Part shown: positions 1 to 40,744 of the stretch, piece after piece
How positions within the stretch are numbered: the stretch's first letter is position 1
Layout of the letters: the number at the start of each line of letters is the position of its first letter
NCBI RefSeq assembly: GCF_015207375.1
Contig: NZ_JADEWY010000053.1
Span: forward strand, 1 to 40,744
Origin: Coleofasciculus sp. LEGE 07092
Lineage (GTDB): Bacteria > Cyanobacteriota > Cyanobacteriia > Cyanobacteriales > Coleofasciculaceae
DNA length: 40,744 nucleotides
Direction: 5' to 3'
Position numbers and translations under genes: made by a program
The notes under the pieces: model-generated
Database searches by the model: none
Told to the model about the DNA's origin: nothing
The model's input: the letters and a program-made list of their open reading frames with translations, nothing else

Positions 1-63
1 CCCCATTCCCTACTCCCCATTCCCTACTCCCCATTCCCTACTCCCCATTCCCTACTCCCCATT
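1..63. repeat. STRR-like tandem repeat, 14-bp unit
   Basis: The 14-bp unit CCCCATTCCCTACT is repeated four times and followed by half a unit; the array begins at or before the window edge. The last bases overlap the 3' end of cobM, so the repeat supplies the final codons and the TAG stop of that gene. Related CCCTACTCCC tracts recur near 4,555, 6,200, 22,830 and 26,320. Confidence 0.9.
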
Positions 64-939
64 TTCAGAACGAGAGGGGCGGAACAGGTGAGAATGCTCA
101 GGATGATAGAGACGGGAACGAGCGATCTCTTGACGAGATGCGTCGCTAACGCCCGAGTTCACAGAGGAGAATTTCTCTGGCAAATGGAATCCTTCTCTCA
201 GCGCTGGACTAATGAGATAGAGCGTCGTCCGAACCAAATTTTCCTGTTCTGTAAGAGCTGCCATTTTTTCTAAGGGAACCACCCAAATTTTTTCATCCGA
301 CCAACCGATGCGGAAGCAGACTGCTACGGGTGTATCTACTGGGTAATGGGTTAGGAGTTTAGTTTGAGCTTCTTCGATGTGACGAGCGCTCAGATAAAGG
401 CACAGACTGGCTTGATGAGCGGCTAAAGATGCCAGTTCTTCCGACTCCGGCACGGCGGAAGCTCTACCGCTGATGCGGGTGAGAATAATAGTTTGTACTA
501 ATTCCGGCACCGTTAGTTCAACAGCTAATTTGGCGGCGGCTGCCTGATACGCACTGATTCCTGGAATAACTTCAAAGGGAATCTGAGCTTCTGTAAGAGC
601 TTGCATTTGTTCGTGAATGGCACTGTAGAGACTGACATCGCCAGAATGGAGGCGAACAACTGACTTATGCGATCGCACTCGTTCAATCATCAACGGTAAA
701 ATCTCTTCCAAGGTTTTGTTTCCAGTGCGTACAAGTTCCGCATCAGGACGTATCCCCTGCAAAACCTGGCGTGGAACTAAAGAGTCAGCGAATACGATGA
801 CATCTGCCTTTTGGAGTATTTTGACTGCTTTAATAGTCAATAAATCTGGATCTCCAGGTCCAGCACCGATGATATAAACGGCGGGCGCTAAAGCCTGAAG
901 GGATTGTTGAATCTGAGTTGAATCTTCGGATTGAGACAT
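52..939 (-). CDS. cobM: Precorrin-4 C11-methyltransferase
   Basis: SAM-dependent methyltransferase of the corrin pathway (CobM/CbiF family), cytosolic, methylating C11 of precorrin-4 or its cobalt form during cobalamin synthesis. The N-terminal VYIIGAGPGDPDLLT segment is the family's glycine-rich signature, followed by VFADSLVP, LHSGDVSLYSA and a VIPGISAYQAAAA segment that fits the SAM pocket. The length (295 residues from this start) is slightly longer than typical. The reading frame extends to a TTG at 960, but the ATG at 939 gives a more family-like N-terminus; neither has a clear ribosome site. The last codons and the TAG stop lie in the STRR tract at the window edge. Another corrin methyltransferase gene, cbiT, lies 35 kb away, so these pathway genes are dispersed. 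Confidence 0.93.
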   Translation of the reverse strand: MSQSEDSTQIQQSLQALAPAVYIIGAGPGDPDLLTIKAVKILQKADVIVFADSLVPRQVLQGIRPDAELVRTGNKTLEEILPLMIERVRSHKSVVRLHSGDVSLYSAIHEQMQALTEAQIPFEVIPGISAYQAAAAKLAVELTVPELVQTIILTRISGRASAVPESEELASLAAHQASLCLYLSARHIEEAQTKLLTHYPVDTPVAVCFRIGWSDEKIWVVPLEKMAALTEQENLVRTTLYLISPALREGFHLPEKFSSVNSGVSDASRQEIARSRLYHPEHSHLFRPSRSENGE

Positions 940-1010
940 ACAGTAGATTTGATTGACCAAGAGGAATTTTATAACTAGCGAGATTGTTCCGGATAGACCC
1001 TATTACCTTA

Positions 1011-1475
1011 GGAAGAAAGAAATGGTAGATGCACCCTGGTTTGGCTCTAGAGTTTTTCTCTAGGGCTTTTGTTTTTTCCAGATAATCCGGATAGATATCA
1101 TCAAGATAGGAAGAAAGAAATGGTAGATGCACCCTGGTTTGGCTCTAGAGTTTTTCTCTAGGGCTTTTGTTTTTTCCAGATAATCCGGATAGATATCATC
1201 AAGATAGGAAGAAAGAAATGGTAGATGCACCCTGGTTTGGCTCTAGAGTTTTTCTCTAGGGCTTTTGTTTTTTCCAGATAATCCGGATAGATATCATCAA
1301 GATAGGAAGAAAGAAATGGTAGATGCACCCTGGTTCAGCTCTAGAGTTTTTTCTCTAGGGCTTTTGTTTTTTCCAGACAATCCGGATAGGTATCATCAAG
1401 ATAGGAAGAAAGAAATGGTAGATGCACCCTGGTTCAGCTCTAGAGTTTTTTCTCTAGGGCTTTTGTTTTTTTCTT
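1011..1475. repeat. 98-bp tandem repeat, five units
   Basis: Units begin at 1011, 1109, 1207, 1305 and 1404, each at the sequence GGAAGAAAGAAATGG. The first three periods are 98 bp; the fourth is 99 bp because of one extra T in a hairpin loop. A diverged half unit (TTCCGGATAG) lies before the first copy. Units 1-3 are almost identical, and units 4-5 share TTCAGC in place of TTTGGC. Each unit holds a purine-rich ribosome-site-like tract, an ATG with a short frame (13 codons in units 1-3, ending inside the hairpin) and an intrinsic terminator. The array fills the space between the lgt stop and the start of cobM. Confidence 0.95.
1044..1472 (+). terminator. Five tandem intrinsic terminators
   Basis: Each 98-bp unit contains GCTCTAGAG, a loop of 5 or 6 T, CTCTAGGGC, then TTTTGTTTTTT: a 9-bp stem with one G-U pair and a U-rich tail, reading on the plus strand. 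Hairpins begin at 1044, 1142, 1240, 1338 and 1437. On the minus strand the G-U pair becomes A-C and there is no T tail. The array is therefore oriented against both neighbouring genes, lgt and cobM, which are on the minus strand. Confidence 0.75.
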
Positions 1476-1478
1476 TTG

Positions 1479-2357
1479 CTACTCGGAAGAGATATCCCAT
1501 TGCTGATTTTCTGCGGGCACAACATCTGGCAGGGGACGATTGACGATATACAGCCAAGCTAAACCGATAAGTCCCAGTGTGATCGCTCCCAAACTTACCA
1601 GTTGAGCAATGCGTAACGGTCCAATCATCAAGCTGTCTGTTCGTAACCCCTCGATCCAAACTCGACCGGTACTATAGCCTACCATGTAAACCAGAGCCAA
1701 TGTCCCTACCTTTAAATGCCGCCTCCTTTTTAAATCTCGAAAGAACAGCGTCATCACTACGACAAAGATCATCAAGTTCCAGAGGGATTCGTAAAGGAAG
1801 GTGGGGTGGAAGTATTCAAGATCTATATATTGTCGGGGGCGCTGCTGGGGTGGAATGTAGAGTTTCCAAGGTACATCTGTGGGACTCCCAAAGGCTTCGG
1901 AATTGAAGAAATTACCCCAACGTCCGATTGCTTGACCCAAAATCAGGGAAGGAACCACTAAGTCAGCCAATAGCCAAACAGATATGTTCTGAATTCGGGC
2001 AAAAATGGCTGCTGCTAGAATACCGCCTAAAATGGCACCATGAATCGCAATGCCGCCTTTCCAAATAGCAATGATGTCTTCTGGGCGCTGGGCATATTGT
2101 TCCCATTCAAACAGGACGTAGTAGAGTCTGGCACAGGGTATGGCAGCGATTACTAGCCAGATAGCTAAGTCGCCTATCAAGTTTGGGTCAACATTACGGC
2201 GCTTTGCCAGGTACTGGGAAAGAGTGACTCCGATGAGTACGGCTGAGGCAATTAACAAACCGTACCAGCGAATGGTGAACGGTCCTAGTTCAATCAAAAT
2301 GGGTCCGGGAGATCTAAATTGAAACGCCAGGATCAGAGGGGACATGGCTTGTAGCAT
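1479..2357 (-). CDS. lgt: Prolipoprotein diacylglyceryl transferase
   Basis: Inner-membrane enzyme that moves a diacylglyceryl group from phosphatidylglycerol to the lipobox cysteine of prolipoproteins, the first step of lipoprotein maturation. The protein of 292 residues matches the family size and has several hydrophobic segments. The signature region [17 protein letters not shown] around the middle contains the conserved arginine and asparagine positions of the Lgt signature, and the N-terminal [11 protein letters not shown] and C-terminal [13 protein letters not shown] segments are also typical. ATG codons at 2357 and 2345 are both possible starts. The stop codon lies only a few bases from the last tandem terminator unit, so lgt has no conventional 3' spacer. 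Confidence 0.97.
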
Positions 2358-2588
2358 GGAATTTTTAAGAGAGGGCGATTGCAGCTTCTGTTTAATTTTA
2401 GGTGTAAGCGCTCCCTCTATTTATGGATGACTGCTCATGGGAAGCTGAGAGAGCGAGGGAAATTCTTGATGCGCTCACTTTACGAAAAATTCATCAAGTC
2501 TTTACGGATACTTCATCACAACTAAACATAATCCTTGGGAATTTGCTTCACAATAAAAACAGATGCAATCTTTTTCCCACCCTTGGCT

Positions 2589-2611
2589 TCCCCGCTGAGG
2601 GGATTTTTTTT
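2589..2611 (+). terminator. Weak intrinsic terminator
   Basis: TCCCC, loop GCTGA, GGGGA, then eight T. The stem is only 5 bp, but GC-rich and followed by a good T run. No clear plus-strand gene ends just before it. Confidence 0.4.
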
Positions 2612-2666
2612 GCCTGTTATTAGCTGACAGACAAATTAGGCGATCGCTACTCAAATATGGGACATT

Positions 2667-2745
2667 AAAAAAAGACCCGCTAGGGTTAGCAGGTCGTCTA
2701 GTCTAGTGCAACCTCCCCACCCTATCAACAGTAGGCTGGGGAGAC
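2667..2745 (-). ncRNA. Possible small RNA with 3' terminator
   Basis: Read on the minus strand, a hairpin at 2709-2745 (arms CTCCCCA and TGGGGAG, with inner CCTA/TAGG pairs) is followed by a second hairpin at 2695-2674 (GACC and GCTA arms with one bulged position) and then seven T at 2673-2667. The second hairpin with its T run is a good intrinsic terminator for a minus-strand transcript, yet no minus-strand protein gene lies upstream before rlmN, which is divergent. A small RNA of roughly 100-200 nt is the simplest reading. I recognise no known family, and the 5' end is not determined. Confidence 0.35.
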
Positions 2746-2929
2746 ATTCGTTTAGCTCACAAGCTCTTGGTGATTTAAATACGCGATCGCAGCGATCTCA
2801 TCGGAAAGGGGTTAAAGATTAGGGATTAGGGAGGCAAGAAACGATTCTTGTGGTCAATCCTATGGCTGATAAGGCTAAGTCTGGCTTCGTTAAGATGGGA
2901 TTGAAGGCTACTCCCGTACATTATCCCCT

Positions 2930-4063
2930 ATGTCTGCTACGCCAGGTGTTTCTAAAGTTCAGTCTCTCAAGAAGGGCAACGATCAAAATCCGTCACTAGT
3001 AACTCAAGTCGGTGGAGCGGCTCAATTGCCAGTAACCTCAATTCCACCTCTGTTAGGTGCTTCTTTAAGTGAGTTCACCGAGTGGGTACAGCAACAGGGA
3101 CAACCTGCTTATCGAGGGCGTCAGCTCCATGGGTGGATTTATCAAAAGGGTGCGCGATCGCTTTCTGAAATTTCTGTGTTTCCCAAACAATGGCGGGAAG
3201 CTGTAGGAGATGTCCCTATTGGTCGTTCCACCTTACATTACCGCTCTGAGGCTCCTGATGGTACAGTGAAGTACCTGCTGCGGCTTAGGGACGGTCATGT
3301 TATCGAAACCGTTGGTATTCCCACCGCCAAGCGCCTAACGGTTTGCGTATCCTCCCAAGTCGGCTGTCCTATGGCTTGCGACTTCTGCGCCACAGGTAAA
3401 GGGGGATTCATCCGAAATTTAGAACGTCATGAAATAGTCGATCAGGTCTTGACTGTTCAGGAAGACTTCGGAGAGCGAGTCAGTAATGTCGTGTTTATGG
3501 GCATGGGAGAACCGTTGCTGAATCTGGATGCTGTTGTGGGGGCAGTGAAGTCTATTAATGAAGATATTGGCATTGGAATGCGATCGCTGACTATTTCAAC
3601 GGTCGGTATTCCTGGTAAAATTCGCCAACTAGCTCAATATCAGCTTCAAGTTACCTTTGCCGTCAGTCTCCACGCCTCAAATCAGCAACTGCGAGAACGA
3701 CTGATTCCTAGTGCCAACCGATATCCCCTAGAGGCGTTATTAGAAGATTGCCGGGAATACGTGCAGATTACAGGTCGCCGGGTTACATTTGAATACATAG
3801 TCTTAGCTGGAGTCAATGACTTACCCGAACACGCGGCTGAGTTAGCCCAACATTTGCGAGGGTTCCAAAGTCACGTCAATTTGATTCCCTACAACCCCAT
3901 CAGCGAAGCGGATTACCAGCGCCCCAGTTCCCACCAGATTCAAACGTTTGTTGAGGCGTTAGAACAGCACCACATTGCTGTCAGCGTGCGCCGTTCTCGC
4001 GGTTTAGAAAAAGATGCTGCCTGTGGACAACTGAGAGCGTCAACGAGCACTGTGGCTGTTTGA
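2930..4063 (+). CDS. rlmN: Dual-specificity 23S rRNA/tRNA adenine C2 methyltransferase RlmN
   Basis: Radical-SAM enzyme that methylates C2 of an adenosine in 23S rRNA and of A37 in some tRNAs. The [4Fe-4S] motif CPMACDFC lies at residues 146-153, in the CxxxCxxC spacing of the family. [11 protein letters not shown] follows, and the second catalytic cysteine is present near the C-terminus in the segment [12 protein letters not shown]. The length of 377 residues includes an N-terminal extension of about 40 residues before the conserved [21 protein letters not shown] start of the accessory domain, so translation from an internal site is possible but no better ATG is seen. It stands alone, divergent from the hairpin region and followed by its own terminator. 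Confidence 0.96.
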
Positions 4064-4076
4064 TGTGTGAATAATA

Positions 4077-4111
4077 GGGAAAAGGAAGAAAGGTTTTCCC
4101 CTTTCCCTTTT
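4077..4111 (+). terminator. rlmN terminator
   Basis: GGGAAAAGG pairs with CCCCTTTCCC across a short A/G/T-rich loop and is followed by TTTT. It begins 14 bases after the rlmN stop codon. Confidence 0.5.
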
Positions 4112-4151
4112 GCGTGTAATCTAATACCTTAAGCCAGCAATTTAGATTAAA

Positions 4152-4331
4152 CTATCGACTCGCATAGATGCCCGGGGCATAGGCTTCAACAACTCTGCCA
4201 GTGCGAGAGCAGTTAACCATCAGGTAATCACAGGCAGGACATTGAGTCTGAGTGATATGAGTTTTTGAGCAATAGCGTCGTTTGGCACGACTGCCACAAT
4301 TAGGACAGTAAATATCTTGTGTTATCTGCAT
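4152..4331 (-). CDS. Small double zinc-ribbon protein
   Basis: A 59-residue protein with two CxxC pairs, CPNCG near residue 9 and CPACD near residue 31, which suggests one bound zinc. The C-terminus NCSRTGRVVEAYAPGIYASR is of a type I recognise from small cyanobacterial proteins that are often misnamed as fragments of the PriA helicase. The open frame extends to 4373, but the ATG at 4331 has AGAAGG eight bases upstream and gives the usual length. It is convergent with rlmN. The function is unknown; a nucleic-acid or protein-binding role is only a guess from the zinc ribbon. Confidence 0.8.
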   Translation of the reverse strand: MQITQDIYCPNCGSRAKRRYCSKTHITQTQCPACDYLMVNCSRTGRVVEAYAPGIYASR

Positions 4332-4518
4332 TTTGTAACCTTCTTTAGGAAGAGATTTATTAAAAAAAGACAAAAATCAAACTAGGGTTTAACCTAGAAA
4401 TTTTGCCAATTTTTCAGGCTTATTCTTCTATTTTTAAGGTTTGCTTAAGCTTTAAACTCTATCCCTAGGCAGATTGAGGGAGCGCCAGCTTTCGGTAAGC
4501 CTTACCTGGATTTTAGAA

Positions 4519-4710
4519 TATAGCGGTTCTTCATTTACATGAGGTACAGTCCCATTTCCTACTCCCTACTCCCGTTCGGACTTCGGCGTGACCCTTCGAC
4601 AGGTCTTAGGCGGAGACGCTCAGTGTTCACTGAGGCTTCTCGAAGTGTCGAACGCTGACGCTCACGGCAAAAGCCTACTCCCTGCCTTCATCAGGGTGTA
4701 TCTCACCAGA
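4519..4710 (+). repeat. Dispersed repeat, left copy, interrupted
   Basis: Starts TATAGCGGTTCTTC and ends CTTCATCAGGGTGTATCTCACCAGA. It matches the reverse complement of 6174-6248 over about 75 positions, but is split near 4570-4675 by about 115 bases of another repeat family (the CGTTCGG ... GCTCACGGC block). The interruption falls inside the CCTACTCCC tract of the repeat. Confidence 0.85.
4572..4674. repeat. GC-rich dispersed repeat inserted in another repeat
   Basis: Block beginning CCGTTCGGACTTCGGCGTGA and ending GACGCTCACGGCAAAAG, containing internal inverted segments such as CACTGAGGCTTCTCGAAG. Shorter relatives with the core CCGTGAGCGCTCAGCCGAACGG occur at 22,837-22,892 and 24,274-24,301; the 22.8-kb copy is also embedded in GGGAGTA-type STRR sequence. 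Confidence 0.7.
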
Positions 4711-4741
4711 CTGGGAAATGCGATAGGTTGACGTTTTTGAC

Positions 4742-6010
4742 TTATTGATTTTCACAATTGGATTGTTTTTTCTTATTGAAGTGCTTGCCGTAGAGCTTGG
4801 TCAAAGGAGTCGCACTTAAACCTTGGGCAACGATAGAAGCACAAATCATTAAAGAGCAAACTAACCAAACCTCCTCCACACCGACTCGGCGCAGGGAATA
4901 ACCCGCATAAAAGATAGCGGCAACACCAATCGGACCAAACCAGCCGACAAACAATGCCTCTGGAATATTTTTGATCGGCTTGATGAATTGATGGAGTAAT
5001 AAAAGCGCTGGCAATCGCCGCAAAAATAGCACTGCCACAACCAAAAGGATATTCCACCATCCCAATAGTGACCACCATTTTTGCCAGGGAATCATTAAGC
5101 CCAGCAGAATAAAAATTGGTAGGGTAAAAAAGCGGTTGATTGCCTCTTGAACGTTATCTTCCTCTGCTCTCTCCTTACCTCCAATTACATTCCCAAAAGC
5201 CAGTCCTGCGGCAAATACAGCCAGAATTCCATCCGTACCGATTAACTTACCTGCACCGAGTACCGTTAGGGAGAGGGCGATGGTATAACCCAGAAAAGAG
5301 GAACGCTCAATTGTTTTTTTGCGTTCAGCCCATTTTAACAGGCGACCAGCGACATAACCCAACAGTACGCCAAAAAGGACGGCTCCACAAACTTCCCACA
5401 ATACAACATGAACAAACCAGTGAGGGAGCGCTTCTGTTGGAGAACGCTCTAGCATTAGAACGCACAGTAGTACAAGGGGATAAGCTAAACCATCGTTAGC
5501 ACCAGATTCGGCTGAGATAATATGCCGGATGCGTTTGGGGAGATAATCTTCAGCAACAACGCCTGTTACAATCGAAGTCGAAACAATGGGGTCAGTTGGG
5601 GTAATAGCTGCGCCAACGAGCATCGCTTCCCAAAAAGGTATTCCTAAGATCCAATACACTAGCAAACCGCTAACCACCCACATAATTGGCATCACCAATC
5701 CTAGGAGGACTGCCAAGGGTTTCCAGTTGCGGAAAAAATAGCCTTGGGGTACTCGTAGCGCCACCCCCATCAATCCAATTGCCAGGGTTAAGCGGGCGGT
5801 TTGTTCCAGAAGATGCTCCTGCGGTATACCCCAGCCACCAGGATTAACTAAATCTAGGACAACCGGTCCGAGTAATATCCCCATCACTAAGGCTGTTAAA
5901 GGGTCGGATGTCCACCAATGACGCCGGAAGTAGTCGGAGACGAGTCCAAGAACTAGAACGATCGCACCGATAGCTGTGATGACTATATTGAGTTCATTCA
6001 AGCTATTCAT
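4742..6010 (-). CDS. CPA1-type cation/proton antiporter
   Basis: Plasma-membrane sodium(or potassium)/proton exchanger. The 422-residue protein is hydrophobic almost throughout, consistent with about 12-13 membrane segments. The segment GAAITPTDPIVSTSIVTG and the following ESGANDGLAYPLVLL correspond to the TDP and ND transport-site motifs of the NhaP/CPA1 group; there is no large cytoplasmic tail, so it is a short bacterial version. The start ATG at 6010 begins directly before the first membrane helix. It lies alone between inverted copies of a dispersed repeat at 4519-4710 and 6174-6248. The transported ion cannot be decided from sequence. Confidence 0.9.
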   Translation of the reverse strand: MNSLNELNIVITAIGAIVLVLGLVSDYFRRHWWTSDPLTALVMGILLGPVVLDLVNPGGWGIPQEHLLEQTARLTLAIGLMGVALRVPQGYFFRNWKPLAVLLGLVMPIMWVVSGLLVYWILGIPFWEAMLVGAAITPTDPIVSTSIVTGVVAEDYLPKRIRHIISAESGANDGLAYPLVLLCVLMLERSPTEALPHWFVHVVLWEVCGAVLFGVLLGYVAGRLLKWAERKKTIERSSFLGYTIALSLTVLGAGKLIGTDGILAVFAAGLAFGNVIGGKERAEEDNVQEAINRFFTLPIFILLGLMIPWQKWWSLLGWWNILLVVAVLFLRRLPALLLLHQFIKPIKNIPEALFVGWFGPIGVAAIFYAGYSLRRVGVEEVWLVCSLMICASIVAQGLSATPLTKLYGKHFNKKKQSNCENQ

Positions 6011-6173
6011 GGTTTATTGAGGGAACGTAGGGTAAACATCAGCATTTTCCTCGACCCGATTCTTAGCTACTTGTACGCTTATAGGTAGATATAGGCTACG
6101 ACACCTAAGGCAGCATCTATCTTGAGAACTAATAAAACAGCACTTCTCTCTTGATGTAGATAGCGTTTCTCTA

Positions 6174-6248
6174 TCTGGTGAGGTACACCCTGATGAAGGC
6201 AGGGAGTAGGGAATGGGAATGTACCTCATATAAGAAATAACCGCTATA
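6174..6248 (-). repeat. Dispersed repeat, right copy, inverted
   Basis: Uninterrupted 75-bp copy, in the opposite orientation to the copy at 4519-4710. It ends AACCGCTATA and contains GGGAGTAGGGAATGGG. With the left copy it brackets the antiporter gene. I see no target duplication outside either copy. Confidence 0.85.
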
Positions 6249-6298
6249 ACGTGAGCTGTCAGTCACTTGAACGATGCCTTAGACAGAAGAAAGAGGTT

Positions 6299-8314
6299 AT
6301 GAAAAAGCGTATTTGGACTCCTATCAAGTTGGTTGGGTGGGTGATTTTAGCAGTTATCCTATTGTTTTCCTGGTCTGGACTGCCTGCTCTAGCTCAAGAT
6401 ATTGCCGTCGTACCCCATCAAGAACCCAGACTCAATGAAGGGGTTCAGGTTTCGCCACCCAATTCTTCTGTACAGGGACTCACCGATCCGCAAGACTTAG
6501 AAGCCTTCATTGACCAATATTTAACTGACGCCATGCAGCAAGAACACATTCCTGGCGCAGTAGTTTCGGTAGTCAAAGATGGCAAAATTTTTTTCAACAA
6601 GGGCTATGGTTATGCCAATATCGAAAAAAAGATACCGGTTGTCCCAGATCAAACTCTTTTTCGTGTGGCTTCCCTCTCTAAGCTATTCACTGATACAGGA
6701 GTGATGCAACTTTACGAGCAGGGAAAAATCAATCTAGAGGCGGAAGTGAACCAGTATCTCGAAGATTTCAAAATCGAGAATCCCTATCCCACGCCTGTCA
6801 GGGTTGCCGATTTGCTGACCCAAACCAGTGGTCTTAGCATCCATTATCTTGATATCGCCGCCCCGACTGCTGCGAAGATGGAACCGCTTAAAGAGTACTT
6901 GACGAGCGAAAGAAGGCTCAAAACCGTACTACCTCCAGAAAAATTTTACGCCTATACTGATGACGCGGTTGCCTTGGCAGGGTATTTGGTGCAGAAGCTT
7001 TCCCATACTCCCTTTCCCGAATATGCCGATCAACATATACTGCAACCGCTAGAGATGCATCGCAGTACTTTTCTCCAACCACCGCCACCCCCTTTGGCTG
7101 ATGATTTAGCGATCGGCTATGAGTACAAAAATGGTAACTATCAGCCATTACCATTCCTTTACCTCAATATGCCACCTGCTGCGTCCCTGAGTGCAACGGC
7201 TACGGATATGGCTAACTTTATGATTGCCCACTTGCAACTCGGTCGCTATGAAAACTCAAGAATACTACAGGATGATACAGCACGTACAATGCATCAGACG
7301 CATTTTGTCAATCATCCCCTACTCCCTGGCGCTGCCTACGGCTTTCATGACTGGTCGCAAAATAACATCCGGATCATTGGACATAGTGGCAATTTGCATG
7401 GGTACACTAGCATCCTATTTTTGATACCCGAAAAAAACCTGGGTTTCTTTTTTGCATACAATCGCTTCGGTTACTCCAAAAGTTTGGGAGGCGACCTATT
7501 CAGCAAGTTTATCGATCATTATTATCCGGTTTCAGAGCAATCTATGCCTTCTGAGGCATCCGCTGATTTAGCAGCCCAAGCCGATCGCTTCACAGGTATT
7601 TATCAGAATATCCAGTATCCTCGATTTACCCCTGCAAAGCTCACCGCACTGACGAATCAATATCGGGTAACAGCAAACAATGATGGTACTTTGACCGTTG
7701 CTCGTATCCCTCAATTCTTTTTTAGCTCTCAATCGGAAAAGCTAGCGGTAGCCCAACTTTCATCCTTGTTATTCAGACGAGTTGAGCGTCACGGCTATGC
7801 TGCCTTTGCCCAGAATAATCAGGGGCAGATTGCTTACCTGTTTAACCCATTTGGGCCGACCATCGCTGGAGGATACAGGCAGTTGTCCTGGTATGAGACG
7901 TTGTGGTTTCAGATAGGCTGGTTGGTTTTTTGTCTGCTAATCTTTGTTTCAGCCACCATTATTTGGCTGATTGGCTATTGGCGACACCGCCGTCAATCTG
8001 GGAAGTGGGCGAGATGGGCTAAACTCCTTGCTGTTCTCGTCAGTGTCCTGAATCTGGTTTTTGTCATCGGTTTGGGGCTAGTAACCTGGCTGGAAATGTG
8101 GCAGTTTTTATATGGGTTGCCCATTGCGGCGATCGCTCTTTTTTACATTCCACCGATTACAACGGGTTTGTCTCTGGGATTACTCATTTGTACGGTGTTG
8201 GCGTGGAAGGATAAATACTGGTCAGCTTGGGCGCGAGTCTACTACTCGGTAATGACTCTGGCAGCGATCGCATTCCTTCCCTTTTTGGTTCAATGGAATT
8301 TATTGGGGTTCTAA
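6299..8314 (+). CDS. Serine beta-lactamase-fold hydrolase with C-terminal membrane domain
   Basis: Predicted periplasmic penicillin-binding-protein-like hydrolase (class C beta-lactamase fold, as in FmtA and PbpE types), acting perhaps on peptidoglycan or D-amino acid esters; the substrate is unknown. A signal peptide covers residues 1-32 (hydrophobic WVILAVILLFSW, then LAQ). The catalytic SxxK motif is SLSK at 125-128, the second motif is YTD at 219-221 (Asp in place of the usual Asn), and HSG is near 362. Residues from about 530 form four or so hydrophobic helices, so the enzyme is tethered. The ATG at 6299 with AGAGG four bases before it is preferred over the upstream GTG at 6251, because the signal peptide then starts MKKR. 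671 residues. Confidence 0.88.
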   Translation: MKKRIWTPIKLVGWVILAVILLFSWSGLPALAQDIAVVPHQEPRLNEGVQVSPPNSSVQGLTDPQDLEAFIDQYLTDAMQQEHIPGAVVSVVKDGKIFFNKGYGYANIEKKIPVVPDQTLFRVASLSKLFTDTGVMQLYEQGKINLEAEVNQYLEDFKIENPYPTPVRVADLLTQTSGLSIHYLDIAAPTAAKMEPLKEYLTSERRLKTVLPPEKFYAYTDDAVALAGYLVQKLSHTPFPEYADQHILQPLEMHRSTFLQPPPPPLADDLAIGYEYKNGNYQPLPFLYLNMPPAASLSATATDMANFMIAHLQLGRYENSRILQDDTARTMHQTHFVNHPLLPGAAYGFHDWSQNNIRIIGHSGNLHGYTSILFLIPEKNLGFFFAYNRFGYSKSLGGDLFSKFIDHYYPVSEQSMPSEASADLAAQADRFTGIYQNIQYPRFTPAKLTALTNQYRVTANNDGTLTVARIPQFFFSSQSEKLAVAQLSSLLFRRVERHGYAAFAQNNQGQIAYLFNPFGPTIAGGYRQLSWYETLWFQIGWLVFCLLIFVSATIIWLIGYWRHRRQSGKWARWAKLLAVLVSVLNLVFVIGLGLVTWLEMWQFLYGLPIAAIALFYIPPITTGLSLGLLICTVLAWKDKYWSAWARVYYSVMTLAAIAFLPFLVQWNLLGF

Positions 8315-8332
8315 TCACATCCAGACTTGATA

Positions 8333-9115
8333 TCAACCTTGCAGTAGCGATTCGGCTCCATCAATCCACATAGGAGTGCCAGTGATATGACTAGAGGCGT
8401 CTGAGGCAAGGAATAGCACCAGTTGGGCAACTTGTTCGGAAGAACCCGGTTTGCCGTCGGTTAACGGTATATTTCCTTCGGGATATTCAATGGGTTCGCC
8501 AGTTCCTTCCAACTCTTGTTTATCTGTGCTGGAGTTGATATCTGTCTCAATGGCTCCTGGACAAATAACATTTACACGAACGCGGTGTTTAGCCAGTTCC
8601 AGAGCAATCATTTTGGCAAATGCCACCTGAGCAGCTTTCGTACAAGCATAAGCAGTAGCACCCGTATTGCTGAAGATGCGAGTGCCGTTGACAGAAGAAG
8701 TGATGATTACGGAGCCGCCCTGTTTTTTCAGATACGGTACGGCGTACTTAACCGTGAGATACGTTCCTGTGAGATTAATGTTAATGGTTTTATTCCACTC
8801 ATTGAGGTCTAGTTCTTCTAAAGGTGCCCAAACACCATTAATCCCAGCATTAGCAAACACGATATCGAGACGTCCCCATTTATCGGTAATCTGTTGAATG
8901 GCTTGTTGCATTTGCTCCGGTTGGGAGATATCCGCCTCAAGGGGTATCGCTTCGCCACCATTTCCCTGAATTTGGTTAACCGTTTCTTTGAGTTCGTCTT
9001 TAGTCCGACCTAATACGCCAATTTTCGCCCCTTCTTTGGCAAATAGCAGTGCCGTGGCTTTACCAATACCAGAACCTGCACCAGTAATTAGTGCCACTTT
9101 CTCTGTTAGTTGCAT
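8333..9115 (-). CDS. Short-chain dehydrogenase/reductase (SDR)
   Basis: Classical NAD(P)-dependent SDR of 260 residues. The dinucleotide motif TGAGSGIG is at 11-18, NAG at about 90 (FANAGINGVW), the catalytic serine in ITSSVNGTR, and the active-site YACTK near 155. The C-terminal segment ITGTPMWIDGAESLL is the usual SDR end. Substrate not predictable. It converges on the beta-lactamase-like gene, with only 18 bases between the two stops. Its 5' side was hit by the Tn7-like element: the left terminal repeat begins 52 bases upstream of the ATG, so the native promoter may have been separated from the gene. Confidence 0.93.
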   Translation of the reverse strand: MQLTEKVALITGAGSGIGKATALLFAKEGAKIGVLGRTKDELKETVNQIQGNGGEAIPLEADISQPEQMQQAIQQITDKWGRLDIVFANAGINGVWAPLEELDLNEWNKTININLTGTYLTVKYAVPYLKKQGGSVIITSSVNGTRIFSNTGATAYACTKAAQVAFAKMIALELAKHRVRVNVICPGAIETDINSSTDKQELEGTGEPIEYPEGNIPLTDGKPGSSEQVAQLVLFLASDASSHITGTPMWIDGAESLLQG

Positions 9116-9161
9116 ATGTTTCCTTCCCCTTTAGCCCGTTAACCCGATAATTCAACAAAAG

Positions 9162-9166
9162 GATAG
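9162..9166. repeat. Target-site duplication, left (GATAG)
   Basis: GATAG directly abuts the TGTCA tip of the left terminal repeat and is repeated exactly at 14625-14629 after the right tip. Five bp is the duplication length of Tn7-family transposons. Confidence 0.95.
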
Positions 9167-9212
9167 TGTCACTTGAACCATATCCTGTCCAAAGTGGAAG
9201 CATAAGTTGTCC
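9167..9212 (+). repeat. Left terminal inverted repeat
   Basis: Begins TGTCACTTGAACCATATCCT and runs 46 bp; it equals the reverse complement of 14579-14624 except for one position (AAGTTG against AAGCTG). Its inner half is the first TnsB-like site (9189-9212). Confidence 0.95.
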
Positions 9213-9270
9213 AAAAAGCTGTGGTCACTTTATGCTTCGACGTGGTGGGAGAAGTGATGTCACTTGAACC
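9189..9270. promoter_or_regulatory. Left-end TnsB-like binding sites
   Basis: Site L1 at 9189-9212 has the core GGAAGCATAAGTTGTCC. A second copy at 9223-9245 is inverted (GGTCACTTTATGCTTCGACG). In addition the first 13 bases of the transposon tip, TGTCACTTGAACC, are repeated directly at 9258-9270. Sites are assigned by comparison with the right end; binding itself is inferred. Confidence 0.65.
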
Positions 9271-9321
9271 GCTACGCAGTAGTTCCCTCTCACGGAGGAG
9301 TGGCGAATGGCATTATTATAG

Positions 9322-10566
9322 TTAGGACTTTCTGATTACCTGTTTGTATAACCTGTAACGAGCGGAAATTTGGTGGCACAAATCGGGGAAAAAGCGGGAA
9401 ATATCCCCAGGGTCGTATCCAAGAGTAGCAGCCACTTGTCGGAGAGACTGGGGTGGTTCAAAAGACAAAGCTGCCTCTAAAAACGTTTGTACTTTCACCG
9501 CATCAAAGCGCCGATTAGTTTTTCTCCGTTGTTGAGTGATAGGCAAAACCTTCAACGATAGGGGTTGATGCTTCACCACCTGTCCAGTGAGAACATCTTC
9601 TAAAGGAATAGAAAGACACCAACAGACTCTAAGGAGCAAACCTAATTGTGCCAGTGCCTGACCACATCGCCATTCTCCTGGTACGGAAGCACTCAGGTAC
9701 ATTAAGTCAGCAAAAGCTTTGGCATTACCGTTGGTAGCTTCTTGGATACATAAGTCAATGGCTAATGCGAGATTTTCTCTGGGTGGTGGAGACTTGAGAG
9801 CAGGTGCAAGCTCGAGAATTTTTCCCACGGAGTACACAACAAAAATCTGCCAGTCCCAATCGGGTTGCTCTACTGGGGAAGCGTCCACAGAGGTATCACC
9901 ATTGGTCAAAATTGAATTCACACCCAACCACTGTTGGCATCTAGAGCAGAAACCCGGTCGGGAATTCCACTCTAGAGGGTAGAGCAATCGCTGACAATTA
10001 GGACATTGATGCCATAAAACTTGTTGATGAAAAGGACAAGTTGTCACTACCTGGAGCGACCATAATAGAGGCTCGTAGATGGGTTTCCCACAACGCTCCC
10101 AATCGTCATAGCAGACGGGACACCAAGCTTTGTTGGTACGCAATAAACCTCGCGACGGTAAAACGTTAGCCCAACTTAACAAAGTGAGAAACCGTAACTG
10201 ATGTTGCTTTGTTCGTGCTTCTAACACATGAACTGGCTCAGATGCCATAATTCCCATGCCATTCCAGGCTCCCGTATCGTTGAAAAAGACACGGAAAAAC
10301 CATCTAGATAACCCTTGATGCTGATTGCCTTGATATCTACTGACTTGTGGAGCTACTTCTTGAGCTAGGAAAATGCCCGTAGGCACCCGATGAGCTGCTG
10401 CCAACCGAGCCACATAACTGGTCAAACTTTCTACTGTAGGCGTTCCTACACCGATGGGTTCAAGAGGATGCAAGCGGCTACGCTCTGGGATTGTTGTTGT
10501 TCTTGAATACCACAGTTGATGATTACTCCAGTTGTCAACTGACACTTTCTGCGCCTCCGATGACAT
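9322..10566 (-). CDS. tniQ: TniQ/TnsD-family target-selection protein
   Basis: Predicted target selector that links a DNA site to the TnsC ATPase. 414 residues, longer than the short TniQ of many CRISPR-associated elements and somewhat shorter than Tn7 TnsD. The TniQ zinc region is clear: C149-x2-C152, C177-x2-H180, C188-x2-C191 and C207-x2-C210, with WCPVC and VVTTCPFH typical of the family. Near the C-terminus (about 370-405) LRQVAATLGYDPGDISRFFPD reads as a helix-turn-helix, which could be the sequence-specific DNA contact. The ATG at 10566 lies inside tnsC, overlapping it by 32 bases, so translation is probably coupled. It is the only TniQ in the element, so it must serve whatever targeting exists. 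Confidence 0.93.
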   Translation of the reverse strand: MSSEAQKVSVDNWSNHQLWYSRTTTIPERSRLHPLEPIGVGTPTVESLTSYVARLAAAHRVPTGIFLAQEVAPQVSRYQGNQHQGLSRWFFRVFFNDTGAWNGMGIMASEPVHVLEARTKQHQLRFLTLLSWANVLPSRGLLRTNKAWCPVCYDDWERCGKPIYEPLLWSLQVVTTCPFHQQVLWHQCPNCQRLLYPLEWNSRPGFCSRCQQWLGVNSILTNGDTSVDASPVEQPDWDWQIFVVYSVGKILELAPALKSPPPRENLALAIDLCIQEATNGNAKAFADLMYLSASVPGEWRCGQALAQLGLLLRVCWCLSIPLEDVLTGQVVKHQPLSLKVLPITQQRRKTNRRFDAVKVQTFLEAALSFEPPQSLRQVAATLGYDPGDISRFFPDLCHQISARYRLYKQVIRKS

Positions 10567-11722
10567 CCCGTTGAGGATTACGCTCTCCCGGACGACGTTT
10601 CTTTGTTTTCTTCTGTTTTTTGTTAACCGTAGAACGGGTCGAGCTATTGAGCAAGGCTTCTGTTGCTGTTGGTGGCTCCTTAACAGTTAATCCCAATTTT
10701 TGACGCAATCGGCTCAGTTCGCTCTCCGATTGGAGCAGCGCTTTCTCACCTTCTATCGCCTCAGTTGCCATCTGCATACATTTAGAAACACTGGGAGCGT
10801 AAGGTGTAAGATGTGCCAAGCTCAGGGTAGAGGATGATTCTCCCAACGCTTTTCTCAAAGCTTGTGTCAGCCAATCCTTGACTATCCCGACACAACCGAT
10901 ACTGCGTTCATAGAAGTATTCCCAATGCTGCTCTAAATCAGGGGCTTCTAACAAGGGCATTTGGCAGGCAAAACTCTTGAGTACCCGTTTGAAATCTTTA
11001 ACGTCCTGTGAACAATCCGCTTGATAACGAGGAAAGTGAATATCTAGGCTGCGGCGGCTCAATTGACCGCTTAAGTTCCTTAACTGTAGCAGTTCATAAG
11101 TGCCAAAAAGTCCGTGTCGGGTGGACGTGAAACTTGCCATTGACTGAATGGCATCCATTTGGTCTTGTTGTCTTCTTCCCGATGCCATTTTAGTGAAGCG
11201 TTGGGCTTCATCAACTAGAAATACAATTAACCGCCGTTGTTGAATAATCGCCGCTACATCCTCTCGTAAATTTGACAGGTTAGCTTTTGATTTAATTAGA
11301 CGTTGAGAAGAGCCACTGCCCTCAATTCGGCTACTGCCAGTTCTGAGTTTATAATCAACAAAGGGGTCAGCTAAAGCTATCAAGACACTTTTGTAATAAT
11401 CTTTCCAGTCGAAAGACCCTGATTCAGGAGCGCGAGCTTCTACATAAGCAACAGGAATATGCCCACAATCAAGTTGCATGGCTGATAAATTCTGCTCTAT
11501 GAGCACTTTCACAACTTGATGGAGTAAGGTAGTTTTTCCCACCCCAGTAGGGCCAAACAAAAAGATTAATGAAGCGCCTCCAGGATTATTGACGGCATCT
11601 ATTACAGCTTCATAAGCAATTTTTAGTCGCCTGTGTACTACCGTACAGCTTTCAAAGTAAGCCAGTTTTTCTGCTGGATTGACGGCTAAAAGTTCTGGAG
11701 GAAAATTCTGGGGAGACGGCAT
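10535..11722 (-). CDS. tnsC: TnsC-type AAA+ ATPase, transposition regulator
   Basis: AAA+ ATPase expected to assemble on target DNA and pass the TniQ-marked site to the TnsAB transposase. Walker A is GPTGVGKTT at about 57-65, Walker B is LIVFLVDEAQ with the acidic pair at about 171-172, and the residues in between are of the TnsC/TniB type. The C-terminus is a basic tail rich in Lys and Arg (about 370-388). The frame opens at a TTG (11728), but the ATG at 11722 overlaps the TAA stop of tnsAB by one base (TAATG), which is the better start and implies translational coupling. 395 residues. Confidence 0.94.
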   Translation of the reverse strand: MPSPQNFPPELLAVNPAEKLAYFESCTVVHRRLKIAYEAVIDAVNNPGGASLIFLFGPTGVGKTTLLHQVVKVLIEQNLSAMQLDCGHIPVAYVEARAPESGSFDWKDYYKSVLIALADPFVDYKLRTGSSRIEGSGSSQRLIKSKANLSNLREDVAAIIQQRRLIVFLVDEAQRFTKMASGRRQQDQMDAIQSMASFTSTRHGLFGTYELLQLRNLSGQLSRRSLDIHFPRYQADCSQDVKDFKRVLKSFACQMPLLEAPDLEQHWEYFYERSIGCVGIVKDWLTQALRKALGESSSTLSLAHLTPYAPSVSKCMQMATEAIEGEKALLQSESELSRLRQKLGLTVKEPPTATEALLNSSTRSTVNKKQKKTKKRRPGERNPQRDVIGGAESVS

Positions 11723-14418
11723 TACCAAAACTCCTCATAAGGTTCAAGTTCTTCCGAGTCAATCTCATCTCTATTAGGAGAGGCTTCTTGACTTATAGGA
11801 AGTGAAAGGCACTCAGCGGCTGAAGGCTGTTCTTGAAGTCGCGAAATTTTTCCTCCATCAATTATTGCTAAAACCTCTTTGGCTTCTACATCCCGTAACC
11901 GTTGCTCTAAGATAACTTCTTGGGCTTCTGTACTCGCTAGAAATTCAGCTAGGGCTTTGGCTGTGATTGTAAGTTGTTTGGAGTGATTCTTATGTTGTTG
12001 GCGCAACTGTTCGCTAACTACCATCATTTCTCGCTCTGAGTGACCCACTAAGCTGCTGTAGTGCTGCGAAATGCAACTTACCCACTGACCTTTAATGTAG
12101 ACATAGGCACTCCCAACATCATAAGGGTCATAGCGCACGGGAACTTGAGTCTTTTCAATTTCCGAATTTCGGAAACTGTTATGCCAATAGTAGATATGGT
12201 TAATTTTAACTCCCTGATTGGGAATGACTTTGGCGGTTCCTTTGGGTGTTGTTGGTAGGGTCAAAATCCGGAAGGTTTCATCGTAAGGAATCAGTTTGTG
12301 TGAGCGTAATCCGGTTTGCAAGAAGCCATCTGTAAAAGCTGCTCTTGGGCTTTGCAAGAGTGCCGGATGCTCCTTGTTGTCGTAAAATTCATAAGCCCAA
12401 TCGCATAAATTTTGATACAAACTCCCCAGAGTCCAAATAGCTAAATTACGGGGATTCACGCTTTTCGTCACAGCCCTGGAATTCTTGTTAATTTGCGTAT
12501 TTCCCCAGAGATTGTGAATCAACATGGTGTTGGCTGTCCCAAACAAGCGCTCGCATACTGAACCAAATCGGGGTTTGGCGGCTGGTCGGGTTTTCTTTGT
12601 GCAGGAGTAAGCTGCTAGTAGCCGCTCGAAGTAAACACTCATAAATTCTTTGGCTCCATCCACCACTATCGTGTCGGGCAAGCGTCCATGACGATGGACA
12701 CACTCGCGCATCACCATCATGCAACTACGATACGACGGTGGGTCAAAGCACAGATAAACGGCTAGTATTCGTCGTGAGTAGGCGTCTGTTAGGAAGGTCG
12801 CCCAAGGGCGACCCAGATTTACTGATGTGTGGGAGCTAACTAACTCGATATCTAATTGTGTATGGTCAATATGGCAGATTTCAAAGGGTCGTTGTCCGTG
12901 CCTAGGGGTGTTTACCTCTAGCTCCCAATAAAAAGGTTCGTGCTTGTAAGCCGCCCTACGCCCCTGCCTTTTTAAAGCCTGTTCATAGTTAGATTTTTGA
13001 TGAATGTTTCGGACAAATGTTTTGTAGCTACAAGGAGTAATCCCTTGCTGTTCACAGGCTCGTACCAGTGAACTGTAAACGGCGAATTTTCCTTGCTGTT
13101 TGAGATTTAAATAGTGGTTAGCAATGAATTCGTCTACAATTTTTTGTGTCGTTTGAGGCAATTTGGGCTGGTGGTTGCCTTTAGAGCTGACGCGGGGTAA
13201 CAATCCCACATAACCGCATCCATATTGCTCTTGTGCTTTTTGCCACGAAAGTAACCAACGGCGGATGGTACGTGCTGAGACGACCTGCTTATCGGTAGTT
13301 TTTTCACCCGTTAGGTATGGAGCAATGATGGAATAGCGACGGTTAGCTTCTGCACAATCATCAACGCTCGCCTTGGCTAGGAGGTCATTGACGATCTTAG
13401 AAGATGGGGATTGGGTGACAACTCCTGTTAACTCACCCTGTTTGACTAATTCCAATAGGGCTTCGTTTGGCAGTTGGATGACTTTTGCCTCTTCATTGAG
13501 TAGGGCTGTATGGGTTTCTCCCCGATTGAGAATCGATAAGCTTTTTCCATTCCACACCACAGGAGAACCGGGTTTTAGATCAACTAAGTGGGGGGCTAAT
13601 TCTAAGGTTGATGTTCCTCTCAACTTGGTTGTTTCGATTCCACAAGCTTTCTGATTAACCGGAAAGATTTGAAGCTGTGTACCAAGTTGCGCTATGTTGA
13701 CACCCCGCCAATTCACATTTAAATAATTTTGGGCAATTAGGGTATAAACCTCCTCACAGTTGTACCCCTCTTCTAGCAATTCACCTAAGGTAATTCCTGG
13801 ATGAAGTTCTACCCGTGATATGATGTCGGCACGAACTTTCTCTTCTACAGAAACATGGGATGGGTGCAAGTAGTCTTCGAGAAAATGAAGATTATTTTGA
13901 AAAACCCAGTCAATTTCAGTGTTGCAACGGATGCGATAATACAATCCCAAACTTTGTGCTACTTCAACTCCTGGGGGACAGTGCCATTGACTTTCACCTT
14001 CTCGCACGTAACGAGCAGGCATTTTGACTGATAGTCGCACTAATTCATCCAATGTTTTCCACTCTTCAAAGCCTGCAGATGTTTGACGCAACACAAAGAA
14101 ATCTGGGGTATGCAGGACTCCTACTTTCCGACCACTCAGAGCAATGTAGCTCAGTTTGATGCCACTGGGTTGGTCGTAATATTCCAGTACATCTGGGTCA
14201 TATTCCATCTCATAAATGCCTGCCAATTCGTTGTGGTGGCTCTCAAACTGAATCGTTACGCCCATTTTCCGGCTGGGGTAACGACCACTCACGTTTCCTG
14301 CCCTACTGCGTACCACGCGAGATGGTGGCGAACTGCGTAACAGTTCGATGTATTTCCTTGTCGGTTCTGCCAAGCCTAACTGCTGACACCACCGCACAAA
14401 CTGTTCGCCGTCCAACAT
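11722..14418 (-). CDS. tnsAB: TnsA-TnsB fusion transposase
   Basis: A single 898-residue protein combining both strand-cutting activities of Tn7-like transposition. Residues ~1-240 are TnsA-like: an endonuclease core with acidic residues at about 59-71 (FESHHNELAGIYEME), D106 in HTPDFF and E119-W-K121, the PD-(D/E)XK pattern, followed by a winged-helix-like stretch. Residues ~260 onward are TnsB-like: a helix-turn-helix region around 380-480 and an RNase H-fold integrase core with D518 (CHIDHTQLD), D587 (VVDGAKEF) and E623, D and E 35 residues apart. The C-terminal ~170 residues are probably the TnsC-contacting tail. All catalytic residues are present. The gene starts just inside the cluster of TnsB-like sites, so it may repress itself. 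No ribosome site is obvious. Confidence 0.94.
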   Translation of the reverse strand: MLDGEQFVRWCQQLGLAEPTRKYIELLRSSPPSRVVRSRAGNVSGRYPSRKMGVTIQFESHHNELAGIYEMEYDPDVLEYYDQPSGIKLSYIALSGRKVGVLHTPDFFVLRQTSAGFEEWKTLDELVRLSVKMPARYVREGESQWHCPPGVEVAQSLGLYYRIRCNTEIDWVFQNNLHFLEDYLHPSHVSVEEKVRADIISRVELHPGITLGELLEEGYNCEEVYTLIAQNYLNVNWRGVNIAQLGTQLQIFPVNQKACGIETTKLRGTSTLELAPHLVDLKPGSPVVWNGKSLSILNRGETHTALLNEEAKVIQLPNEALLELVKQGELTGVVTQSPSSKIVNDLLAKASVDDCAEANRRYSIIAPYLTGEKTTDKQVVSARTIRRWLLSWQKAQEQYGCGYVGLLPRVSSKGNHQPKLPQTTQKIVDEFIANHYLNLKQQGKFAVYSSLVRACEQQGITPCSYKTFVRNIHQKSNYEQALKRQGRRAAYKHEPFYWELEVNTPRHGQRPFEICHIDHTQLDIELVSSHTSVNLGRPWATFLTDAYSRRILAVYLCFDPPSYRSCMMVMRECVHRHGRLPDTIVVDGAKEFMSVYFERLLAAYSCTKKTRPAAKPRFGSVCERLFGTANTMLIHNLWGNTQINKNSRAVTKSVNPRNLAIWTLGSLYQNLCDWAYEFYDNKEHPALLQSPRAAFTDGFLQTGLRSHKLIPYDETFRILTLPTTPKGTAKVIPNQGVKINHIYYWHNSFRNSEIEKTQVPVRYDPYDVGSAYVYIKGQWVSCISQHYSSLVGHSEREMMVVSEQLRQQHKNHSKQLTITAKALAEFLASTEAQEVILEQRLRDVEAKEVLAIIDGGKISRLQEQPSAAECLSLPISQEASPNRDEIDSEELEPYEEFW

Positions 14419-14451
14419 TTATTTTTTCAAGGCGCAGCAATGGGAGGATAT

Positions 14452-14602
14452 TGTCAGCTTATCAACTTTTGGTCATCTTATCCTTCCAATTTCCACTTGG
14501 GGACAACTTATGGTTCTACTTGGCTGCCCAAGCCGCTGTTCTTCCTACGACAGCATCAGGATTTTTGCCCTTGTTTAGGGACAGCTTATGCTTCCACTTT
14601 GG
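14452..14602 (-). promoter_or_regulatory. Right-end TnsB-like binding sites R1-R4
   Basis: Read from the tip inward, four sites share CCAA..., GAA..ATAAG and TG(A/T)CC: R1 14579-14602, R2 14501-14523, R3 14471-14500 (longer, with a small insertion) and R4 14452-14472. R2-R4 are back to back, R1 stands 55 bp away. Four crowded sites at the end next to the transposase gene and fewer at the other end match the known asymmetry of Tn7 right and left ends. The sites also overlap the likely tnsAB promoter. Confidence 0.75.
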
Positions 14603-14624
14603 ACAGGATATGGTTCAAGTGACA
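14579..14624 (-). repeat. Right terminal inverted repeat
   Basis: Forty-six bases ending GGTTCAAGTGACA, complementary to the left end except for one base. Followed at once by GATAG. Confidence 0.95.
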
Positions 14625-14629
14625 GATAG
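14625..14629. repeat. Target-site duplication, right (GATAG)
   Basis: Exact copy of 9162-9166. Joining the flanks gives an empty site AAAAGGATAGAGTTT in the region between the SDR and ABC transporter genes. Confidence 0.95.
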
Positions 14630-14811
14630 AGTTTAACATCTCTCTTGGTTGAATGAAAACAGGTCACGGCTTTTTGCTCACCCAATCGGATGAGGCTATC
14701 GGGTGAAGTGCAATGCTCATCGTCCGTTGTACTTTAAAAAGTAAGCCTGTAGTACGCTATGCTACAATTCGTAAAAGCTCAACAAAACCAACCGATGAAC
14801 TGCCTACTCTC

Positions 14812-15756
14812 ATGACTCTCCCAATGTCTCGACCCCTGACAGAATCGATGGCGCTCAACGTGTACGACTTGTGGAAATCCTACGGAGAGCGCCCAGTCGT
14901 TCAAGGCATCAACTTTACCCTCAATCCTGGGGAAATTTTAGGTCTTCTCGGTCCAAACGGCGCGGGCAAAACCACAACGCTTGGAATGCTTTACGGTGCA
15001 GTGGTTCCTAGTCGCGGCTTTGTTCAGTTAGGTCAAAACCAAATTCAAACCCAAGGAAGCCAAGCCCGTGCCTCAATGGGTATTGTGACTCAAGAAGACA
15101 ATCTCGATCCAGACTTTAGCGTCATTGAAAATTTAATTTTCTTTGCCCATCACTATCGTATTACAGGGAAAGCGGCACGGAAACGAGCTGGCGAGTTGCT
15201 AGGGCAGGTAGGATTGCAAGATTATGCCAAAAACCGTGTTGATGAACTCTCCGGCGGGATGAAGCGGCGTTTAGTTTTAGCACGAGCGTTGATTAACCAT
15301 CCCCAAATCGTATTTCTCGATGAACCCACAACCGGACTTGATCCCGATGCGCGGCAAGACTTTTGGCGACTGGTTAGCCACATGAAACAAAGTGGCTGTG
15401 GGGTGTTGTTGACTACTCACTATATGGATGAAGCGCAGCGATTGTGCGATCGCCTCATCTTACTTCAGAACGGCAAGATGATCGACCAGGGTACACCAGC
15501 AGAATTAATCGAGCGCACGGTTGGTCGAGAAGTGGTTGAAATTGAAGGAATCTCGGAGTCAAGCCTGCAACACCTGCTTAAGGGGGTGGGTACTTGGTAT
15601 CGCCCCTTTGGAAGTGGCTACTTAGTCGGACTACCCACCGACAATCCGCAACCCCTATGGGAACAGTTAAATGCGACTGATTCCGAACGCTTGATGCGCC
15701 GCCATACCAATTTAGAAGATGTCTTCTTGCGCTTGACTGGAACTTCATTGGAATAA
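14812..15756 (+). CDS. ABC exporter ATP-binding subunit
   Basis: Cytoplasmic ATPase of an ABC-2 type exporter (DrrA/NodI-like group), paired with the permease at 15910. Walker A GPNGAGKTT, the signature LSGGMKRR, Walker B IVFLDEPTTGLDPDA and the switch histidine in LLTTHYMDEA are all present; the C-terminal region after about 240 is the usual regulatory extension. The frame is open from an ATG at 14713, but conserved sequence starts only at about ALNVYDLWKSYGERPVV, so ATGs at 14812 or 14848 are more likely; the stretch before them holds TGCTACAAT, which could be a -10 element. The Tn7-like element ends 190 bases upstream. The substrate is unknown. Confidence 0.9.
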   Translation: MTLPMSRPLTESMALNVYDLWKSYGERPVVQGINFTLNPGEILGLLGPNGAGKTTTLGMLYGAVVPSRGFVQLGQNQIQTQGSQARASMGIVTQEDNLDPDFSVIENLIFFAHHYRITGKAARKRAGELLGQVGLQDYAKNRVDELSGGMKRRLVLARALINHPQIVFLDEPTTGLDPDARQDFWRLVSHMKQSGCGVLLTTHYMDEAQRLCDRLILLQNGKMIDQGTPAELIERTVGREVVEIEGISESSLQHLLKGVGTWYRPFGSGYLVGLPTDNPQPLWEQLNATDSERLMRRHTNLEDVFLRLTGTSLE

Positions 15757-15761
15757 CTGTT

Positions 15762-15873
15762 TTGGCAACGGATTTTGTAACGGGTGTAGCGAATGAGCCA
15801 TTAGTTGACCCAGTGGAGATCAAACATTCAAGCTACTTTATCCGTTACATCTGTTACCCTATCCGCTGCCAAC
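15762..15873. repeat. Inverted pair of CCGTTAC repeats
   Basis: A 26-nt repeat with TCCGTTGCCAA and CCGTTAC cores is found on the minus strand at 15762-15788 and on the plus strand at 15848-15873, between the ATPase and permease genes. The two can pair to form a long imperfect stem. A third copy is at 18488-18513. Confidence 0.65.
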
Positions 15874-15909
15874 ACTACCCCACTTTAAATCTATAATTTA
15901 AAACCTAAA

Positions 15910-16695
15910 ATGGCAATGAAACGTATTTCCCTAACCCCTTGGGGGGTTTACTCCGTCTGGCATCGTCATGCGAAGGTCTATCAAAGAACCTGGCTCGTTA
16001 ATAGTTTGCCGCCTCTTTCAGAACCCTTAATTTATCTCGTTGCATTTGGCTATGGTTTGACCCCCCTGGTGGGAGACGTTCCTTATAATGGTCAAACTAT
16101 CTCTTACCTGAAATTTCTTGCACCGGGAATGATGGCAGTTGGTGTGTTGTTCCAGTCATTTTTTGAAGGGGCATTTGGCAGTTTTATCCGCCTAAGCTAT
16201 CAAAAAACCTGGCAAGCACTATTAACTGCACCGTTGAGTTTCACAGAAGTGTTTCTGGGAGAGTGGTTATGGGCGGCAACCAAAGGGACAATGGCAGGGT
16301 GTTTGACGGGTTTAGTCGCTGTTATCTGGGGACTCTACTCGGGTTGGCATTTACTGGTATCGTTACCTCTGATTATTTTGGGTAGTCTGATTTTTGCGGT
16401 TATGGGACTGTTTACAGCAGGAACGGTGCGGACTATCGATCAAATTAACGTGCCGATTTTCTTATTTATCGTTCCCATGTTTACGCTCTGCGGCACTTAC
16501 TTTCCTCGTGATACTCTGCCTCCAGTGTTGGGTTCTGTAGCAGCCGTGTTGCCCCTGGCGTCAGTAGTTGATCTCTTGCGCTGGCCCCTAGGATTACCCG
16601 GATTCTGGTTTTTAGAGTTACTTTGGCTGCTGTTGTGGGTTAGTGTTTTTGCCGTACTCGCTTGGCGGCAAATTTATCCGCAGTTATTCCGGTAA
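15910..16695 (+). CDS. ABC-2 type exporter permease
   Basis: Inner-membrane permease, 261 residues, partner of the ATPase at 14812. It has six hydrophobic segments, and the pattern WLVNSLPPLSEPLIYLVAFGYGL followed by FLAPGMMAVGVLFQSFFEGA and FLFIVPMFTLCGTYFP is that of the ABC-2/DrrB-NodJ family. The gene lies 153 bases after the ATPase gene on the same strand, and the inverted repeat between them could modulate the downstream half of a shared message. ATG codons at 15910 and 15916 are both possible. Confidence 0.9.
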   Translation: MAMKRISLTPWGVYSVWHRHAKVYQRTWLVNSLPPLSEPLIYLVAFGYGLTPLVGDVPYNGQTISYLKFLAPGMMAVGVLFQSFFEGAFGSFIRLSYQKTWQALLTAPLSFTEVFLGEWLWAATKGTMAGCLTGLVAVIWGLYSGWHLLVSLPLIILGSLIFAVMGLFTAGTVRTIDQINVPIFLFIVPMFTLCGTYFPRDTLPPVLGSVAAVLPLASVVDLLRWPLGLPGFWFLELLWLLLWVSVFAVLAWRQIYPQLFR

Positions 16696-16712
16696 TTGCG
16701 AAGGATGAGGAT

Positions 16713-16729
16713 AAAAGCGATCGCTTTTT
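16713..16729 (+). terminator. Possible terminator after the exporter operon
   Basis: AAAAGC, GATC, GCTTTTT begins 18 bases after the permease stop. It is a short palindrome centred on a HIP1 octamer and followed by T, so it may simply be a HIP1 site. Confidence 0.25.
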
Positions 16730-16896
16730 AAGTAGAATGGCACCTGACGTAAGGCTCTCCAGTTAGCTTAGTTCGGATAGCCTCAGGAAAGAGCCTTCGG
16801 GATTGAATTGACAGCAATGGTTTACTGCTGTGTCAGCATATTCTTGAGTTATAGTGGGTAAGCCGCAAAAATAGGGAACTAGACAAGGAGGGTTTG

Positions 16897-17799
16897 GTGT
16901 TATCTGTTGCCCGCAAGATTTCAACGTTGGCGAAATGCTTGAAAGCGGAACGAGTGACCGCAACCCTTGCCGTGAGTATAACCGCTGGGGTCTTGACCTG
17001 TTTGGAGCCAGTACAAGCTTTGCAGGTGCGAGTGACTCCAGATAATCCGCAGTTGGGCGACACACTATCAGTAGTCATTCAAACCGATATCCCAGAACAG
17101 CAGCCAACGGTTTCAATGCAGCAGCAAGCTTACCCGGCTTTTGCCTTGAGAACCAATCGTTATCGAACCTTACTACCCACCAGTCCCTTAGATAAACCGG
17201 GAACCCTACAAATTCAGGTAACTGGGGATGGTGAAGTAAAAAACATTACTGTACCACTACGCAATCGCTCCTTTCCCACCCAACGCATCCGGCTTTCCGG
17301 TCGCGCCAATCAACCAGCAACCGAGCTAGAATTGAGCCGCGTTGCCCAGTTTAAAAAATTAGTGACGCCTCAAAAATTCTGGAACGGACCGTTTTTGAAA
17401 CCCAATAGCGGTCGAGTTTCAACAATTTTTGGTATCCGCCGCTACTATAACGGTGTCTTTGCCGAAGATTACTACCATCGCGGCGTTGACTATGCTGCTG
17501 GTAGGGGTTCCCCAGTCGTTGCGCCTGCCGCAGGACAAGTGGCACTGGTAGGCAGAGAATCAGAGGGATTCCGAGTTCACGGAAATACGGTAGGAATTGA
17601 CCACGGTCAAGGCGTCCTCAGTATTATGCTGCACTTGAATCAAATTGATGTCAAAGAAGGAGATTTTGTCCAAGCAGGTCAGAGAATTGGTACAGTGGGT
17701 TCGACTGGAGCTTCTACAGGTCCTCACCTACATTGGGGTCTTTATGTTCAAGGCATTTCCGTTGATCCGGTTCCCTGGAGATTCCAAGGAGTTGAGTAA
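16897..17799 (+). CDS. M23-family metallopeptidase
   Basis: Secreted or membrane-anchored zinc peptidase of the LytM/M23 fold, cleaving peptidoglycan cross-bridges. An N-terminal hydrophobic segment follows a basic start (ARKISTLAKCLKAERVTATLAVSITAGVL), a beta-rich domain spans about 40-165, and the catalytic domain is C-terminal: zinc ligands in HRGVDYA (His and Asp) and the HLH of TGPHLHWGLY, with HGQGVLSIMLHLNQ between. TTG at 16894 and GTG at 16897 are both open; AAGGAGGG at 16885-16892 sits four bases before the GTG, which is the better start. 300 residues. It neighbours a ComFB-type gene and an L,D-transpeptidase, so this stretch is concerned with the cell wall. Confidence 0.93.
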   Translation: MLSVARKISTLAKCLKAERVTATLAVSITAGVLTCLEPVQALQVRVTPDNPQLGDTLSVVIQTDIPEQQPTVSMQQQAYPAFALRTNRYRTLLPTSPLDKPGTLQIQVTGDGEVKNITVPLRNRSFPTQRIRLSGRANQPATELELSRVAQFKKLVTPQKFWNGPFLKPNSGRVSTIFGIRRYYNGVFAEDYYHRGVDYAAGRGSPVVAPAAGQVALVGRESEGFRVHGNTVGIDHGQGVLSIMLHLNQIDVKEGDFVQAGQRIGTVGSTGASTGPHLHWGLYVQGISVDPVPWRFQGVE

Positions 17800-17919
17800 A
17801 GCTGTTTTTAAGTTTTGCTGAAGTTTTATAAATTTCACCAAATTTTGTGATTAATTAAGAAGTAAACGGTGGCAGCCTTCTCCCATCTTGGCAACTACTG
17901 GGAAGCACAATCCAACACC

Positions 17920-18459
17920 ATGAGTATTGAAAAAATCGTAGAACAGGCTTTGCAAGATGGTTACTTGACCCCAATCATGGAAACGGAGGTGGGACGCATC
18001 TGTGATACTGCCTCAGAACTTTCAATTGAAGAATACATGGCATTAGATCGGCTGATGGGGGCGCTGCTGACAGGTGAAGTAGTGGCAGTACCTCGCAAGC
18101 AGTTTATCAATGTTATGGAGGAATTGGTACTCACCGAAGCGATCGCCAAAGTTGCCGAAATTGAAGCCACCAGTGATCGGGTTTTAGATGTCGGTGATAT
18201 TGCCGCCTATGCCTTGAACCGACTCCCCCCTCTCTATGCCACGACAGAAGAAGGTGCAAAATACCAGCGTCACCGAGCCAAAGAGGAACTTCAGAAACTG
18301 ATTACTCAGCAAGTCAAAGCCGCGATCGCCAACAACTTGAACCGACCTGACTTTGGCTCCGAACGCCAAGCCATCCGCAAGAGTACTGGAATGGATGTAC
18401 TTCAGCAGGTTAGTAGCTTGCTACAGGATTATGCACCCAACTTCGAGCCAAAAGGCTAA
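17920..18459 (+). CDS. ComFB-family protein, likely cyclic-dinucleotide receptor
   Basis: About 179 residues. The region FINVMEELVLTEAIAKVAEIEA...DIAAYALNRLPPLYATTEEG is characteristic of the ComFB (late competence) domain, flanked by an N-terminal alpha-helical part and a C-terminal helix rich in charged residues. ComFB-family proteins of cyanobacteria have been reported to bind c-di-GMP and/or c-di-AMP and to influence cell size and competence; whether this copy binds either is inferred. The ATG at 17920 is preferred over a GTG at 17869, because similarity begins at SIEKIVEQALQDGYLTPIME. It lies 120 bases after the M23 peptidase gene, possibly co-transcribed. Confidence 0.85.
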   Translation: MSIEKIVEQALQDGYLTPIMETEVGRICDTASELSIEEYMALDRLMGALLTGEVVAVPRKQFINVMEELVLTEAIAKVAEIEATSDRVLDVGDIAAYALNRLPPLYATTEEGAKYQRHRAKEELQKLITQQVKAAIANNLNRPDFGSERQAIRKSTGMDVLQQVSSLLQDYAPNFEPKG

Positions 18460-18487
18460 TCATTCATCAACCGATAGCCTATCCGTT

Positions 18488-18554
18488 ACATCCGTTACTG
18501 AATCCGTTGCCACTGGCTGATCTAAGAACAAAGGACGATCTAAGAACAAAGGAC
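18488..18554. repeat. CCGTTAC repeat plus 18-bp tandem duplication
   Basis: 18488-18513 is a third copy of the 26-nt repeat found at 15.8 kb. Directly after it, GATCTAAGAACAAAGGAC occurs twice in tandem (18519-18536 and 18537-18554), the second copy touching the stop codon of the L,D-transpeptidase gene. Confidence 0.8.
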
Positions 18555-19300
18555 TATTTCCGCACGATAACTGCGGTTCCCACACGCACTTGCTCATACA
18601 ATGCCCGAATATCAGTATTGCGCATCCGTAAGCAGCCGTGGGAAATTCGCTGTCCGATCAGTGTTTCGTTGTTAGTTCCGTGAAAGCCTATTTGATGATA
18701 GTCGTCAGTCCAAAAACCAATCCATCGATCTCCTAAAGGATTATTCGGTCCAGTAGGGATGAGGTCGCCAGTAATCGGTTGCTTCCAGACTGGATTGTGT
18801 TGTTTTCGCAAAACGTTGAAAGTTCCAGTCGGCGTCTCCCAACCGGGCTGACCAACAGCCACTGGATAGCTACCGAGCAGTTGATCTCCCCAGTAACTGT
18901 ATACTTTGGCATCATCCAAATCTACAACTATTCGAGATCCAATCGCAGCGATCGCCTTCGTTAAGTGGGGAATGACTGGCGATACCTCATTAATGCCCTC
19001 TTGGTGAAAGTAACCAGGATTGGGAAGGAGTAACTGAGCGAAAGGAAACGACGAGTTGAAACCCAATGCATAATTTAGTAAAAATTGACTTCCCAACCAT
19101 TCAGCTTTAGTCGATGGGTTTTGGGAAGAAAATGATTTAGCGTTCCCAAAAGGAAAACGCAAGTTACTCTTGACAGATTGAGTAATATTAGGTAGTACTG
19201 AATTTGGCTTAGGTTTCTGCCAAGCCACTGATAGGAACAGTCCCGCTGATCCAAAGCAAAGGATCATTAAGCTGGTCTTCAGTGAGGTGTTTATGCCCAT
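18554..19300 (-). CDS. L,D-transpeptidase (YkuD family)
   Basis: Periplasmic enzyme forming 3-3 peptidoglycan cross-links or attaching proteins to the wall. 248 residues with an N-terminal signal anchor (LMILCFGSAGLFLSVAW). The YkuD catalytic region is clear: IGFHGTNNETLIG followed by the active-site motif SHGCLRMRN, with the cysteine and histidine in place. An ATG at 19300 is preferred over a TTG at 19306; no ribosome site is clear. It converges on the ComFB-type gene, with a repeat between the two stops. Confidence 0.93.
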   Translation of the reverse strand: MGINTSLKTSLMILCFGSAGLFLSVAWQKPKPNSVLPNITQSVKSNLRFPFGNAKSFSSQNPSTKAEWLGSQFLLNYALGFNSSFPFAQLLLPNPGYFHQEGINEVSPVIPHLTKAIAAIGSRIVVDLDDAKVYSYWGDQLLGSYPVAVGQPGWETPTGTFNVLRKQHNPVWKQPITGDLIPTGPNNPLGDRWIGFWTDDYHQIGFHGTNNETLIGQRISHGCLRMRNTDIRALYEQVRVGTAVIVRK

Positions 19301-19306
19301 AATCAA

Positions 19307-19653
19307 GTAGGAGTTTTAGCAAAGGGCAACTCTACGTTAACAATTACTATGAACCTATCTCCTAACTCCTATAACCCAAGCATTTTCTCCGGACGCTTCT
19401 GCTATCCCTAAGAAGTGTAGTAGTAGCTCCCAAGATGTTTGACTTTGCGACAGACAGAAGTGGCACTTCAATAGGAGCAAGCCACTTTTGTTACAGAATT
19501 ACCCGTTTGGGGGATGTTGTTGGTCAGTCTCAAGAGCGATGATAGCTAGTTATGCAGTGACTGCTTTATTAGTCGCTCGGCAATACCCAACTCAACATTA
19601 GCTGACTCTAACGGGAACTCTTTGTGAAGTCTGGGCGTCTTTGGGAGGAAAGG
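19307..19653. other. Intergenic region upstream of sigG
   Basis: About 350 bases with no gene. It separates the divergent L,D-transpeptidase and sigG genes and probably holds both promoters. A 7-bp hairpin (AAGTGGC ... GCCACTT, 19458-19487) is the only structure I see. Confidence 0.5.
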
Positions 19654-19674
19654 ATGTTCTCGCACCCATTCTGA
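19643..19674 (+). promoter_or_regulatory. Six-codon leader ORF before sigG
   Basis: GGGAGGAAAGG (19643-19653) is the best ribosome site in this region, and it serves an ATG at 19654 that encodes only MFSHPF before a TGA at 19672-19674. The sigG ATG follows three bases later in the same frame, without its own ribosome site. The layout suggests translation of sigG by reinitiation after the short leader. Confidence 0.5.
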
Positions 19675-19677
19675 TCC

Positions 19678-20334
19678 ATGAGCCAATCGATTTCTGTATC
19701 CTGGTCAACGGTTGAGGCACAAGTTCCTCAAATACCGGTGCAACCTGACAAACTCTCTAACTACGATTTGATTTTGCGCTGTCAGGAAGGCATTCGCCCC
19801 GATCGCGTAGCCTTCGCTGAATTGCTACGTCGGTATCAATCCCATGTGGATAAAATCTTGTACCACCTAGCTCCCGACTGGCAGGATAGAGCGGACTTGG
19901 CACAAGAAGTGTGGATTAGGGTTTACCGAAATGTCAAGCGACTTAACGAACCTGTCAAGTTTCAAGGATGGTTGAGCCGCATTGCTACAAATCTGTTTTA
20001 TGATGAACTGCGCAAACGTAAGCGCGTAGCGAGTCCCCTATCCCTAGATGCTCCCCGTCGCATGGATGACGGTGAAATGGACTGGGAAATTGCTGCCGAT
20101 AATCCAAGTCCTGATGAAGATATGACTACGCGAGAGTTTTATGAACAGCTCCGCGAAGCCATCGCCGACTTGCCAGAGGTGTTCCGCACAACGATTGTCC
20201 TGCGAGAAATTGAAGGCATGGCTTACGAGGAAATTGCCGAAATCACAGGCGTCTCCTTGGGAACCGTCAAGTCAAGAATTGCTAGAGCTAGATCCCGCTT
20301 GCAATCGCAACTCCAAACTTATCTGGAAGCTTGA
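19678..20334 (+). CDS. sigG: RNA polymerase sigma factor SigG (group 3/ECF type)
   Basis: 218-residue sigma factor with region 2 (about 45-110: FAELLRRYQSHVDKIL, then DLAQEVWIRVYRNV and WLSRIATNLFYDELRKRKR) and region 4 (about 155-212: LPEVFRTTIVLREIEGMAYEEIAEITGVSLGTVKSRIARAR). No regions 1 or 3 are present, so it is an alternative factor for envelope or other stress. I recognise the sequence as the conserved cyanobacterial SigG. It is followed at 20448 by a membrane protein of the anti-sigma type on the same strand, presumably its partner. The ATG at 19678 agrees with the conserved N-terminus. Confidence 0.93.
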   Translation: MSQSISVSWSTVEAQVPQIPVQPDKLSNYDLILRCQEGIRPDRVAFAELLRRYQSHVDKILYHLAPDWQDRADLAQEVWIRVYRNVKRLNEPVKFQGWLSRIATNLFYDELRKRKRVASPLSLDAPRRMDDGEMDWEIAADNPSPDEDMTTREFYEQLREAIADLPEVFRTTIVLREIEGMAYEEIAEITGVSLGTVKSRIARARSRLQSQLQTYLEA

Positions 20335-20447
20335 TTGTGAGTTTCTTACTCGGGAACAGTTTCCCCAGGCAGTTGTTCATTTATTATGGGATTAATAAAG
20401 ATCCTTTGTTCATTAAGCGCTTGGTATAAGGCGGTGGTGATCGGAAC

Positions 20448-20981
20448 ATGAACTCTAATTTTGACGCCCGCAAACCTTCTTGGCAAAAAGCTCCCAGAGA
20501 AATGGATAGCCTACAGCGCGATCGCTTTGAATTGCTCAGTGCCTACATTGACGGTGAGGTGACGGCAGCAGAACGCTATCAGGTGCAAGAGTGGTTGGAC
20601 ACCGATCCAAACATGAAGTGCTTGTACGCCCGACTTGTGAAGCTACGTCAGGGGGTACAAAAACTCCCAGTTCCACAAACCGAAACGACAGCTCAAGAGA
20701 CGGCTCGGCACGTTTTTGCGCGGATTGACCGTCGCCGGATTCGCAATACAGTAGTTTGGGGAGGAGCTGCGATTGCCGCATTGTTTGTCAGTGCCGTATC
20801 AGGAGTTTTTCCAGGTAGTCAGCCATCAATGCTACGTTTTGCTGAATCCCCTGAACCCAAGGAAGTTGCAGAACCCCTGATGATTGCAGTTAACCGACCT
20901 GTTATTGAGATTCCCAAGGCAGCGGTTTCATCTGTAGAAAAATTTGTGGAGGCACCCGCAGTCAATCCTGATCTCAACTAG
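20448..20981 (+). CDS. Membrane-bound anti-sigma factor for SigG
   Basis: 177 residues. The N-terminal part contains FELLSAYIDGEVTAAERYQVQEWLDTDP, the helical anti-sigma domain that grips a group 3 sigma factor; the HxxxCxxC zinc motif of ZAS proteins is missing. A single membrane helix is at about 103-122 (VVWGGAAIAALFVSAVSGVF), and a short C-terminal periplasmic tail follows. This is the architecture of an inhibitor released by a signal from the membrane. It lies 113 bases after sigG, on the same strand; a role as SigG partner is inferred from position and domain. Confidence 0.88.
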   Translation: MNSNFDARKPSWQKAPREMDSLQRDRFELLSAYIDGEVTAAERYQVQEWLDTDPNMKCLYARLVKLRQGVQKLPVPQTETTAQETARHVFARIDRRRIRNTVVWGGAAIAALFVSAVSGVFPGSQPSMLRFAESPEPKEVAEPLMIAVNRPVIEIPKAAVSSVEKFVEAPAVNPDLN

Positions 20982-21220
20982 TACGGCGTGGCAGCAGTAA
21001 AGCTACCCTTCACGCATCAGTAAACTACAGCACAAATCGCTGCATATTAACCCGGATCCGCTTTCTGTTTTTGGTCGCAATTCCTCCCCCACTCAGCACA
21101 TCAAATTCTGGACGAATTTTCGTTTTTTGAGTAGAGGCTTCCTGGCGACATTTTTGGTGAAGGCGTAAATTTTCAGGTAGTAGTAGAGAGTGGTTCTCAC
21201 GCTGAGTGGAGTACACTCAT

Positions 21221-21637
21221 CTATATTCCTAACTTCTGACTCCAACACCCCGACTGGATTGGGATACCTCCCAGACGATTAACCCGCTCACAGTTCATTA
21301 GATAGACCCAAGCCCATCCTAGCGATTGCCGCGCTAGGTTATAGATTTGAACTTTTTGTCGATAATATTCATTTTTGTCTAGCGTCCGATTTGGGTTGTA
21401 ACCTTCCAACTCATCCAGGACGCCTAAAATTGCTGGATCGGTAAATGTAAGCAAGAATCCGCTAACGGCAATGTCTCCAGGTGTCATGGCAGGATAACCC
21501 ACAGGCAAATCGAACAATTTACCAAAAGCGATCGCTCTTATTTCTTCAACCACTTTCCCTACACAGTATCGGTTATAACTAATCTCTCCAGGTTTGAGGG
21601 TGCCGTAGACAAAGACTTTTAAGGGTTCGTGGTTCAT
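21221..21637 (-). CDS. Gamma-glutamylcyclotransferase-like protein
   Basis: 138-residue GGCT/AIG2-fold protein. The substrate-pocket motif is VFVYGTLKPGE near the N-terminus and the acidic catalytic segment is LDELEGYNP near residue 80, both typical. Family members cleave gamma-glutamyl amines or dipeptides to 5-oxoproline; the exact substrate here is unknown. It converges on the anti-sigma gene, and the 240 bases between them hold no recognisable gene. Confidence 0.87.
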   Translation of the reverse strand: MNHEPLKVFVYGTLKPGEISYNRYCVGKVVEEIRAIAFGKLFDLPVGYPAMTPGDIAVSGFLLTFTDPAILGVLDELEGYNPNRTLDKNEYYRQKVQIYNLARQSLGWAWVYLMNCERVNRLGGIPIQSGCWSQKLGI

Positions 21638-21699
21638 AGCTTGTGGGTTGATTTCTGAAGGGAAAAAGGGTGAGGGAATTTTTCCTTATCCTTAATTGT

Positions 21700-21821
21700 T
21701 ATATCCCGCTTCTGTCACTTTCCGAAATTATGACGAATTTCCGTCATTACAGCCAACTACACCTAACGCAAGAATCAGGGTTTGACCCCCATTTTTCGGA
21801 GTCTGACAGAAGAGGGATAAA
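21700..21821. mobile_element. MITE-like element
   Basis: Two inverted arms of about 27 bases enclose 68 bases without coding capacity. The left arm is TATCCCG-CTTCTGTCA-CTT-TCCGAA (21702-21726) and the right arm TTCGGA-GTC-TGACAGAAG-A-GGGATA (21795-21819), with the central three bases and one other mismatched. A second small palindrome (ATGACG ... CGTCAT) lies inside. The size and arms suit a miniature inverted-repeat element; I see no clear target duplication. Confidence 0.5.
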
Positions 21822-21890
21822 CCAATGCCTATTAGACATCTCCAGAAATTAAGGTTCAACTCACATCTTGCACCAGTAGCAACAACCCGC

Positions 21891-22083
21891 CAGTGGTTTT
21901 AACCACTGTCTCATAGTTAAAGTCGTCTCGCATACGACTGGATAAGACTTGTAGTCCATTTCAATGGACTTAAGCTATTAGCCCGGAGTTTGAACTCCGG
22001 GCTGATTTTCGGGCTTATCGACAAATGTGCAAGTTATCAGTTGAAATGGACTTGGTGCTATTAGACAGGGAATTTATTCCCTG
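21891..22083. repeat. Run of perfect hairpins (REP-like)
   Basis: Five palindromes follow each other: CAGTGGTT/AACCACTG (21891-21908), AGTCGT/ACGACT (21921-21939), AGTCCATT/AATGGACT (21953-21970), GCCCGGAGTT/AACTCCGGGC (21981-22002) and CAGGGAAT/ATTCCCTG (22066-22083). Four of the five have a two-base loop. A GTGCAAGTT.TCAGTTGAAA motif follows twice, near 22027 and 22109. No coding capacity is seen. Confidence 0.75.
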
Positions 22084-22138
22084 ACAGATGATGAGGTTAA
22101 TTGAGAATCGTGCAAGTTTTCAGTTGAAACGGGCAACA

Positions 22139-22211
<73 letters not shown>

Positions 22212-22248
22212 GATATCATACTTAGGATAACACAAAATTACAGCAAAA

Positions 22249-22821
22249 ATGTCCTCCGGTCAACTACACGATCGCATTACCTTGTGGAGCCTGCCTCTAG
22301 TCACGGGTTTGACTCTAGGACTAACCCAGAGGAGCGATCTAACACTCATTGTCTCCGGAGGGTTTCTTTTCAGCGGACTGCTGTTTAGTCCCGACTTAGA
22401 TCTTTACTCTCGTCCCTTCAAGCGCTGGGGTTGGTTGCGGTGGATTTGGATTCCTTACCAAAAGGTGATACGTCACCGCTCTATTTTTTCCCACGGATTG
22501 CTGATTGGTACGATCTTGCGGCTGCTATATCTAGCAATTTGGGTGATTGCCTTGGGTGGGTTGGGGTTGCTCATCGTGCAACTATTCCGGGATATTCCCT
22601 GGAATTGGCAAGAGTTGAGTCAACAGATCAAGCGATCGCTCTGGACTTATCGCTTTGAGTGGATTGCCCTATTTGCAGGATTGGAAGCAGGGGCAATACT
22701 CCATTCGCTCAGTGATTGGACGAGTTCTACTTACAAGCGCTTTAAACGAAAGCGGCAGAAACCCCAACGTCAAACCACCAGCCGTAAGCGCAAATCGTCT
22801 CGGCGTACCTCAAAGCGATGA
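22249..22821 (+). CDS. DUF2227-type membrane protein
   Basis: 190-residue membrane protein. It has the pattern of the DUF2227/YdjM-like putative metal-binding family: an N-terminal H-D pair (LHDRITLW), SPDLDLYSRP at about 47, HRSIFSHGLLIG at about 76 and LHSLSDW near 160, all conserved His/Asp positions that could hold a metal. Four or so hydrophobic helices alternate with these, and the C-terminal 30 residues are strongly basic (Lys/Arg with Gln and Ser). The function is not known. The gene is divergent from tRNA-Val. Confidence 0.75.
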   Translation: MSSGQLHDRITLWSLPLVTGLTLGLTQRSDLTLIVSGGFLFSGLLFSPDLDLYSRPFKRWGWLRWIWIPYQKVIRHRSIFSHGLLIGTILRLLYLAIWVIALGGLGLLIVQLFRDIPWNWQELSQQIKRSLWTYRFEWIALFAGLEAGAILHSLSDWTSSTYKRFKRKRQKPQRQTTSRKRKSSRRTSKR

Positions 22822-22901
22822 GGGGAATGGGGAGTAGGCTTCCGCCGTGAGCGTCAGACTTCGGCTTGAGCGCTCAGTCGAAAGCCGAACGGGAGTAAGG
22901 G
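22822..22901. repeat. STRR with nested CCGTGAGCG repeat
   Basis: GGGGAATGGGGAGTAGG, then a block beginning GCTTCCGCCGTGAGCG and ending GCCGAACGG, then GAGTAAGGGAA. The inner block is the same family as at 4572-4674 and 24,274-24,301. Confidence 0.75.
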
Positions 22902-22922
22902 AATTTTAGAAAACCTCAATTC

Positions 22923-23279
22923 TTAAAGCACCGCTTGAGCCTGAAGAATTCGCTCTACCCACAGTTGGTTCTGATCTAAAGTGAGAACAATTTTCTTGAA
23001 AGGTTCATCCCGTAACACCAATACCAGGTAATTTCGGTCGTTGGTAGCGTACCAGAATTCTTTGCCTGTGGAGGTGTAGTAAGTTCCAGCTTTAATCACT
23101 CCTGGTAGAAATGTACCTGGGGCGCGGATTTCTGTCCAACTGCTAGGCGGTTCATCCGTGGTAGCACTTTCGATATGGGTAAGGGGAATCTCAAAGCTTT
23201 TGTCCCAACTCACTGCCCACAGTTGCTCATACCATTCCAGCTCAATCCTTAGTTTGTTATCGATGATACTCAGATTCAT
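22923..23279 (-). CDS. Conserved hypothetical protein, possible bacterial PH-like domain
   Basis: 118 residues, no signal peptide or membrane helix. Alternating hydrophobic strands (SIIDNKLRIELEWYEQLWAV, FEIPLTHIESATTD, YLVLVLRDEPFKKIVLTLD) ending in a helix WVERILQAQAV are compatible with a PH-like fold, but this is only a structural impression. AAGGAGGA lies just upstream of the ATG at 23279, so translation should be efficient. No known partner; it is divergent from mazG. Confidence 0.7.
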   Translation of the reverse strand: MNLSIIDNKLRIELEWYEQLWAVSWDKSFEIPLTHIESATTDEPPSSWTEIRAPGTFLPGVIKAGTYYTSTGKEFWYATNDRNYLVLVLRDEPFKKIVLTLDQNQLWVERILQAQAVL

Positions 23280-23407
23280 CGCTCTCCTCCTTGAGGGTTC
23301 GAGATGAAAAATAATTGAGAATTCCCCTATAGCTTAACCAAATCGTTGGAGTGGCAGAAGGCAACAATTTCGTTAAGAATAATGAAGTGGTTGTTGAGTA
23401 CCCCTTT

Positions 23408-24256
23408 ATGTCTAACCCCCAAGACGCCGCCCCAATAAATCCTCAAGCGTCTGTATTAGAAGCCCTGCAACAGCTTATTAATGTGGTTGCCCAGTTGCGA
23501 TCGCCTGACGGTGGCTGTCCTTGGGATCTTGCCCAGACACCCCAGACGCTGATACCCTACGTGATTGAAGAAGCCTATGAAGTTGTCGAGGCTATTCGTA
23601 GTGAGGATAAAAATGCGATCGCCGAAGAACTAGGAGACTTGCTATTACAAGTTGTACTGCAAGCTCAACTTGCATCTGAAGCCAGTCAGTTTACCCTCAA
23701 AGACGTAACCGATGGCATTACTCAAAAACTCATTCGCCGCCATCCTCACGTATTTGGGGATACAAACGTTCGAGATGCCGAAGAAGTTCGTCAAAACTGG
23801 GAGCAAATCAAGGCAGCAGAAAAAGGAGAAACTCCGGCTGAAACCCAGTTACTCAGTCGCAAACTCAGCAGTTATTCCCGGAAACTCCCCCCCCTAATGG
23901 CAGGGATGAAAATTTCTCAAAAAGCGGCTGCGGCTGGGTTTGAATGGCAAGACGTTAACGGGGTTTGGGCAAAATTTCACGAAGAATTAGCTGAATTTCA
24001 ACAAGCTATTGAGCAGGAAGACAAAACCCAGCAACAAGCAGAACTGGGAGATTTACTCTTTACTGTAATTAACCTAGCGCGTTGGTACGAACTCGACCCA
24101 GCCGAAGCCTTGCAGGGCACCAATAAGCGGTTTATCCAACGCCTAACCAGCATGGAAACGGTTGCCAATCGCTCATTCTCCGATTACACTCTGGAAGAAT
24201 TAGAACAGCTTTGGCAGCAAGCGAAAGCCGCCCTAAAAAATTCCAACCAATCTTGA
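23408..24256 (+). CDS. mazG: Nucleoside triphosphate pyrophosphohydrolase MazG
   Basis: Cytosolic house-cleaning enzyme that hydrolyses (d)NTPs to monophosphate and pyrophosphate. Two tandem MazG domains, the full-length arrangement: the first has GGCPWDLAQTPQTL, the metal-binding EEAYEVVEA and EELGDLLLQVVLQ (about 40-110); the second, at about 165-260, has EELAEFQQAI and AELGDLLFTVINLARW. The GTG at 23351 would add 19 residues, but the ATG at 23408 is more like the family start. 282 residues from there. The 3' end is followed by a dispersed repeat. Confidence 0.93.
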   Translation: MSNPQDAAPINPQASVLEALQQLINVVAQLRSPDGGCPWDLAQTPQTLIPYVIEEAYEVVEAIRSEDKNAIAEELGDLLLQVVLQAQLASEASQFTLKDVTDGITQKLIRRHPHVFGDTNVRDAEEVRQNWEQIKAAEKGETPAETQLLSRKLSSYSRKLPPLMAGMKISQKAAAAGFEWQDVNGVWAKFHEELAEFQQAIEQEDKTQQQAELGDLLFTVINLARWYELDPAEALQGTNKRFIQRLTSMETVANRSFSDYTLEELEQLWQQAKAALKNSNQS

Positions 24257-24273
24257 CGGCTTCCAGGTAGGGG

Positions 24274-24301
24274 GCTTCGCCGTGAGCGCTCAGCCGAACG
24301 G
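24274..24301. repeat. CCGTGAGCGCTCAGCCGAACGG repeat, short copy
   Basis: Short copy of the GC-rich family seen at 4.6 and 22.8 kb. It lies between mazG and ziaR and can form a small hairpin (GAGCGCTC). Confidence 0.65.
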
Positions 24302-24355
24302 TATGGGGAAAGAATAAGACAGAGATTGTATCCTAACTTTCTCACGAACAATTTT

Positions 24356-24365
24356 TGAACAGCTA
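24356..24365 (+). promoter_or_regulatory. Possible SmtB/ZiaR operator half-site
   Basis: TGAACAGCTA resembles the TGAACAGTTA half-site of SmtB-type operators and lies about 40 bases before the start of the ArsR/SmtB-family gene. The second half-site is not convincing. Confidence 0.3.
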
Positions 24366-24402
24366 CCATAAAGTTAGATAGCTATAGTTGCAAAAAAAAC
24401 CA

Positions 24403-24807
24403 ATGCCAGTCCCACTTTCCGCGCAGGAGGCGACAGTCACTCCCACTCAGAACATTGAAGCACTCCGTTGCCATTCCCCCCACCCGGTTGATATTGATGA
24501 AGTTGAGCCGCTTCAACATCAAATTATCAATACGGAAAAAGCCCAACGCATGGCAGAATTTTTTAGTCTTCTGGGGGATACAAATCGGCTGCGAATCGTC
24601 TCACTTTTAGCGATCGCCGAGCTTTGTGTTTGTGATATTGCTGCTGCCCTCAACATGAGTGAATCTGCTGTATCTCATCAGTTGCGGACACTACGTTCCA
24701 TGCGGCTGGTGCGCTATCATAAGCAAGGTCGCAAAGTATTCTATCACCTTCAAGATCAGCACGTCCTCGATCTCTATCACTCCGTTGCCGAACATTTGGA
24801 TGAATGA
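24403..24807 (+). CDS. ziaR: Zinc-sensing ArsR/SmtB-family repressor
   Basis: Winged-helix repressor that leaves its operator when zinc binds. The recognition helix is NMSESAVSHQLRTLRSMRLVRY. Metal ligands match SmtB/ZiaR: ELCVCD in helix 3 (C61 and D64 of SmtB), an N-terminal RCHSPH, and a C-terminal helix DQHVLDLYHSVAEHLDE whose Asp, His, His and Glu keep the spacing of the zinc site at SmtB 104/106/117/120. The N-terminal extension and CVCD motif point to ZiaR rather than SmtB. ATG at 24403 is preferred to the TTG at 24388. Its usual target, a zinc-exporting P-type ATPase or metallothionein gene, is not in this window, so it may act at a distance or on itself. Confidence 0.85.
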   Translation: MPVPLSAQEATVTPTQNIEALRCHSPHPVDIDEVEPLQHQIINTEKAQRMAEFFSLLGDTNRLRIVSLLAIAELCVCDIAAALNMSESAVSHQLRTLRSMRLVRYHKQGRKVFYHLQDQHVLDLYHSVAEHLDE

Positions 24808-24831
24808 TGAAAATAGCGATTTTAACCTCCC

Positions 24832-25350
24832 ATGCAACCTAACATTATCTGGCAGCCAAACAGCGATAACCCTGAAAACAGCAATAACTTTGCCAAAATT
24901 AATAAATTTTGGACAAGTTTAAACGATAGAAAAATAGCTTGGCAACAGCGACTCATTCCTGCATCGGAAAATACCAGTGAAATCAATTGGGAACCTCAGC
25001 GGTTTGACGAAGTTTGCAAGTTGCAAAATCCCCAACTACGGGGAATTACTCTCTACTGGCGCAAGCCTGACTCCGAGGAAGAACGTAGCACCACGCCTCA
25101 CAAACTAGAGCTGGATATCCAGCAGTTACAGCTCTATATCTATCCTCAATCTCAAAAAAATTTAGTCATCCGCGTTGGTATCCCAGAAACCGTTTATCAG
25201 AAAATTGAACTAGCCAATCCTCAGTGGGAAAGCAGTAAGGCGGGTGAAAATCACATCCTTATTTTGCGAGATAAGCAGCAACAAATTGAGGTTAGGGTTA
25301 TGCTTAGTCCAGATAATAGGGATAAACTTAAAGATCAACTGTCGGAATAG
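24832..25350 (+). CDS. Hypothetical protein
   Basis: 172 residues, not recognised. No signal peptide or membrane helix. The N-terminal third is Asn-rich and polar; the rest has alternating strands such as ELDIQQLQLYIYP, LVIRVGIPETVYQKIELA, HILILRDKQQQIEVRVML, suggesting a beta-sheet domain. It starts 25 bases after ziaR on the same strand, so it may be co-transcribed and zinc-controlled, and it converges on mtnP with 13 bases between the stops. Confidence 0.6.
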   Translation: MQPNIIWQPNSDNPENSNNFAKINKFWTSLNDRKIAWQQRLIPASENTSEINWEPQRFDEVCKLQNPQLRGITLYWRKPDSEEERSTTPHKLELDIQQLQLYIYPQSQKNLVIRVGIPETVYQKIELANPQWESSKAGENHILILRDKQQQIEVRVMLSPDNRDKLKDQLSE

Positions 25351-25363
25351 TCTACACTCCAGC

Positions 25364-26236
25364 CTACAAATATTTTTTCAGCAACAGCCCCAACTTCTTC
25401 TTTGTTGCCCCTGGCACCTTATCTAGAGGCGTCAAAATCGCGTGCTTCAACGCCGAATGCGTCTCAGAGACGGGGGGATTGTCACTCAATCGCTGCACGA
25501 TTTCTTGGATTACCTTTTGAGCATTAGTCGCATTCCGCATTAGATTGCCAATCACCATCTCTACCGTTACACTGTCATGGTCTGGATGCCAGCAGTCGTA
25601 ATCCGTCACCAGCGCTAGGGTAGCATAGGCAATTTCTGCTTCCCGTGCCAGCTTTGCTTCCGGTAAATTCGTCATACCAATGACTGTCGCTCCCCAACTG
25701 CGGTAGAGATTAGACTCCGCCTTCGTCGAAAAAGCGGGCCCCTCCATGCAGACATAGGTGCCGCCACGATGCAGCATCACCTCCGGTAATTCGAGACTGG
25801 CAATTGCATCAGCAACAATGCCAGCGAGTTGATCGCAAACGGGGTTAGCAAAGGCAATATGAACGACAATTCCTTCACCAAAAAAGGTAGACACTCGATT
25901 TTTCGTGCGATCAATGAACTGATCGGGTACTACCATATCTAAAGGTTTCGCTTCTTCCTTGAGAGAACCCACTGCTGATGCCGAAATCAGATACTCTACT
26001 CCCAACTGCTTCATCGCATAAATGTTGGCTCGGAACGGCACCTCAGAGGGCATCAGGTGGTGATTTCTACCGTGGCGGGCTAAAAATGCCACTGATGTTC
26101 CTCCTAGGGTTCCCACAATTAAGGCATCTGAGGGCGCACCAAAAGGCGTATCCACCGACACCTCTTCCACATTCGTGAGGGCGTCCATTTTGTAAAGTCC
26201 GCTACCGCCAATAATCCCAATCTTTGCCTGAGCCAT
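25364..26236 (-). CDS. mtnP: S-methyl-5'-thioadenosine phosphorylase
   Basis: Phosphorolysis of methylthioadenosine to adenine and methylthioribose-1-phosphate in the methionine salvage pathway. The N-terminal [10 protein letters not shown] phosphate-binding loop, [15 protein letters not shown], and the MTAP region [33 protein letters not shown] with [12 protein letters not shown] are clear. Length 290. ATG at 26236 is preferred to a GTG at 26245. The C-terminal basic tail ([14 protein letters not shown]) is unremarkable. It stands alone here, convergent with the hypothetical gene. Confidence 0.95.
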
Positions 26237-26311
26237 GAGTCTCACTTTCTACTTCGCTGCAATGCCAAGCTATTGTATCGGGAAAGTGAGAGCGATCGCC
26301 AAAAAGTCAGC

Positions 26312-26353
26312 CTATTCTCTATTCCCTACTCCCCACTCCCCACTCCCCACTCA
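26312..26353. repeat. STRR-like CTCCCCA tract
   Basis: Four or so copies of CCCCACT following ATTCCCTACT. It overlaps the 3' end of the small minus-strand gene that ends at 26326 and provides that gene's last residues and stop. Confidence 0.8.
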
Positions 26354-26514
26354 CTCTCATCATTCGATGATTCCCTTCTTTTTTGCAATGCAGCCAGCAT
26401 TTTTGGTTTTACCTGACTTGCCCAGTGTTGAAAGTCAAAGCTATCGCCCCATTGAACCTTGATTGCCAGCTCTGTTACCGACTCCGATTGTGACGTTCTC
26501 AACTTAGTATCCAT
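26326..26514 (-). CDS. Small hypothetical protein
   Basis: About 62 residues beginning MDTKLRTSQSESVTELAIKV and containing FQHWASQVKPKMLAALQKR, a single helix-rich chain without cysteines or a membrane segment. The ATG at 26514 has AAGGGG nine bases before it, which argues for expression; the frame also extends to 26559. The final residues (EWGVGSGE) and the TAG stop are encoded by the STRR tract, so the C-terminus looks recently replaced. I do not recognise the family. Confidence 0.45.
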   Translation of the reverse strand: MDTKLRTSQSESVTELAIKVQWGDSFDFQHWASQVKPKMLAALQKRRESSNDESEWGVGSGE

Positions 26515-26671
26515 CGCTTGATTCCCCTTTAAAAATTCCCTCAGCCAAAAATCTGTCAACTAGGCTACAGAATCTGACTAAAAAAATCATACCGTCTCGA
26601 TCAGGTAGAGCAAGTTAAGTAAAAGCAAGATTTTGGTTAACGTTTCCCTAAATCTGATGTCAGCATAGACA

Positions 26672-26896
26672 CTAATTAACCTCTTCAATCAGCGGTGGTA
26701 CAGGGGTATCTTTTGTTCCCATCGTTTGAATAACACCGATAACCACAGGCAGACCAATTATCACCGCTAGAATAAGAGCAATCCACTTAAACCAAACGGA
26801 TTTTGGTCGTCCTTGGGCTGGATACCCGCAAATCATGCAAATTTCTTCGTTGGTGCTGGTTAAAGACCCACACACCTTACAGGGTTCTAACGCCAT
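26672..26896 (-). CDS. Small zinc-ribbon membrane protein
   Basis: 74 residues: two CxxC pairs in the first 25 residues (PCKVCGS and ICMICGYP), a single membrane helix at about 38-58 (WIALILAVIIGLPVVIGVI) and a short acidic end. The pattern is a zinc-ribbon anchored in the membrane, seen in many small bacterial proteins of unknown role. It begins with ATG at 26896, about 50 bases from the octamer repeat array. Confidence 0.6.
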   Translation of the reverse strand: MALEPCKVCGSLTSTNEEICMICGYPAQGRPKSVWFKWIALILAVIIGLPVVIGVIQTMGTKDTPVPPLIEEVN

Positions 26897-26947
26897 CGCT
26901 GATACCTATTATTGTTACAATTCTAGCGAGGTGAACACCATCAATCA

Positions 26948-27051
26948 GGAGACAAGGAGACAAGGAGACAAGGAGACAAGGAGACAAGGAGACAAGGAGA
27001 CAAGGAGACAAGGAGACAAGGAGACAAGGAGACAAGGAGACAAGGAGACAA
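26948..27051. repeat. Octamer tandem repeat GGAGACAA, 13 copies
   Basis: Thirteen perfect copies of GGAGACAA in a row. The following CT-rich tract (27,075-27,115) contains CTCCTCATCTCCTCCCC-type sequence and overlaps the pyrD 3' end. The copy number suggests slippage. Confidence 0.95.
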
Positions 27052-27096
27052 GAAAATTTTTGAGGTGTTACTCCTCTCCCCAACTCCCCAGCTCCC

Positions 27097-28242
27097 CTAT
27101 CTCCTCATCTCCTCCCCTTGCCATCCTACTGCCTCAGAAATTGAACTCAATTCTCGTTCCTCCAACTTCTGTAGTAGCCCTTCCATCACCCGCCGCATCA
27201 TCCACGGACCCTCATAAACCAATCCAGTGTAAACCTGAATTAAACTCGCCCCCGCTACTATCTTTTCCCAAGCCTCCTCCGCCGTAAAAATCCCGCCCAC
27301 ACCAATAATCGGTAATTGTCCCTGAGTTTGTTTTCTGATAAAGCGAATCACCTCAGTAGAACGCTGCCGCAGAGGTGCGCCGCTAATTCCACCCGCTTCT
27401 TCTGTAACAGATTTTCCCGTGGCTTTAATGATTTGAGTGTTGAGTTTATCTCGGCGAATGGTAGTGTTAGTGGCAACAATTCCCGCAAGCTGGTAGGTTT
27501 GAGCGAGGTTAAGAACATCGGCGATCGCATCCCACTCCAAATCTGGTGCGATCTTGACTAATAGAGGTTTTTGTGATTGATTTTCCTGTTGTAGTACATC
27601 CAAGATCAGACGGAGTTGCTCGGCATCTTGGAGCGATCGCAATCCGGGTGTATTCGGTGAACTGACGTTGACAACAAAGTAATCGCCCCAATCTTTCAGC
27701 AGGCGAAAACTTCCCAAGTAATCGGCTGCCGCTTGGTCAAGGGGTGTTATTTTAGATTTACCGAGATTAATACCAATGGGAATTCGGTCAGGCAACCTTT
27801 CTACAACCCCTGATAATCGTGCTGCCAAGGCTTCAGCACCTTGATTGTTAAACCCCATACGGTTGAGAACTGCTTTGTCTTCGAGTAAGCGAAACAGGCG
27901 GGGAGGGGGGTTTCCGGGTTGAGGGTGCAATGTCACCGTACCCAGTTCGGCATAACCAAACCCGAAAATCTCCCAAACCCTGGCAGCAACGCCATTTTTA
28001 TCAAATCCGGCTGCCAAACCGAGAGGGTTGGGAAATTTCAGCCCCCAAAGCGTTTGTTCTAAGCGAGGATCTGCATAACAGAACACTTGCTGCAATCTCG
28101 ATTGAAGTAAGCGAGTAAAAGGACGCTCCCCAGTTCGATCTAGCCAATCCAAAAGCTGTAACGTTTGTTCGTGGGACCACTCTGGATCGGCTTTGAGTAG
28201 AGAGAATAGAATTGGACGAATAAGAGATTGATAAATATCCAC
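27097..28242 (-). CDS. pyrD: Dihydroorotate dehydrogenase (quinone), class 2
   Basis: Membrane-associated flavoenzyme of pyrimidine synthesis that passes electrons from dihydroorotate to quinone. 381 residues. The N-terminal helix with [23 protein letters not shown] fits the quinone-tunnel domain of class 2. FMN-site segments are [32 protein letters not shown]-like [29 protein letters not shown] (catalytic serine of class 2) and [15 protein letters not shown]. The start ATG at 28242 is conserved. The last few codons and the TAG stop come from the CT-rich repeat next to the octamer array. Confidence 0.96.
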
Positions 28243-28315
28243 AAGCGAATCATTCAGGTTTAGTGCTAAATCAAGAGTAAGGGAGCCAGCGAGTTCGATC
28301 GCAGACTTAAAAATT

Positions 28316-31150
28316 ATGGATCAGCAGCATCTACCGTCCCAAGACGAACAGCAACAGGTTGCCTTGGGGCGAGTCCTGGAAATTTTACGGGAAGAGGAGA
28401 ATGCTGATGTCTTGATCGAAACTACCCTGAACTACCTCCAATCTGAGTTGAACTATTGCCTGATTTGGATTGGTTTTTACGATCGCTTAGATCATCGGTT
28501 AGTTGGCAAAGGGGGTATCGCACCAACTGACGCTCAGGCATTTCTCAAGCAGGGGTTCAACCTGCAAGCGGGCAATCTGCTTGAACAGGTGGTTATCCAG
28601 CAGCGCTCCCTCGCCATTCCCAATCTCCAGCAAGAAAGTGGGGTTGGGGAATGGCGGCGGATGGCTAAAGAGTGGGGAGTTCAAGGCGCTATTATCGTCC
28701 CATTACGGTGCAAGGATCGGTGCTTCGGCGTTACGTTGCTCGGATCACAGCAGTGGGGAAGTATCCAACGCCCTGCTGAAAAAGCCCATTTATCAATAGT
28801 TTTAGGCGGATTAGCCGCGACCCTCTACCGAATTGAAGTAACCTGGCAGCACTCAGCAGTCAGACACTTTGACCAGCCCCTGTTTCAACTCCTCGACAAA
28901 CTGATGCAAGTGCCGACAGTAGCGCAGCGCTTGGATAGAGTCGTGTCTGATACCCAAAACTTTGTCGCCCCTACCCGTACTAACCTTTACTGGTATTGTC
29001 CCGAACGGCGCTACTTCTGGCATAGAGTCGGCAGTCGCCAAGCCTTGTACAGCCTTGGAGAGTTGAGACATACCAATGCGGGTCTGACTGTAGCAGAAGC
29101 CAGCGACTTTTATCAAGCCCTGGTAGGGGGGCGGTTAGTGGCGATTGGCATGGGTAAAAGTCTTTTAACTCCCAAAAGTACAGAACATTTGCTAGTGCGG
29201 TTACAAACTCGTTCGTTACTGGCAGCACCGATTCAATCTCAGGGAGAACTCTTGGGTTTTTTGTCTGTAGAAGACAATAGACCTCGAATTTGGGAAGAGG
29301 TGGAATATAAGTATGTCTGCGCTACCGCTCAGTTGGTGGCGTTGGTGGTGGAGAGTGAGGAGCTAGAAACCCAACTGGAGGTGACATCAAAGGATACGAA
29401 CTTAGTCGCTGAAGTTGCCCGTGCGATCGCCCATAGTCATGATATCGAAGTGGCACTAAATAACTGCGCCGAACTTTTGTGCCAGCGCCTTAATGCTGAA
29501 CGCTGCTCAATCCTGCAACCGGATAGTATCAGTCAATTCAACCCTATTGTCAGTGTCCAGTCCCCAAACCGCCGTCCGCTCACGACTCCCTTGCCACCGT
29601 TGGAGTCAGAGGACTGGCAGTGGCTCAATCAGCAGGTAGAAGTGGCGGTTCTTGAAGATGTTGAAGAAAATCAGCGACTGGTATCGTGGCGAGACTCTCT
29701 CAATCAACTGGGAGTACGATCGCTCTTAATTTATCCAATATCCCCTGGCAAGTGGGAGAGCCAGAACAATTCATCCCCGCACTCATTCCTCGTCATTAGT
29801 CATGGCACTCCCCGAACCTGGAACCGCACCGAACGGGATTTAGTCACGACGGTTGCCGAACCAATTACGCTGCTATTGGCGTTATCCAACTCCTTCGATA
29901 GCGCCAGACAGTCCCTAGCTGCCTCCGAGACACTGCAAACGGGATTATCTGCCCTCGCACACGCCCCCCTCGAACCGACTCGATTTGAACAAGCTTGGCT
30001 AGAGTATCTGTCGAATGTGTTAGGGTGCCCTCTCGCTGCTCTGATTAGCTGGATACCTCCAGGGGATGGGGCAACGGTGGTAACAACAGTCGTCACTGAT
30101 CCGCATTTTACTCTACCTCCTGACTTAGGCATTTCCGTTGAGAGCGACCCTTTGATTCAAGGGGCGCTGGCAACCTCTCATTTCTTCTCCTCTTCGGTTG
30201 CCGATTTACCTGATTCTACCCGTCAGTGGCTCAATAGTCCCGGCATTGGTCAAGTTCTAGCGATCGCTCTTCATCAGGGTTCAATCCCCCCAACGGCAGT
30301 CTTGCTGATTGCCGACGGTGAGGAACGGCAGTGGCAGCCGCACCTACTGTCAGCCCTGGAAATTCTGACTCAGCAGTTTACCTGGCTTCGCTATTATCGA
30401 CACCGCCTCAGTCAGCAGATGCGAGCCGGAGAAGATTTGCAAGGGCTGAATTGGTACAAACATCGGTGTTTGGAAATGCTCCATCAGTCAGTGCGAGAGA
30501 GTGTGAGTGCATTGCTAAAACTTGATGCTCAAAAGCAAGCACTCACGGCAGAGCAGGAGAGTTTATCCTCCTCTGTTGTGCTTCCCAAATCCGTGGTTCC
30601 CCTGCTAACGATGCGCCGAAAGCAACTGATGCATCAGTTGGAGACAAGGTTAGCGATGTTAACCCCAATTCTGAAGGACGAGCAATGGCAACTGATCACT
30701 AGCCCAGGTTGGATATCCCTAACCCCTCCGTTAAAGCGATCGCTTCAGCGGGTAGAATCCCTTTACTATCAGCGCCAGTTAGTCTTCAACGTTCATGATT
30801 TCGGGTCGTTCCGGGTTTATGGCGATCGCTTCAAGCTCGAATGCATCCTCTATGAACTGTTGCAAACTGCCTGTTTGTATTCCCAATCACGCAGTTGGAT
30901 TAACCTTTGGTGCCGCTCAACAACTTCAGCGTTGAATGCACCTCTATTGGAATTAGCGATCGCGGAATGTGATTCCCTGAATGATTGTTTGCAGGCAATT
31001 GCATCATCTACCCCTGACTCGCTGCCGACTTCTAATTTGAGAATTTGCCAGCGAATTCTCCGCTCTTGGGGAGGTGAGATTTATTTTTACCGATTACCAG
31101 TCAATCGCTACTTGATGCGGGTTCTGTTTCCGTTGGAGATGGGGAGCTGA
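28316..31150 (+). CDS. Multi-GAF protein with degenerate histidine-kinase domain
   Basis: 944 residues, no membrane helix: a cytosolic sensor. Three or four GAF-like domains can be followed: about 28-175, 205-350 and 365-530, with a less certain fourth near 550-700; no bilin-binding cysteine motif was identified with confidence. The C-terminal ~240 residues resemble the HisKA/HATPase region but the key parts are missing: the segment at about 843-856, [11 protein letters not shown], replaces the N-box NLLxNAxKY, so the metal-binding asparagine is lost, and no DxGxG motif follows. The last block [19 protein letters not shown] is still shaped like the end of an ATPase fold. Function: a signal-sensing scaffold or pseudokinase is inferred. 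It is divergent from pyrD, 73 bases away. Confidence 0.8.
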
Positions 31151-31280
31151 AGGAGTGACAATTAGAGCAAAGGTTTGATTGTTGGTGCTTTTTACTCTCA
31201 TTGCCTTCAATAAGCTGCCATCATTATTGAATAAGCCCTCAGCCTGCTTGTCACCCCATCAGATTTACAGCATTTGCGGC

Positions 31281-32090
31281 TTAGTGATGGCTAGTGATAG
31301 CCGAAGATGCAGATCCTGTTCTAGACAAGGGAGCAGCTAACAATAGAATCTTCTCCAGCAGCCAAGGTGCAATGCGATTGCACAATACTGCTAGATGACT
31401 TTGCCACCCCACTAAAATTTCCGATGATTCCTTTTGCAATCCAGCCACCAGTGCTTGAGCGACTTGCTCAGGCGTCATCGGCATCACCCACCGAAACAAT
31501 TGCAATCCTCGCACCATATCCGTATCCGTTAAAGATGGCAGTAACGCCACCACGCGAATATTGTAGGGAGCAAGTTCCCCTCGCAGGGCTTGGGTGAATC
31601 CCAAAATCGCAAACTTAGTTGCTGAATAGGTTGCCATCGTTGGCGCTGCGACTTTGCCCATCAAGCTAGAAACATTAACAATTGTCCCTTGTCCTTGACT
31701 TGCCATGCGTCGGGCAACAAGACGGGTGACGGTAAAGAGTCCCATTAAATTAATGGCAATCTCTTCCTGGACGTTGGGCAGTTTAGAACTTAAAAAGGGC
31801 GATTGGTGAGCAACTCCAGCACAGTTAATGAGCAGGTGAATCGGTCCATAGGTGCGCCACGCTTGGGCAATTGCCACATTCACTTCAATAAGTTGAGTCA
31901 GATCGAGCGCCAAAATCACCACTTCCGCGCCCAATTCTTCGATTTCTCTGGCAACGGCTTCCAATCGCTGGCGATCGCGTGCCACCAATAACAAACGTTT
32001 TACACCTTGTTTGGTTAATTCAAGAGCGATCGCTCGCCCAATTCCACGGGAAGCCCCGGTAACTAACGCTGTCTTTCCTTGAATGTTCAT
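31281..32090 (-). CDS. Short-chain dehydrogenase/reductase (SDR)
   Basis: 269 residues, classical SDR. The dinucleotide loop is TGASRGIG at 12-19; NCAG, SSLMG and the catalytic YSATK near 155 are all present. The C-terminal region has an unusual hydrophobic end (LAVLCNRIAPWLLEKILLLAAPL), so membrane association is possible. The GTG-free ATG at 32090 is the natural start. The substrate is not predictable. It is a different SDR from the one at 8333. Confidence 0.92.
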   Translation of the reverse strand: MNIQGKTALVTGASRGIGRAIALELTKQGVKRLLLVARDRQRLEAVAREIEELGAEVVILALDLTQLIEVNVAIAQAWRTYGPIHLLINCAGVAHQSPFLSSKLPNVQEEIAINLMGLFTVTRLVARRMASQGQGTIVNVSSLMGKVAAPTMATYSATKFAILGFTQALRGELAPYNIRVVALLPSLTDTDMVRGLQLFRWVMPMTPEQVAQALVAGLQKESSEILVGWQSHLAVLCNRIAPWLLEKILLLAAPLSRTGSASSAITSHH

Positions 32091-32859
32091 CGTTACAAAC
32101 CTCTACGTGTTGAGTGTCTCACCACGTTATTAGCGACTACCGAGTTGCAAGATAGCTGCTTCCTCCCAGCATCCTCGGCACGCAGTGAGACAAAACGTGA
32201 TTTACTATTTAGGTATTCTGTTGCACTAAACCTTTAGGTCGAGACATTTCCCGCCAAATCTTGGCAGCAAACCCGAGAAATGCCTGCCGTTAAATTTCTG
32301 TCAAAGTTGAGTTGCACGAGACCGTATAGAAAAGCAATCAGTCATCGTATGCCTAGCTAAATGAGTCGCCAAGATATTCCTTGAGAGGCGCTAACTTAAT
32401 GGGGAAGCGTCGATGGGTTTAATCCTCCCTCAGCTTTTTTGATGATAATTGAGTGTAAAGCTGATTAGAGCAATATCTGGCTAACAGGCAATCGGCAAAT
32501 CAGTAAATTGCCCGATAGCCATTCGTGATGTAGCGCATAGGCTGTTTAGTCTCCTTAGTACGAGCTTTTACCAAAAAACAACTCATACTGCATACGTTAG
32601 CAACTCGAATCAAGAAATTGCAATATTTTTTAATAAATTTCTTGTAATATTTCGTTACAAAACCTCAAACTCTTTGTGTAGAAGGAATAGAAAGATGGAG
32701 GGTGTAGGCGACCTGGACTGCCAGCGACGTACAATAACTTAATTAAAGTTATGAAACTAGGGTGCGATCGCTGCCCCGTTAGGAACAAGTCCGCGCTTGT
32801 TCTTTATGAGGATTCTGGGGAATCCTATAAATTGAGCCTCTTAAGATTTGTAAATCAGC
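32091..32859. other. Long intergenic region upstream of mscS
   Basis: 770 bases without a recognisable gene, between divergent SDR and mscS. Near the mscS end are two hairpins: GAACAAG/CTTGTTC at 32783-32802 and AGGATT/AATCCT near 32809-32826, both probably in the mscS leader. A 15-codon frame at 32695 (after GAAGGAATAG) is short and unsupported. An AT-rich stretch at 32620-32680 is a likely promoter zone. Confidence 0.5.
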
Positions 32860-34461
32860 GTGAACATCTTAATTATTGCGGCGGAAGTCAGCCTTTTAAT
32901 CGTGCTTTTTGCTCTCTTTCACTGGAGTGTTGGCAAACTTTTTAAGCAACTTGGCAAACTGCCTTGGCTCAAGGGAACTTACCGGAGTGTCAAAACCCTG
33001 CACCGTAATATTCAGGCAGTATTGATTTTTTCCTGTGCAGTACTGTGTCTGGCGGTTGTGGGTGCCAATAGTTGGTTGCTGTATCAAGGTGAAAACCTGC
33101 CAGACTATACTGTGGCATTAACTCAGCGCGTCCCAGTGATATTCTGGTGGACGCTAGCTCTGGGGATCGCCAAAAGCATCAGCATTCTTATTCTGGCGGG
33201 GATCGTCGTGCGGACCTTCCATCATTCGCTCAAGGTAACTTGCGATCGTGCCAAGAACTTTGAACAACTCACCGCCAACGACGACAGTATTGAGGAATTC
33301 TTTGATTTTCTCAACGTCACTTTAACGAATGGAACCTGGTTTTTATCTGTAATTTGGTGTAGCCAGTTTCTACAACTACCCAAGGTTGTCCCTCAATATC
33401 TGTCTATTCTGCTCAAAATTTACCTAATCGTGGCAGTCGGGCTGCTCATCTTCAAAGCCACTGCCGCTATTATCGATAGCCTCGATGCCTTAAGTAACAA
33501 ATACTCCAACTCCGATAACCTCCTACAGTTCTATGATCGCCTCCAGCACCTGATCCCCTTTTTAAAGCGATGCCTGGAATACGCAATCTATGTATGTATG
33601 GCGACATTGATCGTCCAGCAAGTCGAATTAATTGCCGAATTAGCAGATTATGGACCAAAAATCGTCAAGATTATCGGCATCATCTTCATGAGTCGCGTTT
33701 TAGGTGAAGTTGCTCACTTAGTCGTTGAGGAGGTACTGCTCAAAAATAAAAATCTGACTGAGGTGCAGAGACAGAGACGGCTAACCCTCATTCCCCTAGT
33801 CCAAAGTATCCTCAGATATACCATCTACTTCAGTGCTGGCATCGCCATCCTCGATACCCTCGACATCGATCCAACCCCCATCCTCGCTGCTGCTGGTATC
33901 GTGGGCTTGGCTGTCGGTTTCGGAGCACAGAACCTGATTAACGATATGGTCTGTGGATTCTTTATCCTGTTTGAAAATTACTATTTAGTTGGTGACTATA
34001 TCAAAACCGGAAACGCCGAAGGTACGGTAGAGGCAATTGAACTCAGAACCACCCGTATCCGGCATCCCAACGGTCAACAGCAGATTCTTCGGAATGGGGA
34101 TATTAAGGATATTGTCAACTACTCTAAGCAATATATCTATGCCGTGGTGGAGGTTGGCGTGGCTTATGACTCTAACTTGGATCGGGTTTACCAGGTTATC
34201 GAAGATGTAGGGAAACAGTTACACGCACATCACCCAGATATACTCGAACCCACACGAGCAGATGGGTTGCAGAACTTTGGGGAGTCTGAGCTGTTAATTC
34301 GCACCCTTACCAAAGTTAAGCCCGGAAATCACCTCCGCATCCAGCGAGTGCTCCGCAAAATGATTAAGGAAGCCTTTGACACAGAGGGAATTGAAATTCC
34401 CTTTGCCCGTCGCGTGTTGATTTTTAAGAATGCAGAGGGAAACGTAAAGGACTTGAGATGA
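32860..34461 (+). CDS. MscS-family mechanosensitive channel
   Basis: Membrane channel opening under tension or osmotic downshift. 533 residues: several N-terminal membrane helices (from residue 1, and about 45-65, 85-110, 155-200, 230-260, 300-330), then the pore helix PILAAAGIVGLAVGFGAQNL at about 338-358 with the glycine/alanine packing of MscS TM3, and the cytoplasmic beta domain FENYYLVGDYI and IRHPNGQQQILRNGDI. The extra N-terminal helices make it a larger member rather than E. coli-type MscS. It begins with GTG at 32860 and no clear ribosome site. Selectivity is unknown. Confidence 0.9.
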   Translation: MNILIIAAEVSLLIVLFALFHWSVGKLFKQLGKLPWLKGTYRSVKTLHRNIQAVLIFSCAVLCLAVVGANSWLLYQGENLPDYTVALTQRVPVIFWWTLALGIAKSISILILAGIVVRTFHHSLKVTCDRAKNFEQLTANDDSIEEFFDFLNVTLTNGTWFLSVIWCSQFLQLPKVVPQYLSILLKIYLIVAVGLLIFKATAAIIDSLDALSNKYSNSDNLLQFYDRLQHLIPFLKRCLEYAIYVCMATLIVQQVELIAELADYGPKIVKIIGIIFMSRVLGEVAHLVVEEVLLKNKNLTEVQRQRRLTLIPLVQSILRYTIYFSAGIAILDTLDIDPTPILAAAGIVGLAVGFGAQNLINDMVCGFFILFENYYLVGDYIKTGNAEGTVEAIELRTTRIRHPNGQQQILRNGDIKDIVNYSKQYIYAVVEVGVAYDSNLDRVYQVIEDVGKQLHAHHPDILEPTRADGLQNFGESELLIRTLTKVKPGNHLRIQRVLRKMIKEAFDTEGIEIPFARRVLIFKNAEGNVKDLR

Positions 34462-34596
34462 ATTAGGGGCAAGGCATTTGATGATTTCTGTATGCTCTAT
34501 CCAAGAGTAGAAATGCTAGTATTTGGTTAAGAATAGGTTAAACCTTATTTAATTAACCGTTAAAATAATACCAGTGGATTGCATTAGGTGGGAATC

Positions 34597-34872
34597 ATGA
34601 CTAATTCAGCAGTACCAGATTCGGCTCAGGTAAGCAAGAACAGCTTTTTTCACCCTCGGAGTCGCTACTATGGGAAGTTCACAGCCGAAAATTTAGCGTT
34701 TAACGCCAATTTGCAGGAATTTGCTCACAAAATCTCTTATATTTCTGCTCTGGAAACGGGCGGCAAGCTGTCCCCTGAGGAGGCTTACCAACAGGTTCAA
34801 TCGTTGTGGAAGCAGTTAAAGCAAAGCAAGAAGTCCTTAGGTATTAGTGAGACTAAGCCACCAGAAGCTTAA
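34597..34872 (+). CDS. Small cyanobacterial protein (DUF7219-like)
   Basis: 91 residues. SFFHPRSRYYGKFTAENLAFNANLQEFAHKISYISALETGGKLSPEEAYQQVQSLWKQLKQS is of a type I recall from small conserved cyanobacterial proteins. AGGTGGGA ends five bases before the ATG at 34597, so this start is preferred over the GTG at 34588. No membrane helix or signal. Function unknown. Confidence 0.7.
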   Translation: MTNSAVPDSAQVSKNSFFHPRSRYYGKFTAENLAFNANLQEFAHKISYISALETGGKLSPEEAYQQVQSLWKQLKQSKKSLGISETKPPEA

Positions 34873-34950
34873 TACCGGATATTTCGGGTACAGCACTTAA
34901 AGTAAACTTAGGACAACGACTCATCCAGTGCTGGCTGACTAACCTCAAAC

Positions 34951-36426
34951 GTGCTCGACCAAACCATTACTCCCTTACTGGCAGCCCTGCAAGCCTGCGC
35001 CCAGCTCCCTCATGCTCCTTTCTACGCACCGGGTCATAAGCAGGGACGGGGAATCTCTCAAAGACTGGTAGATTTAGTAGGGGTGTCGGTGTTTCAGGCT
35101 GACTTACCGGAGTTGCCAGAGTTGGATAACCTGTTTGCCCCAGCAGGTGTCATCACTGAAGCGCAACAGCTAGCCGCCGCCGCCTTTGGTGCAGAACAGA
35201 CTCGGTTTCTGATTAATGGTTCTACCTGCGGGGTAATGGCAGCAATTTTAGCCACCTGCGGCACTGGCGATAAAATTATCCTGCCTCGAAATAGCCATCA
35301 ATCGGCGATCGCAGGTTTAGTGCTTTCGGGTGCTGTACCTATCTTTATCAATCCCGAATGCGACTCCTCCGGTGATTTGGCACATACTATCACCCCCGCC
35401 GCCGTTGCCGTTGCCCTACAGCAGCATCCTGAAACCAAAGCCGTAATGCTGCTCTATCCCACCTATCACGGCGTTTGCAATGATATCAGAGCGATCGCTC
35501 AACAGGTACACCAACACTCCATTCCCTTACTTGTCGATGAAGCCCACGGAGCGCACTTTGCCTTCCATCCTGACTTACCCCCGTCTGCTCTCTCAGCAGG
35601 TGCCGACTTAACGATACAATCCACCCATAAGGTGCTTGGAGCTATGACTCAAGCCTCCATGCTGCACGTCCAAGGAAACCGTATCGATACCCAACGGTTG
35701 AGTAAAGCCCTACAGTTGGTTCAATCAACCAGTCCCAACTATTTACTGCTAGCCTCCTTGGATGCCGCACGGCAGCAAATGGCATTATACGGCGAACAAC
35801 TCCTAACTCGCACCTTACAGCTAGCCGATAAAGCCAGAACTCAAATCAGTCAGATTCCCGGATTATCAGTGTTAGAACCCGCCAACACTCCCAGCTTTTT
35901 TACCCTCGATCGGACTCGGTTAACGGTGAGAGTGTCTCAAGTAGGGTTGAGTGGCTTTGAAGCTGATGAAATTTTTCACCAACAACTCGGCGTAACGGCA
36001 GAGTTACCCACACTTCAACACCTAACCTTTATTATTAGTTTAGGCAATACAGCCGCAGATATTCAGCAGCTAGTCCAAGCTTTCGACGTTATTGCCCAAA
36101 AGGATAACCGTCCCAACTCTCTAGATCACAACCGAAAAACCCAACTCCCTACAATTCATCCTTCATCCTTTACCGTTCATCCTTCCCTTTCTCCCCGCGA
36201 AGCGTTCTTTGCCCCAACCGAAACACTGCCAATAAACCATAGTGTAGGTCAGGTCAGCGCTGAGTTAATCTGTCCCTATCCTCCTGGTATTCCTGCCTTA
36301 ATGCCCGGAGAACGAATTGACTCAGCTACCCTAGACTACCTACAACAGGTTTTGTCTTTAGGAGGTAATATCACAGGGTGTAGCGACCCCAGCTTAGAGA
36401 CTTTAAAAGTTGTTAAGCAACAGTAG
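34951..36426 (+). CDS. Orn/Lys/Arg decarboxylase-family PLP enzyme
   Basis: PLP-dependent enzyme of the group that decarboxylates lysine, ornithine or arginine to polyamine precursors. 491 residues. The PLP lysine is K227 in STHKVLGA, the cofactor aspartate in VDEAHGAHF, the N-terminal APGHKQGRG and FLINGSTCGVMAAIL are family hallmarks, and the C-terminal region CPYPPGIPALMPGERI holds the substrate-binding acidic pocket. Substrate not decidable. It starts with GTG at 34951. Around residues 397-413 (TQLPTIHPSSFTVHPSLSP) the coding DNA is an STRR-like TCATCCTTCATCC tract inserted in frame at a domain linker. It lies just upstream of cbiT, which may be co-transcribed. Confidence 0.88.
   Translation: MLDQTITPLLAALQACAQLPHAPFYAPGHKQGRGISQRLVDLVGVSVFQADLPELPELDNLFAPAGVITEAQQLAAAAFGAEQTRFLINGSTCGVMAAILATCGTGDKIILPRNSHQSAIAGLVLSGAVPIFINPECDSSGDLAHTITPAAVAVALQQHPETKAVMLLYPTYHGVCNDIRAIAQQVHQHSIPLLVDEAHGAHFAFHPDLPPSALSAGADLTIQSTHKVLGAMTQASMLHVQGNRIDTQRLSKALQLVQSTSPNYLLLASLDAARQQMALYGEQLLTRTLQLADKARTQISQIPGLSVLEPANTPSFFTLDRTRLTVRVSQVGLSGFEADEIFHQQLGVTAELPTLQHLTFIISLGNTAADIQQLVQAFDVIAQKDNRPNSLDHNRKTQLPTIHPSSFTVHPSLSPREAFFAPTETLPINHSVGQVSAELICPYPPGIPALMPGERIDSATLDYLQQVLSLGGNITGCSDPSLETLKVVKQQ
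36140..36188. repeat. In-frame STRR-like tract inside the decarboxylase gene
   Basis: TTCATCCTTCATCC, TTTACCG, TTCATCCTTCCC: an imperfect TTCATCC repeat that keeps the reading frame open. Similar tracts are usually intergenic in such genomes. Confidence 0.65.
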
Positions 36427-36498
36427 AGCTAATTGGCAGGAATTAGTTACCCGTTAGAAGTTATTAGTCACCGTTCCCTATTCCCTATAAAAGGACAA

Positions 36499-37101
36499 AT
36501 GCCTTCCCAACTTTGGCCCTACATCACTCCTGGCATTCCAGATGAGCTATTTGAACGCTTGCCCGGTATTCCTTTAAGTAAACGAGAAGTGCGGTTGCTG
36601 ATAATTTCTGCCCTGCGGCTGCAATCGGATTCCTGGTTTTGGGATATCGGTGCTGGAACGGGTACAATTCCGGTAGAAATCGGACTGCTTTGTCCTCACG
36701 GAAAGATTATCGCTGTAGAGCGAGATGAAGATGTTGCTAACTTGATTCGGCGCAACTGCGATCGCTTCAGCATTCAAAATGTAGAAGTTGTAGAAGGTTC
36801 TGCCCCAGACTGCCTCAAAGACTTACCTTGGCAGCCCCATCGAGTATGCATTGAGGGAGGACGCCCGATTAAGGAGATCCTCAAAAAAGTCTGGTACTAC
36901 TTACAGCCTCAAGGTCGGGTGGTGGCGACAGCGGCTAATCTAGAAACTCTCTATGCCCTCTCAGAAGGCTTTGCGGAGTTACAAGCCCGCAACATTGAGG
37001 TCGTTCAGTCTGCCATCAATCGCTTAGAAACTCGCGGCACCCATCAAACCTTTGCCGCAGCCAATCCGATTTTTATCCTTAGTGGCGAAAAGCTAGATTG
37101 A
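36499..37101 (+). CDS. cbiT: Precorrin-8W decarboxylase / C15-methyltransferase (CbiT)
   Basis: SAM-dependent methyltransferase acting late in corrin-ring formation (C15 methylation with C12-acetate decarboxylation). About 200 residues; class I fold with SAM motif DIGAGTGTIPVE, acidic E of AVERDEDVAN and the GSAPDCL strand, all typical of CbiT, and the N-terminus PGIPDELFERLPGIPLSKREVR is the family start. AAAAGGA with five bases spacing supports the ATG at 36499 over the TTG at 36433. The stretch between the decarboxylase gene and this start holds CCCTATTCCCTAT, another STRR-like fragment. cobM is 35 kb away. Confidence 0.93.
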   Translation: MPSQLWPYITPGIPDELFERLPGIPLSKREVRLLIISALRLQSDSWFWDIGAGTGTIPVEIGLLCPHGKIIAVERDEDVANLIRRNCDRFSIQNVEVVEGSAPDCLKDLPWQPHRVCIEGGRPIKEILKKVWYYLQPQGRVVATAANLETLYALSEGFAELQARNIEVVQSAINRLETRGTHQTFAAANPIFILSGEKLD

Positions 37102-37278
37102 CAGACAGGGTGTTAGCCCCTTATCTCGCTCGAAAGATGGATTGCAAATCAGACCGAATTCCTTAGATTAGGAAAAAATCCATGCATCCCTTTCTAAGAG
37201 ATTGTTAACCTTTATGTATTATCAGAAATAATATTATCTTGGCAGTTGAGTCCAACTGTCTTTTACCAAAAGCGTCCT

Positions 37279-38187
37279 ATGCCCTGGTCTCGGATTTTTA
37301 GTGGAATTGTTGCGATCGCTCTAGCTATCGGGATGCTCGTGCTTGGAGGATGGTACTTTACAATCGGCTTCTGCATCATCGTCTACCTCGGTCAGTTAGA
37401 ATATTTTCAATTAGTACAGGCGAAGGGCATTGAACCGGCAGCTAAAACAACCCTGATTCTCAGTCAGCTACTGATCGTCACTGCCGCCATTGCGCCCACA
37501 CTAACTGATGCTGCATTTTCTCTAGCAGGAACCCTAATTTGTTTCTACCTGCTATTTCAACCCAAATTAGCAACCATTGCCGATATTGCCTCCTCTATCT
37601 TGGGGTTACTCTACGGCGGTTATCTCCCCGGTTATTGGGTGCGACTACGTGTAGGTTTGATGGCTCAGGAGTCCTCCTTGCCTTTAAACGCTACCGCTAG
37701 CGCCAGTAATCTTCCCCTCAACGGCTACTGGCCCCACTCCTGGACAGACTGGAGTATCCTTCCTCAAGGATTGACTACTACTCTCTTAGCCTTTAGCTGC
37801 ATCTGGGCAGCAGATATTGGGGCTTATACTTTCGGTAAATTTTTTGGTCGCACTCGTCTTTCAAGTATCAGCCCGAAAAAGACGGTTGAAGGCGCGATTT
37901 TTGGCATAGCTGGCAGTATTGCTGTCGCCATGGCTGGAGCTTGGTACTTGGAGTGGCAGAGCTGGCAACTGAGTGGAATTATTTTGGGAACCCTAATTGG
38001 GATTGTTAGCCTCTTGGGAGACTTAACCGAATCGATGATGAAACGGGATGCTGGTGTCAAAGATTCAGGACAATTAATTCCGGGTCATGGTGGTATTTTA
38101 GACCGCACGGACAGTTATGTTTTCACTGCCCCTTTGGTTTACTATTTCGTGACGCTCCTACTACCGCTATTACCCACCTGGTTATAG
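37279..38187 (+). CDS. cdsA: Phosphatidate cytidylyltransferase
   Basis: Membrane enzyme making CDP-diacylglycerol from phosphatidate and CTP, the branch point of phospholipid synthesis. 302 residues from the ATG at 37279, with about seven membrane helices and the CdsA signature MKRDAGVKDSGQLIPGHGGILDRTDS near the C-terminus (the conserved K, D and HGG...D residues). The TTG at 37246 would add 11 residues, but MPWSRIFSGIVAIALAIG is the conserved start. It converges on the small gene at 38238, with a long hairpin between. Confidence 0.95.
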   Translation: MPWSRIFSGIVAIALAIGMLVLGGWYFTIGFCIIVYLGQLEYFQLVQAKGIEPAAKTTLILSQLLIVTAAIAPTLTDAAFSLAGTLICFYLLFQPKLATIADIASSILGLLYGGYLPGYWVRLRVGLMAQESSLPLNATASASNLPLNGYWPHSWTDWSILPQGLTTTLLAFSCIWAADIGAYTFGKFFGRTRLSSISPKKTVEGAIFGIAGSIAVAMAGAWYLEWQSWQLSGIILGTLIGIVSLLGDLTESMMKRDAGVKDSGQLIPGHGGILDRTDSYVFTAPLVYYFVTLLLPLLPTWL

Positions 38188-38216
38188 GTTGGGGAGAATT
38201 TAAAATTCCCCCCAAC
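38188..38216. terminator. Hairpin between convergent genes
   Basis: GTTGGGG-A-GAATT, loop TAA, AATTC-C-CCCCAAC: a 12-bp stem with one mismatch directly after the cdsA stop. No long T run follows, so it may be a bidirectional terminator or a repeat hairpin. Confidence 0.45.
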
Positions 38217-38237
38217 AACGGGTTGCAGCACCCTTTG

Positions 38238-38837
38238 CTAACTGCCACCCGTTGAGTCTTGCAGTTGAACGAGAGCTGAGTGAGCGAGTGCCAAACTCAA
38301 ACGCGCTTGCTCCATGGGTGATAATTCCGTCCACTCTACTGCTCGAATACTGACTGGCTCTAAGTTGCTTCGCATTGCATAAGCCCAAGGACGAGCTAAG
38401 GTCAACAAATCGTCTTCTGCCCAGTTGGGCAATAGGGGTTTGACGCACAGCACTAGCTGCTCGGCTAAGGATAAATTGGTTCGGAAAACCTGTTGGGCTT
38501 GGTTGGTAATTGCCTCCAGCCAAATCTGAGGGACGTGGGCAAATTGCTCCGGGAAAGACGGTTTAAAGGTTTCAGTAGCTGAGGATACCAAAGATGTCCA
38601 GCACTGGTGCAGTTGGTCAAACAATCTTTGCGACTTGGACGCAATTTCTCCATCATCCTGACAGGGTTCGAGTAAAAACTCCCGTTCCAATGTAGCAAAA
38701 TAAGCTTCTGAATCTGGGTCAGCAGGATTCCAGGGATAACAGTCCTCATCCGCCTGCAATAGTGCTTCAAGTAGTTCTCCTTGTAATTGATTCAAAGCAT
38801 TCTCACGTTCTTCATACTGTATGGGTTGGCTTGTCAT
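38238..38837 (-). CDS. Hypothetical protein, partner of CHAT-FHA gene
   Basis: 199 residues, helix-rich, acidic in the first half, without membrane helix or known motif. Conserved-looking segments are LQGELLEALLQADEDCYPWNP and LEPVSIRAVEWTELSPMEQARLSLALAHSALVQL. The frame extends to 38921, but AGGAGGGG five bases before the ATG at 38837 marks the start. It lies 180 bases downstream of the CHAT-FHA gene on the same strand, so co-transcription is likely. I do not recognise the family; the pairing with a caspase-like protein suggests it is a regulator or a substrate. Confidence 0.7.
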   Translation of the reverse strand: MTSQPIQYEERENALNQLQGELLEALLQADEDCYPWNPADPDSEAYFATLEREFLLEPCQDDGEIASKSQRLFDQLHQCWTSLVSSATETFKPSFPEQFAHVPQIWLEAITNQAQQVFRTNLSLAEQLVLCVKPLLPNWAEDDLLTLARPWAYAMRSNLEPVSIRAVEWTELSPMEQARLSLALAHSALVQLQDSTGGS

Positions 38838-39017
38838 AATGCCCCTCCTGTGTTTTTTTGTAGATGAAACCCGACATGAATTAGCTACATCGGCACTTCT
38901 TAGAGTTCCGTAACCTGTCATAAAATAATCTAAACTTGAACCCTGGAAAGGGGGTAGAGGGGTCTGGACAAAAGAGGTCGCCTTTTCAGATTGACCTGAG
39001 AATCAACTCAAAGATTG

Positions 39018-40634
39018 TCACCCTTCAATAACAAATTCCAGTGTTTGCCCTTGGGGACTCCCAAACTTTAGCTTGATGCCCGACTGCAATAGCACTTCCT
39101 GATGGTGGATTCTTTGCCACCCCTCAGGTCGTAGAATGTGAGTACCATTACGAGAAAAATCTCGTAAAAAATAAGTTGGGCTGGTTGTGCGATCGCTAAA
39201 CCCCTCGCGGCAGATAATTTCTGCATGTTTGTAGCTAACCCACATCTCCTCTTCAATCACCAAATCGTTTTCCTGCCCGCGTCCGACACGCATCAATCCG
39301 CCCCGAATTCGCCAGACTTTATCCGTTGCGGCTAGAGAACGCAAGCAGGCGCTGGGGGGGCGAATACCATTCCAGTTGGTGGGTAGGCTGGGAAGTTCGG
39401 TGATACCCTCTTCAATCGGTGGAATCAATTGACCTTGAAACTCCGGATGCATATAGAGTACTGGCAAAGTCCAAGCCGGTTGGTTGAATTTGTAAAGCGT
39501 TAGCAGTTGCTGCCTTGCTACAGCCACAGCTTGATCAATGGGCATCCGGGCAGCGAGAGCTTGGGCGAGGGCTTGAATAAAACTGAGCGCTTCTTGGTCA
39601 GCAATCAAGTCACGCATCCCTAACACAGCAGGAACGCCATGCTGGATTAGGACTTCAGATAAGCTACTGCGAGGTATCGTTTGCATTCCCACTCGATCCG
39701 GTTGAGCTCCCCAACAGGCATTGAAGACGGCTAATGTCACCTGATTGCGTACCAGAACTTGAGCGAGTTCCGTACCGTTGATAGTGGCATCTGGACTCAA
39801 AAATAACAGACCACCATCGGCAGCGGGTTCGCCGTGACCCGCATAAAATAGAATATTATACGCATTACTATCTAAAGCTTCAATGAGTTCTGCGGGGGTC
39901 GGCTGGAGAAGTTTTCTGACATAGCAGGGAACTGTAGTGGGGCTTAACTGTCCGCTAGCTTTGAAGACATTCTCTAAAGTGGCTGCCTCCTGTTCTAGCC
40001 GCAAGCGAGCCGCCGAATGGTTGGAGGAACGATGAGCCTCCTGTCCCAAAACCAGCAAAATGTTGAGTGCCTGGTCTTTGCGCTTAATGGGTTCCAGAGA
40101 ATCTACACTACTGGTGGTACGGCTAAACAGCAGTTGGGTGGACAGAGAAATTGCAGGTTTACCCACCATTTCTTGCATAATTTCCCAGGGGAGGGGAATG
40201 AATTCGGGATGACGAATTTCTAATCGCAAGCGCAAGGGTTTATTTTGTCCCCTGGCGATACCTCGACTTTCCGCTAACGCTGTTTGAATCGAACCCGCAA
40301 ACAACCATTCCCACAGGTTAATCCCCAAGTGCTGCATCAGACGACCTCCGTAGCCAGTGCTTTGACCGGGAACTGCCGTGTCGATGCTTGGTGGTAAGGT
40401 TGGGGCAAGTTGGGGTACGTGGTGGCTCAGGGGAACGTGAGGCAACCCTCCCAGAGAAAACATCTCCTGCCACGCTAGCCAAGTTTGAGTTAAAGTCTCA
40501 GACCAGGTACAGTCATGATGAACGTAGCCCCCAGGATAGGGAGCTTCGATTACCCAAATCGCGAAGTTATCGTCCCCAGCCGCTGATAGGCGAGCGATCG
40601 CTAAACTGAGGCAAGGATTTTCAACACCAGACAT
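39018..40634 (-). CDS. CHAT-FHA protein (caspase-like protease with phosphopeptide-binding domain)
   Basis: 538 residues. The CHAT (caspase-like) domain covers about 100-400, with catalytic His267 in FYAGHGEP and Cys307 in FNACWGA. A C-terminal FHA domain (about 440-535) has the phosphothreonine-binding residues G451-R452 (VGRGQ), S467 and H470 (SYKHAEI) and N496 (SRNGTHI). No signal peptide or membrane segment. CHAT proteins are thought to be proteases in signalling or defence, and FHA would recruit it to a phosphorylated partner; substrate and trigger are unknown. It begins with ATG at 40634. A partner gene follows at 38238. Confidence 0.9.
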   Translation of the reverse strand: MSGVENPCLSLAIARLSAAGDDNFAIWVIEAPYPGGYVHHDCTWSETLTQTWLAWQEMFSLGGLPHVPLSHHVPQLAPTLPPSIDTAVPGQSTGYGGRLMQHLGINLWEWLFAGSIQTALAESRGIARGQNKPLRLRLEIRHPEFIPLPWEIMQEMVGKPAISLSTQLLFSRTTSSVDSLEPIKRKDQALNILLVLGQEAHRSSNHSAARLRLEQEAATLENVFKASGQLSPTTVPCYVRKLLQPTPAELIEALDSNAYNILFYAGHGEPAADGGLLFLSPDATINGTELAQVLVRNQVTLAVFNACWGAQPDRVGMQTIPRSSLSEVLIQHGVPAVLGMRDLIADQEALSFIQALAQALAARMPIDQAVAVARQQLLTLYKFNQPAWTLPVLYMHPEFQGQLIPPIEEGITELPSLPTNWNGIRPPSACLRSLAATDKVWRIRGGLMRVGRGQENDLVIEEEMWVSYKHAEIICREGFSDRTTSPTYFLRDFSRNGTHILRPEGWQRIHHQEVLLQSGIKLKFGSPQGQTLEFVIEG

Positions 40635-40712
40635 TAAAAGCCCAAAATTAAGAGCAACTATACCTGTTTTGTTATCAGTTTACCCAGTCTTGAACTTTCT
40701 TGACGCTCTCGA

Positions 40713-40744
40713 CAGGGGAGAGGGGGAGTTGGGGAGTTGGGGAG
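40713..40744. repeat. STRR-like GTTGGGGA tract at the window end
   Basis: GGGAGAGGGGGAGTTGGGGAG with the octamer AGTTGGGG repeated at least twice; it continues beyond the window. Confidence 0.75.

Follow-up and report, generated by a model that had tools for sequence, protein, structure and literature searches.

The window, i.e., the whole 40,744-nucleotide stretch of DNA that was analysed, harbours an intact Tn7-like element of 5,458 bp at positions 9167-14624. It is bordered by two copies of the 5-bp target-site duplication GATAG (9162-9166 and 14625-14629, read directly from the sequence), and repeat comparison delimits a left, tniQ-side terminal inverted repeat of 46 bp (9167-9212, plus strand) and a right, tnsAB-side one of the same length (14579-14624, minus strand). 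The two are 98% identical, which corresponds to one mismatch, and the terminal arms extended to 51 nt are 94% complementary. Pattern matching finds three TnsB-like repeat sites at the left end (9175-9190 and 9197-9212 on the plus strand, 9223-9238 on the minus strand; span 9175-9238) and four at the right end (14471-14486, 14501-14516, 14579-14594, and 14601-14616, all on the minus strand; span 14471-14616), which are putative TnsB binding sites. The 13-nt tip of the element, TGTCACTTGAACC, has a second exact copy 91 bp inside the left end (9258-9270) and a further one elsewhere in the window's genome (G000 C224:20929-20941), perhaps a solitary end or a chance match. The full element is a single copy in this 6.7-Mb genome.

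Three minus-strand genes, tnsAB (11722-14418, 898 aa), tnsC (10535-11728, 397 aa), and tniQ (9322-10566, 414 aa), fill the element; tnsAB and tnsC overlap by 7 bp, tnsC and tniQ by 32 bp, and the non-coding remainder consists of 155 bp from the tniQ stop to one end and 206 bp from the tnsAB start to the other. A preliminary description of this DNA had listed 46-bp ends with one mismatch, a perfect GATAG duplication, three overlapping genes for TnsAB, TnsC, and a 414-residue TniQ, and the lack of cargo, of a second TniQ, of cas genes, and of a CRISPR array. All of these were borne out, with just the 155 and 206 bp lying outside genes and with no CRISPR array detected in the window by a script that requires three or more repeat copies spaced 58-90 nt apart. 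The sole tRNA gene found in the window (22139-22211) lies 7.5 kb from the element.

TnsAB is a TnsA endonuclease fused to a TnsB DDE transposase, with TnsA-N, rve (below its curated cut-off), and Mu-transposase C-terminal domains in Pfam, and scores 997 bits against the solved chain 9bw1_M. The catalytic residues named in the preliminary description (TnsA D106, E119, and K121; TnsB D518, D587, and E623) are all present and align with those of 9bw1_M, except that an Ala stands there opposite D518. TnsC is an AAA+ regulator (Pfam AAA_22 and TniB; 323 bits to 9g0f_A and 8fcu_Q). TniQ (Pfam TniQ) is a TnsD-like target selector, which scores 293 bits against TnsD (8v32_J) compared to 153 bits against the small TniQ from the same type of system. 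Its match covers residues 9-404 of the 462 residues of TnsD, hence about 58 C-terminal TnsD residues have no counterpart. An AlphaFold model of TniQ built from four sequences was poor (mean pLDDT 55), its C-terminal helical region (about 356-413) being the part with the best confidence. The solved chains nearest to all three proteins are, as we take them to be, the TnsAB fusion, TnsC, and TnsD of PmcCAST (Tn7744), the type I-B2 CAST of the Peltigera membranacea cyanobiont.

Unlike PmcCAST, the window element lacks cas genes, a second TniQ, and cargo, its TniQ is shorter at the C-terminus, and it lies near repeat-like DNA and not near a tRNA gene. Type I-B2 and I-D CASTs are recognised by cas effector genes with an internal array and by two TniQ-family proteins, the long TnsD homing to tRNA genes; neither feature occurs in the window element. 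Tn7 itself encodes TnsA, TnsB, TnsC, and a TnsD-type selector, inserts at a fixed distance from its target, and generates a 5-bp duplication. The family of the window element shares these properties with Tn7, but the window element differs in its fused TnsAB, its single selector, the lack of TnsE and of cargo, and a target that is not glmS. Tn7-like elements are defined in PMC11406308 by TnsB and TnsC together with TnsA and/or TniQ. The window element encodes TnsA, TnsB, TnsC, and TniQ, and it has paired ends with repeated TnsB-like sites and a 5-bp duplication. According to the same source, elements of the Tn5053/Tn402 family have a single TniQ and a narrow target, and Tn5053 lacks TnsA and depends on a site-specific recombinase (PMC11406308). 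The likeness lies in the single TniQ with a narrow target, whereas the window element carries a fused TnsA and no fourth gene. Tn5469 from Fremyella diplosiphon is entered there as cargo-free, with one TniQ and apparently untargeted (PMC11406308). By description, not by sequence, the window element shares the first two of these properties; insertion in its family does not look untargeted, within a small sample in which one lone end (L130, see below) speaks against targeting. The minimal, cargo-free, single-TniQ design is therefore already in print as Tn5469, and the new part is the target.

Besides the window element, the close family comprises five insertions in two genomes and one lone 48-bp end; with the window and without the lone end, six insertions from three genomes could be placed. 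Three are found in G065, presumably Allocoleopsis franciscana PCC 7113: L048 and L049 on a 92-kb plasmid, each with its own perfect 5-bp duplication, and L123 on the chromosome. The other two belong to G236, presumably the MAG UBA8803: L085, at whose ends no matching duplication was found, and L129, a truncated copy of which a right-end remnant is left. The lone end-like sequence, L130 (about 1471-1518), is also from G236 and is 86-88% identical to the element ends, either of which it may represent. Among the close copies found, only the window copy is intact and it may still be active: L048 and L049 miss about 345 bp at the tnsAB/tnsC junction, L123 has split tnsAB and tnsC frames, and L085 has gaps. 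In L048, L049, and L085, damaged copies of two genomes, the C-terminus of tnsAB and the N-terminus of tnsC were lost at the same junction. A palindromic, element-end-like sequence (L129 298-349) lies beside the truncated copy.

A scan of genome contigs yielded four loci, one close copy (L086, on the same contig as L085), one sister element (L087), and two others; a plasmid search gave one record above 60% identity. In 386 genomes of the phylum, four matches at E 1e-70 were obtained in addition to that of the window's genome, each with 33-44% identity, and no copies were found in IMG/VR either by end sequence or by TniQ alignment. Within the order, 388 genomes were searched, and 63 of them have TnsAB at E 1e-60. 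The next relatives of the close family are in G152 (L081) and G139 (L074), with TniQ identities of 55 and 53%, respectively. Close and next relatives form one group with 100/100 support in the trees of both TniQ (6 rows) and TnsAB (9 rows, including four from elements without TniQ). The same three genes are not confined to larger elements, nor do they come with other ends, either of which would have spoken against the preliminary description: the closest relatives have the same ends as the window element and no cargo. An origin of the window element by deletion from a larger CAST is not supported, because the closest relatives share the three genes and the ends, and TnsAB falls into one supported clade of nine rows.

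Four of the five close copies besides the window (L048, L049, L085, and L129) are inserted within CRISPR spacers, all in one common orientation. The repeats that flank them differ, those of L085 and L129 resembling each other. The distance between the left, tniQ-side end and the 3' terminus of the following repeat is 49, 50, and 48 nt in L048, L049, and L085, respectively; the tniQ-side end of L129 is lost and gives no such distance. On the other side, the preceding repeat stops 31, 30, 12, and 29 nt before the tnsAB-side end in L048, L049, L085, and L129, respectively (counted). The missing duplication of L085 means that its two flanks need not derive from one event; together with the deviating 12 nt it indicates that this copy is probably rearranged. 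Since left and right distances are coupled within an array, the side that is read is revealed only by the window copy, L123, and perhaps L085. The control was a scan for arrays in 43 loci from the wider TnsAB family, with element ends mapped in a minority of them. Seven held one, and it flanked the element exclusively in the close copies L048, L049, and L085; in L053, L055, L067, and L127 at least about 1 kb separates the array from the transposition genes.

Two close copies lie at sites where no CRISPR array was detected, namely the window copy and L123, and both have a repeat-like 12-mer at the same place. The left flank of the window element contains GGGGAAGGAAAC (9118-9129, minus strand), which matches 11 of 12 nucleotides of a repeat end and the 3' end of which is 49 nt outside the left end; this proposed target motif sits just upstream of the start codon of an SDR gene (8333-9115) and by eye resembles a Shine-Dalgarno sequence. 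In L123, TTGAATGGAATC ends 48 nt out from the left end, again with 11 of 12 nucleotides matching. As the motif set was chosen after the sites of the relatives had been seen, the following figures are guides and not tests: 6 of 430,266 background 12-mers match the repeat ends that well, and the L123 site is itself among these six; the 6.7-Mb genome of the window contains 16 occurrences of GGGGANNGAAAC and 11 of TTGAATGGAAAC (27 in total, the window site counted); and a random site would have either form of the motif 48-50 nt away, on the correct strand and the correct side, with a probability of about 6e-6. A second repeat-like 12-mer, TTGAATGAAAAC (14649-14660, plus strand; 11 of 12 to a CRISPR repeat end), occurs in the right flank and faces outward, which counts against the targeting reading.

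The sites were also inspected for their state before insertion. A near-full match to the SDR gene was found in six of 20 genomes of the family, not counting that of the window (L156-L161). In L159, L160, and L161, the region upstream of SDR is uninterrupted and by eye resembles both window flanks without the element; in L156-L158 the likeness is weaker or absent. None of these six loci was found to contain the ABC-transporter gene that lies on the other side of the window element, hence only the short upstream region is common to them and the window. When the flanks of the chromosomal Allocoleopsis copy (L123) are joined with one TCTGC, a continuous reading frame is restored across the site.

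The preliminary description was right in seeing a complete minimal Tn7-like element; its proposal of a bare core machine without a dedicated targeting module is rejected, as TniQ is TnsD-like and the insertion sites of the close relatives look specific. Judged from the genes and sites, the window element probably has a dedicated targeting module. A rival reading without targeting is that TniQ merely licenses TnsC, and that the insertions in arrays are the survivors in dispensable DNA. Tn5469, as tabulated in PMC11406308, would be a precedent; moreover, copies of the G139 sister element occupy unrelated sites, one of them in a metE-like frame (by reading), the lone end L130 lacks the motif, and the mapped sites of a sister clade devoid of TniQ show none by eye. 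However, detected arrays make up 3.3% of the 92-kb plasmid once its elements are set aside (a minimum, since short arrays are missed), yet both plasmid copies are in arrays, and survival after random insertion explains neither the fixed spacing and orientation nor the motif beside the two copies outside arrays. We therefore regard untargeted insertion as unlikely.

Guidance by RNA could likewise lead into arrays, if TniQ borrowed the crRNA complex of the host Cascade and the element inserted downstream of matching DNA, arrays included. The closest solved machinery is that of what we take to be a type I-B CAST, and cas genes are present on the plasmid that holds two copies; nevertheless, this reading is very improbable, since the window and L123 sites have no match longer than 10 nt to the spacers compared (11 spacers of the window's genome and 44 motif-following stretches of the Allocoleopsis plasmid), and TniQ is nearer to TnsD than to the small TniQ of the type I-B system. 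We also consider it very improbable that a host protein acting on repeat DNA (e.g., Cas1-Cas2) marks the target and recruits TniQ. Such marking would accommodate the differing sequences of the flanking repeats and the cas1 gene just upstream of one invaded array, but the two array-less sites carry just the 12-nt motif at the same distance, which suggests that a short DNA sequence is read.

Against targeting by the motif stand the small number of insertions placed (six in three genomes) and several sites with a poorer motif or none. The next relative L081 (G152) has CTCAATGGAAAA ending at 50, with 9 of 12 nucleotides matching the repeat end. A 53-bp mini-element in G125 consists of two ends only (L146 1973-2025, duplication GTCCG); on one side of it CCCAATGGAAAA ends at 49 (8 of 12) and AATGGAAAA is found 41-49 nt outside, while no motif was found on its other side. 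None was found at the three left-end sites of the G139 sister element (TniQ 53% identical), the three left and three right flanks of which do not pair as duplications in any combination. No array was detected around the lone end L130, and the flank on its tip side holds no motif around 48-50 nt. Elements of the TniQ-less sister clade (L050 2923-7038, L052 2787-6952, and L006 1-4116) are 4.1-4.2 kb long and encode TnsAB and TnsC, no TniQ having been found in them; perfect 5-bp duplications flank the elements of L050 (AATCT) and L052 (GCTTG), contig L006 is exactly one element long, and all three represent an even smaller Tn7-like transposon. L071 (2642-8359) is a 5,718-bp TnsAB-TnsC-TniQ element with 49-bp ends and a TTAAG duplication.

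Relatives with TnsD-type proteins share the geometry of the close family. Thirteen of the 30 scanned loci hold a tRNA gene, and in the ten of them that were read it invariably lies beyond the tniQ-side end in antisense orientation, the target thus being on the tniQ side as in PmcCAST. By counting in L053, L054, L056, and L060, 30-31 nt separate the element tip from the end of the tRNA; the insertion distance printed for a related CAST I-D is 30-33 nt (PMC10293859). In L053, L054, and L056, the T-arm stops about 51-53 nt outside the element, near the position where the CRISPR motif ends. Among seven proteins at or upstream of L054 Pfam recognised no cas domain (type I restriction, CHAT, and TniQ domains were found), therefore we do not call such relatives CASTs; an Rfam search on four loci returned nothing. 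The tRNA-side TniQ extends 58-65 residues past the aligned part in nine of ten tRNA-side relatives (the tenth, L058, has a shorter TniQ frame, with an alignment that stops early), in contrast to 0 residues in the window, L048, and L085. The Peltigera TnsD is described as binding and bending its attachment DNA in work on PmcCAST-type structures (PMC12585508). The most economical reading is that the window TniQ would be a TnsD-type protein with altered C-terminal contacts, which reads the repeat 3' end and may bind repeat DNA directly. We think it likely that the selector of this Tn7-like family arose from a TnsD-type protein that homed to tRNA genes and came to select the conserved 3' end of CRISPR repeats instead.

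We propose, with good confidence, that the window element is an autonomous, cargo-free Tn7-like transposon whose single TnsD-type TniQ picks the target by sequence, preferring the 3' ends of CRISPR repeats. The fused TnsA and TnsB would excise and join the element, the cut-and-paste mode being suggested by the active-site residues of TnsA, TnsC would connect the transposase with the target, and TniQ, presumably reading the motif itself, would select it. The target would be the 3' end of a CRISPR repeat with a core of roughly GRAnnGAAAC, and insertion would take place about 48-50 nt upstream of the repeat end, in the preceding spacer, with the tniQ side toward the repeat. The window copy would have used the chance look-alike in front of the SDR gene. 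As most close copies lie at a fixed distance from repeats or look-alikes, the data suggest homing into the host's own immune memory.

If this is true, arrays with several types of repeat offer the element a landing site that is portable, and the element acts as the reverse of a CAST, aiming at CRISPR instead of aiming by CRISPR. The host would bear little cost when the element is parked near the far end of the array (apparently the one far from the leader), and the spacers beyond it could be silenced; because tnsAB is oriented along the array, the transposase genes may receive read-through from the leader promoter. The borrowing of CRISPR by Tn7-like elements for their targeting is known; a protein selector aiming at CRISPR repeats would constitute a new class of attachment site and a directed route by which mobile DNA is placed in immune memory. 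The three proteins would also make a compact integrase whose target is short, defined, and read by protein. One paper reportedly describes cas genes interrupted by insertion sequences (PMC10359306). A search of titles and abstract starts in the open-licence literature found no Tn7-like insertion directed at CRISPR arrays, and an earlier description may exist. The intact window copy, the other close copies found being broken, makes the targeting idea directly testable. Elsewhere in the window, five tandem matches to NsiR1 (nitrogen stress-induced RNA 1) occur at 1023-1468 on the plus strand, about 98 bp apart.
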